NCBI GenBank assembly: GCA_011191875.1
Contig: DUFC01000034.1
Coordinates: forward strand, 1-64,000
DNA length: 64,000 nt
DNA from: Dehalococcoidia bacterium
GTDB lineage: Bacteria > Chloroflexota > Dehalococcoidia > Dehalococcoidales > W498
Direction of reading: 5' to 3'
Shown here: positions 1 to 64,000 of the stretch, piece by piece
Layout of the letters: the number at the start of each line of letters is the position of its first letter
Numbering within the stretch: the stretch's first letter is position 1
Translations under genes and position numbers: made by a program
The notes under the pieces: generated by a model
Seen by the model: the letters and a program-made list of their open reading frames with translations, nothing else
Database searches by the model: none
What the model was told of the DNA's origin: nothing

Positions 1-764
1 GAATAGGTAGAAAGTCGTGTTAGTTGTCCTAGAACCCCCTTCTGTGTTTCCTCAATATAGTGAATAATAGCACCGACAGCTCTTACCGCCAGGGGTAGAT
101 TACCACATCCATAGCCGTCAAGGGTAGTTACGCCAAAATGGTCAAGCACTGTCTTTTGGGCTATCTCCATCTCAAACCAGTAATCATCAAGGCGGGTTAC
201 CGGGGCAGCTAAGTATAAGCCAGATAATTCCGAGCTACTAGAAGCAATAATCTCCGAGGGATTAAGACGCTCCAGTTCGGGAACAGCCCGCTGAAGAGAG
301 ACCTGAGTAGTATCAAATTCGCTGGTTGTTATGTCTACATAGGCTATTCCCACAGCCTCTTCACCCATAACCAGGCTGGCTAAATAATTATTAGTCTTAC
401 TATCAAGGAGGCTAGACTCAACCACTGTGCCCGGTGTTACCAGGCGGATAACTTCACGCTCCACTAGCCCTTTTGTCTCACCAGGCTTGGTCACCTGCTC
501 ACAGATAGCCACCTTATAACTACGACTAATTAGTCTCGCCAGATAGTTATCCAGGGCATGATAGGGGATGCCAGCCATAGGTACACGATGCCCCTTGCCC
601 ATCTCCCTTGAGGTCAAGGTAATCTCTAGCTCACGGGAGGTAAGCTTGGCATCATCATCAAAGGTCTCGTAGAAATCACCCAACCGAAAGAAGACAATAG
701 CCTGAGGATACTTGTGCTTAATCCTGAGATATTGTTGCCGGATAGGGGTTAAGCCTTCTCTCAT
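1..764 (-). CDS. mutS: DNA mismatch repair protein MutS, N-terminal part (cut by window edge)
   Basis: This gene is absent from the ORF track because it runs off the left edge. Translating leftward from the ATG at 764 gives an open frame of about 254 residues starting MREGLTPIRQQYL. It contains FFRLGDFYETF, the mismatch-recognition motif of MutS (Phe-X-Glu that stacks on the mispaired base), followed by SRELEITLTSR and AGIPYHALDNYL, both typical of MutS domain I. The connector and start of the core domain follow (LRTV-type helices near the edge: LAVRAVGAIIHYIEET). MutS dimers recognise mismatches and hand over to MutL. The ATPase domain lies outside the window. The identification is firm; completeness cannot be judged. 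Confidence 0.95.
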   Translation of the reverse strand, partial: MREGLTPIRQQYLRIKHKYPQAIVFFRLGDFYETFDDDAKLTSRELEITLTSREMGKGHRVPMAGIPYHALDNYLARLISRSYKVAICEQVTKPGETKGLVEREVIRLVTPGTVVESSLLDSKTNNYLASLVMGEEAVGIAYVDITTSEFDTTQVSLQRAVPELERLNPSEIIASSSSELSGLYLAAPVTRLDDYWFEMEIAQKTVLDHFGVTTLDGYGCGNLPLAVRAVGAIIHYIEETQKGVLGQLTRLSTY

Positions 765-867
765 AGTAGTCTATTCTACTAGAATTTGTGGCTAAAAGAA
801 AAGGGTTAGTATATGAGGTTATTTAAAAGCCAAGCTCCTACGAGTGGAGAGTAGGAACAAAGTGTAG

Positions 868-1041
868 TTATAACTTCGGAGAGGAAACTGTTGGTTCGTC
901 TCTTTGCTTTGCTAACTCCCTCTGGTATGCTTTCCACCCAGGACACCACTTAGTATGCCATCGCCAAATCTTACTGATTATTGAGTTAGGTTTTCTTTCT
1001 GCATAGTTACGGAGTTTACAGCTTTCACAGTTTGAAGTCAT
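868..1041 (-). CDS. small Cys/Trp-rich protein, 57 aa, unknown function
   Basis: Too short for the ORF track. The frame reads MTSNCESCKLRNYAERKPNS... and ends in VSSPKL-stop. An N-terminal CxxC and the conserved-looking core IWRWHTKWCPGWKAYQ suggest a small metal- or cofactor-binding fold. A good ribosome site (GGAAGGTGG) lies 5 bases before the ATG. From memory, similar short proteins with a W-x-W-H...CPGWK core occur as unannotated hypotheticals in anaerobes, but no function is known to me. It lies between mutS and the formate dehydrogenase operon on the same strand, with its own leader. The coding call rests on the RBS, the uninterrupted frame and the biased composition. Confidence 0.6.
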   Translation of the reverse strand: MTSNCESCKLRNYAERKPNSIISKIWRWHTKWCPGWKAYQRELAKQRDEPTVSSPKL

Positions 1042-1572
1042 CTTCTTACCACCTTCCTTTGTATAATCCAGGGTCGGTGAAATATTTTATTGATTCTAAT
1101 ATTACCACATCAGTATAGAACTGACAATAAAATAGAGATAGACTCCTGTGCGTGTGGCTACTATAGTATTTCGTAGTGGCTATCCATTCAAGATAAACTT
1201 TAGGGGAATAATAATAAAGTCGTTTATCTACCCCGAAATGACTTGTTTCGGGGGCTACCTCAACCCCTTCTTCCGTGAAATCCTGAATACTAATTTTTAA
1301 ATACCAAAAAAACCTTATGGACGGTTGTCCTCCAGCAAATTATTAAAATAGTCTGTCAAGCTGAGTGAGTATAGCAACCGAAGAATCTCTTCGAGCATAT
1401 AAGAGGAGGTTCCACGTCCTTCCACCGAAGGACTCGGAATGACACAATATTAGAAACAGTCTATTTTCGGTGAAAATCAAAAATACAAATCTCTAAAGTT
1501 TAGGATTTATGGTTTTATTGAAGAGGGGCTTTGACCGCCTTAAGCAATCTTAATAATATAGAACTGAGAATT
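1042..1572. other. intergenic region with a stem-loop and a decayed repeat copy
   Basis: No convincing gene; the ORF at 1531-1788 is a shadow of nfnB. At 1231-1253 there is a perfect 8-bp stem (CCCCGAAA / TTTCGGGG) with a 7-base loop and no T tract. At 1383-1452 a degenerate copy of the dispersed repeat appears in reverse (AATCTCTTCG...CACGTCCTTC...GGAATGACAC). The remainder is AT-rich and probably holds the 3' end of the formate dehydrogenase transcript and the leader of the small gene at 868-1041. Confidence 0.5.
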
Positions 1573-2970
1573 CTATCCCTTAAAATACTCATCTATAGAT
1601 ACGGCGGCACGTTTGGCGGCGCCCATAGCACTAATTACGGTAGCGGAACCAGTAGCTATATCACCACCAGCCCAAACACAAGGCTTCTTCGTCTCACCGG
1701 TAACTTCATCGGCTACCACAACACCCCGCTTACCGATTTCCAGACCTTCAGCAGTTTGGGCAATAACAGGATTAGGCGTAGTGCCTAGAGCCACTATCAC
1801 CACATCTACATCAATAATAAACTCACTCCCCGGCTTAGCAATGGGGCGACGCCGGCCACTATCATCAGGCTCCCCCAGTTCCATCTCATAGCACTCCATA
1901 CCAAGTACCCAGTTCTGTTCATCGCCCAAGAACTGCTTGGGATTGGTTAATAGCTTAAACTCAATACCCTCCGCCTTGGCATTCTCTACTTCTTCCCGGC
2001 GGGCTGGCATTTCTACTTCTGAGCGCCGATAGACAATATAAACCTCCTCGGCGCCAAGCCTGAGAGCGCACCTAGCTGAATCCATAGCCACATTACCACC
2101 ACCAATCACCGCCACCCTTTTACCCACCTTCACTGGGGTATCATATTCAGGAAACTTATATGCCTTCATCAGATTAACTCGGGTTAAGAACTCGTTTGCC
2201 GAATAGATGCCATTAAGGTTCTCACCAGGGATATTCATAAACATCGGTAAGCCAGCACCAGTGCCCAGAAAAACAGCCTGGTAACCATTGTTTAGTAACT
2301 CGTCGATAGTAAACAATTTACCTATTAGTGAATCTAATTCAAGTTTCACCCCTAAAGAAGTAACATATTCAACCTCAGCCTGGACAATATTTTTAGGTAA
2401 CCTGAACTCAGGGATACCATACATTAATACCCCACCAGCCACATGTAGCGCTTCAAAAATGGTAACACTGTATCCAAGCTTAGCCAAATCAGCCGCCACT
2501 GTTAGTCCAGCTGGTCCTGAGCCGACCACTGCTACCTGTTTGCCGTTTGGCTTGGGCTGGACTATCGGTGGGTTTAATGACTGCATATGAGCCCGCTCCC
2601 AATCAGCCACATAACGCTCCAAACGACCGATAGCCATAGGCGCTCCCTTCTTAGCCAGAGAGCAAGTAGCTTCACACTGCGTCTCTTGAGGGCAGACCCG
2701 CCCGCAGATACCGGGCAGACTATTTTTATCTTTGAGGATTCTTACTGCGTCAGGCATATCACCATCGCAGATAGCCTTGATAAAACCAGGGATGTCCACC
2801 CATACCGGACAGCCATCAACACAAGAGCGCTTGGGGCATTGGATGCAGCGGCTTGCCTCGGCTTGAGCTTGCTCATCACTATAACCTAAAGCAACCTCAT
2901 TAAAATTATTACTGCGTGTCTTGGGGTCTTGCCTTGGCATCGGCTCTCGGTTCAAGTTAAGTTTTGGCAT
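1573..2970 (-). CDS. NfnB/GltD-like NAD(P)-linked flavoprotein oxidoreductase
   Basis: 465 residues of the glutamate-synthase small subunit / NfnB (NfnL) family. The N-terminus carries the ligands of two [4Fe-4S] clusters (CIQCPKRSCVDGCP near residue 40 and CGRVCPQETQCEATC near 90). It is followed by an FAD-binding Rossmann motif (VVGSGPAGLTVA, about 150) and an NAD(P)H-binding motif (VIGGGNVAMDSAR, about 285), ending in the GGDIATGSATVISAMGAG-type FAD clamp. It sits 21 bases downstream of an NfnA-like gene and no GltB large subunit is nearby, so the pair resembles NfnAB, the NADH-dependent ferredoxin:NADP+ oxidoreductase that bifurcates electrons from NADPH. It is the last gene of the formate dehydrogenase operon. 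Which nucleotide it uses cannot be read from sequence alone. Confidence 0.9.
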   Translation of the reverse strand: MPKLNLNREPMPRQDPKTRSNNFNEVALGYSDEQAQAEASRCIQCPKRSCVDGCPVWVDIPGFIKAICDGDMPDAVRILKDKNSLPGICGRVCPQETQCEATCSLAKKGAPMAIGRLERYVADWERAHMQSLNPPIVQPKPNGKQVAVVGSGPAGLTVAADLAKLGYSVTIFEALHVAGGVLMYGIPEFRLPKNIVQAEVEYVTSLGVKLELDSLIGKLFTIDELLNNGYQAVFLGTGAGLPMFMNIPGENLNGIYSANEFLTRVNLMKAYKFPEYDTPVKVGKRVAVIGGGNVAMDSARCALRLGAEEVYIVYRRSEVEMPARREEVENAKAEGIEFKLLTNPKQFLGDEQNWVLGMECYEMELGEPDDSGRRRPIAKPGSEFIIDVDVVIVALGTTPNPVIAQTAEGLEIGKRGVVVADEVTGETKKPCVWAGGDIATGSATVISAMGAAKRAAVSIDEYFKG

Positions 2971-2991
2971 ATACTTACCCCGGACTTCTAT

Positions 2992-3831
2992 TCAGGAAAG
3001 GATGCCATGTTGAGACTGCCACTGCTCAAAGGAACGCTTCTCTTCATCAATGTAGATACGCTGGCGGGCAAAGAGCAAATCCCAGTCTACCTGATGCCCA
3101 TCAAAATCAGGGCCATCAACACAAGTAAATTTGGTCTCATCACCTACAGATACCCGGCAGCATCCACACATACCGGTACCATCAACCATTATCGGATTCA
3201 AGCTAACAATAGTCTTAACCCCAAAAGGCTGTGTGGTTTTGGCACAGAATTTCATCATAATGCTTGGTCCAATAGCAATAACCCGGTCAACTCTTTCGCC
3301 GGTTTCAAGCAACTCCTTCAGCGGCTCAGTTACCATCCCTTTCCGAGCATAAGACCCATCATCAGTAGTAACTATTAGCTGGTCACTGACACGGTGCAAC
3401 TCTTCTTCCCAAAAGATAAGGCTTCTGTTCCGTGCCCCCATGATTGAAATAACCCGGTTCCCTTCTTTCTTCATTGCCCGAGCGATAGGCATTATGGTAG
3501 CAACAGCAAATCCCCCGGCAACACAGACTACCGTTCCAAACTTATCAATATGGGTAGGTAAACCTAGTGGTCCCACTAAATTAGCAATAAAATCGCCGTC
3601 TTCGAGTAAAGCTAGCCGGTGAGTGGTCGTCCCCACTTCCATAAAAACGATGGTGACACTACCCTCTTCCTCATCCCAGTCAGCAATGGTCAATGGAATA
3701 CGCTCACCCTTTTCATCAATCCTAATAACGACGAATTGTCCTGGTTGAGCCTTCTTAGCCACATTCGGTGCCGCAACTTTGAACAGATGGATATTGGGCA
3801 CCAGGTCTTGTTTTAGCAGAATCTTGTACAC
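2992..3831 (-). CDS. NfnA-like sulfide/dihydroorotate-dehydrogenase-type FAD and [2Fe-2S] subunit
   Basis: 279 residues of the ferredoxin-NADP reductase fold used by NfnA (NfnS), SudB and PyrK. The N-terminal beta-barrel holds the flavin motif GERIPLTIADW. The middle has a nucleotide-binding stretch (VVCVAGGFAVATIMPIARA). The C-terminus has the Cys cluster GMCGCCRV...CVDGPDFD, the [2Fe-2S] ligands of this family, preceded by an Asp that serves as the unusual ligand in NfnA. It lies only 6 bases after fdhA and 21 bases before the NfnB-like gene, so all are co-transcribed. In Nfn complexes this subunit reacts with NAD(H) while the large subunit handles NADP(H) and ferredoxin; that role is inferred here. 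PyrK is less likely because no pyrD is present. Confidence 0.87.
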   Translation of the reverse strand: MYKILLKQDLVPNIHLFKVAAPNVAKKAQPGQFVVIRIDEKGERIPLTIADWDEEEGSVTIVFMEVGTTTHRLALLEDGDFIANLVGPLGLPTHIDKFGTVVCVAGGFAVATIMPIARAMKKEGNRVISIMGARNRSLIFWEEELHRVSDQLIVTTDDGSYARKGMVTEPLKELLETGERVDRVIAIGPSIMMKFCAKTTQPFGVKTIVSLNPIMVDGTGMCGCCRVSVGDETKFTCVDGPDFDGHQVDWDLLFARQRIYIDEEKRSFEQWQSQHGILS

Positions 3832-3837
3832 CTACTT

Positions 3838-6594
3838 CTAATGAGTCCTCTCAACCCTCACTGCGCATACTTTGAACTCAGGTATCTTTGAAACAGGGTC
3901 AAATACTGGATTAGTAAGCAGGTTAGCCGAGCTTTCGGCGAAATGGAAGGTCAAGAAAACTACCCCCGCCGGTGACACCTCGGTTATCTTGGCTTTAGCC
4001 ACTATTTCTCCCCGTCGAGAAACGACCTTTACCATCTCACCATCAACGATGCCTAAAGCTGAGGCATCACTGGGGTTTATCTCCAGTGGTCCTTCCTCTA
4101 GGAGTATATTAAGCCCCTTTACCTTCCGGGTCATGGTACCAGTGTGAAAGTGAAATAGACTGCGCCCTGTGGTCAGGATAAGGGGATATTCATCATCAGG
4201 GAGTTCCTTAGGCGGCTTATACTCCAGGGGTACAAAGTGTCCCTTCCCCCTTGCGAACCGCTCAGTGTGAAGAATAGGAGTCCCTGGATGCTCTTGAGTA
4301 GGGCAGGGCCACTGTAAACCACCGTTCTCCAAGCGGTTGTAGGAGATACCGCCGTAGCTTGGTGTAAGACTAGCAATCTCATCCATAATTTGAGACGGAG
4401 TCTCAAATTCAAAGCCCTTAGCACTCATTCTCTGGGCAATCTGACAGGTAATCCACCAGTCAGGTTTGGAATCACCTACAGGTTCAATCGCTTTCCTTAC
4501 CCTCTGCACTCTCCGCTCGGTGTTGGTAAAAGTACCGTCCTTTTCAGCAAAGGTTGCCGTTGGCAGGACAACATCAGCCATCTGAGCTGTTTCAGAGAGG
4601 AAAAAATCCTGTACTACCAAGAATTCCAGTGCTTTTATAGACTCCTTAATATGGTTGATGTCAGGATCACTCAACACCGGGTTTTCTCCAATAAGGTAGA
4701 CTGCCTTTATTTGTCCCTTACTGATAGCCTCAAACATATCAGTGAGGGTCAGCCCTGGAGAGGGATTCAGGCTGCATCCCCAGGCAGTCTCAAATTTCTC
4801 TCTGATAGTCGGGTCAGCTACTGCTTGATATCCGGGATATACATTGGGCAGGGCACCAAGGTCGCAGGCACCCTGAACGTTGTTCTGACCTCGTAAAGGA
4901 TTAACGCCCGTCGATGGCTTGCCTATATTCCCGGTGAGCATCGCCAGGTTAGCCGTAGCTATTACATTATCAGTCCCATGGGAGTGCTGAGTAATGCCCA
5001 TAGCATAGAGAAGGGTAGAAGGTTTATTCGTGGCATATATCAGAGCGGCTTCAACTATCTGATTCTTAGGCACCCCGGTAATCCGCTCCACAGTATCCAG
5101 GTCAAAGTCTTTAAGTGACTCTTTAAAGGTATCAAAGTTCTCACAACGTTCCTCTATAAAGGTTGAGTCAAGCAGTCCTTCATCCACTATAACATTCATC
5201 ATCCCCATAAGCAGTGCGACATCGGTACCAGGGTTATGCCGTAACCATAAGTCAGCCCAACGAACCAAGTCAATCTCACGGGGGTTAGCCACAATTAGCT
5301 TTGCCCCTTTATCCACTGCTTTCTTTATCTCCAGCCCAATAACTGGGTGACCCTCGGTAGTGTTGGTACCAATAGCCAGAATACAGCCAGCATCACGAAT
5401 CTCATGCACAGAATTAGTCATGGCTCCGCTGCCAAGCGTTGTGACCAGACCGGCCACAGTGGGAGCATGTCAGAGACGGGCACAGTGGTCTAGATTGTTG
5501 GTACCCAATACTGCTCGGGTAAACTTCTGGGCAACATAGTTATCCTCGTTGGTGCACTTGGCTGATGAGATTACAGCTATCTCATTATTCTCTTTATATT
5601 TGCCTAGTTTGCTGGCAATCATGTCTAGCGCCTCATCCCATGTTGCATCCTCAAAGTTCCCGTTACGCCTTATCATGGGGTTAGTTAAGCGCTCTGGGTG
5701 ATGAACGAATTCAGCAATGCCAAATCGGCCTTTTACGCAAGCTTGCCCCTGATTTATGGTACCATCTCTTTTCGGATTAACCCTGATTACCCTGCCTCTT
5801 TTAACTTCAAGCTCTAACTGACAGCCAACCCCACAGTAGGGACAAGTGGTGACTACCTGATACTCAGCTACGCCCTCCCACCTACTAGTTCGCTCCATCA
5901 GCGCTCCAGTGGGGCAAATATCAACACAGGCTCCACAAAACTGGCATTCCGATTCCTTTAAAGACCAACCAAAGGCAGTTCCAATTAAAGCATCACTACC
6001 TCGGTAGGTAAAAGCTATTGCTCCTCTTCCCCTTACTTCCTGACACACTCTAACACACCGTCCACACAGAATACATAAATTATAATCACGGTCAAAGAAG
6101 GGGTCTCCCCTCTCTATTGGTAGCTCTTTAGAATATGCGTAGGGTAGTGTTACTTCCTCTACCCCTAGGGAGTCGGCTACATCCTGCAACTCACAATGCC
6201 CGTTCCTGGGACAAATTACACAGCGCTCGGTTACTGACACATTGCGTAAACATATATCAAAGGGTTGACATCGCTCTTTGCGATTACAGGTAATACAAAA
6301 ATTGGGGTGCTCAGTTAATATAAGTTCAAAAATGTCTCGTCTTAACTCGTGAATCTGCGGTGTATTCGTCTTTACCACCATCCCATCACTAGCTGGTGTC
6401 GTGCATGAAGTAGGGAAACCCTTAACATTCTCAATCTCTACTATACATAGACGACAGGCACCATAGGGAGTTAAATCAGGGTGGTAACAGAGCGTTGGTA
6501 TGTCTATTCCCGCTTCTTTGGCTGCTTCTAATACCGTCATACCTTCTTTTGCTTTAACTTCTTGACCATCAATGATTAAGGTAATCTCATTCAT
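3838..6594 (-). CDS. fdhA: selenocysteine-containing formate dehydrogenase alpha subunit (one gene, split by UGA in the ORF track)
   Basis: The two track ORFs 5470-6594 and 3838-5457 are one 918-residue reading frame interrupted only by an in-frame TGA at 5470-5472. The local protein is NLDHCARL-U-HAPTVAGL, the exact active-site context of formate dehydrogenases that hold Sec (or Cys) on the Mo/W. Domains in order: plant-type [2Fe-2S] (CRLCIVE, about 45), a NuoG-like Cys-rich cluster region (CITCNRKERC; CVICPRNGHC), two [4Fe-4S] ferredoxin motifs (CILCGRCVRVC, CQFCGACVDIC), the [4Fe-4S] of the molybdopterin domain (CPYCGVGC...C), then the bis-MGD catalytic and MopB C-terminal domains. There is no Tat signal, so it is cytoplasmic. 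It oxidises formate to CO2 or reduces CO2, passing electrons to the NuoE/NuoF-like subunits encoded just upstream in the operon. A SECIS follows the UGA (separate entry). Confidence 0.95.
5425..5472 (-). promoter_or_regulatory. bacterial SECIS element and Sec UGA codon of fdhA
   Basis: Reading leftward, the UGA at 5472-5470 is followed by 18 bases and then a GGUCU apical loop closed by a 6-bp stem, GUGGCC-GGUCU-GGUCAC (5457-5441). As I recall it, the E. coli fdhF SECIS has the same GGUCU loop sequence at the same 18-base distance from UGA. The flanking CUCCCACU and ACGCUUGGCAG parts can form the looser lower stem. This is the binding site of SelB and implies that selABC and selD exist elsewhere in the genome. 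Confidence 0.85.
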
Positions 6595-6638
6595 CTGTCT
6601 ATATATCCTTTAGACAATTATTATTCATACCCGTTGCC

Positions 6639-9600
6639 TCAGTGCTCTTCTAAATCACACCTCAGACAGCGTTTTGCTTCCTCAATTGCTTTTTCTTCAT
6701 TAAAGCCAAGCTCTACCTGAGCAAAACCTTTTAACCTTTCATCAAGTGGCAGCATATTCATCGGTGGACGATATTTCTCTCCCTCAACCTCCTCAATATC
6801 AAAGGCTGCCACCTCCTCTTCAGGTGGTGCCAGCACTTCATCTATGTCTCCACCACCACCAAGATACTTGTCTATAGAAATAGCTGCTTGCCGACCGGCA
6901 GCAATTGCCTCTATCACTGATGCCGGTCCTGTTACCACATCACCGCCAGCGTACACCCCCTCCCTTGATGTAACCAGGGTATCAGCATCAACCTCAAGTC
7001 TACCTCCTCTTCCTACTGATAACATATATCTATCAGGCACTTCAGGCTGCTCACCTATAGCCTTTATCATCAGGTCATACTCGTCGGTAAACTCGCTGCC
7101 CTCTATTGGTACAGGTCTCCGTCTACCGCTTGCATCTATCTTACCTAACTCCATCTGTATAAACTCTATCTTTAACTTGCCATTTACACTCATAGCCCTA
7201 ACCGGCGCTGCCAAATAAAGTATTTTTACCCCCTCCCTAAGCGCCTCTTCTATCTCTTCATCACTAGCTGGCATCTCAGCGCGAGTACGACGATAGACAA
7301 TACTTACCTCTTTAGCTCCAAGACGAAGGGCAGTCCGTGACGCATCTATAGCTACATTACCTCCGCCTATCACTACTACCTTGTCCCCCACATCTACCTT
7401 CTTACCCAGGTTGACTTCCCTGAGAAGATCTGTACCATCTACTACACCAACAGTAGTTTCTCCCTCTATACCCATATTCATACCTAAATGGGCACCTACA
7501 CCAACAAAAATAGCACTATAACCTTGCTTAAATAGCTCATCTAATGACTCTACCTTGCTATTTACCTTTATCTCTACCCCAACGTTCTCGATTTCCTTTA
7601 TCTCATTATCCAAGACTTCCCCAGGTAGTCGGTATCGTGGTATTCCTACCCTCATCATACCACCGGCTACTGGTAAAGCTTCAAATACCATTACCTCATG
7701 CCCCAGTTTGGCTAAGTAGTATCCAGCTGTTAGTCCCGCTGGACCTGAACCTACTATGGCTACCTTCTTCCCTGTAGGAGGAGCAATCTTTGAGTTCTGT
7801 TTCCATAATCCAGTATCATGCTCGGCAGCAAAGCATTTTAGTGCCCTTATTCCCAGGGCTTCATCTAATTGATCACGCCGACATCTAGCCTCACAAAGAT
7901 GTAAGCAAACATAGCCAAGCACCGCTGGGAAGGGGACCTTTTCCCGAACTACAGCTAACGCCTCATCATATTTACCGTCAGCAATTAGCCGAATGTAACG
8001 GGGGATTTCTATCCTCGCTGGACAGGTATTCTGACAAGGAGACTTGACCAGCTCCTTGCATGCTGACGCTCGGCAGTAGTGCTTATTTATGTGTTCCTCA
8101 TACTCCTCCCTGAAGTAACGAATTGTAGTTAGAACAGGGTTGGGAGCTGTCTGCCCCAAGGCGCATAAGGAGCCAGATTTAACTACCTGGGCTAATTTCT
8201 CAAGGCGTTCAATATCACCTGACTGCCCCTCTCCCCGGGTAATACGCTCCAGAATGTCTAGCATCTGTCTAGTGCCTACCCGGCAGGGAACACACTTACC
8301 ACAACTCTCTGCCTGAGTGAAGGCTAAGAAATACCTGGCTAAATCAACCATGCAGGTATCTTCATCAGCAACCACCATTCCCCCAGAACCCATTATGGAA
8401 CCAGCCTCGGCTAAGGATTCATAGTCTACCGGCAAGTCTAACATGCTGGCTGGCAGGCAACCACCTGACGGACCCCCGGTTTGCACTGCCTTAAAACGCC
8501 TATCCCTAATAATTCCCCCGCCAATCTCATAAATAATGTCAGCCAATGAAATACCCATAGGCACTTCAATCAAACCAGAATTACGAGTCTTACCGGTTAA
8601 GGCAAATACGACGGTACCCTTACTGGTATCGGTGCCAACACTACTATACCATTCAGCACCCTTAGCAATAATTACCGGCACAGTAGCTAAGCTTTTTACA
8701 TTATTGATATTAGTCGGTTTACCCCATAAGCCGGATACTGCTGGAAAAGGAGGACGAGACCGAGGCATTCCCCTCTTGCCCTCAATAGACATCATCAGGG
8801 CAGTTTCCTCCCCACAAACAAAGGCACCAGCACCTTCCTTTATTTCTATTTGAAAATTAAAGCCAGAACCGAGTATGTTATCACCCAGTAAGCCACGCTC
8901 TACCGTCTGCTTTAAGGCGATCTCTAGTCGCTCTATAGCTAGTGGATATTCTGCTCGACAATAGATGTAGCCATGAGTTGCCCCCATGGCATAGGCGGCA
9001 ACAAGCATACCCTCTAATACCGAATGAGGGTCGGCTTCTAAAATGCTCCTATCCATAAATGCTCCCGGGTCGCCCTCATCAGCATTGCAAATTAGGTACT
9101 TCGCATTGCCCGGCGTCTTCCGACAAAGCTCCCACTTCCGACCAGTGGGGAAACCACCCCCCCCCCTGCCTCTTAATCCAGACTTCTTTACCTCCTCAAT
9201 CACCAGTTCGGGAGTCATCTCAAAGAGAGCTTTCTTCAACGCTTCATAGCCACCCATAGCTAAGTAGTCTTCAATTCTCTCTGGATTAATATGACCACAG
9301 TTGCGGAGAACGATGCGCTTCTGCCTTGCATAGAAAGCGACATCATGGTAGTAAGATATTGCTTCACCTGTCATCGGGTCATGGTAGAACAGCCGCTCTA
9401 CAGGATGCCCATTGACTAGGTGCGATTGGACAATTTCTGGAACATCCTCCACCTGTACCTCAGTATAGAAGAAACCTTCAGGTTCAATATCAACAATGGG
9501 ACCACGCTGGCAAAAACCATGACAGCCAACAAAATCAACCTTTACATCTTTCAATCCTAATGACTCGACTTCCTGCTTCAGAGCATCATAAATCTCATCG

Positions 9601-9701
9601 GAGCCTCCTGCCACACATCCTGTTCCTCTACATACAAGAACAGTCCGAATTTCGGAATTACCAGACGAATTATCTTTATCTACCATACTATCATCCATCA
9701 A
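6639..9701 (-). CDS. formate dehydrogenase beta subunit: NuoF-like flavoprotein fused to a GltD-like domain
   Basis: 1020 residues, far longer than NuoF (about 430-600). Residues ~20-105 are a thioredoxin-like [2Fe-2S] domain (CRGTGC...VGCHGFCQRG). Residues ~130-540 are the NuoF core: FMN/NADH site GLRGRGGGGFPTGRKWE, an SLBB segment, and the N3-type [4Fe-4S] site SCGKCVPCRVG. Instead of the usual C-terminal two-cluster ferredoxin, residues ~550-1000 form a complete GltD/NfnB-like unit: Cys-rich cluster domain (CQNTCPARIEI, YVCLHLCEARC), FAD motif VAIVGSGPAGLTAGYY, NAD(P) motif VVIGGGNVAIDASR and a last CLRCD. Its start overlaps the NuoE-like gene by 11 bases and fdhA follows 44 bases later. 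It probably passes electrons between FdhA and NAD(H), with the fused flavin domain adding a second nucleotide or ferredoxin site. The glycine loop is coded by a G9 run; the frame reads through correctly. Confidence 0.92.
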   Translation of the reverse strand: MMDDSMVDKDNSSGNSEIRTVLVCRGTGCVAGGSDEIYDALKQEVESLGLKDVKVDFVGCHGFCQRGPIVDIEPEGFFYTEVQVEDVPEIVQSHLVNGHPVERLFYHDPMTGEAISYYHDVAFYARQKRIVLRNCGHINPERIEDYLAMGGYEALKKALFEMTPELVIEEVKKSGLRGRGGGGFPTGRKWELCRKTPGNAKYLICNADEGDPGAFMDRSILEADPHSVLEGMLVAAYAMGATHGYIYCRAEYPLAIERLEIALKQTVERGLLGDNILGSGFNFQIEIKEGAGAFVCGEETALMMSIEGKRGMPRSRPPFPAVSGLWGKPTNINNVKSLATVPVIIAKGAEWYSSVGTDTSKGTVVFALTGKTRNSGLIEVPMGISLADIIYEIGGGIIRDRRFKAVQTGGPSGGCLPASMLDLPVDYESLAEAGSIMGSGGMVVADEDTCMVDLARYFLAFTQAESCGKCVPCRVGTRQMLDILERITRGEGQSGDIERLEKLAQVVKSGSLCALGQTAPNPVLTTIRYFREEYEEHINKHYCRASACKELVKSPCQNTCPARIEIPRYIRLIADGKYDEALAVVREKVPFPAVLGYVCLHLCEARCRRDQLDEALGIRALKCFAAEHDTGLWKQNSKIAPPTGKKVAIVGSGPAGLTAGYYLAKLGHEVMVFEALPVAGGMMRVGIPRYRLPGEVLDNEIKEIENVGVEIKVNSKVESLDELFKQGYSAIFVGVGAHLGMNMGIEGETTVGVVDGTDLLREVNLGKKVDVGDKVVVIGGGNVAIDASRTALRLGAKEVSIVYRRTRAEMPASDEEIEEALREGVKILYLAAPVRAMSVNGKLKIEFIQMELGKIDASGRRRPVPIEGSEFTDEYDLMIKAIGEQPEVPDRYMLSVGRGGRLEVDADTLVTSREGVYAGGDVVTGPASVIEAIAAGRQAAISIDKYLGGGGDIDEVLAPPEEEVAAFDIEEVEGEKYRPPMNMLPLDERLKGFAQVELGFNEEKAIEEAKRCLRCDLEEH

Positions 9702-10161
9702 CTTGCGGTTCCCGTCTATATAAAGCCAATGTTTTTCTTGCTTTAGCTGTGGTCATCCTGCCATAGACAGTTTTATTCACTACCATGACCGGGGCTAAAG
9801 CACACGAACCAAAACAGGCTATTCGCTCCAAGCTAAATCCATAATCCTCGGTTGTTTCCCCAGGTTCAATGCCAAGTTCTCTCTTAACTAGCTCTAAAAT
9901 GCGCCTACCACCTCTAACATAACAGGCGGTACCTTGACAAACCTTTACGGTATGTTCACCTTGCCGTTCAAACCGAAACTGGGCATAAAAACTGGCAACA
10001 CCATAGACCTCACTCTCAGATAAACCCAAAAAAAAGGCTATCTCTGAAACTGCTTCTTCAGGAAGATAGCCTAATTCCTCTTGCACCTTCTGTAGAACGG
10101 GGATTAACGCTCCCCTCTGCCTACGATATGGAGCAAGAATTGGCGATAATCGCTCGCGCAT
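9691..10161 (-). CDS. NuoE/HydC-like [2Fe-2S] subunit of the formate dehydrogenase complex
   Basis: 156 residues of the 24-kDa NADH dehydrogenase subunit family. The N-terminal helical part (LIPVLQKVQEELGYLP) and VYGVASFYAQFRF motif are diagnostic. The thioredoxin-like domain carries the four [2Fe-2S] ligands: CQGTAC near residue 85 and CFGSC near 125. In bifurcating hydrogenases and formate dehydrogenases this subunit docks to the NuoF-like flavoprotein. It is the first gene of the leftward operon and overlaps the next gene by 11 bases, which suggests translational coupling. Length is normal for the family. Confidence 0.93.
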   Translation of the reverse strand: MRERLSPILAPYRRQRGALIPVLQKVQEELGYLPEEAVSEIAFFLGLSESEVYGVASFYAQFRFERQGEHTVKVCQGTACYVRGGRRILELVKRELGIEPGETTEDYGFSLERIACFGSCALAPVMVVNKTVYGRMTTAKARKTLALYRREPQVDG

Positions 10162-10349
10162 ATTTAACCCCCCAAATAGAATTCAATTGCCGAGTCATAA
10201 TTTAGCACAAAGTATAATAAAATTCAAGTCTTTAGTTATTGCCTTATTGCCATTAAGGGTGTTAAGATAATAGGCACCAGAAATAACACATGAAGATGGT
10301 GATAGGTATCGCTAGAATAAGATTGGCAAGACTTGATTAAGCCAATCGG

Positions 10350-10377
10350 ATGATAAGATAACTTTCAGATTTGTCAA
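10350..10377 (-). promoter_or_regulatory. sigma70-type promoter, probably for the formate dehydrogenase operon
   Basis: On the minus strand, TTGACA (10377-10372) is separated by 16 bases from TATCAT (10355-10350). This predicts a transcript with a leader of about 180 bases before the NuoE-like gene. The matches are 6/6 and 5/6. A rightward promoter for remA must share this intergenic space. Confidence 0.5.
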
Positions 10378-10405
10378 TAAAAATTAATCTTCCGAGGTGA
10401 TAATA

Positions 10406-10699
10406 ATGGACATTGAAATGATTCATATTGGATTTGGCAGTGTTTTAGCAATGAATAAGGTTATCGCTATAGCTTCGCCAAACTCAGCACCCATCAAACG
10501 CATCATCCAAGAAGGAAGAAATAAGGGACTACTAATTGATATGACCAGTGGCAGAAGAACAAAAGCTGTTATCTTTACCGATAGCGGGCATATTGTTTTA
10601 GCTGCCCTTACCCCAGAAACTATTGCTGGCAGGTTGCAGGCAAACCGAGAAAATCCAGTGCTAATACCAGAGCAAAGCGATGAAAAAGGTGAGCCATAA
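10406..10699 (+). CDS. remA: RemA-family (DUF370) DNA-binding regulator
   Basis: A RemA/DUF370 protein of 97 residues when started at the ATG at 10406 ([11 protein letters not shown]). The track start is a GTG nine bases earlier that overlaps the Shine-Dalgarno GAGGTG, so the ATG is preferred. The family signature is clear: [49 protein letters not shown]. In Bacillus subtilis RemA oligomerises, binds DNA and activates biofilm-matrix genes; in many bacteria, as here, it is simply the gene before gmk. It overlaps gmk by 20 bases. Confidence 0.9.
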
Positions 10700-11315
10700 A
10701 AGCCAAGTCTCACTCAGCTTGCCGATAAAACCTTTACTCATAATCCTCTCCGGTCCCTCAGGAGCAGGTAAAGATGCGATTTTAACCAGGATGAAAGAAT
10801 TAGACTATCCCCTTGAATATATTACCACCGTAACTACACGGAGTCAGCGAGCCAAGGAAATAAATAATGTAGACTACCATTTCATCTCTATGGAAAGATT
10901 CCAGAAGATGATTTCTAGTAACGAGTTACTAGAATGGGCAAATGTTTATGGTAATTGGTATGGGGTGCCTAAGCAACCAGTTAAACAAGCACTGGACAAA
11001 GGTCAAGATATAATAGCCAAGGTTGATATCCAGGGAGCATCTACCATTAAAAAAATCCTACCACAAGCAGTCTTCATCTTTGTGATGCCCCCGTCAATGA
11101 AAGAACTTACCACCAGGCTCAAGCAGCGTCACACTGAATCACCCTTCAACCTAACCTTACGCTTAAAAACTGCTGAAGAAGAAATAAAGCAACTACCCCT
11201 GTATGACTACGTAGTGTTGAACAAGCGGGATGAAATTGACCAAGCGGTTTCACACATTGCGGCTATTATCACTGCCGAAAAGTGCCGAGTAACTCCCAGG
11301 GATATTACTTTATAA
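10680..11315 (+). CDS. gmk: guanylate kinase
   Basis: 211 residues. The P-loop is [10 protein letters not shown] near residue 25. The GMP-binding region TTVTTRSQR...[10 protein letters not shown] follows, then [16 protein letters not shown] and the KVDIQGA motif, all typical. The lid contains RLKQRHTES. It phosphorylates GMP to GDP with ATP. The start overlaps the end of remA; a GTG at 10689 is a possible alternative. The remA-gmk order is a common housekeeping arrangement. It converges on the phosphate transporter gene with a 5-base gap. Confidence 0.95.
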
Positions 11316-11320
11316 ATAAG

Positions 11321-12340
11321 CTAGAATATTGCTCCCAGTAAGCGGGCAAACAAATAACCCAGTCCGCCACAGATAGGGAAGGTTAATATCCAGGCAGTGA
11401 CAATATTGCCAGCTACCCCCCAGCGTACTGCCGACAACCGTCTGGTGGCACCAACTCCCATAATAGACGAACTTACGCAATGGGTGGTGCTTACCGGTAT
11501 ACCAAAGTTCGAAGCTACCTCAATTACCGTAGCCGCTGAGGCTTGAGTGGCGAAGCCATGAACCGGCTGAAGGCTGGTAACTCTTAGCCCTAATGTTCTA
11601 ATGACCCTCCAGCCGCCAATAGCCGTCCCTGAGCTGATAGCTAGTGCCGATATAATGATTATATACCGACCTATAGGGTCCCACAATGAGAGACGATCCC
11701 ACCAGCCAGCATCTCCAGAATAAATTACCAGCGCCATAGTGATGACACCTATAGGCATCTGACCGTCATTCTTACCATGGCTATAAGCCAAAAAGCCAGT
11801 AGTAAGCCATTGCAAACGACTAAAAATAACCCGCATTCTAGTTGGGGCACTTTGCCGGAATACCCAAAGTAGAATAACCATTAGTGCAAAGCCACCGATA
11901 AAGCCCAAGACAGGAGCCGTAACCACTGCTGATAAAACCCGTTGTAATACATTCCATTGTATCGCCTCACTACCTACTAGAGCTACCCCTGCGGCAGCTA
12001 GCCCGGTAATAAAGCTGTGAGTTATACTTACCGGTAGACCCCAGTAAGTAGCGATAGTCCCCCAGACAATAACCGCGGCTAAACCAGAAATAACTGTTAA
12101 ATATGATATTGCTTCTGGGTCTAAAATCCCCTTGCCAATGGTCATGGCAACCGCCGTGCCAGTGGCAGCACCGGCCATATTACATAAGGCAGCCAGTATT
12201 ACGGCTTTTCTAGGGGAAAGAGCACGTGAACCAACTGAGGCAGCGATGGCATTGGCGGCATCATTGAAACCGTTAACAATACCAAAACCAATAGCCAGCG
12301 CGATAATAAAGAAAAGAAGCCACAGGGAGGGGTCAGCCAT
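11321..12340 (-). CDS. PiT-family inorganic phosphate transporter
   Basis: 339 residues with about ten membrane segments. The family repeats GFNDAANAIAASVGSRALSP (N-terminal) and VEVASNFGIPVSTTHCVSSSIMGVG (C-terminal) match PiT/PHO4 signatures, including the internal ISHSFITG-like copy (VSITHSFITGLAAAG). It imports phosphate or metal-phosphate with H+ or Na+. It overlaps by 8 bases with an upstream DUF47 gene, the usual accessory of Pit transporters, so the two form an operon. It is shorter than E. coli PitA (499 aa) but normal for this subgroup. Confidence 0.92.
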   Translation of the reverse strand: MADPSLWLLFFIIALAIGFGIVNGFNDAANAIAASVGSRALSPRKAVILAALCNMAGAATGTAVAMTIGKGILDPEAISYLTVISGLAAVIVWGTIATYWGLPVSITHSFITGLAAAGVALVGSEAIQWNVLQRVLSAVVTAPVLGFIGGFALMVILLWVFRQSAPTRMRVIFSRLQWLTTGFLAYSHGKNDGQMPIGVITMALVIYSGDAGWWDRLSLWDPIGRYIIIISALAISSGTAIGGWRVIRTLGLRVTSLQPVHGFATQASAATVIEVASNFGIPVSTTHCVSSSIMGVGATRRLSAVRWGVAGNIVTAWILTFPICGGLGYLFARLLGAIF

Positions 12341-12962
12341 GCTTGAGGGCTACTCCTTCAAGGACATTTGCCACATCCTCGCACCTGTCGGTTGCCTGCT
12401 CCATATGCTCATAAATCTCACGCCATTTGATAATATAAGCAATATCTGTGGAATCATCAAAAAGCTCAGCCATTGCTGAGCGGAATACCCTGTCAGCCAT
12501 ATTCTCTAACCGGTTAATCTCTACACATCGTGGAAGTATTTGTTTTAACTCAGCATGATGCCGCAACTGTGGCACTGTCCCTTCTACCTCAGTTGCTGCT
12601 TGTACTATGATGTCAGCTAGCTCCCTAGCCCTCTGGCCAGGACAAGCCACCCTGTAGAGAAGCATAGCATCAGCTGCCGCATGAATAAAGTCGGTTACAT
12701 CATCCATGACATGAGCCAGTAGAGCAATATCCTCCCTATCAAAGGGGGTGACAAAGGTGCGGTGCAACTGCGCCATAATCTGATGGGTAGTAGTATCCCC
12801 CTCGTGCTCCAGCTTGGTTATTGCAGCCACTTTTTCCTCAACATTCTCGCAGGTATCAACCAGCTCTTTTAGCTTATGAGCTGCCTTTACCATATTCTGG
12901 GCACTCTGTTCAAAAAGGTCAAAGAACTTCTCCCCCCGGGGGATAAAAGAAAATTTAAACAC
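12333..12962 (-). CDS. DUF47/PhoU-like phosphate transport accessory protein
   Basis: 209 residues, all-helical, with the DUF47 pattern: FFDLFEQSAQNMVKAAHKL near the N-terminus, KLEHEGDTTTHQIMAQLHRTFVTPFDREDI in the middle, and MDDVTDFIHAAADA, which carries the metal-binding ExxxD/DxxxD type motifs of PhoU relatives. Such proteins pair with Pit transporters and modulate phosphate uptake. It is the first gene of the two-gene operon and starts with a good RBS (AAGGAGGATTAG) after the promoter at 13059-13087. Confidence 0.9.
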   Translation of the reverse strand: MFKFSFIPRGEKFFDLFEQSAQNMVKAAHKLKELVDTCENVEEKVAAITKLEHEGDTTTHQIMAQLHRTFVTPFDREDIALLAHVMDDVTDFIHAAADAMLLYRVACPGQRARELADIIVQAATEVEGTVPQLRHHAELKQILPRCVEINRLENMADRVFRSAMAELFDDSTDIAYIIKWREIYEHMEQATDRCEDVANVLEGVALKHG

Positions 12963-13058
12963 AACTAATCCTCCTTTCCAACAAAATGCGCATTAGTAAC
13001 CAAGAGGTTGGAATTAGGGAGACAGGAAAGAAAAGATTCACCATTTGCTTCCACTGTG

Positions 13059-13087
13059 AGTTTAGATGAGAGTGGTACAATTGTCAA
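13059..13087 (-). promoter_or_regulatory. sigma70-type promoter for the DUF47-pit operon
   Basis: On the minus strand TTGACA (13087-13082), a 17-base spacer, then TAAACT (13064-13059). It lies about 95 bases before the DUF47 start. The -35 is perfect and the -10 matches 4 of 6. Confidence 0.5.
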
Positions 13088-13124
13088 GCCAACTAATATT
13101 GATAAACAATATTCCAATCAGCAA

Positions 13125-13153
13125 TTGACAACCAGCAGTCAGGTGCGTAGAAT
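13125..13153 (+). promoter_or_regulatory. sigma70-type promoter for the permease gene
   Basis: TTGACA (13125-13130), 17-base spacer, TAGAAT (13148-13153), 46 bases before the permease ATG. It is back to back with the promoter of the divergent DUF47-pit operon, about 40 bases away. Confidence 0.6.
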
Positions 13154-13199
13154 TCCTCCGATTGTATGAAATAGTTAAAACCAAGCCACCAAACGAATT

Positions 13200-14639
13200 A
13201 TGAACAATAGTTGGCAACCCAAGCCCGGTGATAAGATTTTCCATCCCCGACGGATTAAGCGTTATCGCTTAAGACGAATACTGGGAGTCCCTGCTCTTTT
13301 TAGTGCTGGCTATGGGAATGTTGGCTCTTCTATCTACTATGCCCTGGGCATTGTTGCTTTAGTAGCTATGGGGGCTACCCCTATAGTCTTAGCTATAGCT
13401 GGCCTTCTTTTTATATTTACTGCTCTTACCTATGCTGAAGGAACAGCCATGCTGCCTGAGGCCGGTGGCTCAGCTAGTTTTGCTCGGCACGGCTTCAATG
13501 ACCTGGCTGGCTTTGTCGCTGGCTGGGCACTAATGCTAAGCTACATTGTCACCATCTCTATATCAGCCTTCACCATCCCCCCCTACCTAGGCTACTTCTG
13601 GGAAGGATTGAAGATAGATCCTATCGCCGGCACAGCAACATCTATAGGAATCGTTATCTTCCTTATGATAATTAATGTCATCGGCGTAAAGGAAACCTCC
13701 TTCCTAAATATAGGAGCCGCCATACTAGATATAACTACCCAGGTCTCGCTGGTGATAATTGGAGTTATATTGATACTCTTACCAAATCCATCAGTCTTAG
13801 TTCAAAATATGTTTGCCCCAGGTAATTGGCCCACTCTACCCAACTTTATTCTTGGTATAGCTTTAGCTTCCATCGCCTATACCGGAATCGAAACTATGTC
13901 GCAACTGGCTGAAGAAACTAAACAACCAGAGAAAAGAGTACCCCGGGCTCTAATTATGATGATATTTACTGTCCTAGTTATCTTCGCTGGCATTTCCCTG
14001 GTATCCCTATCAGCCATGACACCTCAGGAGCTTGCCTCTGAATGGTCTCGAGACCCTGTAGCTGGCATCGCTGCTAGCCTTCCTATAGCGTTGATACGCG
14101 ACATTCTCAAGCCTCTAATAGCTATATTGGCCGGTACCATCTTACTCATAGCTACTAACGCTGGAATTATGGGTATTTCAAGACTTGCCTTCTCACTAGG
14201 TAACCATAAGCTGGTACCACCAATTCTTAGTCGAGTGCATCCCCGATTTAAAACACCCTATATTTCCATAATTCTGTTCAGCATAGTAGCCATTCTCATC
14301 TTGTCTCCAGGACTCTTTGCTGCTAATGTCTTCAAAAATATGGGAACTTTGTATGCCTTCGGTTCCCTGTTAGCCTTTATGTTTGCTCATGCCTCTATCC
14401 TTATCCTGAGAGCTAGAAAGCCAGAACTACCACGCCCCTTTAAAGTTGGTTGGAATATAACCATTAGAGGGCGTGAGTTGCCAATAAGTGCTATTCTAGG
14501 TTTGTTTGCTACTATAATAATATGGATTATTATACTTGTTACCCAACCCTATAGCCGTTGGGTTGGAATTATCTGGATGGTTGTTGGCTTGATTACTTAC
14601 TACCTCTATCGGCGAAAACAGCACATGCCTCTAACCTGA
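13200..14639 (+). CDS. APC-superfamily permease (amino acid or potassium transporter)
   Basis: 479 residues with about twelve membrane segments. The first segments read VPALFSAGYGNVGSSIYYALG, the substrate-binding unwound helix of APC transporters (GxGxxG-like), then AEGTAMLPEAGGSASFARHGF. A later motif is SIAYTGIETMSQLAEETKQPEKRVPRA, typical of the amino-acid/polyamine group. Downstream genes encode a Usp-like protein and two RCK (TrkA) proteins, which more often regulate ion channels and transporters. A potassium-importer role of the KimA type is therefore possible, but the sequence does not decide it. The N-terminal 25 residues are basic and cytoplasmic. Confidence 0.85.
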   Translation: MNNSWQPKPGDKIFHPRRIKRYRLRRILGVPALFSAGYGNVGSSIYYALGIVALVAMGATPIVLAIAGLLFIFTALTYAEGTAMLPEAGGSASFARHGFNDLAGFVAGWALMLSYIVTISISAFTIPPYLGYFWEGLKIDPIAGTATSIGIVIFLMIINVIGVKETSFLNIGAAILDITTQVSLVIIGVILILLPNPSVLVQNMFAPGNWPTLPNFILGIALASIAYTGIETMSQLAEETKQPEKRVPRALIMMIFTVLVIFAGISLVSLSAMTPQELASEWSRDPVAGIAASLPIALIRDILKPLIAILAGTILLIATNAGIMGISRLAFSLGNHKLVPPILSRVHPRFKTPYISIILFSIVAILILSPGLFAANVFKNMGTLYAFGSLLAFMFAHASILILRARKPELPRPFKVGWNITIRGRELPISAILGLFATIIIWIIILVTQPYSRWVGIIWMVVGLITYYLYRRKQHMPLT

Positions 14640-14724
14640 GAACAAACAGAAGACAATAAATAAAGAATATTGTAGATTTCTAAAAAGAAGACTATAATAC
14701 CTAAACCAGTTGGAATAGAAAGCA

Positions 14725-15150
14725 ATGGAATTTTACAAGATTCTTGTGCCGGTAATAGGCACCGATGCTGACGAAGAAGCAATGAAGCTAGCCTGTAGGT
14801 TGGCTAAGAAGAATAAGGCTAAAATTTGGGCAGTTTATGTAATTGCAGTGAAACGTGCCCTACCGTTAGATGCCGAAATTGAATCTGAGATTAGAACGGC
14901 AGAAGGTATACTAGACCACATAGAGGCTGTTGCTGAAGAACAAGACTGTGAGGTAGATACTGACCTACTTCAAGCTCGTGAGGTGGCACCAAGCATTGTC
15001 GATGAAGCCGTAGAACGAGAGGTTGACCTAATCTTAATGGGTGTTACCTACGAGAGGCGCTTTGGTCAGTTTAGCCTGGGTAATGTGGTACCTTATGTGC
15101 TGAAAAATGCTCCCTGCCGTGTTATACTATATCACCAACCTACTGCATGA
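14725..15150 (+). CDS. universal stress protein family (UspA-like)
   Basis: 141 residues, one Usp domain. It starts FYKILVPVIGTDADEEAMKLACRLAKK and ends VVPYVLKNAPCRVILYHQ, both standard. The ATP-binding loop G-2x-G-9x-G-S/T is not intact (GVTYERRFGQFSLGNV), so ATP binding is doubtful. It lies 85 bases after the permease gene and 12 bases before the first RCK gene, so it probably belongs to the same transport module as a regulatory subunit. Confidence 0.85.
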   Translation: MEFYKILVPVIGTDADEEAMKLACRLAKKNKAKIWAVYVIAVKRALPLDAEIESEIRTAEGILDHIEAVAEEQDCEVDTDLLQAREVAPSIVDEAVEREVDLILMGVTYERRFGQFSLGNVVPYVLKNAPCRVILYHQPTA

Positions 15151-15162
15151 TGAGGTCAATGT

Positions 15163-15561
15163 ATGAAAGTAGTTATTATGGGCTGTGGACGAGTCGGTGC
15201 CCAGCTAGCGGCACTGCTGGATGCCGAGGGGCACCTGGTTACCACTTTAGATACTGATGCCTATAGCTTCCGAAGGCTTCCCCCTGATTTTAATGGTACG
15301 GCACTACTAGGTAATGGCATTGATGAAGAAGCACTTATAAGGGCAGGCATAGAGGAAGCCGACGCCTTTGTCGCTGTAACCCAGGGAGATAACCGCAATG
15401 TAATGGCAGCTCAAATTGCTAAGCATGTCTTCAATGTACCCAGGGTAATCTGCCGTATCTATGACCCCTTGCGACAGGAATTGTACAGCACTCTGGGGCT
15501 AGAAGCCTTCAGTCCAACCACGATATTTGCCCAGTTGTTAAAAGAAAAGCTGGTGAGTTGA
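15163..15561 (+). CDS. single-domain RCK (TrkA-N) protein
   Basis: 132 residues forming one Rossmann nucleotide-binding domain: GCGRVGAQLAALLDAEGHLVTTLDTD at the start, LGNGIDEEALIRAGIEEADAFVAVTQGDNRNVMAAQIAK in the middle. It lacks the TrkA-C domain. Such subunits bind NAD(H), ATP/ADP or related ligands and gate K+ uptake. It is followed 9 bases later by a second, longer RCK protein; together they may form a heteromeric ring on the permease encoded upstream. Confidence 0.88.
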   Translation: MKVVIMGCGRVGAQLAALLDAEGHLVTTLDTDAYSFRRLPPDFNGTALLGNGIDEEALIRAGIEEADAFVAVTQGDNRNVMAAQIAKHVFNVPRVICRIYDPLRQELYSTLGLEAFSPTTIFAQLLKEKLVS

Positions 15562-15570
15562 GGTGGAAAC

Positions 15571-16233
15571 ATGTATATCATTGTAGTTGGTGGGGGTAAA
15601 GTAGGCTATTATTTAACTAAAGCTCTGCTGGATGAAGGACATGAAGTCCTTCTTGTGGAAAAGAATGTCACCATATGCAAAAACACTGTAGATGAGATGG
15701 GTAGCGTTTGCTTTCGGGGTGATGGATGTGAGGCATCTACCTTGGCTGAAGTAGGCGCTGGGCGGGCTGATATGCTCATCGCTGTAACCGGTGATGACGA
15801 AGACAATTTGGTTGCCTGCCAGGTAGCCAAGCATAAATTTAATGTGCCCCGGACTATATCCCGTATCAGAAACCCAAAGAATGAAACCATCTTCAAGAAA
15901 CTGGGTATTGATGTTACGGTAAGTAGCACTAATATCATCCTTGAGCACATAGAAGAAGAGTTGCCAACACACTCTGTGACCCGCTTGTTAGACATTAGAG
16001 ATAAGGGAATGGAGATTGTAGAGGTAAAAATCCTCCCTGAGTCAACTACAGTGGGCAAAGCAGTCAGAGAGCTTTCACTACCTGAGGAAAGTTCATTGTG
16101 TCTCCTTCTTCGTAAGCAAGAGAAGCCTATCATTCCCAAAGCCGATACTATCCTTCAGTCAGAAGACCGGATAATAGCTATTACCCCCCTTGAGTCAGAA
16201 GAGGTACTACGAGCTACCTTGACGAGCACCTAG
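15571..16233 (+). CDS. TrkA-like potassium uptake regulator (RCK-N plus RCK-C)
   Basis: 220 residues. The N-terminal Rossmann domain begins MYIIVVGGGKVGYYLTKALLDEGHEV, with the acidic residue ending beta-2 (LVEKN) expected for NAD binding. The second half (about 140-220: GMEIVEVKILPESTTVGKAVRELSLPEES...) is a TrkA-C ligand-binding domain. It is the second RCK gene of the permease-Usp-RCK-RCK cluster and ends it. No TrkH or TrkG is in the window. Confidence 0.9.
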   Translation: MYIIVVGGGKVGYYLTKALLDEGHEVLLVEKNVTICKNTVDEMGSVCFRGDGCEASTLAEVGAGRADMLIAVTGDDEDNLVACQVAKHKFNVPRTISRIRNPKNETIFKKLGIDVTVSSTNIILEHIEEELPTHSVTRLLDIRDKGMEIVEVKILPESTTVGKAVRELSLPEESSLCLLLRKQEKPIIPKADTILQSEDRIIAITPLESEEVLRATLTST

Positions 16234-16294
16234 AAGCTTTAAACTAATACAAGCCATTTATCAAGGGGAAGCTATGCCAGTGAAAGGTGCTTGC

Positions 16295-16600
16295 TCATTG
16301 GCTGGTATGTGCTAGCCGATAGGGATACAGAGCTAGTAAAGCTACCGCGAAGACAGCATCCAGGATAATTGCCATCCCAACTTGGCTGAAGTCAACGGCA
16401 CCTTGGAATATGTAGTACAACCCGGTTACTGCAGCAAGAATACACCACAATATGGCAAACTTTACCCAGGTAAGGTGCCGTAACGGGTATCGCCCGTCTA
16501 CTATCAACCAGACCCCAGGAGCAATAGAAGAGATGCCTACCATCTCCCTAACATACGTTACTGAGCGAAAGACGTCGGGTATTTCCCCGAAACCCATCAT
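16295..16600 (-). CDS. small membrane protein, unknown function
   Basis: 101 residues with an N-terminal soluble part (MMGFGEIPDVFRSVTYVREMVGISSIAPGVWLIVDGR) and two hydrophobic segments (VKFAILWCILAAVTGLYYIF and VGMAIILDAVFAVALLALYPY). I do not recognise a family. The start codon lies within a few bases of the end of a short upstream frame (16604-16695), suggesting translational coupling with what may be a broken small membrane-peptide gene. It is convergent to the RCK gene. Confidence 0.55.
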   Translation of the reverse strand: MMGFGEIPDVFRSVTYVREMVGISSIAPGVWLIVDGRYPLRHLTWVKFAILWCILAAVTGLYYIFQGAVDFSQVGMAIILDAVFAVALLALYPYRLAHTSQ

Positions 16601-16603
16601 GCT

Positions 16604-16695
16604 CTATAACTGGTAAGATACAATAATATCCACCAAACCCGCTAAAATACTTATCCCCCAAAGAGAACCAACGCTACCTTTAGACCACGTATCAT
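16604..16695 (-). pseudogene. possible frameshifted small membrane-peptide gene
   Basis: Reading leftward from ATG 16695 gives MIRGLKVALVLFGG then a stop. If the run of five G is read as six, the frame continues ISILAGLVDIIVSYQL-stop, giving a 30-residue single-span peptide. A strong RBS (GGGAGGTAAGTA) precedes the ATG. Either the gene is broken or the assembly lost one G in the run. Its end abuts the start of the 101-aa membrane protein gene. Confidence 0.35.
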
Positions 16696-16868
16696 TACTT
16701 ACCTCCCTTTCTAGCGTTTAATTGAGATTGTATTATTATATGCTGTGCTAATAATATATTAACAAACATATTAATCGGTAGGATTATCCGGCGTTATTTA
16801 ACAACCTCATATTTATTACCCACTATTATTTTGCTATACTAGTCAAAGCTAATATTAGGAGGTGTTCT

Positions 16869-17378
16869 ATGACAGCGAGCAAGCCTAACAAATATTGGAT
16901 GCTGGTTATTATTCTCCTGATAGTTATTATTGCTGCTGGTAGTGTAATAGTTCGGTCAAGATATTGCCCAAGCCAGCCTATAGACATTTCTATACCGCCC
17001 AGCCAGGAGTTAGAAGGTGAGATTTACATCGGCGGTGCTGTCACTAACCCTGGTTTCTATTCTTTAAAAACCGAAGATAGTATAGGAGATATTATTCAAG
17101 CTGCTGGCGGAATTGGTAGTAGTGCCGACTTCCATCAGCTTAAACTCTACATTCCCTGTATAGGAGAGGAATATCAGCTACAAAAAATAGATATTAATCG
17201 AGCCGAAGTGTGGCTACTACAGGCTCTGCCTGGCATTGGTGAAATTAGGGCTCAAGCTATCGTAGACTATCGGCGTCAAAATGGTCCATTTCACAACATC
17301 AATGAATTGATCAAAGTGGAAGGCATAGGGGTAACTACCTACGAGCACGTCAAACACCTTATTACTGTAGCCGACTAA
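16869..17378 (+). CDS. comEA: ComEA competence DNA-binding protein
   Basis: 169 residues. A membrane anchor (MLVIILLIVIIAAGSVIV) is followed by an SLBB domain (EIYIGGAVTNPGFYSLKTEDSIGDIIQAAGG) and C-terminal helix-hairpin-helix repeats (LLQALPGIGEIRAQAIVDYRRQNGPF, ELIKVEGIGVTTYEHV). ComEA captures double-stranded DNA at the cell surface and feeds it to ComEC, which is encoded 18 bases later. A clear RBS (TTAGGAGGTG) precedes the ATG. Confidence 0.93.
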   Translation: MTASKPNKYWMLVIILLIVIIAAGSVIVRSRYCPSQPIDISIPPSQELEGEIYIGGAVTNPGFYSLKTEDSIGDIIQAAGGIGSSADFHQLKLYIPCIGEEYQLQKIDINRAEVWLLQALPGIGEIRAQAIVDYRRQNGPFHNINELIKVEGIGVTTYEHVKHLITVAD

Positions 17379-17396
17379 TATTCAGGATGGAGGATA

Positions 17397-19829
17397 GTGA
17401 CTCTTATCTATCTTAGTTGCGCCTGGGTGGTTGGTATTTATTTGGGTTCAAAATTTAATCTACCTTTAGCCTTCCTCTTCACCGGACTTATCCCCCTCTC
17501 CCTACTTCTCTTCCTTCGTCACCGCAGAAAGCTAATAATCCTGAGCAGTCTATGTCTTATTGCCCTCTTTGGTGGAGCCTTTTGCTATCAGTCAAGCTTG
17601 CCCATTGTTAATGAGAACTGCCTCCAATTTTACAACGACCACGGAGCAGTAGAATTCAAGGGTATGGTTAATGTGGACCCTGAGGTCAGAGATAAATCTA
17701 CTCACCTCCGCTTGTCAGCCACAGAAATTAAAGTTGATAAAGAATGGCAAGAGGTTTCAGGAACGGCTCTACTATTTGTACCCCGATACCCTACCTATGA
17801 CTATGGTGATATGCTCCTCGTGACCGGGGAACTGGAAACACCATCCCAGCTTGATGACTTTGATTACAGAGGTTATCTAGCCCACCAAGGAATCTACTCC
17901 ACTATGCTCTACCCTAAGATAGAAATTCTTGAAATGGGGGAGGGCTTTAAGCCTCTGGAATGGATTTACTCACTAAGAAACCGCCTATCCCAAACCCTGT
18001 CTGAAGTTTTACCCGAGCCACAGGCGTCGCTTGCTCAGGGTATTATTCTAGGCATCCGAGGCAATATTCCCTCATCAACCTATGACGCTTTTGTCCATAG
18101 TGGTACTGCTCATATGTTAGCCATATCCGGACTCCACCTCAGCATCGTAGCTGGTATTATGATTAGCCTCGGTATATGGCTCTTTGGCATGAGACGCTAC
18201 ATCTACATCTGGCTAGCGCTTAGTACAATCTGGCTTTTTGCCTTGCTTACTGGTATGCACGCACCGGTGACTAGAGGAGCGATTATGGCTAGCCTGTTCC
18301 TCACTGCTGAGCTTCTGGGTAGACAGCGCAGTGCCATTACCTCCCTTGCCTTTGCTGCAGCTATAATGGTCGGTATTAGCCCCCAGGTATTGTGGACCGC
18401 TTCCTTCCAGCTAAGCTTTCTAGCTATGGCTGGTTTAATCTTTGTATTCCCACCTATCCGAGATTTAGGTAGGAAAACTGTCAATACTACTCTAGGCGAA
18501 AACAGACCAGTAACACCACTAGCCTATTTCATTACCGATAGCTTCAGTGTAGCCCTGGGGGCAATCATAGCTGTCTGGCCACTCATTGCTCATTACTTCA
18601 GCATTATTTCATTTGTTGCTCCCCTAGCCACATTCTTTACTCTACCAGCCTTACCTGGCATCATTATCACTGGCGCTTTAGCTGGTTCCTTAGGACTTGT
18701 TGCCTTACCTATCGCCCAGGTTGTAGCCTGGCTAGCCTGGCTCTTCCTATCATATATGCTCATGGTAGTCAATGGCTTTGCCGCCCTTCCTATATCTTCC
18801 ATTGAGGTAGGCTCGGTTGACACTACCCTGATATGGGTTTATTATCTAGCCCTTGCCTCAGCTATCTGGTTCAACAGCAATAGGAAGAGGTTGACTAATC
18901 TGATGCCTGAAACTACAGCCAGACTAAAGTCAGGGATAAGTAAATCCTCTATCCTCATTTCCGGATTACCCAAGAAGTGGATTATCCCACCACTGCTAGT
19001 GTTAGCTATCTTGGTATCACTCGTCGCTGCCACTATGCCCGATGATAACCTCTATATAAGCTTCCTTAATGTAGGCCAGGGTGACGCCATACTGATTCAA
19101 AAGGGTAATCAGCAGGTTCTGGTTGACGGCGGACCCAGCCCCCAGGCAGTAAGCTTGGAATTAAGTAAAAAGCTTCCCTTCTGGGATAGAACTATTGACC
19201 TGGTAGTATTGACCCACCCCAGTGCTGACCATGTCACCGGTCTAGTAGAGGTTCTACAAAGATATAAGGTTGAGCAAGTACTCTATCCTGATTTAGATTT
19301 TAAGTCCGATATATACGATAAGTGGCTCAGGTTACTCAATGAAAAGAATACTAAATGCACCATAGCTCAAGCCGGACATAAGATTGACTTAGGCGAGGGA
19401 GTAGTAATAGAGGTGCTCAACCCACCGGAAATACTATTCACCGACACCAGTTCCGATATAGACAATAACGGCATGGTATTGCGTTTAAGTATAGGCGAGG
19501 TGAGCTTCCTGCTTACCGCCGATATAAGGCAGGAGGCAGAATTTGAGCTTATTAACCGTAGAGCTGGCCTCTATAGCACTGTACTCAAGGTGGCTCACCA
19601 CGGCTCGAATACTTCTACCTGCCAAGAGTTCCTGGCGGTGGTTAACCCACAACTAGCCGTTATCTCAGTTGGCGCCGATAATAGATTTGGTCATCCCACC
19701 CCTGAGGTAATGGAGAGACTTGAGGATAAGCTAGGCTCAGAAAATATCTACCGCACCGATGAACACGGCACCATAGAATTCATCACCAATGGCGAAAGAC
19801 TGTGGGTGAGTGTGGAGAAGAAACAATAA
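17397..19829 (+). CDS. comEC: ComEC DNA-uptake channel protein
   Basis: 810 residues with GTG start after the RBS GGATGGAGG. Early membrane segments and an OB-fold region (about 75-170) precede the Competence domain (about 215-480; AQGIILGIRG, SGTAHMLAISGLHLSIVAG, LLTGMHAPVTRGAIMASLFL). The C-terminal metallo-beta-lactamase domain (about 545-800) has DGGPSPQAV, THPSADHVTGL and KVAHHGSNTS. The usual HxHxDH is HPSADH here, one metal ligand replaced, as also happens in other ComEC proteins. It conducts single-stranded DNA into the cytoplasm; the MBL domain may degrade the other strand. With comEA and the type IV pilus genes at 47-62 kb, natural transformation is plausible. Confidence 0.93.
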   Translation: MTLIYLSCAWVVGIYLGSKFNLPLAFLFTGLIPLSLLLFLRHRRKLIILSSLCLIALFGGAFCYQSSLPIVNENCLQFYNDHGAVEFKGMVNVDPEVRDKSTHLRLSATEIKVDKEWQEVSGTALLFVPRYPTYDYGDMLLVTGELETPSQLDDFDYRGYLAHQGIYSTMLYPKIEILEMGEGFKPLEWIYSLRNRLSQTLSEVLPEPQASLAQGIILGIRGNIPSSTYDAFVHSGTAHMLAISGLHLSIVAGIMISLGIWLFGMRRYIYIWLALSTIWLFALLTGMHAPVTRGAIMASLFLTAELLGRQRSAITSLAFAAAIMVGISPQVLWTASFQLSFLAMAGLIFVFPPIRDLGRKTVNTTLGENRPVTPLAYFITDSFSVALGAIIAVWPLIAHYFSIISFVAPLATFFTLPALPGIIITGALAGSLGLVALPIAQVVAWLAWLFLSYMLMVVNGFAALPISSIEVGSVDTTLIWVYYLALASAIWFNSNRKRLTNLMPETTARLKSGISKSSILISGLPKKWIIPPLLVLAILVSLVAATMPDDNLYISFLNVGQGDAILIQKGNQQVLVDGGPSPQAVSLELSKKLPFWDRTIDLVVLTHPSADHVTGLVEVLQRYKVEQVLYPDLDFKSDIYDKWLRLLNEKNTKCTIAQAGHKIDLGEGVVIEVLNPPEILFTDTSSDIDNNGMVLRLSIGEVSFLLTADIRQEAEFELINRRAGLYSTVLKVAHHGSNTSTCQEFLAVVNPQLAVISVGADNRFGHPTPEVMERLEDKLGSENIYRTDEHGTIEFITNGERLWVSVEKKQ

Positions 19830-19889
19830 ATCACACTATATCAGCGATTAACTTAAAAATTGAGATTTTGGGTTAAGCCTGAGCAGAGT

Positions 19890-19976
19890 TTCCTTGTCAT
19901 TGATTATATGAAAGCGAAGAAATCCCTTTTAGAGATTTCTTTATCATCCTTACACCGAATGACTTCTCGCAATAAC
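19890..19976. repeat. decayed copy of the dispersed inverted-repeat element
   Basis: CTTGTCATTGATTAT...GCGAAGAAATC...GAGATTTCTTTATC...CGAATGACTTCTCGCAATAACG keeps the order of the repeat (TGTCATTGCGAG / GAAGCAATCTC / GAGATTGCTTC / CTCGCAATGAC) with many changes. It lies in the comEC to DUF4349 gap, which otherwise shows only the promoter area of the next gene (TATAGT box near 20047). Confidence 0.4.
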
Positions 19977-20082
19977 GTATAAAGTAGCGAAGCCAAACTG
20001 CATTTCATCGGTTTTGTGGGACTAACCTTTTCACCATTCCAGCGTTATAGTATAGTAGTGATAATAAACAGGAGGCTTTCCT

Positions 20083-20898
20083 ATGAAAAAGCTAATAATA
20101 GGAATGATACTGGTAACGTGTCTGTTGGTGCCGGTTTCTTGCGCCAGGACACCTTCAGAAGAGCCCTCAATGTCACCGGGACAGGAAGACATCGACTACA
20201 AGAATACTGGGGCTGGGGATTTACCATCAACAACAGAAGAGCGGATGATAGTCCGCACCGGGGATATGTCACTGGTAGTGGAGAATGTGGTTGAAGCCCG
20301 GGATGAGATAGCCCAGCTGGCGATAAGGTTTGACGGCTATGTGGTATCATCCCACATCTCAGGTGAGGAACAGGATAGGACGGGATGGATTTCTATTCGG
20401 GTGCCTGATGATAAATTTGACCAAGTGCTAGCCGAACTCAGGAACTTAGCCGTAAGAGTAACCTCAGAAAGCACTGATAGCCGGGATGTAACCGAGGAGT
20501 ATGTTGACCTCCAGTCTAGACTCAGGAACGCTGAAGCAACTGAGAACCAATATCTAGCCCTTTTAGAAAAATCCGAGGATGTGGACGATATCCTTAAAAT
20601 TTACGAAAAGCTATCCCAGGTAAGGCGTGAAATAGAGCAAATCCAGGGTCGGATGCAGTATCTGGAACGAACATCATCAATGAGCCTAATTTCAATCTAT
20701 CTGAAGCCGGTTGCTACTGCTAATCCACTGGTTCGTGCTGGCTGGAATGCTCTAGAGATTCTCAAATCTGCTGTTCGTGGGCTCGTTATCTTCGGGCAGT
20801 GGCTAGGCGTCGCCGCCATCTGGTTAATAATCTTTAGCCCTATATGGGGGACTATTCTGGGTATTATCTACTGGCGTCGCCGGAAGAAAAGAACTTAG
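20083..20898 (+). CDS. DUF4349 lipoprotein
   Basis: 271 residues. An N-terminal signal MKKLIIGMILVTCLLVPVSC ends at a plausible lipobox cysteine (residue 20). The DUF4349 core runs about 50-260: RMIVRTGDMSLVVENVVEARDEIAQLA, GYVVSS, WISIRVPDDKFDQVLAELRNLA, STDSRDVTEEYVDLQSRLRNAEATENQYLALLEK. A coiled coil and a C-terminal membrane segment (WLGVAAIWLIIFSPIWGTILGIIYW) follow. The function of the family is unknown; it is an extracytoplasmic anchored protein. The RBS CAGGAGGC is good. Its 3' end overlaps the convergent DUF167 gene by 35 bases. Confidence 0.9.
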   Translation: MKKLIIGMILVTCLLVPVSCARTPSEEPSMSPGQEDIDYKNTGAGDLPSTTEERMIVRTGDMSLVVENVVEARDEIAQLAIRFDGYVVSSHISGEEQDRTGWISIRVPDDKFDQVLAELRNLAVRVTSESTDSRDVTEEYVDLQSRLRNAEATENQYLALLEKSEDVDDILKIYEKLSQVRREIEQIQGRMQYLERTSSMSLISIYLKPVATANPLVRAGWNALEILKSAVRGLVIFGQWLGVAAIWLIIFSPIWGTILGIIYWRRRKKRT

Positions 20899-21172
20899 AT
20901 GAAAGCCTTTTCACAACTTCTTCCCGGCTCAAACCATCAATAGCTATAACCTTACTCCTAATAGTATGACCCTTTATAATATTTATACTGCCTTTGCCTA
21001 TTTTCAGAAGCTGGCTTAGTAAAGTTATGAGTTCCCTATTAGCCTTACCTTTGGTTGGTGGCGCTGATACCTTTACCTGCAATACCCCATTCCTGAAGCC
21101 TACCACCTCACTCATATTGGTACTAGGGTAAACATGCATTGCAATATTTACTTTATTCCCCGAAGTAGGCAC
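20864..21172 (-). CDS. DUF167/YggU family protein
   Basis: 102 residues. The family core is visible: MHVYPSTNMSEVVGF, LQVKVSAPPTKGKANRELITLLSQLL and INIIKGHTIRSKVIAI. The role of YggU/DUF167 is not established. It follows a small membrane protein gene by 15 bases and overlaps the DUF4349 gene tail to tail. The start could instead be the ATG at residue 12 (MHVYPS), which would match the shorter members better. Confidence 0.85.
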   Translation of the reverse strand: MPTSGNKVNIAMHVYPSTNMSEVVGFRNGVLQVKVSAPPTKGKANRELITLLSQLLKIGKGSINIIKGHTIRSKVIAIDGLSREEVVKRLSSKFFSSGDASR

Positions 21173-21187
21173 ATCCAGTAAGCTCAG

Positions 21188-21397
21188 CTATTCACTTCCA
21201 CTGCGCGCAATTAGTGTAGCAATACAGCCCAGAAGTAAAATTACTGCCAGTCCTCCCCAGCCTGCTGCGTTATGAGCAACTGAGGCAGTAGCCAATCCCC
21301 CGGTAATAAATGCTGGGACTACTTCCACCGCAGTAAGGATTCCCATTACTGTGCACAGCCCAGCCAAGATACCAAGAATTAAAGCTAACACTCCCAT
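21188..21397 (-). CDS. small two-span membrane protein, unknown function
   Basis: 69 residues, very hydrophobic: MGVLALILGILAGLCTVMGI, then a glycine/alanine-rich loop with AFITGGLATASVAHNAAG, and WGGLAVILLLGCIATLIAR. A strong RBS (AAGGAGGTTCTATT) supports the start. I do not recognise a family. It precedes the DUF167 gene on the same strand and is probably co-transcribed with it. Confidence 0.65.
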   Translation of the reverse strand: MGVLALILGILAGLCTVMGILTAVEVVPAFITGGLATASVAHNAAGWGGLAVILLLGCIATLIARSGSE

Positions 21398-21481
21398 AAT
21401 AGAACCTCCTTGTTTATTAGGTGAGCTACCTTTTGTCTTTATTTTAGCCCATAGTTACTATATAATCAATAGGTTGATAAT

Positions 21482-22144
21482 ATGAAGCTAACAGATAATC
21501 TATACTTATACCCCGAAAAAGGAATATTCGACTGCAACACCTATGTGATTAATGATAACCTCACTGTTGTCATAGACTCCGGCTCAACTCAATTCCTACC
21601 AGCGCTAATAGAAGATTTGGTTAAAGATGGTATTGACCCCAAAGATATTGATATTATCACTAATACCCACCTCCACCCCGACCATTGCTCGGCAAATATA
21701 GCCTTAAAGGAAATCTCTGGAGGCGAAATCCTGTTCCACCCCTTGCACAAAAAGTTCTATGATGCAGCCCTTAAGGATGTACCAAAATTGCTCGGTCTTC
21801 CATCCATTGAATTGAAAGAGGACGGCTACTTGGATAATAACAAATTAAATAGCGGGGAAATGGAATTCGAGCTTATCCACTCCCCGGGACATTCCCCGGA
21901 CAGTATCTGCTTTTATTGCAGGAAAGTGGGAATCCTGATTTGTGGGGATGTCATTTTTAACCAAAATACAGGGAGAGTTGACCTCCCCGGTGGCAATGGT
22001 GAGCAGCTCAAGCACTCCATAGAAGAGCTATCACAGCTAATAATTGAGTATTTGCTTCCCGGTCATATGGATATAATAACTGGTACTGAAAAGGTTAAAA
22101 ACAATTTTGAATTCGTTAAACAGAATATACTCAGATGGCTATAA
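21482..22144 (+). CDS. metallo-beta-lactamase-fold hydrolase (glyoxalase II-like)
   Basis: 220 residues. Metal ligands are complete: THLHPDH near residue 63, SPGHSPDS near 135, CGDVIF near 157 and LLPGHMD near 200. The N-terminal FDCNTYVINDNLTVVIDSGS is the typical glyoxalase-II-type opening. The substrate is unknown. A TATAAT box ends only about 15 bases before the ATG, and no Shine-Dalgarno is obvious, so the mRNA may be nearly leaderless. Confidence 0.88.
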   Translation: MKLTDNLYLYPEKGIFDCNTYVINDNLTVVIDSGSTQFLPALIEDLVKDGIDPKDIDIITNTHLHPDHCSANIALKEISGGEILFHPLHKKFYDAALKDVPKLLGLPSIELKEDGYLDNNKLNSGEMEFELIHSPGHSPDSICFYCRKVGILICGDVIFNQNTGRVDLPGGNGEQLKHSIEELSQLIIEYLLPGHMDIITGTEKVKNNFEFVKQNILRWL

Positions 22145-22189
22145 ACAGAAATGGCTACTAATACTTTAATGGAGATGTTTATATAAGTC

Positions 22190-22669
22190 ATGGCTAGCCT
22201 AGAGCAAGAGATAGGAAATTTGCTTCGTCAGAAAGGACTAACTCTGGGAGTAGTCGAATCAGCCACCGGAGGGCTGTTGTCCCATCTGATAACAAATATC
22301 CGTGGCAGCTCAGACTACTATAAAGGTTCAGTTACTGCCTATAGCAATGAGGTCAAGATTAAAGTAATCGGTGTTAATGAGGATACCATTAACCAATATG
22401 GTGCTGTGAGCTATCAGGTGGTTGAGGAGATGGCACGAGGTGGCAGAAAAGCACTAGCCGCAGACATATGCCTAGCTGACACCGGTATTGCCGGTCCCAC
22501 CGGGGCTACCACAGAAAAACCGATAGGGCTATTCTACATTGGCTTAGCCTATCAGGCTGGAACCTATAGTCGGAAACACAACTTCCAGGGAAACCGAGAG
22601 CAAAACAAGCGATACGCTACTAATGCCGCCCTGGGTTGGTTAAAGGAATACCTGACAGGTTTAAAATAG
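22190..22669 (+). CDS. CinA C-terminal-type nicotinamide-nucleotide amidohydrolase
   Basis: 159 residues covering just the CinA C-terminal (PncC) domain: LTLGVVESATGGLLSHLITNIRGSSDYYKGSVTAYSNEVK, then YGAVSYQVVEEMARGGRKALAADICLADTGIAGPTGATTEKPIGLFYIG. The Ser/Thr-rich SATGG and GIAGPTG motifs form the active site. It deamidates nicotinamide mononucleotide to nicotinate mononucleotide for NAD salvage. The N-terminal MoaB-like domain of full CinA is absent, as in E. coli PncC. Confidence 0.92.
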   Translation: MASLEQEIGNLLRQKGLTLGVVESATGGLLSHLITNIRGSSDYYKGSVTAYSNEVKIKVIGVNEDTINQYGAVSYQVVEEMARGGRKALAADICLADTGIAGPTGATTEKPIGLFYIGLAYQAGTYSRKHNFQGNREQNKRYATNAALGWLKEYLTGLK

Positions 22670-22684
22670 AGAGGGCAACTATTT

Positions 22685-22800
22685 TATCTCTTGAGATTGC
22701 AGAGCTTATTCCGAGCGTAAGCAAGGAATCTTTCTCCGAGTTTTCTCCGGCTACGTTTTACAAACGCTGACGCTCCTCACAATTACAAGGGGCTAGTCTA
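22685..22800. repeat. decayed copy of the dispersed repeat in the cinA-nudix gap
   Basis: TTGAGATTGCAGAGCTTATTCCGAGCGTAAGC...ACGCTGACGCTCCTCACAATTAC resembles the GAGATTGC...CTCCTCGCAATGAC half of the repeat, with many substitutions. Only the CTCC TCAC-AAT end and the GAGATTGC start are recognisable, so the call is tentative. Confidence 0.3.
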
Positions 22801-22806
22801 AAGGGG

Positions 22807-23238
22807 GTGAGGTTGATAAATAAACCCTTACAGGAAAAACATGTCGTTACCTGCTTCCTTGAATATGAAAATGAGATATTGATTTTACGACGTAGTGAGC
22901 AAGTTGGTAGCTATCAAGGAAGGTGGGCCGGAGTTAGCGGCTATATAGAAGCGGAGACAACCGCCGATGAGCAAGCCTTCATAGAGATAGAAGAGGAGAC
23001 CAGCCTATGTCGAAAAGACCTTGAATTAATAAGAAGTGGCAAACCGTTACCGATTGAAGATGAGAAGCTCGGTGTTAAATGGATAGTCCACCCCTATCTT
23101 TTTCATATAAAAGACCGAGACAAAGTCAAGATTGATTGGGAACATAAAGAAACACGGTGGATAAACCCCAGAGATATAGATAACTACCAAACCGTGCCCA
23201 AGCTTAAAGAGACTCTAGCCCAGGTGTATAAATGTTAG
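22807..23238 (+). CDS. Nudix-family hydrolase with an altered Nudix box
   Basis: 143 residues. The fold is Nudix: VVTCFLEYENEILILRRSEQVGSYQGRWAGVSGYIEAETTADEQAFIEIEEETSL. The expected box GX5EX7REUXEEXGU is changed at the first Glu (Thr), the Arg (Ile) and the last Gly (Ser); the metal-binding EIEEE part remains. The protein may hydrolyse a nucleotide derivative or only bind one. The start is uncertain: GTG at 22807 or TTG at 22813 after AGGGGGTGAGG. It overlaps the convergent eIF2B-like gene by 4 bases. Confidence 0.82.
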   Translation: MRLINKPLQEKHVVTCFLEYENEILILRRSEQVGSYQGRWAGVSGYIEAETTADEQAFIEIEEETSLCRKDLELIRSGKPLPIEDEKLGVKWIVHPYLFHIKDRDKVKIDWEHKETRWINPRDIDNYQTVPKLKETLAQVYKC

Positions 23239-24221
23239 TTATCACTAACTGATTGCTCTTCCATATAGCTGATAACCCCTTCAGGTGTAAGCAATCCATC
23301 TTCGGTAACTATCCCGGTAATCAGCTCCAGCGGTGTAATATCAAAGCATGGGTTTTTAACTTCTACTTCTGGCGGTAACTTACCCGATTCAACCACCTCA
23401 GATGCCTCTTTCTCCTCCAAATCAACCTCGGTACTCGTTAGCCTGGGGTCAAACTTAAGCGTCTCGCATAATATATAAAACGGTATACCGCTTCTATCCG
23501 CAGCTAAGGCTACCTGATAAGTGCCTATCCCATTAACCGCCTTGCCGTCAGCACATACTCTATCAGCCCCTACCATGACCTTGTTCGCCGTTGATATATA
23601 AAGCCCCATAGCCGCATCATCGATAAAGGTAATCGGTATCTCACAACTACTGAGTTGCTGGACAGTAATCTCGCCACTGCGACCCGGTCCCGACCTGGTA
23701 GTAATAACTCCGATATTCCTGTATTCAGTAAAGGCTTCCTTCAGTGCTGCCACCACTGTTGAACTATAGCTATGAGTTATTATTATGTCGCCGTCATTAA
23801 TTAGCTCAGAGCCATTTTTTGCAATCTGTGCTACAGCCTGTAATGACTCTTTTATTACTTCATCAACCTTATCAATAGTTAGACGTCTAATTGAACTTAA
23901 ATCAATTCCCCTGGCTTTTACCGATACAATGCTAAGTAAACGATTTACGATATTGAATAAGGGTGCCATAGCTGGACGGACTGTTATTAACCTTTCCCCC
24001 ACCGCCTTCTGCTCCTGTAAAAACTGCTCAAGGCTTTCAACCTGGCTCTGCTCAGCAACAACCTTCAATACACCAAGTGCCTGCCTCGCCAACTGGCTGG
24101 CACCATGAGTCTTATCATCCCTGACCTCATCAATCAGGCTAATAATTTCAGGGCTAATGTTCATAGCACTTATTCTATCAACACTTGTTAATGAGGTCAA
24201 AGCTAACAACCTAGATTCCAC
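23235..24221 (-). CDS. eIF-2B alpha/beta/delta-family protein (ribose-1,5-bisphosphate isomerase-like)
   Basis: 328 residues. The N-terminal helical part (IIDEVRDDKTHGASQLARQAL) and the C-terminal Rossmann-like catalytic region (DIIITHSYSSTVVAALKEA, VITTRSGPGRSGEITVQQL, IDDAAMGLYISTANKVMVGADRVCADGKAVNGIGTYQVALAA) match archaeal-type IF2B-like sugar isomerases. GADRV and NGIGT are the conserved active-site Asp and glycine loop. The substrate is not decided: methylthioribose-1-P, ribose-1,5-bisphosphate or another. An internal ATG (MNISPEI, residue 20) may be the real start. Some archaeal proteins, from memory, fuse a Nudix domain to this domain; here the two are separate convergent genes. Confidence 0.85.
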   Translation of the reverse strand: MESRLLALTSLTSVDRISAMNISPEIISLIDEVRDDKTHGASQLARQALGVLKVVAEQSQVESLEQFLQEQKAVGERLITVRPAMAPLFNIVNRLLSIVSVKARGIDLSSIRRLTIDKVDEVIKESLQAVAQIAKNGSELINDGDIIITHSYSSTVVAALKEAFTEYRNIGVITTRSGPGRSGEITVQQLSSCEIPITFIDDAAMGLYISTANKVMVGADRVCADGKAVNGIGTYQVALAADRSGIPFYILCETLKFDPRLTSTEVDLEEKEASEVVESGKLPPEVEVKNPCFDITPLELITGIVTEDGLLTPEGVISYMEEQSVSDN

Positions 24222-24385
24222 CTATATAAATACATGGTATCTAAGAAGTACTCCACCTCTCTTTCTATTTATCTCCTCCTCATTATAGGAATATATATTC
24301 ATTTCATGGAGAAGAGGATTAAATTGGTGTCCCCGAATATCTTGATTTTTAGGGTAAATTAAGGGGGTGAAGTAGATTATAAAAA

Positions 24386-24414
24386 TTGCTATTATCACCT
24401 CTCAATGTTATACT
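24386..24414 (+). promoter_or_regulatory. sigma70-type promoter of rph
   Basis: TTGCTA (24386-24391), 17-base spacer, TATACT (24409-24414). Transcription would begin near 24421, downstream of the TTG start used in the ORF track, which supports the ATG at 24451 as the rph start. Confidence 0.55.
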
Positions 24415-24450
24415 TTGGCGTATATCTCAGAAGCTAGAAGGAAAGGTTAT

Positions 24451-25185
24451 ATGAAAAGGGCTGACGGTCGTTCCTGGGATGAACTGCGACCAATAAGAAT
24501 AATACTGGAATTCCAGAACTTTGCCGAAGGCTCAGCATTGATAGAGCTAGGGAAGACACGAGTACTATGCTCGGCTAGCGTTGAGGATAGGGTGCCAGGT
24601 TTCCTCAAGGGGGAAGGAAGTGGCTGGATTACTGCTGAATACTCTATGCTGCCCCGTGCCACGGTTACTCGCACCCCCCGTGATTCGTCACTGGGTAGGG
24701 TTGCCGGTAGAAGCCATGAAATACAGCGTCTCATTGGACGTTCACTACGAGCGGTCACTAACCTGGATGCATTAGGGGAAAGAACCTTAATCATAGATTG
24801 CGATGTATTACAGGCAGATGGTGGCACTAGGACTGCTGCCATCACCGGCGCCTATGTAGCCCTATATCAAGCCCTCCGAACCCTAGCCTATATGGGGATA
24901 ATATCATCTATACCTTTAAGGAGTGCAATAGCTGCCACCAGCGTTGGCATCGTGCATGGTTACCAGCTATTAGACCTGTGTTACGATGAAGACTGCAATG
25001 CCGATGTTGACTTCAATGTGGTAATGACCAGCCAGGGTAAGTTTGTTGAGGTTCAGGGGACGGCAGAAATCAAGCCCTTCTCCAAGGAGACCATTGATTC
25101 TTTACTCTCCTTAGCAGAAAAGGGCATCACGCAACTGTTTGAAGCTCAGCAAGCCGCCCTGGATGCGTTAAAGACAGGCGTTTAA
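24451..25185 (+). CDS. rph: ribonuclease PH
   Basis: 244 residues from the ATG at 24451, preceded by GAAGGAAAGG; the track start (TTG 24415) lies upstream of the likely transcription start. It opens [17 protein letters not shown] and contains [51 protein letters not shown] (phosphate-binding Arg region) and [23 protein letters not shown], all RNase PH signatures. It trims tRNA 3' ends phosphorolytically as a hexamer. The final 4 bases overlap the convergent proA. Confidence 0.95.
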
Positions 25186-26456
25186 GGTCTTACCTGCCCA
25201 CTGCCGAAGATAATCCACTTATAACTGGTCAATTCCTTTAACCCTAACGGACCCCGGGCATGAAGTTTCTGGGTACTAATGCCTACCTCAGCCCCTAAGC
25301 CGAACTGACCACCATCGGTAAACCTTGTGCTGGCATTGACATAGACACAGGCAGCATCCACTTCATTAAGAAAGCGCATCGCCACCTGATATTCCTCAGT
25401 GATAATAGCCTCAGAGTGCCCTGAGCCACAGTGCTCAATGTGCTCCAGTGCCTCATCCAGAGAATCCACAACCTTAATTGCCGCTACCAGCGACAGGAAC
25501 TCCTTGCCCCAATCCTCATCTACAGACGGCATAAGCTTCAAAGAGGCATTTGACTTAAGGATAGTCATAGCCCGCTTATCGCAGTGCATTTCCACTCCAG
25601 CCTTTGCCCACTCCGCCGCCACCAGGGGCAAGTAGCGCTCTGCAATATCGTCATGTACCAGCAGGGTATCTAAGGCGTTGCAAACAGTTGGTCGTTGCAC
25701 CTTGGCATTAAAAGCTATGGCTACTGCCTTTTCTATATCAGCACTTTTATCCACATAAGTATGACAAACACCAATACCACCGCTGAGCACCGGCATAGTA
25801 GCATTCTCATTAACCATATTTATCAAACCAGCTCCCCCCCGTGGGATAATCAGGTCAATATAATCACGCATTCCGAGTATTTTATCGACTAGCGCCCGGT
25901 CGGCATTCTCAATGAACTGCACTGCTCCATCAGGCACTCCTGCCCTTGTAGCTGCTTCCTGAACCACCTTGGCTAAGGCACTATTGGAGTGAATTGCCTC
26001 TTTACCTCCCCTGAGCATAATGGCATTACCCGACTTCAGGCACAGGGTAGAGATATCTACAGTAACATTGGGTCGGCTCTCATAGATGGCACCGATTACA
26101 CCTAGCGGAACCCGTTTTTTACCTATCTGCAATCCATTAGGCAGGGTGCGCATATCAAATACCTCACCCACTGGGTCAGGTAATTCTGCCACTGCCAGCA
26201 CATCCTGGGCTATAGTATCAAGACGGCTAGATGATAGGAGTAATCGGTCAAGCATGGCAGCATTCATACCTGATGCCTCCGCTTCCTTGTAGTCAATCTG
26301 ATTAGCCTCTAGTATTTCATCTTTCCTGGCTAATAGGTCATCAGCAATATTATGTAAAGCTCTATTCTTGACCTCAGTTGAAAGGTAAGCCATCCGATAG
26401 GAAGCCGCCTTAACCGCCTTACCCTTCGCTTCCAGCCCTTTTAAATCCGATTTCAT
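25182..26456 (-). CDS. proA: glutamate-5-semialdehyde dehydrogenase (gamma-glutamyl phosphate reductase)
   Basis: 424 residues. Typical ProA sequence: [80 protein letters not shown] and the catalytic cysteine in [19 protein letters not shown]. It catalyses the NADPH-dependent second step of proline synthesis. ProB, the first-step kinase, is 3.5 kb upstream on the same strand, with a block of unrelated genes between them where the two genes are usually adjacent. Confidence 0.96.
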
Positions 26457-26537
26457 TGTTCACTCCTTTTATATGGTAACTCTATCCCCTTTAAGCATCC
26501 AGAATAATCTTCGATATTCCTGTGTACCAGTTTTACT

Positions 26538-26564
26538 CCTCTTCCCCTTTATAAGGGGAAGAGG
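26538..26564. terminator. perfect 12-bp stem-loop between the nuclease-like gene and proA
   Basis: CCTCTTCCCCTT - TAT - AAGGGGAAGAGG is a perfect hairpin 11 bases beyond the stop of the 26575-27285 gene. No long T run follows on the minus strand (AGTAAAAC), and the plus side reads TAATATTTTAT. It may attenuate read-through into proA or mark an island boundary. Confidence 0.45.
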
Positions 26565-26574
26565 TAATATTTTA

Positions 26575-27285
26575 TCAGAGGGACTTCGCCCCTTTAAAAC
26601 TCCCTTGCTCCGGTGCAAGCGAAAAAACTCCACCAGGTAATTCGACTTTTCTCAGCGCATTGGGGTTCCGTTCGTATCCAAACAAGTATTGCCCAGCATT
26701 TTCCTCAAAATACAGAACCCCACTAACATGCCGATACATCTGGAAAAGTCCAGTGCCATTTCGGTAAAGACAAGCACGAAGTTCTTCTATATCCACCACT
26801 ACTTTAAAGTCCAGAAATATGCCTATGATGTAAGGCACACTTAGCTTTTCAATCAAGGCTTGATATTTTTGCATCTTATCCCAAATGCTGTAATAGAGGC
26901 GCTCAATATTATTCTTGTTCTCGTCTTGCCTATATACTGCTATACCTTTAGCCTTAACTTGTTTAGCTATCTCGCCCTCTGTTACCTCATCTATGTGGAA
27001 GTTCAACAACTCAGCGATGCCTACAACCACCGACCTGTTATCCAATATGCACCAATCAGGGGTTTTACTCTCGACCAAATATTCATGCCTTACTTTGAAA
27101 TCGCAAGAGCCAAGATAGGCTCCTAGAATAAGCTCCCTAAAAGTATGCATTATCTGATTGGAATCATGGGGCTGCTCCCGAAACCTCTTTGCAAACCTTT
27201 GTTGGTCTTCTTCGCACAAGTGCTCAAAGCACCGATAGATAGCATAGTTAATTTTCTTGCTCCCAGCTACTTGCCCGTATTTCAT
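26575..27285 (-). CDS. putative PD-(D/E)XK nuclease-like protein coupled to the methyltransferase gene
   Basis: 236 residues, no family I can name with certainty. The central stretch KTPDWCILDNRSVVVGIAELLNF has the spacing of a PD-(D/E)XK core (PD, then E on the next strand), though the final Lys is not obvious. A later KMQKYQALIEKLSVPYIIGIFLDF resembles the supporting helix-strand of such nucleases. Its ATG overlaps the stop of the methyltransferase gene by 4 bases (ATGA), so it is translationally coupled and likely part of one modification/restriction unit. Catalytic activity is a guess. Confidence 0.5.
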   Translation of the reverse strand: MKYGQVAGSKKINYAIYRCFEHLCEEDQQRFAKRFREQPHDSNQIMHTFRELILGAYLGSCDFKVRHEYLVESKTPDWCILDNRSVVVGIAELLNFHIDEVTEGEIAKQVKAKGIAVYRQDENKNNIERLYYSIWDKMQKYQALIEKLSVPYIIGIFLDFKVVVDIEELRACLYRNGTGLFQMYRHVSGVLYFEENAGQYLFGYERNPNALRKVELPGGVFSLAPEQGSFKGAKSL

Positions 27286-28739
27286 AATTGCCGTAACTGT
27301 TCCCCTTCCTTTTGGGGTATCTTCTGCGCTTTAGGGAAAGGTAAGTTTGCTGGTGGCATCTCAACAGTTTTGCCAGCAAGAAGTTCTTCAATGGTTAATA
27401 TTTGAATTTTTGGATAATCTCGCTCCCAGAGCGGTGAGTTATAATAGCCAGCGCTAACCGCTTCAGTTTGCATCTCTCTGGTGGGTGGCTCAAGAGTAAT
27501 AAAGACGCCCATGGCACTGTGACTGGCAATATCCTTTAACTCCCTGATATCCTTGACATGAACATGACCGCTCTTGACTTGAACTACCGCCCGCTTGGCT
27601 CTGGTGGGACGCTCCTCAGAAAAGGTAATAACCCCATCAATCCCTTTATCATCACCCTTCTTTTTCTCGCCGAGGGGTCGTGCTTCAATGAGGCTCAATG
27701 CCCACCACTGGAACTGATACCTGTCCTGGTGGGCTAAAGCCTTAGCCCCAGCAGAATCCACCGGCTCACCGATAACCTCAAACTCAATTCCGGGGAAGCT
27801 GTCTTTGAGTCGCTTGCTCATAACCCTTATTGCCAGATGAGTTATATCGATACCTATCCATCGCCTATTTAATTTGTGAGCAGCGACAAGTGCAGTACCA
27901 CAACCACAGAAGGAGTCTAGGACAATATCGCTTTCATTGGAGCTTGCTTTAATAATACGCTCCAATAAGGTGAGGGGCTTCTGAGTAGGATAGCCAAGCC
28001 GCTCTTTTGCCGAGGGTGCCACGAAGGGTATTTGGAAAACATCATTTGCTAGAACACCTTCAGCTTGAAGCTCTTTGTCGCTTACTAAAACAGGTTCTTC
28101 TCCTCTTTTGAATCGATGCAATACTCCTTGAGTCTTTCGTTCAACAGAACCTTCAGTGTAAGGAATTAATATCTCATTAAAGGTATAATTATCTTCCTTT
28201 GTGTAGAAGAACACTATGTCATGAAGGCGTTGAAACTTCTTTGATGGTGCTGTCCATCTTCTATAGTGCCACACAATCTCATTCTTAAAATTCCTTGGTC
28301 CAAACACTCGGTCTAGCACTAGCTTTAGATAGTGGCTAGCAGTGGGGTCGCAGTGAAGATAAAGGGAGCCGGTGTCTTTGAGTACCCGGTGTAGTTCAAC
28401 TAGTCTAGGGGTCATCATAACCAGATACGCCATCACATCATTGTTACCCAGAACGCTATGCATGGCATCAATAAGTGTGGCTACCTCTGGCGGCGCAGCT
28501 TGAACAATATCATAGTAAGTTCTCTCAGCAATCTTATCCCAAGTCCAGGTATCAGAGAAAGCCTTTATCTGTGCCTCAGACCGCTCCCCTGTGGCTTCCT
28601 TGAAAATAATGTTATAGTCCTTTTTACTGCTAAATGGTGGATCTAGGTATATCATGTCAATAGAGTTGTCTGGGATATACTTGTGCAAGATTTCTAGATT
28701 ATCTCCAAAGTAAAGAACATTAGTCTTTAATTCATCCAT
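27282..28739 (-). CDS. beta-class DNA methyltransferase fused to an Mrr-like nuclease domain
   Basis: 485 residues. Residues ~1-320 are an N6-adenine or N4-cytosine methyltransferase with motif IV DPPF at about 33 and the SAM-binding motif I DSFCGCGTALVAAH at about 275. That order (IV before I) defines the beta class. Residues ~335-460 look like an Mrr-type endonuclease: FQWWALSLIEAR, DDKGIDGVITF and RAVVQVKSG give the D...QxK pattern. Such fusions act as combined restriction-modification enzymes or as modification subunits. RBS AAGAGGTGG precedes the ATG. The next gene starts in its stop codon. The target sequence cannot be predicted. Confidence 0.85.
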   Translation of the reverse strand: MDELKTNVLYFGDNLEILHKYIPDNSIDMIYLDPPFSSKKDYNIIFKEATGERSEAQIKAFSDTWTWDKIAERTYYDIVQAAPPEVATLIDAMHSVLGNNDVMAYLVMMTPRLVELHRVLKDTGSLYLHCDPTASHYLKLVLDRVFGPRNFKNEIVWHYRRWTAPSKKFQRLHDIVFFYTKEDNYTFNEILIPYTEGSVERKTQGVLHRFKRGEEPVLVSDKELQAEGVLANDVFQIPFVAPSAKERLGYPTQKPLTLLERIIKASSNESDIVLDSFCGCGTALVAAHKLNRRWIGIDITHLAIRVMSKRLKDSFPGIEFEVIGEPVDSAGAKALAHQDRYQFQWWALSLIEARPLGEKKKGDDKGIDGVITFSEERPTRAKRAVVQVKSGHVHVKDIRELKDIASHSAMGVFITLEPPTREMQTEAVSAGYYNSPLWERDYPKIQILTIEELLAGKTVEMPPANLPFPKAQKIPQKEGEQLRQL

Positions 28740-28769
28740 AACCCACCTCTTAATATTTCCATCGAGTTG

Positions 28770-28798
28770 TTGACAAATTATATATTATATACTATAAT
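28770..28798 (+). promoter_or_regulatory. perfect consensus sigma70 promoter for a small RNA
   Basis: TTGACA (28770-28775), exactly 17 bases, TATAAT (28793-28798): 12 of 12 consensus bases at optimal spacing. No rightward protein gene follows; the next 90 bases are a structured element ending in a T-rich tail, so the promoter appears to drive an RNA. The AT-rich spacer overlaps the upstream region of the leftward methyltransferase gene. Confidence 0.8.
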
Positions 28799-28804
28799 TT
28801 TATT

Positions 28805-28897
28805 TACAGTAAGAAAGGCTCCTGGAATTCGGTTGGTCATCTGATAAAGATGGCAGCGTCTGTAGAGGCGTGGGATCCTACCGCCGGGAGCTATTTT
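28805..28897 (+). ncRNA. candidate structured small RNA beside a DUF3800 gene
   Basis: Predicted transcript of about 93 nt from the perfect promoter just upstream. By hand it folds into four helices: P1 GGCTCCTGG (28817-28825) with CCGGGAGCT (28884-28892); P2 CGGTTGG (28830-28836) with CCTACCG (28877-28883), one U-U mismatch; P3 CATCT-GATAA-AGATG (28838-28852); P4 CGTCT-GTAG-AGGCG (28857-28870). P2 closes a three-way junction with P3 and P4. P1 is followed by ATTTTTAT, so it can also serve as a terminator. It is not a tRNA (loops are 5 and 4 nt, no T-arm). It lies between two leftward genes. Several conserved RNA structures have been named DUF3800 motifs because they occur near DUF3800 genes; whether this is one cannot be told without a covariance search. 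Confidence 0.7.
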
Positions 28898-29637
28898 TAT
28901 ATACTATTTAGCCATTTATATGTTCCTGATAGTAATTGCGGAATCAGTTTGCTTTTGTGTGGCATAAACTTTATGCCATAGCCGAATACTTTACCGTCTC
29001 GCCTATACATTTTGTCTTTAATTATTAGTAAATATGAGTCTTCAATTACACCATATTTATGCTCTACAGCATTGTAAACTGCACCACAAACACAATCCGC
29101 AAGTTGTACTAAGTTAGATTGCGTCTTGGCTTTGGGTTTTACCCCCAAGATGCAATCTTTTCTAATTTCGCAGTCTGGCTGGCTCTGGATGTAGTTTAGA
29201 TAGGCATTTAACTCCTCATATTTAATTCCACCCTTATTTTCCGCATATATCCTCACTTTGTAGTCTTTATCATCACAGTACCAAGTAATGCGTTCCACCA
29301 ACCGCCTGAATGTGTAAAAATATAACCTTTTACCCTCTAATTTTGGGCTGGTATTAACAATGTCTGGGTGATGTGTATCGACTAACACTGAGCAGATAGA
29401 AAAGTCATTATTGTCTAATTCCTCGACTACAGCCTTTTTCCTTGGATGACTGAGCTCTGACCAATGGAGAACTTTATCGGCACCCAAGTTAATTCGCTGT
29501 TTTATTCGGTGATAAGCATACCCTAACGCAGTAGCCTCTTCCTGGCTAGCAATCAGCGCCGTAACAACAAACCACTTTGTTCCCTTTCCTCCTATACCTT
29601 CGTCCCCGGATTCATCTATATAAGCATACATTTCCAT
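28897..29637 (-). CDS. DUF3800 protein (RNase H-like fold)
   Basis: 246 residues. The hallmark YIDESGDEG at residue 5 carries the conserved Asp/Glu/Asp expected of an RNase H-like active site. Later conserved pieces are WFVVTALIAS, HWSELSHPRKKAVVEEL, IYAENKGG and the C-terminal LVQLADCVCGAVYNAVEHKYG with the last catalytic-type Asp. DUF3800 proteins are widespread, often near mobile or defence genes, and are of unknown function. The gene lies between the 90-aa gene and the small RNA, whose 3' end touches its stop codon. Confidence 0.88.
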   Translation of the reverse strand: MEMYAYIDESGDEGIGGKGTKWFVVTALIASQEEATALGYAYHRIKQRINLGADKVLHWSELSHPRKKAVVEELDNNDFSICSVLVDTHHPDIVNTSPKLEGKRLYFYTFRRLVERITWYCDDKDYKVRIYAENKGGIKYEELNAYLNYIQSQPDCEIRKDCILGVKPKAKTQSNLVQLADCVCGAVYNAVEHKYGVIEDSYLLIIKDKMYRRDGKVFGYGIKFMPHKSKLIPQLLSGTYKWLNSI

Positions 29638-29678
29638 TGATTAGTATCCTTAAAGCACCACTAAATTATTCCGGTTTA

Positions 29679-29951
29679 CTATTCAAAAGATTCATGCATT
29701 TTAAAATAATAGTGATAAAGCGGAGGGATTCCGCTCACAGCTTGGTTAATCTTCTTTCTAAGAGAGCATCTACTTCTGAATCCATCCTGTAATTCAATGA
29801 TATATCCATCGCCATCACTTAGACGCCTATATTCCGTAGTTTTAAGCTCCCCCTGCCAGCTTGATTCTGATTCATGGTACAACTTGTAATCAACATTGAC
29901 TATAAATTCCTCGCCCCTAGAACCGTATAGCTTGCCTTTATTTAACTTCAT
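29679..29951 (-). CDS. small protein of unknown function following proB
   Basis: 90 residues, mostly short beta-like segments: MKLNKGKLYGSRGEEFIVNVDYKLYHESESSWQGELKTTEYRRLSDGDGYIIELQDG, then basic RSRCSLRKKINQAVSGIPP. No membrane segment or signal. I recognise no domain. A good RBS (AAAGGAAG) precedes the ATG, which is only 10 bases after the proB stop, so it may be expressed from the pro operon. It may be a partner of the DUF3800 protein encoded 41 bases downstream. Confidence 0.6.
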   Translation of the reverse strand: MKLNKGKLYGSRGEEFIVNVDYKLYHESESSWQGELKTTEYRRLSDGDGYIIELQDGFRSRCSLRKKINQAVSGIPPLYHYYFKMHESFE

Positions 29952-29961
29952 AACTTCCTTT

Positions 29962-31104
29962 CTATAATATCACCAAGTTATTCCGGTGCACTATCTCGGA
30001 GCCGTAGTCGTAGCCAAGGAGCATTGTAATTTTTCGGGAGTGTGTTCCCTTAATAACAGAAATATCACCAGAGCTGTAGTTGGTTATACCACAGCCAAGT
30101 CGAGACCCTTCTTTATCATAGATATTCACTATGTCACCGCGCTGAAACTCCCCTTCAACCTGCTTAATACCAGCCGCTAGCAGACTCCGGTTCTGCTTCT
30201 TTAGCGCCACGGCTGCCCCCGAGTCCACTACCAGCTTACCTTTGATAGAAAGACCACTGAGCATCCAGCGTTTACGGCTTTCCAGCTTGCTGGTAGCTGG
30301 TAGGAAACGAGTGCCTATAGTCTCACCGCCGGCTAGCCGTAAAATAATATCCGACTCCTTGCCATCAGCGATAACTACTGTTACTCCAGAAGAAGTAGCC
30401 ACTTTAGCTGCCTCTATCTTGGTAATCATACCTCCAGTGCCAAAGCTGCTGGGCGTCTCAGCCGCCACACGCTCAATCTCTGAATCTATCCTTTCCACCT
30501 GTGAAATAAGGTAGGCATCATGATTGCGGTAAGGGTCGGCGGTATAAAGTCCAGCAGTATCAGTAAGCAGTAGCAGCAGGTCGGCATCAACCAAATTGGC
30601 TACCATAGCTGAAAGATTATCATTATCACCAAATTTAGCCTCTTGAATCTCATCCACGGCCACCACATCATTCTCATTGACAATGCACAACACCCGAAGC
30701 TCCAGTAAAGCCAGCAGGGTATTTCTGGCATTCAGATAACCAGCACGGTCAGATAGGTCAGCTTTGGTAAGCAGGGCTTGAGCCACAGTAATATCATATT
30801 GACTAAATAGCTGCTCATAAGCCTGCATCAGGTGATTCTGTCCCACTGAAGCCAGCACCTGCTTAAAAGGGATACCTCTAAACTCCCTGGTCAACCCTAG
30901 CTTATGTCTGCCCGAGGCTATTGCTCCAGAGGAAACTACAAGCATCTCCAGACCCTGCTGGTGAAGTTGAGCCACCTGGGCGACTAATCTTGACATTATG
31001 CCCTCATCCAAGCGGTCGCTACCGCCAGTGAGCAGAGAAGTGCCAAACTTAGCCACTATTCGGTGATAGTACAGAGACGAGTTAGACTTTCTATCTTTAG
31101 CCAT
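29962..31104 (-). CDS. proB: glutamate 5-kinase with PUA domain
   Basis: 380 residues. The amino acid kinase domain (about 10-265) has [69 protein letters not shown] and [13 protein letters not shown]. The C-terminal PUA domain (about 285-370) reads [36 protein letters not shown]. It makes gamma-glutamyl phosphate, the feedback-regulated first step of proline synthesis. It is separated from proA by the DUF3800/methyltransferase block. Confidence 0.96.
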
Positions 31105-31180
31105 CTAAAGTAAACCTTAATAAATTGGCTTCATTATAGCAAGCAGGGTAAGGTTGAACAAGGAGATTTAATTTCTTATA

Positions 31181-31387
31181 ATGCTACAGTATTCGCTGAT
31201 TAACAAATTAAAGCAACCTCCCGCCCTAAGAGTCTTGCCTATTACAACAGCCATAACCTTCCTCGGCTTTTTGGATACCCACCTGCATATTCCAATCATA
31301 GCTTTTTATGCCCATGAGCTTGGCGCCAGTGTAAGCATTATAATTTTAACTTTAGTGATAGCTTTAACAGCTTTTAGGCGTATCTGA
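31181..31387 (+). pseudogene. remnant of an MFS transporter N-terminus
   Basis: 68 residues: LRVLPITTAITFLGFLDTHLHIPIIAFYAHELGASVSIIILTLVIALTAFRRI. The first 50 resemble the start of a major facilitator protein (first helix, short loop, second helix), then the frame drifts and stops. The rest of a transporter is missing; mfd begins 86 bases later. A perfect 7-bp stem (GGGCTAG / CTAGCCC, 31427-31450) lies between. A functional small membrane protein is possible but less likely. Confidence 0.5.
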
Positions 31388-31473
31388 GCTTGTTGCACTA
31401 CTAGCGCTGTGTTAGAATTTATCGGGGGGCTAGTCCGTTTTGGCTAGCCCTATAGGCGTTTGGTGAAGAAAAA

Positions 31474-34400
31474 GTGCAACTAGACCTAACTCAACTATTA
31501 CATCTCATTGAGGAGATGTCTGCCTATCGCCAGCTTACAGGTGAACTAAAGCAGCAAAAGAGCAATAACAGAGTGGTAATGCTCAATGCCGCCAAGCCCT
31601 ATCTCATAGCGGCTCTAAACCACAGCCTGCGATTACCGATGCTTGTAGTTACTGCACAACCAGAGAACGGTAAAAAGCTCTATGAACAACTTTCAACCTG
31701 GTCTTTTACTGAGGTAAAACTCTTCCCTGAGCCCGATGCCCTACCCTATCAGCGCATCGCCTCCGATATATCCAGTGAACTGGAAAGAATACAGTTGCTC
31801 ACGACTTTAGCTAATATAACTCATGAGACTGATGTAGCCGCTCCTCTAGTAATCGTCTCCGCCCCAGCACTTATGCAAAAGATGATTCCATTTGGTGATT
31901 TCATCTCTACCTTTCACACTATAAAATTGAGAATGGAGGCCGAGCCATTCAAGCTGCTGAGCCAATGGCAAGCTATCGGCTACAGCTTGGAAAACACAGT
32001 AGAGGTGCCAGGCACAGTAAGTCACCGTGGTGGCATCATTGATATCTTTCCCCCCACCAGTGAGCTACCAGTCAGGCTTGAATTCTTTGGCAATACTATA
32101 GACAATATCCGACTCTTTGACCCAGCAACTCAGCGCTCACTAACGGCAATATCATCAATAGCTATTGGTCCAGCCACAGAACTGCTATTGAATAAGCCGG
32201 AGGAGCTCAAGCCAGTCGTCAATAATATCGACCTATCTAATTGTGCCTCTGAGACACGCCAGCAGTTTAAGCGAGAACTAGCTATGTTACTTAATAAACA
32301 AAGACCCAGCGATATACAATTTTATGCCTCGCTATTTAATAAAGACAGCATCCTGAACTATTTACCTCTGAATAGCCTTCTAATACTAGATGAACCGGTG
32401 AACATTAAACTGGCAGTAGAAGACCTGGATGCTCAAGCTACTGAGTTGCGCACCGAGAAGCTGCGACAGGGCGAACTGCCCCACAATATTCCCAGACCAT
32501 ACCTCACCTGGAAGGAACTGGAGCCGAGAATAGAAGATAGACAGAGCTTAATGCTCACCGCCTGGGGTATTGGCGATAATGAACAACCATACCAGTTGAA
32601 GTTCGCTCCCGCTCCCAGCCATGCTGGACAGCTAGGTCGTTTTATCAAAAAAGCTAAACAGTCCTTAAACCAAAAACACCGGCTCATCCTCGTCACCCAT
32701 CAGGCAAGCCGTTTATCAGAACTGCTTGAGGAAGAAGATATTATTGCTCCACCACTTACCGAAATCAAGCAAATACCACCACCCGGCTCACTAACACTGC
32801 TCCAGGGTTCGCTGGCTGAAGGCTGGGTTATGAATAATGAAACCCACCTCTATACCGACGCTGAAATCTTCGGATTTACCAAGCAGCGGCGGCTGATAAG
32901 AAAACGACCAGTTCCACATCGCAAGCTCTCTATCGACATGACCCCCGGTGACTATGTAGTGCATATTGAGCACGGTATTGCCAAATTTACCGGTGTTACC
33001 ACAATGAGCACCAATAACAGCCAAAAGGAATACCTGGTTTTAGAATATGCTAGCGGTGACAGGCTCTATGTCCCCACGGACCAGATAGACCGTATCAACC
33101 GCTACGTAGGGGCTGGCGAACAACCACCGGCACTGAGCCGACTGGGCACTCAGGAATGGACACGAACTAAGCAAATAGTTAAACAATCAGCCGAAGATAT
33201 TGCTCAGGAACTACTGGCTCTCTATGCTGCCCGGGAGGTCGTGCCCGGCTTTGCTTTTTCTACTGACACCACATGGCAGCAAGAGCTTGAGACCTCTTTC
33301 CCTTATATTGAAACCCCTGACCAGATAGAGACACAGCAGCAGGTAAAAGAAGACATGGAGAAAGCCAAACCTATGGACCGCTTGGTCTGCGGAGATGTAG
33401 GTTATGGTAAGACTGAAGTAGCTATCCGCGCTGCCTTTAAGGCAGTAATGGATGGTAAGCAGGTAGCCGTGCTGGTGCCGACTACTGTGTTAGCCGAGCA
33501 GCACTTCTCTACATTCAGTCAGAGACTGACTGCCTTCCCCATAAGAATTGAGGTATTGAGTAGATTTCGTTCACCAAAAGAACAGCAGATTATCCTCGAC
33601 GGACTGGCTAATGGTAGCGTGGACATCTGCACCGGTACCCACCGGTTACTACAAAAGGATGTCGTCTTCAAAGACTTGGGGCTGTTAATAATTGATGAAG
33701 AGCAACGCTTTGGTGTATCCCACAAGGAACATCTTAAACAGATGCGGCAAGAGTTAGATGTTCTCACTCTCAGCGCTACCCCTATACCTCGTACTCTCCA
33801 TATGTCTCTGGTAAGGGTAAGGGATATGAGCACTATGGAAACTCCCCCAGAAGAACGCCTGCCCATTAAAACCTATGTTGCTGAATACGATGACCACTTA
33901 ATCAGGGAAGCTATACTTAGAGAGCTGGAAAGAAATGGTCAGGTCTTCTTTGTTCACAATCGAGTCCAAAGCATAGTCTACGTGGCTGATAAGCTCCAAG
34001 CTCTGGTGCCTGAGGCTAAGATAGCCATCGCTCACGGTCAGATGTCTGAGGCAGAGCTAGAGATGGTAATGGCAGACTTTACCCAGGGTAAAAGCGACAT
34101 CCTGGTATGCACCACTATTATTGAATCGGGACTGGATATGCCCAATGTTAATACTCTGATTGTCAATAAAGCCAATAAATTTGGGCTGACCCAGCTATAT
34201 CAACTGCGGGGACGGGTGGGTCGCGGCGCCAACTTAGCCTACGCCTATTTTCTTTATGACAAGGGGAATATTCTAACCCCAACCGCCGAGAAGCGGCTTA
34301 GGACTATATTTGAAGCCACCGAGCTGGGAGCTGGTTTTGGCATTGCCATGAAAGACCTGGAAATTCGGGGAGCCGGAACTCTGCTTGGGGTAAAGCAGAG

Positions 34401-34938
34401 TGGTAATATATCTGCAATTGGCTTCAGTCTTTACTGCCGGCTGCTGGCCGAAGCAGTTGAGGAACAAAAAGCCAAACAGGCTGGTATATCTAAGGAAAAG
34501 GTAAAGCCATCACGCCTGCCACCACCAACTATAGACCTACCCCTGGCCACCTACATACCTGAAGAATATGTATCCAACCTTAATACCAGGCTATCTCTCT
34601 ACCATAGTCTGGTAAAGCTGGAAAAAGTTGAGCAAATAGAGGAGTTATCTCATGAATTCAGCGACCGGTTCGGTACTCCGCCTATAGAGGTAAAAAACCT
34701 GCTCTATGCAGTAAAGATTAAGGCTCTAGCAGCTAAGGCTGGTATTGAATCCATCTCTACCGAGGAAGGTCAAATTATACTCATACTGTTTGAAGGCTTG
34801 CGATTTGATAAGCAGAAACTCGAGCCTTTCTTAAAGGACGGCATAAAGATAGGCACCACCCGGCTCCGCCTAAACCCCAAACGCCTCGGTGGGGAGTGGC
34901 AGGGAGTTTTGGAGGAGGTAGTGAAGGGGGTGAGGTAG
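31474..34938 (+). CDS. mfd: transcription-repair coupling factor Mfd
   Basis: 1154 residues, normal length. UvrB-like N-terminal modules (about 20-340; FPEPDALPYQRIASDISSELERIQLL, GYSLENTVEVPGTVSHRGGIIDIFPP), the RNA-polymerase interaction domain (about 485-560; PGDYVVHIEHGIAKFTGV, RLYVPTDQIDRI), and the RecG-like translocase (about 600-960; Walker A GDVGYGKTEVA, IIDEEQRFGV, TLSATPIPRTLHMS, VHNRVQSI, GRVGRG). The TRCF C-terminal domain follows. It removes stalled RNA polymerase and recruits UvrA. The start is GTG with a weak RBS. Confidence 0.97.
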   Translation: MQLDLTQLLHLIEEMSAYRQLTGELKQQKSNNRVVMLNAAKPYLIAALNHSLRLPMLVVTAQPENGKKLYEQLSTWSFTEVKLFPEPDALPYQRIASDISSELERIQLLTTLANITHETDVAAPLVIVSAPALMQKMIPFGDFISTFHTIKLRMEAEPFKLLSQWQAIGYSLENTVEVPGTVSHRGGIIDIFPPTSELPVRLEFFGNTIDNIRLFDPATQRSLTAISSIAIGPATELLLNKPEELKPVVNNIDLSNCASETRQQFKRELAMLLNKQRPSDIQFYASLFNKDSILNYLPLNSLLILDEPVNIKLAVEDLDAQATELRTEKLRQGELPHNIPRPYLTWKELEPRIEDRQSLMLTAWGIGDNEQPYQLKFAPAPSHAGQLGRFIKKAKQSLNQKHRLILVTHQASRLSELLEEEDIIAPPLTEIKQIPPPGSLTLLQGSLAEGWVMNNETHLYTDAEIFGFTKQRRLIRKRPVPHRKLSIDMTPGDYVVHIEHGIAKFTGVTTMSTNNSQKEYLVLEYASGDRLYVPTDQIDRINRYVGAGEQPPALSRLGTQEWTRTKQIVKQSAEDIAQELLALYAAREVVPGFAFSTDTTWQQELETSFPYIETPDQIETQQQVKEDMEKAKPMDRLVCGDVGYGKTEVAIRAAFKAVMDGKQVAVLVPTTVLAEQHFSTFSQRLTAFPIRIEVLSRFRSPKEQQIILDGLANGSVDICTGTHRLLQKDVVFKDLGLLIIDEEQRFGVSHKEHLKQMRQELDVLTLSATPIPRTLHMSLVRVRDMSTMETPPEERLPIKTYVAEYDDHLIREAILRELERNGQVFFVHNRVQSIVYVADKLQALVPEAKIAIAHGQMSEAELEMVMADFTQGKSDILVCTTIIESGLDMPNVNTLIVNKANKFGLTQLYQLRGRVGRGANLAYAYFLYDKGNILTPTAEKRLRTIFEATELGAGFGIAMKDLEIRGAGTLLGVKQSGNISAIGFSLYCRLLAEAVEEQKAKQAGISKEKVKPSRLPPPTIDLPLATYIPEEYVSNLNTRLSLYHSLVKLEKVEQIEELSHEFSDRFGTPPIEVKNLLYAVKIKALAAKAGIESISTEEGQIILILFEGLRFDKQKLEPFLKDGIKIGTTRLRLNPKRLGGEWQGVLEEVVKGVR

Positions 34939-35260
34939 TTTTAAATCTTAAAACTAGCTTAATGCTCTTGTTCAAATAGATGAATGACTTTAAAAATATA
35001 AGATTATCTTCTACTTTTAGTTTGGAACAATCCCTGCAGTTCTTTATGTCATTGCGACGACGTAAGCTCCAGAAATACCCCACCACCAGGATTACCACAT
35101 TCTTTATCCTTCACTTGTGAAGGACTCACCAAATGGTGAAGGATGAAACGAAGGATGTGACATGTCACTAATCATATGAACAACCTCTTGTCCTTTACTT
35201 TACAATAAGGAACCTGTTATAATAGGCAAATTTTTGTCACCATACTAAAAGGAGAATAAC
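34939..35260. repeat. mfd downstream region with one dispersed-repeat copy and a promoter
   Basis: About 322 bases without a gene. At 35047-35160 lies a reverse-type copy of the repeat (TGTCATTGCGACGACG...ATACCCCACCACCAGGATTACCACATTC...CCTTCACTTGTGAAGG...ATGGTGAAGGATG). At 35218-35223 TATAAT, with TTTACT 18 bases before it, is a likely promoter for the radical SAM gene that begins at 35261. Confidence 0.6.
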
Positions 35261-36796
35261 TTGAAAATACTTATGGTTTATCCGTATTATCCGGATACCT
35301 TCTGGAGTTTTAGGCACGCCTTAAAATTCATTTCTAAAAAGGCAGCCTTCCCACCGCTGGGTCTATTAACTGTAGCTGCCATGCTCCCCGAAGAGTGGGA
35401 GAAAAAGCTGGTAGATATGAATGTAACCAGCCTAACTGATAAGGACATCAAGTGGGCTGATTATGTATTTATCAGTGCCATGGTGGTGCAAAGGGATTCA
35501 GTGAAGGATATTATTAGCCGATGTAAGAAACTCAGTACCAAGATCATCGCCGGCGGTCCCCTGTTTACTACCGGATATGAAGAGTTTAGTGGGGTAGACC
35601 ACTTTGTCCTCGGCGAGGCTGAAGTTACCCTTTCACCTTTCTTAGAAGACTTAGAGAAGGGGTGTGCCCAATATATCTATAATTCGGATGACCGACCGGA
35701 CATTAATGAAACTCCTGTCCCACTATGGTCGCTTATTAATATGAAAAAATACTCGTCAATGAATATCCAGTATTCTCGGGGCTGCCCTTTCAATTGTGAG
35801 TTCTGTGACATTATTATACTAAATGGGCATAAGCCGCGAACCAAGGATAAAGAACAGATGCTGGTAGAACTGGAGGCATTATACAATCAGGGGTGGCGTG
35901 GTGGTTTATTTATTGTCGACGATAATTTTATCGGCAACAAGAAAAAATTAATGACGGAAATGCTGCCGGCAATAATCAAATGGATGAAGGAGAAAAAATA
36001 CCCCTTTATCTTTCTCACTGAGGCATCTATAAATCTGGCCGATGATGAAGATCTAATGCAATTGATGGTCGAAGCCGGGTTCCAACGAGTATTCGTCGGC
36101 ATTGAAACTCCCAATGAAGACAGTCTGGCTGAATGCCACAAACTACCAAACAAGAATCGTGATTTGGTTGCCTCGGTCAAGAAGATTCAAAACCATGGCT
36201 TGGAGGTGCAGGGAGGGTTTATTGTTGGCTTTGATAGTGACCCGCTATCTATCTTTAAGAGTCAAATCAGCTTCATCCAAAAGAGCGGTATTGTTACCGC
36301 CATGGTCGGTTTATTAAATGCACCTCGTGGTACCAGACTATACCAGCGTCTAAAAAAGGAGAACCGCCTATTAGAGGGTTTTTCTGGTGACAATACCGAC
36401 TGCTCACTCAACTTTATACCTAAGATGAACTATGAGACGCTCATTAATGGCTATACGCATATCCTGAATACAATCTATTCACCCAAGCAGTATTACGAGC
36501 GACTTAAAACATTTCTGAAGGAGTATAAACCCCCGAAAACAAAGATGAAACCCCAGTTTAAGTTTCATTTTGTTGGGGCAGCTTTGAAATCTGTATGGAT
36601 TTTGGGTATTAAAGAAAAAGGAAGACGCTATTTCTGGAAGCTTATTGCTTCGACGCTACTGAGATACCCTCGGTCATTCCCCTTATCTATGAGCCTTGCC
36701 GTCTATGGATTTCATTTCCGCAAGATTGCTAAGAAATTAAGTTGCACACCAATTGGGAATACCCCAGTCTTGGAACAATCAGAGCCTGGCGGATAA
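35261..36796 (+). CDS. B12-binding radical SAM protein (DUF4070-type)
   Basis: 511 residues, TTG start after a strong AAGGAG. An N-terminal cobalamin-binding-type domain (MKILMVYPYYPDTFWS; FISAMVVQRDSVKDII; KIIAGGPLFTTGYEE) precedes the radical SAM core with YSRGCPFNCEFCDI, the CxxxCxxC [4Fe-4S] site, near residue 175. The C-terminal third (about 370-480) resembles DUF4070, as in the hopanoid C-3 methylase HpnR group. The substrate is unknown; methylation of an unactivated carbon in a lipid or cofactor is a reasonable guess from the family. It is monocistronic, transcribed toward the HAD gene. Confidence 0.85.
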   Translation: MKILMVYPYYPDTFWSFRHALKFISKKAAFPPLGLLTVAAMLPEEWEKKLVDMNVTSLTDKDIKWADYVFISAMVVQRDSVKDIISRCKKLSTKIIAGGPLFTTGYEEFSGVDHFVLGEAEVTLSPFLEDLEKGCAQYIYNSDDRPDINETPVPLWSLINMKKYSSMNIQYSRGCPFNCEFCDIIILNGHKPRTKDKEQMLVELEALYNQGWRGGLFIVDDNFIGNKKKLMTEMLPAIIKWMKEKKYPFIFLTEASINLADDEDLMQLMVEAGFQRVFVGIETPNEDSLAECHKLPNKNRDLVASVKKIQNHGLEVQGGFIVGFDSDPLSIFKSQISFIQKSGIVTAMVGLLNAPRGTRLYQRLKKENRLLEGFSGDNTDCSLNFIPKMNYETLINGYTHILNTIYSPKQYYERLKTFLKEYKPPKTKMKPQFKFHFVGAALKSVWILGIKEKGRRYFWKLIASTLLRYPRSFPLSMSLAVYGFHFRKIAKKLSCTPIGNTPVLEQSEPGG

Positions 36797-36809
36797 CCAG
36801 GATTAACGG

Positions 36810-37511
36810 CTAAAGGTATTGAGCTAGCTCAGTTAAGTTACGAATTCGTGGGCAGTCACTAGTATCAAGGTATAAATCGTAGCGGTCTATAAGTACAGGA
36901 CTAATGCCAACCCCTCTGGCACCAACCACATCTAATTTATATTGGTCACCGACATGAACTGCTTCAGAAGCGTTTACCCCAGCTCGCGCTAATGCCGCCA
37001 GAAAAATAGTAGGCTCAGGCTTATCACTTCCCACCTCTCCAGAGGTAACCACAAAGTCAAGGTAGGGTTCCAGACCTAGTTCACGACAAATAGGCTTCAT
37101 ATCGCTAGTTAAATTGGTTATCATGCCCAAAATGAATTTTTGCTCCTTTAATACCTTTAAGGTCGTTAGCACATCATCAAAAAGTACAAAGGTCATCTCC
37201 TTAGACAACTCGCTTACCTTCTTCATAATTTTTAAAATTAGCTCTTTGGGAGCATTAACCCCGGCCTCAGTTAGTACTATCTCCTGATAGCGGTAGTAGA
37301 CCTTAGCCTTTTCCTCAGGGTTTCTCTTCTCCACTGGTGAGAGAGCATTTTCTTCAAAGAAATACTTATCAGCCAGTAATACACCCTCCATTATTTCCTC
37401 AGGGGATACTTCAATACCAAGTTGTTGGCAAGCTTGACTGTGTAATTGGTAATGAGGAGGTTCATAGCAGGCTAGAGTGTTGAACCAATCAAGGAATACT
37501 GCTTTAATCAC
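36810..37511 (-). CDS. HAD-superfamily hydrolase
   Basis: 233 residues. Motif I is FLDWFNTL: the nucleophile Asp is present but the second Asp of DxD is Phe, as in 2-haloacid-dehalogenase-like and REG-2-like members rather than classical phosphatases. Motif II MITNLT, motif III SDKPEP (Lys) and motif IV VHVGDQYKLDVVGARGVG are in place. The cap helices follow motif I. The substrate cannot be deduced. It follows acpP by 14 bases, and is the last gene of the nusB-acpP-HAD operon. Confidence 0.87.
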   Translation of the reverse strand: MIKAVFLDWFNTLACYEPPHYQLHSQACQQLGIEVSPEEIMEGVLLADKYFFEENALSPVEKRNPEEKAKVYYRYQEIVLTEAGVNAPKELILKIMKKVSELSKEMTFVLFDDVLTTLKVLKEQKFILGMITNLTSDMKPICRELGLEPYLDFVVTSGEVGSDKPEPTIFLAALARAGVNASEAVHVGDQYKLDVVGARGVGISPVLIDRYDLYLDTSDCPRIRNLTELAQYL

Positions 37512-37525
37512 ATTAACTTACCTAT

Positions 37526-37786
37526 TTAATCACCCTCAACAGCCAGGTCCGTAAGATAATCAATAGCATCCTGAACGGTTACTATCTTCTCAGCATCTTC
37601 ATCTGGTATCTCAATCTTCCGTGAAGGATCACTAAACTCCTCCTCTAAAGACATTATCAGCTCTACCAGATCCAGAGAATCAGCCCCTAAATCATCAACA
37701 AAGCTAGCCGATGGGACTACCTCCTCATCTGTCACACCGAGTTGCTCCACGGCTATCTTTTTTATCCGCTCAAGAATAGTTGCCAT
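37526..37786 (-). CDS. acpP: acyl carrier protein
   Basis: 86 residues, acidic, with the phosphopantetheine site [18 protein letters not shown] (Ser in DSL). It carries acyl chains in fatty-acid synthesis. RBS AAAGGAGGTAGC precedes the ATG. It lies 15 bases after nusB and 14 before the HAD gene, so the three are co-transcribed. FabD, which loads malonyl groups on ACP, is encoded 4 kb away at 41.6-42.5 kb. The insertion PSRKIE near the end of helix II region is a minor variation. Confidence 0.95.
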
Positions 37787-37801
37787 TTGCTACCTCCTTT
37801 T

Positions 37802-38212
37802 CTATCTATTGGCAAGAGTGCTAACCGAGCCTAAAACTCCATTAACAAATTTTGGCGAATTATCACTGCCAAATTTCTTGGCTAGTTCAACAGCTTCATT
37901 TATTACTGCTTTAACTGGCACCTTATTATCAAGTAAAATCTCAAATATTGCAAGCCTCAGAATGTTCCTATCAACCATCGGTATCTGTTCCATAGGCCAA
38001 GCTGAAGCCAAGTTTCTAATATTAAGGTCAATCGTCTCTTTATTACGGATAACACCGCTTACCAGTTCCTGGGCAAAGAAAGCATTCCCCCCGGACAATC
38101 CCTCCTCCTCCAGAAGACGTGTCACCACTCCTTCTACCTCATGCCCCACAGAGTTAACCTCATATAATACCTTGAGGGCAAGGGCTCTCGCCCTTCGCCG
38201 TTCCCCTGTCAT
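37802..38212 (-). CDS. nusB: transcription antitermination factor NusB
   Basis: 136 residues, all helical: RRARALALKVLYEVNSVG, ELVSGVIRNKETIDLNIRNLASAWPMEQIPMVDRNILRLAIFEILLDNKVPVKAVINEAVELAKKFGSDNSPKFVNGVLGS. All NusB hallmarks are present. It binds boxA RNA with NusE for rRNA antitermination. It is the first gene of the operon with acpP, under a promoter overlapped by a perfect inverted repeat at 38229-38256. Confidence 0.94.
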   Translation of the reverse strand: MTGERRRARALALKVLYEVNSVGHEVEGVVTRLLEEEGLSGGNAFFAQELVSGVIRNKETIDLNIRNLASAWPMEQIPMVDRNILRLAIFEILLDNKVPVKAVINEAVELAKKFGSDNSPKFVNGVLGSVSTLANR

Positions 38213-38228
38213 AGATTACCCCCAAATA

Positions 38229-38256
38229 CTAATATGACATTATAATATCATATTAG
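38229..38256 (-). promoter_or_regulatory. operator-like perfect inverted repeat upstream of nusB-acpP
   Basis: CTAATATGA (38229-38237), 10 bases, TCATATTAG (38248-38256): 9-bp perfect arms, centred on a minus-strand TATAAT. A TTGACT box overlaps its far end. The centre-to-centre spacing (about 19 bases) fits a dimeric regulator. The bound protein is unknown; since acpP is in the operon, a fatty-acid-responsive repressor is one possibility. Confidence 0.5.
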
Positions 38257-38374
38257 TCAAAAATAGTTAATTATAATTACTTACCCGCCTGAGGCGGGTT
38301 ATCAACCTCTTTAGATTTCCCTCTGGTCTAAAGCCCTTAAGGGCAGAGCCAAACGGTGCCAACCTTAACCCCCC

Positions 38375-38494
38375 CTCCGAGATTGCGTCGGCACTGTGTA
38401 CCTCTTCTTCCCAGTGTCATTGCGAGTCCTTCGACAGAAGGACGTGACAATCTCGGTGGTGGGGCATTCCTAGAGATTGCTTTGTTGCAATGAC
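38375..38494. repeat. dispersed inverted-repeat element copy
   Basis: CTCCGAGATTGCGTCGGC...CAGTGTCATTGCGAGTCCTTCGACAGAAGGACGTGACAATCTCGGTGGTGGGGCATTCCTAGAGATTGCTTTGTTGCAATGACA. A partial unit followed by a complete one. The surrounding 38257-38570 gap also holds a perfect 7-bp hairpin ACCCGCC-TGA-GGCGGGT near 38284-38300, a possible terminator. Confidence 0.75.
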
Positions 38495-38570
38495 AAAAAA
38501 GAATGGGGGACAAACCCCATTACGAACTGTAACGGGGTAAAGTTGGAGGGTTACCATAACAATCTCGGTG

Positions 38571-39704
38571 TTAGTGCAATAAGTGAATATTACCTAATCT
38601 TACCCTCTTCAGTCCAGCGGCTCTAGCTGCCTCCAAACACTCATTAGCCTGTTGCCTGAAGGTAGCTGGTAAATCCGTCATCAAAAAATCGGGGCAAAAG
38701 GCAAGAAGAGTGTAAGGAATATCATGGTCAAGTGAGGAGACGAAGGCAGCAATCCCGGCTACTTCCTCCTTGTCAACATAACCGGGGACAAGCAAGGTGC
38801 TGGCGACCAATAAAGGCGGAGACGGTCTTATTTTGGTAAACCCGGCCAGAAACCGAAAATTATCCAGAGTCCGCTGGTTACTAATACCACAAAGAGCTAT
38901 ATGTATTTCGTCACTCCACGCCTTGAGGTCAAACTTTATACAGCCACCCGAGTTTAAGGAGAGCACAACCATTTGCTTTAGTAAAGCTGGGTGCATTGAG
39001 CCATTAGTCTCCCAGCAGATTCTAAGGATGTGCCCCTGGCTTTTCTTCAAGGCTAGTCTGGAGGCATAAATGGCATAAGGCAGTTGAGGTGTAGGGTCTC
39101 CACCAAAAAAGCAGATACAGGACGTAGATTCGACAACCGCCTCAGCCAGTTTTGACGCTGTTACCCAGGGTCTTCTACCGGCTTGTTGACGAAAGTGCCA
39201 ATTCTGACAGAATAAGCAATCAAAGGAGCAAGCCTGAAAAAAGACAGCCAGGTTCTTATAGCCACGTTCTACGCCCCGCCGATAGGCAAAGTCAGGATAG
39301 CCAGCCCCAGTCCCTCCCGGACAAACCCAATCAGCCACACAATTAGTCGGTAATAGGTCGTAATACCAGCTAACATTCGCCAAATTAGCCGTAGCCCCCT
39401 TTAACTTGCCCTCTATATTGGTGCGCAACCCGCAATAGCCTACCCCACCCTCGGCAATAGAGCATTCATTAACACAGATACGGCAGGTCTTTCCTGCCTC
39501 AGCCCTTGGGGGATATGGAGGCAGAGCAAATGGCTCCCTGGCTTTACAATGGGACTGTTTTATAGTGGGTAAGACTTCGTCAAAGTGGTGGCGAATGCAG
39601 TCTGAACACAAGCCCAGGCTACCAGAAATAAGAGGAGATTCCTTGCCGCAGTGCTGGCACTTAGCCGGGGTGCCGGTGGCTAAAGACTGGAGACGAATCC
39701 GCAT
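38571..39704 (-). CDS. radical SAM protein of the PflA/AmmeMemoRadiSam-like group
   Basis: 377 residues. The N-terminus has two zinc-ribbon-like pieces (CQHCGKES...LCSDC; CRICVNECSI...GYCGLR). The radical SAM cluster site is FFQACSFDCLFCQNWHF (CxxxCxxC) near residue 155. Later: ICFFGGDPTPQLPYAI, the GGEP-like SAM-binding motif, and IRPSPPLLVASTLLVPGYVD. This architecture matches 'pyruvate formate-lyase activating enzyme-like' proteins of unknown substrate. Its start overlaps the upstream HTH gene by 44 bases. No glycyl radical enzyme is nearby. Confidence 0.85.
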   Translation of the reverse strand: MRIRLQSLATGTPAKCQHCGKESPLISGSLGLCSDCIRHHFDEVLPTIKQSHCKAREPFALPPYPPRAEAGKTCRICVNECSIAEGGVGYCGLRTNIEGKLKGATANLANVSWYYDLLPTNCVADWVCPGGTGAGYPDFAYRRGVERGYKNLAVFFQACSFDCLFCQNWHFRQQAGRRPWVTASKLAEAVVESTSCICFFGGDPTPQLPYAIYASRLALKKSQGHILRICWETNGSMHPALLKQMVVLSLNSGGCIKFDLKAWSDEIHIALCGISNQRTLDNFRFLAGFTKIRPSPPLLVASTLLVPGYVDKEEVAGIAAFVSSLDHDIPYTLLAFCPDFLMTDLPATFRQQANECLEAARAAGLKRVRLGNIHLLH

Positions 39705-39993
39705 CTTGAATTGATTTTAGCAGATGCTCCAATATGGGTTCAATGTTGGTGTTGTTATCATCTTCTCTCTGAGTTGAACTAGCTTCCTCCTCATTGCCAT
39801 TGCTGGCATTGAGCTCAGCTAGGAATTGAGCAATGTCTTCCCGCCTGAATCTTCGGTCTCCACGACGGGTAATACGGTATGCCCTTATTATCCCCCGGTC
39901 ACTCCACCGTCTTACCGTATTGCTATGAATATGGAGAAGCCGGGCTACTTCTCTTACCGTTAGCAGTGGACCCGTTTCGTTATTTCTTACCAT
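39661..39993 (-). CDS. excisionase/MerR-type HTH DNA-binding protein
   Basis: 110 residues. The winged-helix domain reads LTVREVARLLHIHSNTVRRWSDRGIIRAYRITRRGDRRFRREDIAQFLAEL, very close to the shorter paralogue at 46396-46596. A hydrophilic, low-complexity tail (NGNEEEASSTQREDDNNTN) and a short helix follow. It lacks a MerR effector domain, so it probably acts as a small regulator rather than a sensor. Its promoter shares sequence with those of two other HTH genes in this window. It overlaps the radical SAM gene. Confidence 0.85.
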   Translation of the reverse strand: MVRNNETGPLLTVREVARLLHIHSNTVRRWSDRGIIRAYRITRRGDRRFRREDIAQFLAELNASNGNEEEASSTQREDDNNTNIEPILEHLLKSIQDADSSPVFSHRHPG

Positions 39994-40017
39994 ATCTTTC
40001 TCTCTCTACCCTTTAAT

Positions 40018-40067
40018 TAACCTATCTTAATGATAGTTTACTTCAATTGACTATACAATCACCCAAA
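40018..40067 (-). promoter_or_regulatory. promoter and shared motif upstream of the 39661-39993 HTH gene
   Basis: On the minus strand: TTTGGGTGATTGTATAGTC (40067-40049), containing -35 TTGTAT, then 17 bases and TATCAT (40035-40030), then GATAGGTTA (40026-40018). The same order, TTTGGGT-ATTGTAT / TAT..T / (A/G)ATAGGTTA, occurs before the HTH paralogue at 46396. This suggests duplicated and probably autoregulated promoters. Confidence 0.5.
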
Positions 40068-40355
40068 CAGGCTAAAATTGACCAGTAGATAGTCATGGTA
40101 AAGAAGTCCTGGATTGGTTAGACGACCCGAAAGCCGCCGTGGGTTTCTTGAGTTTGGTAGAGTGATTATCGACCAGCCATTAGTGGAAGCAGATTGATAA
40201 GTAGAAAGTAATGGGAAGATAGTACCAGATTGGTGGGATAAGTCAGGTCAATACCCTTGATTTCCGCCAATTGTCGAAGTATTCTTGTAATTACAGTGCG
40301 AGATACCTTTTCGCCACTCAGTGACTAATATGGTAGAAGGTCAAAAATGAACTAA

Positions 40356-40462
40356 CACCTTGACCAGTAGCCGGGTAAGCAGGGGGCGTTGAACCGCCAT
40401 CTGTATTTGGTCACTTGGGTGGTGGGAAGCTAATAGTGAAACCGACCTTACAAAGGTCGGTT
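40356..40462 (+). ncRNA. weak candidate structured RNA
   Basis: Hand folding gives an outer stem CACC-T-TGACCA (40356-40366) with TGGTCA-CTTG-GGTG (40408-40421), an inner hairpin CAG..GGCG-TTGAAC-CGCC..CTG (40380-40403) and a strong terminal hairpin AACCGACC-TTACAAA-GGTCGGTT (40440-40462). No good promoter is seen and the T tract after the last hairpin is poor. It could be an untranslated RNA, a leader, or chance. Confidence 0.3.
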
Positions 40463-40575
40463 CTGTGTTTCTGAAAAGGGGGTGATAGCTTTAAGAATAA
40501 AAAATTATATTGCAAAAATCAAATGTGTCTATGCCTGAGGTCGAGGGGCGATAAGGCAATCTTAAAGGAAAGGAG

Positions 40576-40731
40576 GTGACTATAGAGGAAGAAAGTAATA
40601 GCCGTAACCCTAGCAGTTGTTTTGGTGCTTACTTCGAGGGCTATATTGGCGATGATTTTATCTGGGGTGACTCTAACTTGATCTACGTTGACGTTGAGGA
40701 TTTCGTAGATAGCAGTTTACCTAGCCGCTAA
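40576..40731 (+). other. short frame with RBS, possibly a decayed signal-peptide gene
   Basis: After AAAGGAAAGGAG a GTG opens a 51-codon frame (VTIEEESNSRNPSSC...EDFVDSSLPSR). In the neighbouring frame the same DNA reads KKVIAVTLAVVLVLTSRAILAMILSG, which looks much more like a bacterial signal peptide or membrane anchor before a stop. A single-base shift near 40590 would join the RBS to that hydrophobic frame. I regard it as a broken or very short gene of unknown kind. Confidence 0.25.
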
Positions 40732-40825
40732 AGTGCTGCTTCGTTGAATTAGCTAGGACAGGAACTTCACACCAATAGAGGGAGTCCCTTCGAGGAATCC
40801 CTTCCTGTTTCTATGGCATTTTGAC

Positions 40826-41176
40826 TCAGCAGGTGAGGTGGAGTGCGGCTACTACCCTCTGGGAATGGCAAAGCTTATTATATATATTGCACGCCTCGCT
40901 GGTCGGCTCGGCAATAAGCCTAATGCCCTGAGCATCAAGGCTCTGTTTTACCTCAGGCAGCACCTTCACCAAGCCTGATGACCCGGTGCCCACCACCAGC
41001 ACCTCAGGACTTTCAGCTATAACCTCGGCTATATCGTCAAGGCATAGTCGGTGTACGCTCTTTCTCCACCAGCTATCTCTAACCCTGTCGGGGAAAATAA
41101 TTACATCTGAGTAATATCTCTTACCGTTAACTACTATCAGCCCAAACTGGTAGGAATCAATCGTGTTCATAGCCAA
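40826..41176 (-). CDS. Mth938/NDUFAF3-like (DUF498) domain protein
   Basis: 116 residues. The fold signature is visible: IDSYQFGLIVVNGKRYYSDVIIFPDRV at the start, then DIAEVIAESPEVLVVGTGSSGLVKVLPEVKQSLDAQGIRLIAEPTSEACNIYNKL. The last part matches the 'T..A...yN.l..e.R.va.alHltC' end of the family, here QRVVAALHLTC. Eukaryotic relatives help assemble respiratory complex I; the bacterial role is unknown. It is a single gene flanked by the long gap and a repeat cluster. Confidence 0.85.
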   Translation of the reverse strand: MAMNTIDSYQFGLIVVNGKRYYSDVIIFPDRVRDSWWRKSVHRLCLDDIAEVIAESPEVLVVGTGSSGLVKVLPEVKQSLDAQGIRLIAEPTSEACNIYNKLCHSQRVVAALHLTC

Positions 41177-41260
41177 GCTCCTGCCATGCCTCTACATCAT
41201 TTAGTATTATTTTACCATCTTATCATTTTTTACAACCGCTATGTTTGTGATTACTTCTCA

Positions 41261-41540
41261 TCCTCCCCCCTCTCCTCCGAGATTGCTTCGTCGTTACACT
41301 CCTCGCAAAGACAAAAGGGGGGTGTCACGGCGTTTCTCTTTTTCCCTGTCATTGCGAGTCCTTCGGTGGAAGGACGTGGCAATTCCGGTGGCGGGGTATT
41401 CCTGGTAATTGCATCGTCGCTCCACCTCCCCTCTCCTCCGAGATTGCTTCGGGGCTCTGCCCCTCGCAAAGACAAAAGTGGAGTGCCATTGCTCCTTCAC
41501 AGAAGGATAAAGGATGTGGCAATCCCGGTGGTGGGGTAAG
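41261..41540. repeat. cluster of dispersed inverted-repeat elements
   Basis: About two and a half units: CTCCTCCGAGATTGCTTCGTCGTTACACTCCTCGCAAAGACA, then TGTCATTGCGAGTCCTTCGGTGGAAGGACGTGGCAATTCCGGTGGCGGGG, then again CTCCGAGATTGCTTCGGGGCTC...CTCGCAAAGACA. The ORFs listed here by the track (41186-41539, 41251-41475, 41294-41500) are translations of the repeat and not genes. It fills the gap before fabD's 3' end. Confidence 0.8.
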
Positions 41541-41572
41541 GGGGTTAGGGGAATGGTTTGCTTAAAATCTCT

Positions 41573-42517
41573 TCAATCTACCCTTGAAGTCATACTCTTA
41601 ATAGCCTCGGCATCGCCTATATTCAGCGTTTTAACATCTTTGTCTATCCGTTTAATGAGACCACTAAGCACTTTACCCGGTCCTATCTCAATAAATGTGG
41701 ACACACCCTCATTTACCATATATTCAATAGAGCGCTGCCACCGAATGCAATTACACAATTGCCCGAGTAGCTCTCCCTTAATCAATCCAGCAGTAGTTAC
41801 CGGTTGAGCGGTAGTGTTAGCTATAATAGGAATAACCGGGTCACGAAAAGAAAGTGTAGCTATAACCTCAGACATATCATCATAAGCCGGCTGCATCAGT
41901 GGCGTGTGAAAGGCGCCGCTTACCTGTAGCGGTATAACTCGGTGAGCCCCTCTGGACTTAGCCAAATCTGCAGCTTGAGCTAGATTCTCTTTAGCTCCGC
42001 TGATTACTAGCTGACCGGGGCAATTAATATTAGCCACCCGAGTATCAGTCTGACTGCACACCTCGGCCAATAAAGCTTCGTCAAGTCCAATTATTGCCAC
42101 CATGCCCCCGGGTTGGCTAATTCCAGCTTCATGCATTAACCGCCCCCGCTCTCGAGCCAGATAAATGGTATCGGCAAAATCAAGCACTCCAGTGGCGGCT
42201 AATGCCGTATACTCACCAAGACTATGACCAGCAACAAGGGTAGGAGATGGAATAACATCGCTGCCGGCCTCCTCCTTGATAGCCTCCAAACAGGCAAGAC
42301 TAACGGCTACTATCGCCGGTTGGGCATTGATAGTTTGGCGAAGCTCATCTTCCGGTCCGTCAAAGCATAGTCTAGACAGAGGAAATCCCAGAGCTTGGTC
42401 AGCCCGTTCAAAGACTGCTTTAGCCGAGTCAAAAGTATCATAGAGGTCACGACCCATACCTACCCACTGAGAACCCTGCCCGGGAAAAACATAAGCTACT
42501 TTTTCCAGCTCAGCCAC
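41573..42517 (-). CDS. fabD: malonyl-CoA:ACP transacylase
   Basis: 314 residues. VAYVFPGQGSQWVGMGRDLY at the start, the nucleophile motif GHSLGEYTALAATG with the active Ser near residue 94, VSGAFHTPLMQPA with the catalytic His near 205, and IEIGPGKVLSGLIKRI at the end. It loads malonyl groups on ACP (encoded at 37526). The start lies 2 bases after the rpmF stop, so yceD-rpmF-fabD form one operon. Confidence 0.96.
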   Translation of the reverse strand: MAELEKVAYVFPGQGSQWVGMGRDLYDTFDSAKAVFERADQALGFPLSRLCFDGPEDELRQTINAQPAIVAVSLACLEAIKEEAGSDVIPSPTLVAGHSLGEYTALAATGVLDFADTIYLARERGRLMHEAGISQPGGMVAIIGLDEALLAEVCSQTDTRVANINCPGQLVISGAKENLAQAADLAKSRGAHRVIPLQVSGAFHTPLMQPAYDDMSEVIATLSFRDPVIPIIANTTAQPVTTAGLIKGELLGQLCNCIRWQRSIEYMVNEGVSTFIEIGPGKVLSGLIKRIDKDVKTLNIGDAEAIKSMTSRVD

Positions 42518-42519
42518 AA

Positions 42520-42720
42520 CTACCCAGCTTTCTTTTTCGGGCTCTTAATCTCGATGACTTCCCTGCCGGCATAGGTTCCACAGGTAGGGCAAACATGATG
42601 AGGTAGCTTAGGACTATTACATTGAGGACAATAATCCAGCGGGGGAGGAGTCAATCCAAGATGACTACGCCTCTTACCCTGGCGTGCCTTAGCATATTTT
42701 CGCTTGGGTAAAGCTCCCAT
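42520..42720 (-). CDS. rpmF: 50S ribosomal protein L32
   Basis: 66 residues. MGALPKRKYAKARQGKRRSHLGLTPP is the standard L32 start (usually AVPKRK), followed by zinc-ribbon cysteines YCPQCNSPKLPHHVCPTCGTYAGREVI. The four Cys are intact. It overlaps yceD by 32 bases, a usual coupling of these two genes, and abuts fabD. Confidence 0.96.
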   Translation of the reverse strand: MGALPKRKYAKARQGKRRSHLGLTPPPLDYCPQCNSPKLPHHVCPTCGTYAGREVIEIKSPKKKAG

Positions 42721-43207
42721 TATTTACACCATTCCTTTCTGATTCCTGAGCTAGACAATCACACGGTCCCTGATTGAGATTGTGACCGCAATAAGGGCAT
42801 AACCCGGCACAATCTTCACTACAAAGTGGCTTCATAGGAATAGCCATTAGTGCATACTGACGTATTGCTTCGTTTAAATCAAGAATATGATGCTCATCAA
42901 TAGTGAAACAGCCGGCTTCATCAGGTAAGGATAGCGAGGCACCACTAATTACATCTGTTGTAGGATAATACTCTTCTTCAATATTTACAGCCAGCGGATA
43001 ATTAAATAAACTCAAGCAGCGGCTGCAGGTAACCTCAACCTCAGTATGTAGTGTACCTTTAACCAAGATGCCCCGGTCAGTACGCATCAACCTAACCTCA
43101 CCCTCGACCATACTGTCAACACCAGTAATATCAACAGTCCCACTTACCTCATAGTTTCGTATATACCCTATGGATGACTTAATCTGCTGAGAAACATTTA
43201 TCTGCAT
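42689..43207 (-). CDS. YceD family (DUF177) protein
   Basis: 172 residues. N-terminal beta region with SSIGYIRNYEVSGTVDITGVDSMVEGEVRLMRTDRGILVKGTLHTEVEVTCSRCLSLFNYPLAVNIEEEYYP, then the Cys-rich CSEDCAGLCPYCGHNLNQGPCDC. That matches the DUF177/YceD family that precedes rpmF and, in several bacteria, influences 23S rRNA levels. First gene of the operon with rpmF and fabD. Confidence 0.9.
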   Translation of the reverse strand: MQINVSQQIKSSIGYIRNYEVSGTVDITGVDSMVEGEVRLMRTDRGILVKGTLHTEVEVTCSRCLSLFNYPLAVNIEEEYYPTTDVISGASLSLPDEAGCFTIDEHHILDLNEAIRQYALMAIPMKPLCSEDCAGLCPYCGHNLNQGPCDCLAQESERNGVNNGSFTQAKIC

Positions 43208-43235
43208 TATATCTCACCCGAAGTGAAGTTAGCTT

Positions 43236-43266
43236 ATTATACTCAGAGTCACATACTTACTGTCAA
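43236..43266 (-). promoter_or_regulatory. promoter of the yceD-rpmF-fabD operon
   Basis: On the minus strand TTGACA (43266-43261), 19 bases, TATAAT (43241-43236), about 30 bases before the yceD start. Both boxes are perfect but the spacer is two bases longer than optimal. Confidence 0.5.
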
Positions 43267-43285
43267 GCTAATGTGTTCGTAGGAG

Positions 43286-43390
43286 TGTCATTGAGAGTCC
43301 TTCACCCTTTGGTGAAGGATGAAATAGTGGCAATCTCGGTGGTTGGGTATTACTGGTGATTGCTTCCGCTCTCTGCCCCTCGCAATGACA
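43286..43390. repeat. dispersed inverted-repeat element copy
   Basis: One full unit: TGTCATTGAGAGTCCTTCACCCTTTGGTGAAGGATGAA...GGCAATCTCGGTGGTTGGGTATTACTGGTGATTGCTTCC...CCCCTCGCAATGACA. The nested CCTTCACC...GGTGAAGG hairpin is in place of the shorter CCTTCG..GAAGGA seen in other copies. Confidence 0.75.
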
Positions 43391-43434
43391 GGATGGTGAG
43401 TGCCTAAGTTGTGGTTATTTTGTAGCTGGTTCAG

Positions 43435-44403
43435 TTACAAGCTGGCTTTAAGTGTAACCTGAATTTCCTTACCTTCCTTAACTACCTGCTCTACGAATGG
43501 CATTTCTCTCAGGGCACTGACTAAAGGGGTTGGTTTCTCTGCTGATACAACAATCTTGGTTCCTTCCTCAGATGAACCTCCAACTAATACCAGGTGTAGA
43601 TTTTGAACCTGACGCAAATATTCCTCCAATTTCTCTATCTGCTTATGAACCACTGGCGGCGCTATAATTAGTTTCACCGTTCCCTCATAAAGCTCAGCGC
43701 CTACCTTTTCTTCGTCTTCTCTCTTTACCTGTTTGTCGTCTTCCTCGGTTTTCTTAGCCTCTTCATCTTCCCTCTTTGCTCTCTCCTTAGCCTCCTCAGC
43801 TTCTATATTCGCCCTTTCTTTGGCTGCCTCCTCCGTCTCCTTCTTCGCCTGCTTCTCGGCTTCTTCGGCTTTCTTAGCCTCCTCGGCTTCTCTCTTCGCC
43901 CTCTCTTTAGCTGCCTCCTCCGCCTCCTTCTTCGCCTGCTTCTCGGCTTCTTCGGCTTTCTTAGCCTCCTCGGCTTCCCTCTTTGCCTTCTCTTTAGCTG
44001 CCTGCTCCGCTTCCTTCCTCGCCTGTTTCTCAGCTTCCTTGGTTTTCTTAGCCTCCTCGGCTACCCTCTTCGCTCTCTCCTTAGCCTCTTCGGCTTCTCT
44101 CTTCGCTCTCTCCTTAGCCTCTTCGGCTTCTCTCTTTGCCCTTTCCTTAGTTGCCTGTTCGGCTTCCTTCTTCGCCTGTTTCTCAGCTTCCTTGGCTTTC
44201 TTAGCCTCCTCGGCTTCCCTCTTTGCCATCTCTTTAGCTGCCTTAATATCTCTCTTTGCTTTTTCTTTAGCCTCTTTAACTCCTCTCATTGCCCCCTCCT
44301 CGGCTCCACCGTCATATTTCTGTTCTTCCGTGTTAGCTTTATTATTCACTGGCTTCGCCCTCTGCCATCGGAATTCGGGAATATCGCTTTTTAGTATAGT
44401 CAT
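43435..44403 (-). CDS. long charged alpha-helical repeat protein with a small C-terminal domain
   Basis: 322 residues. Residues ~40-230 are made of near-repeats such as KREAEEAKKAEEAEKQAKKEAEEAAKERA, alternating Lys/Arg and Glu runs expected of a single alpha-helix or coiled coil about 25-30 nm long. The DNA itself is repetitive. Residues ~235-322 form a compact domain: ELYEGTVKLIIAPPVVHKQIEKLEEYLRQVQNLHLVLVGGSSEEGTKIVVSAEKPTPLV, seen from memory in other Chloroflexota proteins of unknown role. No signal peptide or membrane segment. The 225-aa antisense ORF (43733-44410) is its mirror. Confidence 0.75.
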   Translation of the reverse strand: MTILKSDIPEFRWQRAKPVNNKANTEEQKYDGGAEEGAMRGVKEAKEKAKRDIKAAKEMAKREAEEAKKAKEAEKQAKKEAEQATKERAKREAEEAKERAKREAEEAKERAKRVAEEAKKTKEAEKQARKEAEQAAKEKAKREAEEAKKAEEAEKQAKKEAEEAAKERAKREAEEAKKAEEAEKQAKKETEEAAKERANIEAEEAKERAKREDEEAKKTEEDDKQVKREDEEKVGAELYEGTVKLIIAPPVVHKQIEKLEEYLRQVQNLHLVLVGGSSEEGTKIVVSAEKPTPLVSALREMPFVEQVVKEGKEIQVTLKASL

Positions 44404-44469
44404 AATTTAAGTTGATGTCAATCTGATAGTCATTTTCAGGGCTTAGCCCCACTCAATGTAATTATGCCA

Positions 44470-44498
44470 TTGACAGAGGACATATTGAAGACTATTAT
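44470..44498 (+). promoter_or_regulatory. sigma70-type promoter of the IPT surface protein gene
   Basis: TTGACA (44470-44475), 17 bases, TATTAT (44493-44498). Transcription would start near 44505, giving a leader of about 30-50 bases before the possible ATG starts at 44534 or 44555. Confidence 0.6.
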
Positions 44499-44533
44499 TA
44501 AATATCGCAGAATAAAAAGCTCCTCGTTGATAA

Positions 44534-46180
44534 ATGATCTCTGCAATATCAGAAATGAATGGGAAAAGTAGAGTGAGACATAATAAATTATTCCGTATCC
44601 TGGCATCAGGCATTATCCTTGCCTTAATGGTGGTAGCCATACCGGTCACACCAACCCTAGCCGCCGAGGCTATTCAAGTGGACCCCGATGAGGGTGAAAT
44701 CGGCGACGAAGATATTGAGATTTCTGGCTCCAAATTTGATGCCTACTACACGGTGTACATATACCTTTCTAGTAGTGAAGCTAATCTCGGTGATGATATT
44801 GATGAGCTTGATGCCTATGAGGAGGTGGAAAGAGAGCTCACAACGGCCGATGGTACTTTTAATACCAAATTTGACGTACCCTATGAACTTACCGAGGGTT
44901 CTAACCCGGAAGATGTGCACGGCGGTGACTATTATATTTATGTTACCTATCGCGACAGCCCTATTGAAGCCTCCGCCAAGTTTACTGTAATCAATGGCGA
45001 AATTAAGCTAGACCCTGATAAGGCTGCAGTAGGCACTGAGGTCAGTATTAGCGGTGAAGGTCTTCGCCAGGGTCAAAACATTACCATTGACTATGATGAG
45101 GATTATGTTGATATAGTTAGTGGTGATACGGAAACCGACAGTGAAGGCGAATTTACCTGCACCATTATCGTCCCCGAGAGCACTATCGGCAGCCATACTA
45201 TAACCGTCACTGATGAATCCGGCAATAAGCCCGAGGCTGAGTTCAGCGTTAAACCTAAAATTACTTTGGCCCCAACCCCAGCAGCTCCAGGAAATACGGT
45301 AGAGGTTAGCGGTACCGGGTTTACTGAAAGTGAATATATAACTATCACCTTTGATGAACATAGGGTTTCCACTAATCCGATAGAAATAAAAACTAGTCAC
45401 AAGGGTAGCTTCAGTGGCAGCTTCCTCGTACCTTCCTATACTACTGCCGGCATCAGCGAGGTAAAAGCCAGTGACAGCAGTGCCAATAAAGCCAGGACGA
45501 ATTTGACTATTTCGGCTGGTATTAGTCTCAGTCCTCCGACAAGTCAGACTTCACCGGGTTATGTTGGTATGGAGCTTACGGTCTACGGCGCTGGGTTCAT
45601 AGCCGACAGCACAGTTACCATCACCTATAATGAAGCCACCACTGTAGCTACAGCCCTCACTGGTACTTACGGAAATTTCTTGGCGACCTTTACTGTCCCG
45701 CCCAGTGTTGCCGGTAGCCATATTGTAACCGCTACTGATGATACCAATACGCTAACCGCTGTCTTCACTATGGACGCAAAAGCACCGTCAATACCAGTGC
45801 CACTGTTACCAGAAGTTGCCGGTACAGTAGGGGCAGAGGCATACTTTGACTGGAAGGATGTTGAGGATGTCAGCGGCGTAACTTATACTCTCCAGGTTTC
45901 ACCCGATTCTGATTTCAACACCATAGTGCTGGAGAAGAAGGGATTAATTCACTCGAAATACACTATCACTGAAGAGGATAAGTTAGACCCAACCGGAAAT
46001 AAAACCCCCTACTACTGGAGGGTAAAGGCAGTAGATGGTGCCTCTAATGAGGGTGAGTGGACACCCCCGGGACTATTTTATATTGGCTCCTCTTGGACTC
46101 TCTATATCTGGATAGGGCTTGGTGTGTTGCTACTGGCTATTCTCGGCTTCTGGTTGCGAAGAAGAATTACCCAGCATTAA
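44534..46180 (+). CDS. secreted, membrane-anchored protein with IPT/TIG-like repeats
   Basis: 548 residues. A signal segment (LASGIILALMVVAIPVTPTLAAEA) ends near residue 45. Four Ig-like IPT/TIG-type units follow (about 48-425), each with a pattern such as ITLAPTPAAPGNTVEVSGTGFTESEYITITFD and SHTITVTDESGN. A fibronectin-III-like part follows (SIPVPLLPEVAGT...YFDWKDVEDVSGVTYTLQVSPDSDF...YYWRVKAVD), and a C-terminal membrane span with RRR stop-transfer ends the protein. It probably stands on the outside of the cell, in adhesion or envelope structure. The start could be the ATG at 44555. It is divergent from the helical-repeat gene. Confidence 0.82.
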   Translation: MISAISEMNGKSRVRHNKLFRILASGIILALMVVAIPVTPTLAAEAIQVDPDEGEIGDEDIEISGSKFDAYYTVYIYLSSSEANLGDDIDELDAYEEVERELTTADGTFNTKFDVPYELTEGSNPEDVHGGDYYIYVTYRDSPIEASAKFTVINGEIKLDPDKAAVGTEVSISGEGLRQGQNITIDYDEDYVDIVSGDTETDSEGEFTCTIIVPESTIGSHTITVTDESGNKPEAEFSVKPKITLAPTPAAPGNTVEVSGTGFTESEYITITFDEHRVSTNPIEIKTSHKGSFSGSFLVPSYTTAGISEVKASDSSANKARTNLTISAGISLSPPTSQTSPGYVGMELTVYGAGFIADSTVTITYNEATTVATALTGTYGNFLATFTVPPSVAGSHIVTATDDTNTLTAVFTMDAKAPSIPVPLLPEVAGTVGAEAYFDWKDVEDVSGVTYTLQVSPDSDFNTIVLEKKGLIHSKYTITEEDKLDPTGNKTPYYWRVKAVDGASNEGEWTPPGLFYIGSSWTLYIWIGLGVLLLAILGFWLRRRITQH

Positions 46181-46303
46181 GATATTTGGCAGCCTCACCC
46201 CCATAACTGGGAGATAGGGAGATGACAGCTAAGTAACCTGAATACACGCTACTCTCTATGTAACCCAATATTCCTATTACTAATGACTACCATTAATAGC
46301 CCA

Positions 46304-46364
46304 TTTGGGTCATTGTATGTTGATTGTATTAGGAAGTATGATAAACTATAGTGGTAATAGGTTA
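46304..46364 (+). promoter_or_regulatory. promoter and shared motif upstream of the 46396 HTH gene
   Basis: TTTGGGTCATTGTATGTT (from 46304), then -35 TTGTAT (46324-46329), 17 bases, -10 TATAGT (46347-46352) and AATAGGTTA (46356-46364). The arrangement parallels the promoter of the HTH gene at 39661 and the -10/AATAGGTTA part of that at 62237. AATAGGT also forms the arms of the palindrome at 46642. Confidence 0.5.
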
Positions 46365-46395
46365 GTTTAAGGTAGCTTAGAGGAGGAAACCAAGT

Positions 46396-46596
46396 ATGGT
46401 AAGTCCCAAAGAGATGAGCACGATGCTGACAATAAGCGATGTAGCTCGCCTTCTCAATGTACATATTAATACAGTAAGGCGGTGGAGTAATCAGGGAGTA
46501 TTAAAGGCATACCGTATCGGCTCCCGGGGTGACCGGAGATTTCAACAGGCGGATATTGCTATTTTCCTTGCCGAGCAGACCGAAAATAGCAAGTAG
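46396..46596 (+). CDS. small excisionase/MerR-type HTH DNA-binding protein
   Basis: 66 residues; MLTISDVARLLNVHINTVRRWSNQGVLKAYRIGSRGDRRFQQADIAIFLAEQ is almost all of the protein, so it is a bare DNA-binding domain. It closely resembles the 39661-39993 protein. A strong RBS (AGAGGAGGAAACC) is present; the start could be the internal ATG (MSTMLTIS). It lies directly before a NarL-type response regulator and the pilus operon and may control one or both. Confidence 0.85.
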   Translation: MVSPKEMSTMLTISDVARLLNVHINTVRRWSNQGVLKAYRIGSRGDRRFQQADIAIFLAEQTENSK

Positions 46597-46641
46597 TTAG
46601 AAGAAATCCTTACTTTAACAGGATAGTCTACAGAAAACAAT

Positions 46642-46656
46642 AATAGGTAACCTATT
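46642..46656. promoter_or_regulatory. perfect palindrome AATAGGT-A-ACCTATT, likely operator
   Basis: A 15-base perfect inverted repeat lies 38 bases before the response regulator start. Its arm AATAGGT equals the core of the AATAGGTTA motif in HTH promoters of this window. This fits binding by the HTH protein encoded just upstream, or by the response regulator itself. Confidence 0.5.
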
Positions 46657-46693
46657 CAGAAAAATAAGATAAAAACTTAGTAGTGAGGTAACA

Positions 46694-47377
46694 ATGAACG
46701 GAATAACGATAATAATAATTGATAAGCAGGCATTTTTCCGGGCTGGTATGCACCAGGCATTGTCTCAACAATCTGAGTTCAAAATATTAGACTGTGACCC
46801 GGCTCAGGAACCATTAGAGTTAATTGAAGCCAATTCCGCTGATGTTGCCCTTCTGGACATTGACTTTCCTGCTCTCAGCGGTCTTGAACTAAGTAGAAGG
46901 ATCGCACGACGCCACCCAAATACTAGAGTTGTGATACTAAGTCCCAATCATAATGACGAGGAGCTTTTTGAGGTTATCAAAACCGGAGCGGTAGCTTACC
47001 TCAATAAGAACACCACTGCTGAAGAGCTAGTTAACATTATAAGCCGAGCCTGTCGTGGTGAATACCCTATAAATGACAGCCTTATAGCTAGACCCAAGGT
47101 GGCTGAACATGTATTAAAGCAATTTCAAGACATAGTATCAATGGGAAAAACTATGGAAACTCTAACCGCCCCCCTAACCCATAGGGAGACACAAATTCTA
47201 AACTACGTAGCCGAGGGTAACTCAAATAAACAAATCGCCCGCATTTTAGAAATCAGTGAGCAAACAATTAAGAATCATGTTAGCTCTATCCTTCGCAAGC
47301 TAAATGCTAATGATAGAGCCCATGCTGTTGCCCTGGCCATGCGCAACGGCTGGATTTTAGTGGAAGAAAAACTATAA
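46694..47377 (+). CDS. NarL/LuxR-type response regulator
   Basis: 227 residues. Receiver domain (about 1-125): phospho-acceptor Asp in VALLDIDFPALSG, switch Ser in VVILSPNHND and Lys in AYLNKNTT. The acidic pocket has one Asp (IIIIDKQ) instead of two, so phosphorylation may be weak. C-terminal LuxR HTH (about 160-222): LTHRETQILNYVAEGNSNKQIARILEISEQTIKNHVSSILRKLNANDRAHAVALA. No sensor kinase is adjacent. It precedes pilB by 84 bases and could regulate pilus genes. Confidence 0.9.
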   Translation: MNGITIIIIDKQAFFRAGMHQALSQQSEFKILDCDPAQEPLELIEANSADVALLDIDFPALSGLELSRRIARRHPNTRVVILSPNHNDEELFEVIKTGAVAYLNKNTTAEELVNIISRACRGEYPINDSLIARPKVAEHVLKQFQDIVSMGKTMETLTAPLTHRETQILNYVAEGNSNKQIARILEISEQTIKNHVSSILRKLNANDRAHAVALAMRNGWILVEEKL

Positions 47378-47461
47378 GAGGTATATCAGTAAGATTTTAA
47401 TGAAATTTAAACGCCATTTTTACGGGCAATTAAATCCGATAGCCTAAAATGAGAAAATAAG

Positions 47462-49870
47462 ATGAATCAGCATAATATTTGGAATACGGGCGACAACATT
47501 GACTTTCGTCAATTAGAGAACTACACTTTACTTGATAGGTTAACAGAGGAGGGTGAAGTAGGTCAATTGGAAATCGATCCGGAGCTAAAAGCCCAGATTA
47601 AAGAGTATCTGCGGCAACAGGGCTATGAAACAACCGAGGGAGCTAAACTCCTTGGGAAGTCGGGAATTGAGCATATCTTTGACATGCTGGCTCAAAGAGA
47701 CGATGGTTTTACCAGCCACACCCTTGCTGTCTGCATTGCTGTTGGGGGGAATAGGGAAATGGAGGTGGGCACTATTTTTAGCTTCGCCAATAAAGCCTAT
47801 GATACCAGCATTCATGACCGGGTTCTTATTGCCATCCCTGAACTTAGTCAAGAGGCGAAACAGTTAGCTCAAAAGCAGCGAATAAAGGTTATTGATGCAG
47901 AAAAGCTAAAGTCATTATTAGATTCAAATCCTACGCTACCAGTTAAGCCGAAGGAGCCCTTTAGGTTTGAGACAAAAGAGCAATTAGTGGAATCTTTATC
48001 CAATCTAGGCTATAGAGTTGAGGAGAAAGCCAGAGTTCGAGGCCGGTCAGGAGTTGAATATATCTTTGATATATTGGCTTATATTGACATTGACCATGTT
48101 AGTCACGGTCTAGGTATAGATTTGCTAACCGGTGAGAAGGAAGTAGGTCTAGAGCAAATATCCTTATTTGATACTAAAGCCTTCGAAGTCGGCATTAATG
48201 ATAAAGCCATTGTTGTATCGTCAGGGCTCAGCCCTGAAGCGAGGCAGTTTGCCCAACACCAGCAGATAAAAGTTCTGGAGTTAGGGCAGGAACCCATTTT
48301 TCAGCCCACGGTGACTAAGAAAAAGCCGGCTCCACCAGAGGAGAAGCCAACTAAGTCAGAGACTCCAGATGTTAAGTCCCAGGCTAAATCCTTGAGGCAT
48401 GCGCCTCAGCCCGAGGTACTACAGTTGATTCCTGAGGTTATGGCACGAAGATATAATGCTATACCCTTGAAGATATCTGGCAACACATTACACGTAGCTA
48501 TGGCAGACCCAACCGACATCTTTGCCCTGGAGGCTTTTGCTGCTCTGAGCCGGATGAGGGTTAAGACTATAGCTTCCAGTGCCAAGGAAGTCCGGGAGGC
48601 TATTGACTTTAATTATAAAGGCTATGGTGAAATTGAACAGCAGCTTTCGCGTATCTCTACCCCTGGTGACATAGTCGAAGACAACCTTGTCGTTAGTGCA
48701 TATACCGATGCTCCTCTGGCTCAGGCACTCGACCTCATTGTTGAAGAGGCAGTCAAAGCCCGCTCATCTGATATCCATATTGAGCCTGAAGAGGATAGGG
48801 TGAGGATACGTTACCGTATTGATGGTACCCTTCAGGATATGATGTCGCTACCGCTTAATGTACATTCGGCTCTCATTTCTCGAATTAAAATCCTGTCTGA
48901 TATGAATATTGCTGACCGTCATCGTCCTCAAGACGGTCAGTTCTCTACCGAGGCTAAAGGGCGGCAAATAGATGTTCGAGTAGCTACTGCTCCCACTGTT
49001 AATGGTGAGATGGCAGACCTGCGCCTTCTGGACAAGTCAATGGCTACTCTAGGATTATCTGAGCTTGGTATGCTACCCGATAGCCTAGAAAAGTATGAGA
49101 GTATGCTCAAGGTTCCCTATGGTATGATTCTGACCAGCGGTCCTACCGGTGCTGGTAAGACTACTACCCTATATGCTTCAATCAATTCTCTAGACTGCAA
49201 TGGGAGAAACGTCATTACCATTGAAGACCCTGCCGAGTATCGGTTTAAGGATATTAATCAGATTGAAGTTAATCCTCAAGCTGGCATTACCTTTGCTACC
49301 GGCTTGAAGGCTATGCTTCGTCTTGACCCCGATGTAATAATGGTAGGTGAGATACGCGATGCTGAAACAGCTGGCATAGCGGTTCAGGCAGCCTTGACCG
49401 GGCATATGATGCTATCTTCCGTCCATGCCAACGATGCTGCCGGTGTGCTCTCTCGTCTTGTTGACCTTAATATAGAGCCTTTCCTGATAGCATCAGCGGT
49501 TATTGGTGTCGTCGCTCAGCGGATGCTGCGCCGTATTTGCCCTGATTGCAACCGTCCTATTGAAGCTCCAGTAATAGAGCAGATAGCTTATGAAAAAGAA
49601 ATCGGTGAGAAACGCACTGAATTCCTGTATGGCACCGGCTGCAAGTCGTGCGCTTATACCGGTTATCTGGGTCGAACCGGAATCTTTGAGATTCTAACTA
49701 TGAGTGATGCCATAAGAACAATGCTCCTCAGTCGACCCAGTAGTAGTCAGATACGAGTGCAGGCAGTTGAAGAGGGGATGATAACGATGATGAACGACGG
49801 TATGCGTAAGGTAAAGGAGGGTATCACTACCCCATCCGAAGTGCTGCGTAGTGCTTACTCAGCCGGCTAG
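47462..49870 (+). CDS. pilB: type IV pilus assembly ATPase PilB with two extra N-terminal Mrr-like domains
   Basis: 802 residues, about 230 longer than usual PilB. Residues ~40-155 and ~165-285 are two copies of a domain: YLRQQGYETTEGAKLLGKSGIEHIFDMLAQRDDG and LSNLGYRVEEKARVRGRSGVEYIFDILAYID. They resemble the restriction-endonuclease (Mrr) fold but have no E/QxK. The GspE N-terminal domain (about 315-390) and the ATPase follow: Walker A GPTGAGKTTTL, Asp box, Walker B DPDVIMVGEIRD, His box, and the zinc site CPDC...GCKSC. It powers pilus extension. The same extra domain pair occurs in the protein at 59455-60837. PilC follows 15 bases later. Confidence 0.93.
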   Translation: MNQHNIWNTGDNIDFRQLENYTLLDRLTEEGEVGQLEIDPELKAQIKEYLRQQGYETTEGAKLLGKSGIEHIFDMLAQRDDGFTSHTLAVCIAVGGNREMEVGTIFSFANKAYDTSIHDRVLIAIPELSQEAKQLAQKQRIKVIDAEKLKSLLDSNPTLPVKPKEPFRFETKEQLVESLSNLGYRVEEKARVRGRSGVEYIFDILAYIDIDHVSHGLGIDLLTGEKEVGLEQISLFDTKAFEVGINDKAIVVSSGLSPEARQFAQHQQIKVLELGQEPIFQPTVTKKKPAPPEEKPTKSETPDVKSQAKSLRHAPQPEVLQLIPEVMARRYNAIPLKISGNTLHVAMADPTDIFALEAFAALSRMRVKTIASSAKEVREAIDFNYKGYGEIEQQLSRISTPGDIVEDNLVVSAYTDAPLAQALDLIVEEAVKARSSDIHIEPEEDRVRIRYRIDGTLQDMMSLPLNVHSALISRIKILSDMNIADRHRPQDGQFSTEAKGRQIDVRVATAPTVNGEMADLRLLDKSMATLGLSELGMLPDSLEKYESMLKVPYGMILTSGPTGAGKTTTLYASINSLDCNGRNVITIEDPAEYRFKDINQIEVNPQAGITFATGLKAMLRLDPDVIMVGEIRDAETAGIAVQAALTGHMMLSSVHANDAAGVLSRLVDLNIEPFLIASAVIGVVAQRMLRRICPDCNRPIEAPVIEQIAYEKEIGEKRTEFLYGTGCKSCAYTGYLGRTGIFEILTMSDAIRTMLLSRPSSSQIRVQAVEEGMITMMNDGMRKVKEGITTPSEVLRSAYSAG

Positions 49871-49885
49871 TAACTTGGAGGTTCA

Positions 49886-51097
49886 ATGGATTACCATTAT
49901 GTAGCTTATACCGAAGATAAAAGACTGGTTAAAGGCAACCTTTCAGCTACCAGTGAGGAAGCCGCCGTTAATCTCCTCAGTTATGGTGGCTATCAAGTGG
50001 TTAGCCTGAAATCGTTCACTCCTTTTTTTAATATGGAAAAATTAGCCGCCCGCTTTTCCCGGGTAAAGCCGAGGGACATAATAATGTTTTCTCGTCAACT
50101 AGCGTTACTCCTTGAATCTGGCACTGATATTGTTGCCTCTCTAGAGCTATTACAAAGCCAGGTAACCAACCGAACCCTAAAAAAGATAATCGGCGAGATA
50201 GTTGCTGACATTCGTGGCGGCACATCGCTATCAGTAGCTCTAAGTAAACACCCCCGGGCTTTCTCCGCAATCTACTATCGGACAATAGCCGCCGGTGAGC
50301 AGGGCGGTAATCTAGAAATAGTACTGAGACAAATGGCTGATTACTTGGAGAGGGGAGTTGTCACTGAAAAGAAGATTAAAACTGCCCTGACTTATCCCAT
50401 TGTCATTGCCATTGTAGCCATTTTGGTGGTAGGGTTACTGGTTACCTTTGTTATGCCCACCTTTACCAGCCTATACACTGCCTTTGGGGCTGAATTGCCC
50501 ACAGCAACGAAGCTACTTATTATTTTATCTGATTGGCTTCTAAGTAACGGGCTTTATCTTGTGCTAGCCTTAGTAGCGGTGGTTGTGGCCGGCTTGGCTT
50601 ACATCAGAACCCCGGCCGGCAAGTACTGGTGGGACGGTTTACTGCTCAAAGCACCCATAATTGGACCTATTAATCTACTCACCCAGCTTTCCCGCTGCTG
50701 CCGAACCACCTCTCTTCTATTCAGGGTTGGCTTGCCCTTACCTGAAATCATAACTATGACCATTCAGGGTAGTAATAATAAGGTTATGGCTGAGGCTCTG
50801 ACCGATGTTCGGCAGGGATTGGTTAGAGGCGAAGGCTTATCCAAACCTATGTCAAGGAGGAAGGTCTTCCTCCCCTTGATGGTGCAGATGACCGGAGTCG
50901 GTGAGGAAACCGGCAATCTTGACAACACACTAGCCACTGTAGCCGATAGCTATGAGATGGAGGCTGACGACAGGACTAGCACGGCGGTTGGACTTATTCA
51001 ACCAGCTATGATCATTATTATAGCCTTAGTAGTTGGTTTTATTGCTATATCTCTGGTTTCAGCTATGTATTCTATCTATGGTGAGATGGGTATCTAG
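49886..51097 (+). CDS. pilC: type IV pilus inner-membrane platform protein PilC
   Basis: 403 residues with two GspF domains: FSRQLALLLESGTDIVASLELLQSQVTNRTLKKIIGEIVADIRGGTSLSVAL in the first, LSRCCRTTSLLFRVGLPLPEIITMTIQGSNNKVMAEALTDVRQGLVRGEGLS in the second. The three membrane spans are in the usual places. It couples the ATPases to pilin assembly. RBS CTTGGAGGTTCA. It belongs to the operon running from pilB to pilT. Confidence 0.95.
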   Translation: MDYHYVAYTEDKRLVKGNLSATSEEAAVNLLSYGGYQVVSLKSFTPFFNMEKLAARFSRVKPRDIIMFSRQLALLLESGTDIVASLELLQSQVTNRTLKKIIGEIVADIRGGTSLSVALSKHPRAFSAIYYRTIAAGEQGGNLEIVLRQMADYLERGVVTEKKIKTALTYPIVIAIVAILVVGLLVTFVMPTFTSLYTAFGAELPTATKLLIILSDWLLSNGLYLVLALVAVVVAGLAYIRTPAGKYWWDGLLLKAPIIGPINLLTQLSRCCRTTSLLFRVGLPLPEIITMTIQGSNNKVMAEALTDVRQGLVRGEGLSKPMSRRKVFLPLMVQMTGVGEETGNLDNTLATVADSYEMEADDRTSTAVGLIQPAMIIIIALVVGFIAISLVSAMYSIYGEMGI

Positions 51098-51110
51098 GAG
51101 GTAAGACCGA

Positions 51111-51539
51111 TTGGCTAACCAACGAAAATTTTATAGATTTTTTAGACATAGCTCTAAAGGATTTAGCCTAATCGAGGTGCTGGTAGCTTTGGCTATCCTG
51201 GGTCTAGTTGCTGCTGCCTTTTTAGGCGGTTTAGCTACTGCCAACAAAGCTATGTTCATTGCCGATAAGCGAACTACTGCTGAAAGCCTGGCTAGAACTG
51301 AAATGGAATATGTTAAGAACCAGAATTATAGTACTGCCCTTTGGGATTATGAACTTCCGTCTTCTCCTCCATCATGGGATTTGGGTCATAATCTCCCTGA
51401 AGGTTATTACGGCTATACTGTTAGTGTCGATGCCGTGCCTTTACATGCTACCGATGATGGTATCCAGAAGATAACAGTGACCGTTAGCCTAGATACATCA
51501 GTAGTAATTGAATTAGTGGACTATAAGGTAAACCGATGA
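51111..51539 (+). CDS. type IV pseudopilin (PilV/GspI-like)
   Basis: 142 residues with TTG start 8 bases after AGGAGGT. The prepilin signal is HSSKGFSLIEVLVALAILGLVAAAFLGGLATANKA: cleavage before Phe, Glu at +5. The rest is small and beta-rich, with a C-terminal EYVKNQNY-type segment near the first loop. Likely a minor pilin that primes assembly. It overlaps the next pseudopilin gene by 4 bases. Confidence 0.88.
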   Translation: MANQRKFYRFFRHSSKGFSLIEVLVALAILGLVAAAFLGGLATANKAMFIADKRTTAESLARTEMEYVKNQNYSTALWDYELPSSPPSWDLGHNLPEGYYGYTVSVDAVPLHATDDGIQKITVTVSLDTSVVIELVDYKVNR

Positions 51540-52144
51540 TATTTAAAAAGTTAGGCTTGATAAATAAAAACCAGAGGGGTTTTACTGTGATTGAGCTTAT
51601 AGTAGCCGTGGCTATTGCCGGTATTATCGCCGGCGGCACGGCGACGACTATTTACCAGACGGTCAGCGGTAACGCCCGTAACGGCAGTCATATGACGGCT
51701 GTTCGCCAGGTGCAAACCGCTGGTTACTGGATTAGCCGCGATGCTCAGATGGCGCAACCCCCCGTTATTGTTGTTGATGATGGGGCTACTTCAGAAGTGG
51801 AGGTTCTAACCCTGTCCTGGGTAGGCTGGGAATACGACTGCAGTGGTGACACATGCGTTGATTCTCATAAAGTCCGCTATACATATGATGCTGCTAGTGA
51901 GACGCTGTGGCGTCTTGAGACAATAACTTTTGCACAATATGATAGCAATGGTGATCCTGTAGACCCACCTTCCCCACAGGACTCAACAATCTTTATTGCT
52001 GACCACATCACTGCCATATCCATTCCACCAATGGTTGATAACAAACTTACTGTACCCATAACCGCCTCGGTAACATCCTGGGTTGGTGTGGCTATAGAGA
52101 CGAGAATATATGAAATCACACCTAGACCTACTCCCACTGAATAG
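51536..52144 (+). CDS. type IV pseudopilin (PilW/GspJ-like)
   Basis: 202 residues. NQRGFTVIELIVAVAIAGIIAGGTATTIYQTVSG is a class III prepilin signal with Glu +5. The following segment (VRQVQTAGYWISRDAQMAQPP) is typical of GspJ/PilW minor pilins that sit at the fibre tip. The rest includes a CSGDTC loop that could be disulphide bonded. In the operon between the PilV-like and PilX-like genes. Confidence 0.88.
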   Translation: MIFKKLGLINKNQRGFTVIELIVAVAIAGIIAGGTATTIYQTVSGNARNGSHMTAVRQVQTAGYWISRDAQMAQPPVIVVDDGATSEVEVLTLSWVGWEYDCSGDTCVDSHKVRYTYDAASETLWRLETITFAQYDSNGDPVDPPSPQDSTIFIADHITAISIPPMVDNKLTVPITASVTSWVGVAIETRIYEITPRPTPTE

Positions 52145-52166
52145 TAACTGAAGGCAGGTGGCTAAG

Positions 52167-53381
52167 ATGAATCTTTTAAAAGAAATAAACAAAGAGGAAA
52201 GTGGGCAGACTTTCATTCTAGTCTTAATCCTGTTACTGTTGGGTGGTCTTATAATTGCCTCTCTTCTAGGTTTTATGAGCACCGGGCTTACCGTTGGTCG
52301 AGTCTATGAAGAGAGGATGGATGAGCTTTACGCCGCCGATAGCGGGGTAGAAGATGCTCTTTGGCATATAAAGTATAAGAAACTAGCCACCTTATTCGTC
52401 GGCTATGACCCGAATGACTATGATACAGAATATCATTATCCTGATTCTTTAGAGGTAAACAATAAAGATGTAGATGTTGCTATACAAAATATAAATGAAA
52501 TAACTTACAGAATCGAGTCAACAGCCACCAGCCCTGATACTGGCTCCAGCACTACCATTGAATCCTATATTGAGATTCTTGATATGGATTTCTTCCTTGA
52601 TAACGCTATTACCAGTAGGGGTGCTGTCGGTCTCGGAGGTGGTGGTGAGGCTGAGTCCTACGTCTACGACGGAGATGTTGTATATTGTACAGGCGACCGA
52701 CCTCCCGATGATCAGGTGATAGCAGGACCATTGGGTATAGATGGCGAGGTTATAAATGAGTGCGTAGACTTTCCTAGCCTCCAGCAAATGTCCGCTTTCT
52801 ACCGGGAGCAAGTAAAAGACGAAACACCTTATGATGATCCTACCTGGGACCTGAAGGATGATACTAATATTGGTCCATTGTATAGAAATGGAGACCTAAA
52901 TATAATAAGCACAGGTAATAATACAGGAGTACTTCAAGGGACTGTCTTCGTTAAGGGTAACCTTAATATCGGAAAGACAAATCAAGACTTCACACTGGAC
53001 CTCAATATGAATACTATATTTGTTGAGGGCGTGATTATTAACGGCGAGTTTATTGACGGCGAGATTGACATCGGGGGCAAGTGTACCATCACCGGGACAG
53101 GATGCATTATTGCCTGGGGCGATATTTACTTTTCTCCCAAAATAAATAGCAGTCCTGATCAGTTTGTCTTCATTATGTCTATCAAAGGCACAACTACTTT
53201 TAATCCTGGTGCTCCTAGTAGTGATTTCTATGGTTCAATAGCGGGTGATATTGATGTTGGATTGTGGCCGGGTAAGAATCTCTCCTGGACACACTACCCT
53301 GGCGATTTGAACCTCCCTGGATTCGGCGACGAGCCTAATATAATATCGTCGTTACACACCTGGGAGATTAGTTTAGCGTAG
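52167..53381 (+). CDS. PilX-like pilus assembly protein with large C-terminal domain
   Basis: 404 residues from the ATG at 52167 (AGGTGG RBS); the track uses a GTG nine bases earlier. The N-terminus is EESGQTFILVLILLLLGGLIIASLLGFM, a prepilin-like helix without a clear Gly-Phe/Met cleavage site but with Glu before the helix, then ERMDELYAADSGVEDALWHIKYKK, the PilX/PilX_N-like motif. The remaining 320 residues are polar and beta-rich, with a repetitive beta stretch (GVLQGTVFVKGNLNIGK...FVEGVIINGEFIDGEIDIGGKCTITG) suggestive of a beta-helix. A surface-exposed minor component is likely. Confidence 0.78.
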   Translation: MNLLKEINKEESGQTFILVLILLLLGGLIIASLLGFMSTGLTVGRVYEERMDELYAADSGVEDALWHIKYKKLATLFVGYDPNDYDTEYHYPDSLEVNNKDVDVAIQNINEITYRIESTATSPDTGSSTTIESYIEILDMDFFLDNAITSRGAVGLGGGGEAESYVYDGDVVYCTGDRPPDDQVIAGPLGIDGEVINECVDFPSLQQMSAFYREQVKDETPYDDPTWDLKDDTNIGPLYRNGDLNIISTGNNTGVLQGTVFVKGNLNIGKTNQDFTLDLNMNTIFVEGVIINGEFIDGEIDIGGKCTITGTGCIIAWGDIYFSPKINSSPDQFVFIMSIKGTTTFNPGAPSSDFYGSIAGDIDVGLWPGKNLSWTHYPGDLNLPGFGDEPNIISSLHTWEISLA

Positions 53382-53475
53382 ATTTTTACTAGCAAGCTTA
53401 CCTGTGTAATATTAATATGTTAAGATACTGGTGTTGAAGCCGGTGATAATATGATAAAGAAAGGTAAACTAAGTA

Positions 53476-54087
53476 ATGAATATAAGTAAAACAACCTGGT
53501 TAATCCTGGGTATTGGCATTTTTATAATTGCCATCGGCATCGTTGGCTGGCTCTATCTTGAGCAGAGGAGTGAGCAGAAGACACTAACAGATAGCTTAGC
53601 GCAAGCCAATGTGATCTATCCCTCGGTTGTTTCCCAAAGAGGGGATTTGGAAAGCCAACTGACCCAATCGGAAACCGACCTGGCTGAAGCTGTGTTATTG
53701 CTGGCTGATGTAGAGGTAATATTCCCTGAATCGGTAGAGAGTATTGAATACGACGAGGAATTATTTAATATTGCTGATGATTGTGACCTGGAGATAATCG
53801 AACTCACTGCATCAGAGCCGGGTGCCTTAGAGGTGGAGAGTGTTACCTACTCTGTTACCTCTTTTACAGTAGTAGTTGAGAGTGATTATGGGTATAGTAA
53901 TAAGATAATCGTGAATAACATGCTTGACTTCGTTGACACAATAGCCACCAGCGAGTATTTCACTGACACTACTCACTTCGCCAACGCTACCATAGAGCTG
54001 GTGAATATACAGGTTCCTCAAGGTGAGGAGGAAGGAGAGCCATCGGCTACCATCAATCTGGTTATCTATGGCTATAAAGGTGAATAA
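53476..54087 (+). CDS. PilO-like pilus alignment protein
   Basis: 203 residues. One N-terminal membrane helix (LILGIGIFIIAIGIVGWLYL) followed by a coiled coil (QRSEQKTLTDSLAQANVIYPSVVSQRGDLESQLTQSETDLAEA) and a small ferredoxin-like domain with SVTSFTVVVESDYGYSNKIIVNNMLDFVDTIATSEYF. That is the PilO/GspM layout. It lies 3 bases before the pilM-pilN fusion gene and would form the inner-membrane alignment complex with it. Confidence 0.78.
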   Translation: MNISKTTWLILGIGIFIIAIGIVGWLYLEQRSEQKTLTDSLAQANVIYPSVVSQRGDLESQLTQSETDLAEAVLLLADVEVIFPESVESIEYDEELFNIADDCDLEIIELTASEPGALEVESVTYSVTSFTVVVESDYGYSNKIIVNNMLDFVDTIATSEYFTDTTHFANATIELVNIQVPQGEEEGEPSATINLVIYGYKGE

Positions 54088-54089
54088 GA

Positions 54090-55550
54090 ATGGCTAAAAA
54101 AGTTACTACCCTATTTATTAGAGATGATACTATTAACCTGCTGGTAGTTGAGGGCAAGCGGGTAAAGCAGTGGGCTAGCTTACCGCTTGAGCCGGAGCTG
54201 GTCAACCAGGGGCTTATCGTTGATGAAGACCAGGTAGCCGGTAAGATCAAAGAGCTATTTAAGCTGGAAAAGGTAAGCACTAGCAATGTCATCACCGGTT
54301 TGAGCGGGCTCAATTCACTATATCGTTTGTTAAGTCTACCCGACTTGCCTGAAGCTGTAATCGCCGAGGCAATATTACGGGAAGCAAGAAGGGTGATACC
54401 AGTACCTTTGGACGAAGTCTATCTTGCCTACCAAATCCTGCCGGCACCCAAGGGAGAAAGGCGTGTTTTCCTGACCGCTTTCCCCCGTAATGTGGCTGAC
54501 ACCCTAATCAGGACGCTGCAGCAGGCAGGCATCGAGCTATATATTATGGACCTGGCCCCGTTAGCCCTGTGCCGGACTCTGGATGAGCCCAGAAGCATCA
54601 TCATAAATGCCAGGTTGGACTATCTTGACATTATAGTTATGGCAGACAGGCTTCCCCAATTAATCCGCAGGCTCGCCATGCCCACCGAGGCTGAATCTTT
54701 AGCCGAACAAATACCAACTATTAGCGAAGAGCTGGACCGAACTGTTACCTTTTATAATTCCAGTCATCAGGAAGAGCCTATAGATTCAACGATGCCTGTA
54801 TTTGTCTGCGGTGACCTGGCAGAAATACCGGATAGCTGGCAATCACTGGTTGGCAGGCTTAACTATTCAGTTTCGCCATTACCATCACCCCTGGAATTCC
54901 TTGAAGGCTTCAACCCAAACGAGTTTATGGTCAATATAGGTCTGGCTCTCAAGGAGTTATCGCTTGAGAAGTGGGGGGCGAACTCTTCATTAGTGAATTT
55001 TAATGCCCTACCTGAGGTTTACCAGGCTAAACCCATGCGTGTGTCAAATATCGCTGTCCCGATAGGCATCACCGTGGGCATTATTTTACTTGCCTGTTTG
55101 GGATTTCTGATTTATAATAGTATGGGTAATAATAACTTATTGCGTTCTGAACTGACAGATATTCAGAACGGCATTAACCAAACTCGTGGGGAAATTGCCA
55201 CATTGCAGGAGCAGATTGGACAGATAGAAGCCGGCATCGAGCCGGTGGAAACCATCACCAACATTCTTAATACCACACTTACCTCTCTTGAAGAGGGTCG
55301 TGAAGTGGTTGATGAAAATTTAAGTGCGATTGTAAATCTGTCGCCTGGAAATATAGACTTGACAAATATTAATCATGAGGGTGATACTGTAACTGTAAAC
55401 GGTATATCGCCCAAGGAGAGTTTCATTTTTAACTATGCCAGAGATTTAAGAAGCTGCGAGAGACACTTTACAGTTATCATATCATCTATTACGGCGCATA
55501 ACGAAGAGGGTGGGTTTGATTTCGTGTTTCTCCTCAAACATGGCGGGTAA
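54090..55550 (+). CDS. PilM-PilN fusion protein
   Basis: 486 residues. Residues ~1-290 have the actin-like PilM fold: VTTLFIRDDTINLLVVEGKRVKQWASLPLEP, VITGLSGLNSLYRLLSLPDLPEAVIAEAILREARRVIPVPLDEVYLAYQIL. The stretch ~300-350 reads LVNFNALPEVYQAK, the PilN opening motif with which PilN normally binds PilM, then a membrane helix VPIGITVGIILLACLGFLIY. A coiled coil and a PilN-like periplasmic domain follow. Fusion locks the PilM-PilN contact in one chain. The gene is between pilO-like and pilT. Confidence 0.83.
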   Translation: MAKKVTTLFIRDDTINLLVVEGKRVKQWASLPLEPELVNQGLIVDEDQVAGKIKELFKLEKVSTSNVITGLSGLNSLYRLLSLPDLPEAVIAEAILREARRVIPVPLDEVYLAYQILPAPKGERRVFLTAFPRNVADTLIRTLQQAGIELYIMDLAPLALCRTLDEPRSIIINARLDYLDIIVMADRLPQLIRRLAMPTEAESLAEQIPTISEELDRTVTFYNSSHQEEPIDSTMPVFVCGDLAEIPDSWQSLVGRLNYSVSPLPSPLEFLEGFNPNEFMVNIGLALKELSLEKWGANSSLVNFNALPEVYQAKPMRVSNIAVPIGITVGIILLACLGFLIYNSMGNNNLLRSELTDIQNGINQTRGEIATLQEQIGQIEAGIEPVETITNILNTTLTSLEEGREVVDENLSAIVNLSPGNIDLTNINHEGDTVTVNGISPKESFIFNYARDLRSCERHFTVIISSITAHNEEGGFDFVFLLKHGG

Positions 55551-55561
55551 AGGGGAAAGAT

Positions 55562-56632
55562 ATGGATATTTTATCGCTACTTCATTTAGCTAAATCAAAG
55601 GATGCATCCGATGTGCACCTGGTTGTATCCAGTCCGCCACTATTACGTGTTAGAGGCACTCTTGAGCCAGTGAATGGGTCAACACCGTTAACCGCTGATG
55701 AGATAAGCCAGGCTTTTCTCCAGATAACCACCCCCAGGGAAAGGGAAGACTTCCACCAGCATATGGAGCTTGACTTCGGCTATACCTTACGTGATGTCGG
55801 TCGCCTGCGGTGTAATGCCGCTCAGCAACGTGGCGCTATCAGTCTGGCGGTGCGTCTGCTGCCACCAGTAATTCCTACCATAGATGAGCTTGAGCTACCT
55901 CAGATATTGAAGGAGCTTTCCTTAAAACCAAGAGGGCTAGTTATAATTACCGGACCTACCGGCAGTGGTAAAACGACTAGCCAGGCAGCTATGATTCAAC
56001 ACTTGAACCATAATGAGAGCCGGCATGTAGTTACCATTGAGGACCCTATTGAGTATGTCCACCCCAGCTTAAAGTGTGCCATAACCCAGCGCGAGTTAGG
56101 CAGTGATACCCTATCTTTTTCTGCCGCTCTGAAGCATGTTTTAAGACAGGACCCGGATGTTATTCTGGTAGGTGAGATGAGGGACTTGGACACGGCAGCG
56201 GCAGTGCTTACTATAGCTGAGACCGGGCACTTTATATTGTCTACCGGTCATGCCCCCAGTTGCGCTCAGGCTATGGAAAGAGTAATAGACTTATTTCCAC
56301 CCCATGAGCGCCATCTAGCCCAAGCACGGTTAGCTTCTTTGTTGGTTGCTGTGTTATGTCAAACGCTTGTACCCCGGGCTGATGGCTCGGGGAGGGTAGC
56401 TGCGGTTGAGATTATGCTGGGTAATCCGGCAGTGAAGAACCTTATCCGTGAGGGCAAAACCTACCAGTTACCTAATGTGATCCGCACTCACCGGGAAATA
56501 GGTATGATTTCACTTGACGAAGCCCTGGTTGACCTCTATCTCAAACAAACCATCAGCGGTGAAAGCCTGCTCGCTGTCTGCAATGACCGAGCCGAAGTGG
56601 AGAAGCTCATCGGCAAAATAGCTGTATACTAA
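55562..56632 (+). CDS. pilT: type IV pilus retraction ATPase PilT
   Basis: 356 residues. SKDASDVHLVVSSPPLLRVRGTLEPV at the start, Walker A GPTGSGKTTSQAAMI, EDPIEYVHPSLKCAITQRELGSDTLSFSAALKHVLRQDPDVILVGEMRD, and His-box motif AETGHFILSTGHAPSC. Length and motifs match PilT. One unusual base is the Gly-His (STGHA) where STLHT is common. It retracts pili for twitching and DNA uptake. It is the last gene of the pil operon. Confidence 0.92.
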   Translation: MDILSLLHLAKSKDASDVHLVVSSPPLLRVRGTLEPVNGSTPLTADEISQAFLQITTPREREDFHQHMELDFGYTLRDVGRLRCNAAQQRGAISLAVRLLPPVIPTIDELELPQILKELSLKPRGLVIITGPTGSGKTTSQAAMIQHLNHNESRHVVTIEDPIEYVHPSLKCAITQRELGSDTLSFSAALKHVLRQDPDVILVGEMRDLDTAAAVLTIAETGHFILSTGHAPSCAQAMERVIDLFPPHERHLAQARLASLLVAVLCQTLVPRADGSGRVAAVEIMLGNPAVKNLIREGKTYQLPNVIRTHREIGMISLDEALVDLYLKQTISGESLLAVCNDRAEVEKLIGKIAVY

Positions 56633-56717
56633 CCTCTCACAACCTTCCCCAAGAGTTTTGTCAATTCCTTTTGTCATTACTATCCAAAGCCCTGGCAATC
56701 CCATGCTTGTTCTCTTC

Positions 56718-56903
56718 CTCCCCTCCGAGATTGCTTCGGGGCTTACGCCCCTCGCAATGACCGTATGGCAAATGCCTGGTAATTACGTAAAGGGGAAGCA
56801 GGGGGATGTCATTGCTCCTTCAAAGAAGGATTCGTTAGAAGGACGTGGCAATCCCGGTGGTGGGGTGAGGGGCACCCTTGGATATTACATCTTCGCAAAG
56901 ACA
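56718..56903. repeat. dispersed inverted-repeat elements upstream of hicBA
   Basis: CCTCCGAGATTGCTTCGGGGCTTACGCCCCTCGCAATGACC, then TGTCATTGCTCCTTCAAAGAAGGATTCGTTAGAAGGACGTGGCAATCCCGGTGGTGGGGTGAGGGGCACCCTTGG...TCTTCGCAAAGACA. One half unit and one full unit with an inserted AAGAAGGA duplication. The track ORF 56658-56969 is a translation of this repeat. Confidence 0.75.
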
Positions 56904-57005
56904 AAAGGGGAGGAAAAACAAAGAAGGGCTAACTCCCCTTTTTGGCACTCTGATGTAGAAGTTGCTTAACAAAAAGCAATCTGTTATTATTCTAAAGGAG
57001 GAATT

Positions 57006-57230
57006 ATGGCAAAGTTCCTAGTTTATTTAGAGCCGTCAGAGGAGGGTGGCTATATAGTGAGTTGCCCACAGTTGCCGGGCTGTGTTACCCAGGGTGAGAC
57101 TATAGACGAAGCTCTAGCAATGATCAAGGATGCAATTCAAGGATATATAACCTCCCTACAAAAACACGGTGAACCTGTCCCATCGAGTCTCGAAGAAAGA
57201 ATAGAAAGGGCAGAAGTCATTAGTATATGA
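57006..57230 (+). CDS. hicB: HicB-family antitoxin
   Basis: 74 residues: FLVYLEPSEEGGYIVSCPQLPGCVTQGETIDEALAMIKDAIQGYITSL, the HicB partial RNase H-like domain. It has no C-terminal DNA-binding region, as in short HicB proteins. RBS AAAGGAGGAATT. HicA starts inside its stop codon region (4-base overlap). Here antitoxin precedes toxin. Confidence 0.92.
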   Translation: MAKFLVYLEPSEEGGYIVSCPQLPGCVTQGETIDEALAMIKDAIQGYITSLQKHGEPVPSSLEERIERAEVISI

Positions 57231-57451
57231 CCCGAATGCCAGCCTTAAAGTCAAAGGAGGTTATATCTATCCTACAAAAGGTTGGTTATTACATTGATCA
57301 TACCACAGGAAGTCATCACATTATGCGCCACCCTGACCGACATCATCGTATTCCAGTTCCTCATCACGCCAAAGACATTAAAAGAGGCGTTCTCCACTCA
57401 ATAATTAAACAGTCTGGGCTGAGTAAGCAAGAGTTCCTGTCTCTGCGCTGA
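57227..57451 (+). CDS. hicA: HicA-family mRNA interferase toxin
   Basis: 74 residues with a double-stranded RNA-binding-like fold: ALKSKEVISILQKVGYYIDHTTGSHHIMRHPDRHHRIPVPHHAKDIKRGVLHSIIKQSGLSKQEFL. The active His lies in GSHHIMRHP. HicA cleaves mRNA until neutralised by HicB. The pair stands alone between two repeat clusters, a sign of acquisition by transfer. Confidence 0.93.
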   Translation: MTRMPALKSKEVISILQKVGYYIDHTTGSHHIMRHPDRHHRIPVPHHAKDIKRGVLHSIIKQSGLSKQEFLSLR

Positions 57452-57539
57452 TAATCTATTCTTATCGTCATTACAGTAATCCGAAGCCCTGAATATAGCG
57501 AAGGGGCATTGAAGGACGAATGCTCGTCAATCCCACGCT

Positions 57540-57883
57540 TGTCCCCTTCCTCCCCTCCAAGATTGCTTCGGGGCTGACGCCCCTCGCAATGACGAAAAGA
57601 ATATGTCATTGCGAGTCCTTCGTTAGAAGGACGTGGTAATCTCGGTGGTGGGGTAAGGGGCACCCTTGGATATTGTATCTTCACAAAGATAAAGGGGAAT
57701 GTCATTGCGGTGAGCCGAAACCATGGTAATCCCACTTTCTTCTCCCCTCCGGGATTGCTTCGTCGTTACACTCCTCGCAAAGACAAAAGGGGAATGTCAT
57801 TGCGAGCGAAGCGTGGCAATCTCGGTAGTAGGGTGGGGGGCACTCCTGGAGATTGCTCCGTCATCACACTCCTCGCGATGACT
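57540..57883. repeat. array of dispersed inverted-repeat elements downstream of hicBA
   Basis: Three to four units in a row: CTCCAAGATTGCTTCGGGGCTGACGCCCCTCGCAATGACG, TGTCATTGCGAGTCCTTCGTTAGAAGGACGTGGTAATCTCGG, CTCCGGGATTGCTTCGTCGTTACACTCCTCGCAAAGACA, TGTCATTGCGAGCGAAGCGTGGCAATCTCGG...GAGATTGCTCCGTC...CTCGCGATGAC. The track ORFs 57364-57735 and 57710-57892 arise from it. Confidence 0.8.
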
Positions 57884-57931
57884 AGATGTTGAGTTCCTGG
57901 CAATGCCAATTGAAGGATAAATAGACAATAG

Positions 57932-57979
57932 AAAAGCTCAACGGCAGGGTGGAATTAACCAACCTACCGATAAGCCTTT
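57932..57979 (-). terminator. Rho-independent terminator of the 58042-58431 pilin gene
   Basis: On the minus strand AAAGGCTTATCGGTAGGTTGG pairs with CCACCCTGCCGTTGAGCTTTT across a short AT loop, and TTTTCTATTG follows. It lies about 65 bases after the pilin stop and resembles the terminator of the second pilin gene. Confidence 0.6.
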
Positions 57980-58041
57980 ATGAACCAGTTTCCCCAGATT
58001 AGTTCCAGAATACAATACTTACATTATAAGCTGAAAATTGC

Positions 58042-58431
58042 TCAACTAGTCCCTGACACAGTTACTAGGCCATCTATACTAATGTCATAAGCCTGTATCA
58101 GCGGGTATTGTCCACCCAATAGGTAATTATCCAGAGTGTATTCTGTGCCGTTAACTGTAGCCTTAACCCCCTCAACATCAGTCTTTGTCTGAATATCAAA
58201 GTAACTTTGGTCTAATGTGTGTTTCCCCGCATCGGCAAAGAGCGCCAGCACTGCTGTCTGAACATTGTGCTCATCGGTGTCCTTGGACTCTTGCTCGCCC
58301 CTGCCGATGAACTGGATGACATTAGGGACAGCTATTGCGACCAGCAAACCAAGGAGAGCAATCACCACCAGCAGCTCAACCAGGGTAAAGCCTTTTTCGC
58401 CATGACGCCACGGTTTTAATAATTTTCTCAT
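58042..58431 (-). CDS. type IV major-pilin-like protein (first copy)
   Basis: 129 residues. HGEKGFTLVELLVVIALLGLLVAIAVPNVIQFIGRGEQESKDTDEHNVQTAVLALFADAG: prepilin peptidase site before Phe, Glu at +5, classical N-terminal helix. The C-terminal part is short and beta-like. The RBS is weak. It lies 260 bases from the second pilin gene, with its own terminator. The two share the GEKGFTL(V/I)ELLVV start but differ beyond residue 45, so they are paralogues rather than recent copies. Confidence 0.9.
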   Translation of the reverse strand: MRKLLKPWRHGEKGFTLVELLVVIALLGLLVAIAVPNVIQFIGRGEQESKDTDEHNVQTAVLALFADAGKHTLDQSYFDIQTKTDVEGVKATVNGTEYTLDNYLLGGQYPLIQAYDISIDGLVTVSGTS

Positions 58432-58550
58432 TACTTAACGACCTGTCAATTACTATGATTAGTTAATGTATTAACTCCAGCCCAGTAATGGTGGTATATT
58501 AGCATACTTATAGCTGTTTCACCAGCCTCAGGGAGACAAAACACCTGATA

Positions 58551-58600
58551 CAGAAAGGCTCATCAGCAGGGTATTTATAAAGTAACCTTGCCGATGAGTC
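58551..58600 (-). terminator. Rho-independent terminator of the 58695-59075 pilin gene
   Basis: On the minus strand GACTCATCGGCAAGGT pairs with ACCCTGCTGATGAGCC across a 12-base AT loop, with TTTCTG after it. It lies between the two pilin genes and should stop most transcripts of the strongly translated first pilin. Confidence 0.6.
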
Positions 58601-58694
58601 TCCCTTAGTCGGATTTCACCCATACTGCTCCTGCTTTCTCTAACGGAGCCCGCACTATACCTGTCATCCGCTTACTTATCTTGATTGAGTGGGT

Positions 58695-59075
58695 TTAGGC
58701 CAATGGATGGCCGGTTCCAGGTGTTACGTGTCCTTCAGCATTAACGTTATACTGGTACTCAGTATCATTAATCAAATATGTACCCGTTTCATCAGGATCA
58801 CCACCTGAGCCTAGAGCCTCGATTATTTCATCGGTCTCTACTGCACATACACCGATGGTGCCCTCAGCTACTGCCGCCGTCGCTGCCACCTGCACATTAG
58901 CCAGTTCCGTCAGAGCCGCCTCCGTTTCACCCCGGCCGATGAACTTGGCCACAGCAGGGATAGCTACCGCTGCCAGGACACCCAGAATGGCAACCACTAC
59001 CAGCAGCTCAATCAGGGTGAAGCCCTTCTCGCCATAGCGAAATGACTTCCTGAGCCTCCTCATAAATCTACTCAT
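58695..59075 (-). CDS. type IV major-pilin-like protein (second copy)
   Basis: 126 residues. YGEKGFTLIELLVVVAILGVLAAVAIPAVAKFIGRGETEAALTELANVQVAATAAVAEGTIGV carries the prepilin site and Glu +5. A single Cys occurs in VCAVETDE. A strong RBS (AAAGGAGGTGAAG) and separate terminator suggest that this is the highly expressed pilin. It is transcribed against the pil operon and lies next to the zinc-ribbon gene. Confidence 0.9.
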   Translation of the reverse strand: MSRFMRRLRKSFRYGEKGFTLIELLVVVAILGVLAAVAIPAVAKFIGRGETEAALTELANVQVAATAAVAEGTIGVCAVETDEIIEALGSGGDPDETGTYLINDTEYQYNVNAEGHVTPGTGHPLA

Positions 59076-59454
59076 TCTTCACCTCCTTTCTTTGTTTATT
59101 TAAATTTAATCGTAATAATCCAAATAAGTAAGTTTTAGATAAGTTTGATTAGGTATACTGTAAGTATATCAGGGTCTGCGGGCAGTTCAATAGCCCATTA
59201 GTAACCTGCTTTGGTAGTAAGAAAGTCCTAGCCAGATGGCTCTGGCTGCTGATTTCTATATTTCTCATGGCTCAGGAATGCCCAGGTCACGGTAAATCCT
59301 AATATCTAAGCACGCAATCCTAATAAAACTCCAATTTCAAATTTCAAATTCAAAATCGTTTAGTTCCTTTGGATTTTGGTCATTTGATATTGTTTAGAGT
59401 TTAGTCCTTCTTTGATCCTTCTTCGAAGGATGAAGGATAGTATTTAGAATTTTC
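59076..59454. other. AT-rich gap between the second pilin and the zinc-ribbon gene
   Basis: No gene. It contains the pilin leader and probably its promoter (minus-strand ATATACTTACAGTATACC region near 59150-59175) and, near the left end of the zinc-ribbon gene, short AT repeats (AATTTCAAATTTCAAATTC near 59330-59350) and one fragment of the dispersed repeat (CCTTCTTCGAAGGATGAAGGATA). Confidence 0.4.
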
Positions 59455-60837
59455 CTACCTAGATGGCTCTAGCTGCTCAACCTCAAACACCCTGATTCGC
59501 TGCCTTTGAGCAAACTGCCTGGCTTCCTTGATAAGTCCGGGGACGGCAATGAAGACCTTGTCCAAGATACCTATATCGTAGGCTTTATTATCAAAATCAA
59601 ATACTTTATCTAATCCCACCGGCTCTTCCACCACCTCAACACCGATAGCAACATGATGAGTAATAATGCCATCATCCCTGGTTGCCAGTATGTCTATACT
59701 GTGTTCCGCTCCTGACCTCCCCTTCATGGTGGCATTTTCCTGTACTTCATAGCTACGCTGTTGCAAATACTCTATAAGCTGTGGCTTAGACTTGAATTCA
59801 AAGGGCTCTCTTGTTACCTCGCCTGGCAGAGGAACACTGCTAGCCAGGACTGTCTCCAAATCCTTGACCTCAAGTACCCTTATCCTCTGCTGGCCGGCAA
59901 ACTTCTCAGCTTCCTTATTTAAACCGGGGATGACAACCAGGACTTTATCATGAATACCAATATCATAAGCTTTATCATCAAAGTCAAATATCTGCTCCAA
60001 TCCTACCTTATACTCAGCTACGGCAACGCCGATAGCTACATTATAAGCAACAATGCCATCATCCCTGGTAGCCAGTATATCTATACTGTGTTCCGCCCCT
60101 GACCTCCCCTTTGTGGTGGCATTTTCCTGTACTTCGTAGCCGCGCTGTTGTAAAAACTCTGTGAGCTTTGATTTAGGCTCCAGTTCAAACTCAAGCCAGC
60201 CTCTTTTTGCCTCATTTAAACTATAAGAATAGATTTTTACTTCACTAACTCTATCCTCAGCGGTAAGTGCCGAGCATTTCAGACAGCGCCATTTTATTAC
60301 GGGTACGCTAAATACCTCATCGCAATCATGGCACTTACGTAGCAGCCCCAGGCTCTGATAGTCGGTGCCGATAGTCTTCAGCTCCTGTTGGCACTTGGGA
60401 CATATGTATTTACCCCTGGATATAAATTCCTCTTCAAGTCCAACAAATTTACAGGGAAAATGCTCGAATACCCTACCTCGGCCAATATTCCCTGAGCCAC
60501 ATTTAGGACAATGGGTAGTTGGTCTTAAACTTACTGACTGGCACTGGGGACAGCGGAGGAACTTATCAAAGAAGTCCCTTTTCAGCATGCCTTTGTCAGC
60601 CAGGGATTCCAGAACTGATAATACTTCCTCTGTCTCTATCCCCAATACTTTCTCAGCGTCTGGATAGACAAAGCCCAGCTCACTGGTGAAATCAAACGCC
60701 GGTCTAATATCAACAATCTTCCCCGCCAGTATTTCCGCCACCAGTTTCATCGCTTTTTCATTTTCCCCAAGTTCTATGGCCAGTGGTGTACCTGCTACCT
60801 CTGGGGTATCATTTATAGGTTTATTTTCTTTTACCAA
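59455..60837 (-). CDS. TackOD1-like zinc-ribbon protein with two degenerate Mrr-like domains
   Basis: About 460 residues; TTG at 60837 follows GGAGGAAGAAG, whereas the track uses a GTG 15 bases earlier. After a short helical domain, four zinc-ribbon pairs appear (CPQCQSVSLRPTTHCPKCGS, CPKCQQEL, CHDCDEVF, CLKCSAL), resembling the TackOD1 signalling-output domain. Then come two copies, about 115 residues each, of LxxYLQQRxYEVQENATxKGRSGAEHSIDILATRDDG...VAIGV. They keep GRSGAEH and IDI of an Mrr-like nuclease but lack the ExK, so they are probably binding domains. PilB has the same pair. Located between pilins and pilD, it may regulate or sense for the pilus system. Confidence 0.75.
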   Translation of the reverse strand: MVKENKPINDTPEVAGTPLAIELGENEKAMKLVAEILAGKIVDIRPAFDFTSELGFVYPDAEKVLGIETEEVLSVLESLADKGMLKRDFFDKFLRCPQCQSVSLRPTTHCPKCGSGNIGRGRVFEHFPCKFVGLEEEFISRGKYICPKCQQELKTIGTDYQSLGLLRKCHDCDEVFSVPVIKWRCLKCSALTAEDRVSEVKIYSYSLNEAKRGWLEFELEPKSKLTEFLQQRGYEVQENATTKGRSGAEHSIDILATRDDGIVAYNVAIGVAVAEYKVGLEQIFDFDDKAYDIGIHDKVLVVIPGLNKEAEKFAGQQRIRVLEVKDLETVLASSVPLPGEVTREPFEFKSKPQLIEYLQQRSYEVQENATMKGRSGAEHSIDILATRDDGIITHHVAIGVEVVEEPVGLDKVFDFDNKAYDIGILDKVFIAVPGLIKEARQFAQRQRIRVFEVEQLEPSR

Positions 60838-60973
60838 CTTCTTCCTCCACACAATTTGTTACATAACAGTGAAGCAAGTATAATTCGCTAGATTGTAAAA
60901 GTCAATATTATGTCCTCTTCTATATGATTAGTGACATATCGTTTCCTTACCTTATTACTGCGAGGCTCTTTTT

Positions 60974-61230
60974 TGTCATTACCTGTCCTTCACCCTTTGG
61001 TGAGTCCTTCACTTGCGAAGGATGAAGGATAAAGGACCTGGTAATCCCACGCTTATCCCCTTCCTCCCCTCCTCCGAGATTGCTTCGTCGCTGTGCTCCT
61101 CGCAATGACCGAATGGTGAGCGCCTGGCAATGACGAAAAGGGAAAGTAGAAGGTGTCATTGCGAGTCCTTCGTTAGAAGGACGTGGTAATCCCAGTGGTG
61201 GGGCATTCCTGGAGGTTTCTTTGGCGCTCC
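60974..61230. repeat. cluster of dispersed inverted-repeat elements before pilD
   Basis: TGTCATTACCTGTCCTTCACCCTTTGGTGAGTCCTTCACTTGCGAAGGATG..., then CTCCTCCGAGATTGCTTCGTCGCTGTGCTCCTCGCAATGACC, then TGTCATTGCGAGTCCTTCGTTAGAAGGACGTGGTAATCCCAGTGGTGGGGCATTCCTGGAGG. The rest of the gap 60853-61322 shows a TATACT box at 61289 that may serve pilD. Track ORF 60947-61393 is not a gene. Confidence 0.75.
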
Positions 61231-61322
61231 CCTTTCGCTCCGCTCTAAATCCGTGATGGGTAGAGGCAAATATATAATCCCTATTGACTATACTGCTAGA
61301 AGCATGCAAAATAGAGACCGAT

Positions 61323-62129
61323 ATGGAAGCCGTTTTTATAGTCGTTTTCATTTTATTAGGAATAACTGTGGCTAGCTTCCTAAATGTTTGCATTGACCGT
61401 TTACCCAGTAACGAGTCGCTTCTTTTCCCCGCCTCCCACTGTTCTTCTTGCCATCATCGTCTATCCATAAAAGACCTGATTCCTGTTTTTAGCTACTTAT
61501 GGCTACATGGTCGTTGTCGCTTCTGCCAGGCTCTTATTCCCAGACGCCTACTCTGGGTGGAGATTGGCACCGGGCTCTTGTTTGGTTACCTCTATTGGCA
61601 CTATGGTTTGAGCATTGAATTAGCAGTTGCTGCCTTTTACTGCTGCCTGTTCATCGTTCTTATGGTTATTGATTTGGAGCACGGGCTTATTCTCAATAAG
61701 ATAGTTTATCCGGCGGTATTAGTATGTATAATTATCAGTGTTTTTTCACCCCCGTCTGAGGTGGCTCATATTCATGGGGCAGCAGCCTTACTCCTGAGCA
61801 ACTTACCTCAGTTAGGGATTGTTCAAGCTGCTATCGGTGGCAGCATTGGACTGGTGCTGTTTTTTCTTATAGTTGTCATTTCCAAGGGGGGAATGGGTTG
61901 GGGAGATGTTAAAATGGCAGCCCTAATAGGTATAGTTACCGGCTATTTGATACCTGTTGCTATATTACTATCGGTAATTTTAGGTGGTTTTGTAGCCGTG
62001 ATTCTACTCCTGTTCAAGATAAAGAAGCGTAAGGAGGGCATCCCCTTCGGTCCCTTTCTCTCTCTAGCCACTATAGTTACCTTACTGTTTGGTGGTAACA
62101 TCCTCAACTGGTACCTGGGTCTATTTTAA
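61323..62129 (+). CDS. pilD: type IV prepilin peptidase / N-methyltransferase
   Basis: 268 residues from the ATG at 61323; the track TTG start at 61284 overlaps a TATACT box and is unlikely. The N-terminal methylase-linked part has VASFLNVCIDRLPSNES and the zinc cysteines CSSCHHRLSIKDLIPVFSYLWLHGRCRFCQALIP. The aspartyl protease Asp residues are in MVIDLEH and GGMGWGDVKMAALIG (GxGDxK). It cleaves and methylates the pilins at 51-59 kb. Confidence 0.94.
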   Translation: MEAVFIVVFILLGITVASFLNVCIDRLPSNESLLFPASHCSSCHHRLSIKDLIPVFSYLWLHGRCRFCQALIPRRLLWVEIGTGLLFGYLYWHYGLSIELAVAAFYCCLFIVLMVIDLEHGLILNKIVYPAVLVCIIISVFSPPSEVAHIHGAAALLLSNLPQLGIVQAAIGGSIGLVLFFLIVVISKGGMGWGDVKMAALIGIVTGYLIPVAILLSVILGGFVAVILLLFKIKKRKEGIPFGPFLSLATIVTLLFGGNILNWYLGLF

Positions 62130-62168
62130 CCACTATTTAACGGCTAACCTCTATTATTGACTAACCTC

Positions 62169-62212
62169 TTGACAATAACACTTGACAAAGGTAGTATAAT
62201 AGTAATAGGTTA
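62169..62212 (+). promoter_or_regulatory. promoter region of the 62237 HTH gene
   Basis: TTGACA at 62169-62174 and again at 62182-62187, TATAAT at 62195-62200, AATAGGTTA at 62204-62212. The TATAAT is 20 bases from the first TTGACA, so the true -35 is unclear. The repeated TTGAC units and AATAGGTTA may be operator parts shared with other HTH promoters in this window. Confidence 0.45.
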
Positions 62213-62236
62213 AAAGTAATAGATAGTAGGTAAATA

Positions 62237-62506
62237 ATGAGTACAGAACGTCGAAGGTCGAGCATTGAAGTAATAGCTGATATGTTACGGCTGGGTGAAG
62301 CGGGCAAGACTGAGATAATGTATAGCGCCAATATGAGCTATTTCCAATTACAGAAGTATCTCAAATTTCTGTTACAACTAGAACTAATAGATAAAGTAAC
62401 TATGGGGAATCCAAGTGTAACCTATAGAGTTACCAAGAAAGGACTCAGGCTACTAAGAAATATAGATAGTATCCTAGAAGTGCTTGAGTTAAGGGAGCAA
62501 TACTGA
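62237..62506 (+). CDS. winged-helix DNA-binding protein (archaeal-type HTH)
   Basis: 89 residues: RRSSIEVIADMLRLGEAGKTEIMYSANMSYFQLQKYLKFLLQLELIDKV...YRVTKKGLRLLRNIDSILEVLEL. This follows the winged-helix family common in archaea and Dehalococcoidia (HTH_45-like), small one-domain transcription regulators. The effector is unknown. Weak RBS GTAGGTAA before the ATG. The next gene, on the same strand, encodes an RHH-like protein. Confidence 0.82.
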   Translation: MSTERRRSSIEVIADMLRLGEAGKTEIMYSANMSYFQLQKYLKFLLQLELIDKVTMGNPSVTYRVTKKGLRLLRNIDSILEVLELREQY

Positions 62507-62657
62507 CCTTTAGGCTTTTAGAGTTTTTCAAATAAATATGGAGAGAGACAAGTAGGAGGCGTTACCAATATTTATCAGTAAGGTGGTAGCGCTAAAAATT
62601 ATCCAAAGCCTTAAAATATTACTACCGATAAAGACCAACAGTAGAGGGAGAGACTTC

Positions 62658-63014
62658 ATGAGTGAAAATAGAATGCTAATAGTGCCAACGGAGCTTGTCA
62701 ATAAGATTGATGAGAACCGTGGAGACATGAGTCAAGCTGAATTCATTGAATTTTTAATTGATAGTCAACTAAAACAGAGAGCAAAAGAACATGATGAGAA
62801 GCAGTATGCCACCAAGGACGAGATTCTTTCTTTTGAGCAGGATATAAAGAAACTCCTTAGAACTTTCCTTGACTTTTTTGTTAGCTACGGACTTGAACTG
62901 GGCAAACAATCACCAAAATCTGAGTTTGAAGAGCTAACTAGCCGACTGCATGAGCTTGAAAACGACCTAGCCCCCGAAAGCGAGGGCAAAGAGGCTAAGA
63001 TTAAATGGAAATAG
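62658..63014 (+). CDS. ribbon-helix-helix-like protein with a C-terminal coiled coil
   Basis: 118 residues from the ATG at 62658 (AGAGGGAGAGACTTC before it); the longer track start lacks an RBS. The N-terminal part MLIVPTELVNKIDENRGDMSQAEFIEFLIDSQL has the strand-helix-helix form of CopG/Arc DNA-binding proteins. The rest (KQYATKDEILSFEQDIKKLLRTFLDFFVSYGLELGK) is helical, for dimer or partner contact. It might be a regulator with the HTH protein upstream, or an orphan antitoxin. Confidence 0.65.
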   Translation: MSENRMLIVPTELVNKIDENRGDMSQAEFIEFLIDSQLKQRAKEHDEKQYATKDEILSFEQDIKKLLRTFLDFFVSYGLELGKQSPKSEFEELTSRLHELENDLAPESEGKEAKIKWK

Positions 63015-63121
63015 CTTACTAATCTTCTTAGCATCCATGAAGATTTCCCCATGAAGTCATCTTGAGCCCCTTCTTCAAAGAAGAAGGGGCTTCTAATTAT
63101 CTACAGGAGTCACCCACCCCC

Positions 63122-63290
63122 TCGTCATTACGAAGGGCATCAGCCCCGAAACAATCCCCAGGAATACCCCTACTTGTCATTGCGAGTAGTCCTTCAGTGG
63201 AAGGACGACGAAGCAATCTCGGAGGGGAGGAGGCCGGGGAATTGACACGCCCTTCATCCTTCACCCAAAGGTGAAGGACAAGCAATGACA
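63122..63290. repeat. dispersed inverted-repeat element copies
   Basis: CGTCATTACGAAGGGCATCAGCCCCGAAACAATCCCCAGGAATACCCC, then TGTCATTGCGAGTAGTCCTTCAGTGGAAGGACGACGAAGCAATCTCGG and a CCTTCACCCAAAGGTGAAGGA hairpin ending AGCAATGACA. The track ORFs at 63062 and 63097 are translations of the repeat. The gap 63015-63419 has a plus-strand stem near 63068-63091 (GCCCCTTCTTC..GAAGAAGGGGC), a likely terminator of the RHH gene. Confidence 0.75.
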
Positions 63291-63419
63291 TAAAAAAAGA
63301 GATCCGCAAGGACAGCCCCCTACTGAATAGAACATTGTTCTAGTACATAATACCTTCCCTTTACCGGCAGTACCTGTCATAGTCAAAAAGAATTTACCAG
63401 TTGGAGAAGGCAGGTCTGT

Positions 63420-63992
63420 ATGATTTATATAGTTATAGGCACCCTCGGTTTTCTGGTAATAAAATATTTTGACATTGTTTCCTTAAAAAGGATTCCATGG
63501 GCAAAGCCTTTTACCTGGATTTTAGGCAGCGGCTTACTAGCTTACTCACTTATAATGATATGTCTAGCTCCAGATAAGCTGCCGTTACCTATATGGTCAA
63601 CCTGGCTAGGCTGGACACTGTTTTCAGTATCTCTCTTTCTACTGATATATTCCCTGTTTATTAATCTCCCTTTCCGTAAGACATATATAACCTCTGGTGT
63701 CGGGGACAGGCTAGTAACAACCGGATTATATGCTCTGGTTCGCCACCCCTGGGTTCACGGCTTCACTCTCCTTCTGCTATCCCTAGTCCTGGTTTCAAGC
63801 TCAAGTCTACTACTCGTGGCTGCACCGGTATGGATCTTGTTGTATATCCTGCTGGTGTTTATTCAGGACAAGTTCTTCTTCGGCATGATGTTTGATGGCT
63901 ATGACCACTACCAACAGGAAACACCGATGCTGGTGCCCAATCAACGGAGCATAAATGCCTTCATAAACTCTCTAAAACGGTCTAAGGCCTAA
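63420..63992 (+). CDS. isoprenylcysteine carboxyl methyltransferase-like membrane protein
   Basis: 190 residues with five likely membrane spans. The C-terminal pattern GLYALVRHPWVHGFTLLLLSLVL...FIQDKFFFGMMFDGYDHYQQETPMLVP has the RHP motif and the downstream E-[D]-x6-Y-x2-Y core of ICMT/PEMT enzymes. In bacteria these use SAM to methylate lipids or unknown small molecules. The start is an ATG at 63420. No partner gene is seen before the window ends. Confidence 0.78.
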   Translation: MIYIVIGTLGFLVIKYFDIVSLKRIPWAKPFTWILGSGLLAYSLIMICLAPDKLPLPIWSTWLGWTLFSVSLFLLIYSLFINLPFRKTYITSGVGDRLVTTGLYALVRHPWVHGFTLLLLSLVLVSSSSLLLVAAPVWILLYILLVFIQDKFFFGMMFDGYDHYQQETPMLVPNQRSINAFINSLKRSKA

Positions 63993-64000
63993 AATTTGGA

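What the first reader, a model, noticed from the sequence alone, without database searches (positions are those of the whole stretch)
28770..28897. Independent structured small RNA with a perfect promoter next to a DUF3800 gene
A 12/12 consensus promoter (TTGACA-N17-TATAAT) points into a 157-base gap between two leftward genes. About 7 bases downstream begins an 80-nt sequence that folds by hand into four helices with a three-way junction and ends in a GC stem plus ATTTTTAT. Seen directly: promoter, helices and absence of any rightward ORF. Known: several conserved RNA structures have been catalogued as DUF3800 motifs for their proximity to DUF3800 genes, with unknown function. Inferred: this RNA and the RNase H-like DUF3800 protein act together, for example as RNA and nuclease of a defence or toxin-antitoxin-like system.
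Basis: partly seen in the sequence, partly recalled or inferred. Interest (0 to 1): 0.85.

Follow-up and report, generated by a model that had tools for sequence, protein, structure and literature searches.

The report
Nuclease gene with a private RNA
A short folded RNA, made from its own strong promoter, runs head-on into the end of a gene for a predicted RNA-cutting enzyme (DUF3800); RNA and enzyme move between genomes as one unit, and relatives of the enzyme have their own versions of such an RNA, so the two very likely work together, perhaps with the RNA holding the enzyme in check.

Summary
28814-28900(+) is a DUF3800-VII RNA (Rfam RF02967, 51.1 bits, cutoff 36.2) behind a 12/12 promoter (28770-28798; 0.03 expected per window): a three-way junction with strong covariation.

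New here: (1) In 18 of 18 DUF3800-VII/-IX pairs the RNA runs antiparallel and ends at the DUF3800 stop codon. (2) RNA class follows protein clade (8 RNA groups, 7 changes on a 109-protein tree, the minimum). (3) DUF3800 genes without an Rfam RNA are also enriched for a convergent consensus promoter (11/52, then 11/39 held out, against 4/388 control genes), giving RNA groups Rfam does not detect; one was confirmed by blind genome search and covariation. (4) The pair moves as a unit (an 825-bp block) and occurs on a plasmid and a phage. (5) AlphaFold models of two clades match RNase HII. (6) RNA often outlives a broken DUF3800 gene; the reverse is rare.

Best explanation: an RNase HII-like nuclease bound by its private RNA, most likely inhibited, as in type III toxin-antitoxin and AbiF systems. 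Partnership is strongly supported; its direction (inhibit or activate) is inferred. At locus level: a new member of a catalogued, unexplained family.

The parts
28770..28798 (+). Consensus sigma-70 promoter of the RNA (TTGACA-17-TATAAT); start site expected near 28805 (inferred)
   Evidence: 12/12 match, 0.03 expected per window; the same promoter element lies at the same distance from the RNA in relatives
28814..28900 (+). DUF3800-VII RNA: three-way junction, closing stem followed by a T-tract that serves as terminator
   Evidence: RF02967 51.1 bits vs cutoff 36.2; fold z -3.54; covariation over 13 relatives
28897..29637 (-). DUF3800 gene, 246 aa, predicted RNase HII-like nuclease; its stop codon overlaps the RNA 3' end
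   Evidence: PF12686 59.8 bits vs cutoff 21; AlphaFold pLDDT 91.4; nearest PDB folds RNase H2/HII, E about 1e-5; invariant D8, E9, D181
29638..29678 (-). Relic of a second proB 3' end just before the DUF3800 start codon, left by the unit's arrival from a proB-adjacent site
   Evidence: Homologous to the end of proB in L014 and to the left flank of the gatA-site copy L016

Best explanation
A two-part mobile module: an RNase HII-like nuclease (DUF3800) and its private 87-nt structured RNA. Shown by computation: RNA identity and fold, promoter, tail-to-tail layout, joint inheritance and joint movement, and intact candidate active-site residues. Inferred: the RNA is made in excess from its own consensus promoter, while the nuclease has no obvious promoter and is probably read from the upstream host gene (proB here); the RNA binds the nuclease and keeps it inactive; if transcription is shut off or the module is lost, for example in phage infection, the RNA decays first and the freed nuclease cuts RNA or RNA-DNA hybrids. 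That is type III toxin-antitoxin logic with a different layout, RNA fold and enzyme.
For: Layout: in 18 of 18 VII and IX pairs the RNA is antiparallel and meets the DUF3800 stop codon, median overlap 2.5 nt (tally 125). RNA class follows protein clade with the minimum number of changes. Co-mobility: window vs L015 share exactly the pair, 825 bp; same pair on a conjugative plasmid and beside a phage repressor. Enzyme: RNase HII-like fold in two separate clades with invariant D8, E9, D181 and D/E at 133. Inhibitor direction: strong promoter on the RNA, none found for the gene; RNA kept where DUF3800 is lost or broken in L020-L022, L024, L025, L173, while every A-clade gene has its RNA; tandem RNA copies in some relatives; precedent AbiF/RCd22, a motif of the same 2017 survey shown to neutralise its toxin (PMC12373285).
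Against: No experiment on any DUF3800 protein or RNA was found. The loss pattern also fits an RNA that merely decays slowly after the gene is gone, and most VII loci were found through the RNA, which biases it. The RNA is single-copy here and lies on the other strand, unlike type III systems. Some DUF3800 clades have no such RNA, so the enzyme need not depend on one. Four divergent VII-clade genes lack a recognisable VII RNA (L017, L171, L174, L190).
Confidence: 0.45

Rival explanations
1. The RNA is an activating cofactor: DUF3800 works only as an RNA-protein particle, the RNA giving substrate recognition or sensing of an invader.
For: Same facts of pairing, layout and co-mobility as above. 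DUF3800 domains are associated with Cas12a2 and type VI-F/V-A2 CRISPR loci (PMC10910872, PMC12669027), and RNase H-fold nucleases often act with a nucleic-acid partner.
Against: No variable, guide-like segment: loops and leader are conserved between insertion sites. RNAs are kept after DUF3800 is gone, which a mere cofactor would not need.
Confidence: 0.3
2. The RNA locus controls DUF3800 expression: a convergent terminator or antisense RNA that ends or destroys the DUF3800 message, as in type I systems with convergent antisense RNA.
For: Convergent, overlapping 3' ends; read-through of DUF3800 mRNA would be fully complementary to the RNA; the opposite strand of the stem is followed by TTTCTT in the window group.
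Against: Antisense action does not need a conserved three-way junction with compensatory changes or a private fold for each protein clade. The T-run on the other strand is missing in L018 and L027.
Confidence: 0.12
3. The pair is a selfish mobile element: DUF3800 moves the unit and the RNA marks or targets the ends.
For: The unit is found after proB, gatA and a DNA polymerase gene; the minimal conserved block equals the pair.
Against: No terminal repeats or shared target identified; the proB and gatA 3' sides carry different cargo genes in most relatives, so they are general cargo slots; the relic proB tail fits ordinary recombination.
Confidence: 0.07

Closest known systems
Rfam DUF3800-VII RNA (RF02967) and its sister motifs (Weinberg et al. 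2017, NAR 45:10811)
   Same: Sequence, three-way-junction fold and neighbourhood with DUF3800; the window RNA is a member.
   Different: Nothing at the level of the RNA. The conserved stop-codon layout, promoter, co-mobility and uncatalogued RNA groups are described here; the 2017 paper is not held, so I cannot say which of these it already noted.
AbiF/RCd22 of Clostridioides difficile (type III-like; PMC12373285)
   Same: Structured RNA motif from the same 2017 survey beside a nuclease-type protein on mobile DNA; there the RNA binds and neutralises the protein.
   Different: HEPN/Abi_2 protein instead of RNase HII-like; RNA upstream on the same strand with two motifs, not convergent and single.
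ToxIN, CptIN, TenpIN, AbiQ (type III toxin-antitoxin; PMC8860590)
   Same: Protein nuclease with a private RNA; RNA type matches protein type.
   Different: Toxin is a ToxN endoribonuclease; the antitoxin is an upstream, co-transcribed array of short pseudoknot repeats.
RNase HII / RNase H2
   Same: Nearest solved fold for two DUF3800 clades; consecutive DE motif and further acidic residues in the same order.
   Different: Housekeeping enzyme without a partner RNA; almost no sequence similarity (hhalign E 0.015, probability 3%).
TPR-DUF3800 proteins of Cas12a2 and other class 2 CRISPR loci (PMC10910872, PMC12669027)
   Same: DUF3800 nuclease domain beside an RNA-based system.
   Different: No CRISPR array, Cas protein or TPR domain was seen at this locus.

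Membership tests
Rfam DUF3800-VII RNA (RF02967) | Covariance-model score above the curated cutoff | tested here: met
   51.1 bits vs 36.2, full length 1-90
Rfam DUF3800-VII RNA (RF02967) | Three-way junction kept by compensatory changes | tested here: met
   18 of 29 pairs with changes on both sides; score 0.405 vs 0.174 shuffled, 0 of 500; outer stem weaker (52% of cells paired)
Rfam DUF3800-VII RNA (RF02967) | Located beside a DUF3800 gene | tested here: met
   PF12686 gene 28897-29637(-)
Rfam DUF3800-VII RNA (RF02967) | Independent small transcript | not testable with these tools
   Promoter and terminator present; no expression data
RNase HII-like nuclease | RNase HII fold | tested here: met
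   Foldseek best hits RNase H2/HII, E 1e-5, probability 1.00, TM about 0.5 for two clades
RNase HII-like nuclease | Acidic catalytic residues (DE motif plus two more D/E) | tested here: met
   D8, E9, D181 invariant in 36 proteins, D/E at 133 in nearly all; superposition on RNase HII residues not done
RNase HII-like nuclease | Profile-level sequence homology | tested here: inconclusive
   hhalign aligns only the DE motif, E 0.015, probability 3%
RNase HII-like nuclease | Cuts RNA in RNA-DNA hybrids | not testable with these tools
   needs enzyme assay
Type III toxin-antitoxin | RNA antitoxin upstream of the toxin, same strand, co-transcribed | tested here: not met
   RNA is downstream and antiparallel
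Type III toxin-antitoxin | Tandem RNA repeats | tested here: not met
   single copy here; two copies only in some relatives: L092, L064, L080, L156, L162, L083, L185
Type III toxin-antitoxin | RNA neutralises the protein by binding | not testable with these tools
   needs co-expression and binding assay
RNA-guided nuclease (TnpB, IscB type) | RNA carries a variable guide matched to the target | tested here: not met
   loops and leader conserved between insertion sites
Type I toxin-antitoxin | Small hydrophobic toxin and an RNA antisense to its message | tested here: not met
   246-aa globular enzyme fold; RNA overlaps the gene by 4 nt only; antisense pairing with a longer message remains possible
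Cis-regulatory RNA or riboswitch | Lies in the 5' leader of the gene it controls | tested here: not met
   RNA ends in a T-tract at the stop codon of an antiparallel gene

The most novel reading that the evidence does not exclude
DUF3800 is a large superfamily of RNase HII-like nucleases in which many clades are held inactive by a private, convergently transcribed structured RNA: a widespread RNA-antitoxin defence type with more RNA classes than Rfam lists.
Probability: 0.4. Interest if true: 0.85.

Novelty: new member of a known kind. Interest (0 to 1): 0.62.

Why it matters
A whole set of DUF3800 RNA motifs has been catalogued without a known function, and DUF3800 itself is a protein family of unknown function. 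The layout rule (the RNA ends at the stop codon of its partner gene), the matching of RNA class to protein clade and the RNase HII-like fold turn this into a two-plasmid experiment, and give a simple way to find further RNA classes beside other DUF3800 genes. If the RNA proves inhibitory, it would add a new enzyme fold and a new layout to RNA antitoxin systems.

Tried and rejected
Site-specific insertion at proB or gatA 3' ends: rejected, both are slots with different cargo in most relatives. Guide-RNA idea: no variable segment. Essential link to the neighbouring DNA methyltransferase: rejected; it sits in the same proB-proA gap without DUF3800 or RNA in six relatives, and L013, L025 and L015 have the RNA without it. 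Sequence search against PDB: nothing. PADLOC: only a weak candidate-defence hit, PDC-M04A. Viral contigs with the window protein: none. RNA search over 400 genomes drawn from the phylum: only the window. hhalign to RNase HII: weak. The first fold alignment missed the closing stem because MAFFT shifted it; done again by anchors and with a given structure. Covariation counts of group A were repeated without the opposite-strand matches. The original DUF3800 motif paper is not held.

Full report
What is there. The stretch 28814-28900(+) is a DUF3800-VII RNA (RF02967): 51.1 bits against a cutoff of 36.2, full length. It follows a perfect TTGACA-17-TATAAT promoter (28770-28798), the only one in the window, with 0.03 expected by chance. 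It folds to -36.7 kcal/mol, z = -3.54, with none of 200 shuffles as stable. The genome, a 1.15-Mb assembly whose close relatives are Dehalococcoidia, has one copy of the RNA and one DUF3800 gene.

Fold support. Over 13 diverged RNAs from this class, a plasmid and a phage, 18 of 29 pairs show changes on both sides; the covariation score is 0.405 against 0.174 in shuffles (0 of 500 as high) and at most 0.154 when the partner strand is slid. The two hairpins pair in 98-100% of cells. The outer closing stem is poorly aligned between sub-groups (52% of cells), though in L018 the whole structure pairs and in L019 27 of 29 pairs do.

Layout. In the intact pairs the RNA is antiparallel to DUF3800 and its 3' end meets the stop codon: overlap of 4 nt in the window, L013 and L014; 6 nt in L015, L018 and L019; 3 nt in L026 (gene frameshifted); a gap of 5-6 nt in the phage (L172) and plasmid (L170). 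L027 is the exception in degree, with a 42-nt overlap. The sister class DUF3800-IX does the same at 8 of 8 loci, -3 to +5 nt (all 18 tallied). These proteins are as little as about 20-25% identical to the window's. DUF3800-VI at L078 differs: it lies upstream on the same strand.

Beyond Rfam. Many of the first 60 DUF3800 loci showed convergent TTGACA promoters followed by stem-rich RNAs ending in T-tracts at the stop codon even where Rfam finds nothing. Among 52 loci without an Rfam RNA, 11 have an exact -35 and a matching -10 at 50-130 nt from the stop, against 4 of 388 control genes (p=2e-8). Thirty-nine further loci fetched afterwards gave 11 of 39 (p=9e-10), only 1 of 39 on the other strand, and lower folding energy than controls (p=6e-5). 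The loci are related, so these p-values overstate independence. A last Rfam scan at E up to 1 over 16 of these loci found only one sub-threshold DUF3800 match, IX at L102 of group C, so group C may be a divergent IX.

Blind test of one new group. A covariance model of group A, built from four loci (L064, L080, L096, L107), was run over 323 genomes. Outside the model it found convergent DUF3800 genes at eight loci (L154, L156, L157, L158, L161, L162, L163, L164; L157 by matching its coordinates), RNAs without the gene (L155, L159, L160) and one with an 84-aa remnant (L167); L165 and L166 are probably chance. Covariation: 14 of 22 pairs, 0 of 500 shuffles (the alignment is fitted to the structure, which helps it). 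All 13 proteins of the A clade have such an RNA, two of them (L212, L214) judged by eye only.

Protein. AlphaFold models of the window protein (pLDDT 91.4) and of a group A protein (89.6) both match RNase HII/H2 best. D8, E9 and D181 are invariant over 36 proteins and position 133 is D or E in nearly all, in the order seen in RNase HII. A published AlphaFold analysis called DUF3800 an RNase H fold with a catalytic rearrangement (PMC10910872). RNase HII as the nearest solved relative is found here; sequence profiles alone do not show it convincingly.

RNA and protein belong together. On a 109-protein tree eight RNA groups need seven changes, the least possible; shuffles need about 32. A clade of 13 genes (YNVYCDESCH type) and several others have no such RNA, so the rule is wide but not universal.

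Movement. DNA homology between the window and L015 is exactly DUF3800 plus RNA, 825 bp, in unrelated surroundings. The unit lies after proB (L013, L014; behind proB and a small ancestral gene in the window), gatA (L016, L019) and a polymerase gene (L015). Before the window's DUF3800 start lies a relic of a second proB end (29638-29678), with a similar relic at the gatA site of L016: both copies came from a proB-adjacent ancestor. The proB-proA gap and the gatA 3' side hold different genes in most relatives, so they are cargo slots, not special targets. The same RNA-gene pair is on a conjugative Cupriavidus plasmid and in a Rhizobium phage right after an S24 repressor gene.

Unequal loss. Seven VII RNAs stand beside a lost or broken DUF3800: L025 (internal deletion leaving both ends), L024 (replaced by other genes, one reading as HicA-like by eye), L020-L022 (different truncations, all keeping promoter, RNA and the last ~31 codons), L026 (frameshift, perhaps an assembly error) and the plasmid copy L173. 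Nine pairs are intact; L016 and L023 are cut by contig ends. VII-clade genes without a recognisable VII RNA are only the long-branch members L017, L190, L171 and L174, of which L017 and L190 have their own convergent promoter and stem. Most VII loci were found through the RNA, which biases this comparison; the A clade (13 of 13 genes with RNA, three or four RNAs without gene) points the same way.

How it most likely works. Partnership of RNA and nuclease: about 0.9. Direction: RNA as inhibitor 0.45, RNA as activator 0.3, expression control 0.12, selfish mobility 0.07. The inhibitor reading rests on the strong promoter for the RNA against no visible promoter for the gene, the loss pattern, tandem RNA copies in some relatives, and the AbiF precedent, where a motif from the same 2017 survey proved to neutralise its toxin (PMC12373285). 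None of this is experimental for DUF3800.

Verdict. Its value lies in the rules that the comparison gives for the whole family and in how directly they can be tested.

Noticed in passing
window 26575-28739(-): An N6/N4 DNA methyltransferase carrying a C-terminal Mrr-like restriction domain, followed by a 236-aa protein of no known family, sits in the proB-proA gap; the methyltransferase is in the same gap in relatives without DUF3800.
   Followed up: partly
window 29679-29951(-): A 90-aa protein of no known family is an ancestral neighbour of proB in many genomes of the order, 40-64% identical.
   Followed up: partly
window 40374-40456(+): Cyclic di-GMP-II riboswitch (55.6 bits) followed by a terminator-like hairpin and only a short hydrophobic reading frame (about 40588-40682), no long ORF directly downstream.
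   Followed up: no
L083, L111, L185: Uncatalogued convergent RNA group E (CUGCGUAGCGG core) beside DUF3800, in two tandem copies in L083 and L185.
   Followed up: partly
L108, L109, L117, L181, L183, L194, L197, L206: Uncatalogued convergent RNA group B (GGAUxxCCCGUAAGGGxxAGCG core) beside one DUF3800 clade; the core is doubled in L194.
   Followed up: partly
L171 (Mycobacterium phage Mask) 2492-3226: DUF3800 gene overlapping a helix-turn-helix gene, close to the immunity repressor and the integrase, with a 169-nt gap downstream but no Rfam RNA.
   Followed up: partly
L064, L080, L156, L162, L092: Tandem pairs of the DUF3800-associated RNA (group A or IX) beside a single DUF3800 gene.
   Followed up: no
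L020, L021, L022: Three related genomes keep promoter, RNA and only the last ~31 codons of DUF3800, with different sequence beyond; the RNA there seems to end at a second hairpin inside the old coding end.
   Followed up: partly
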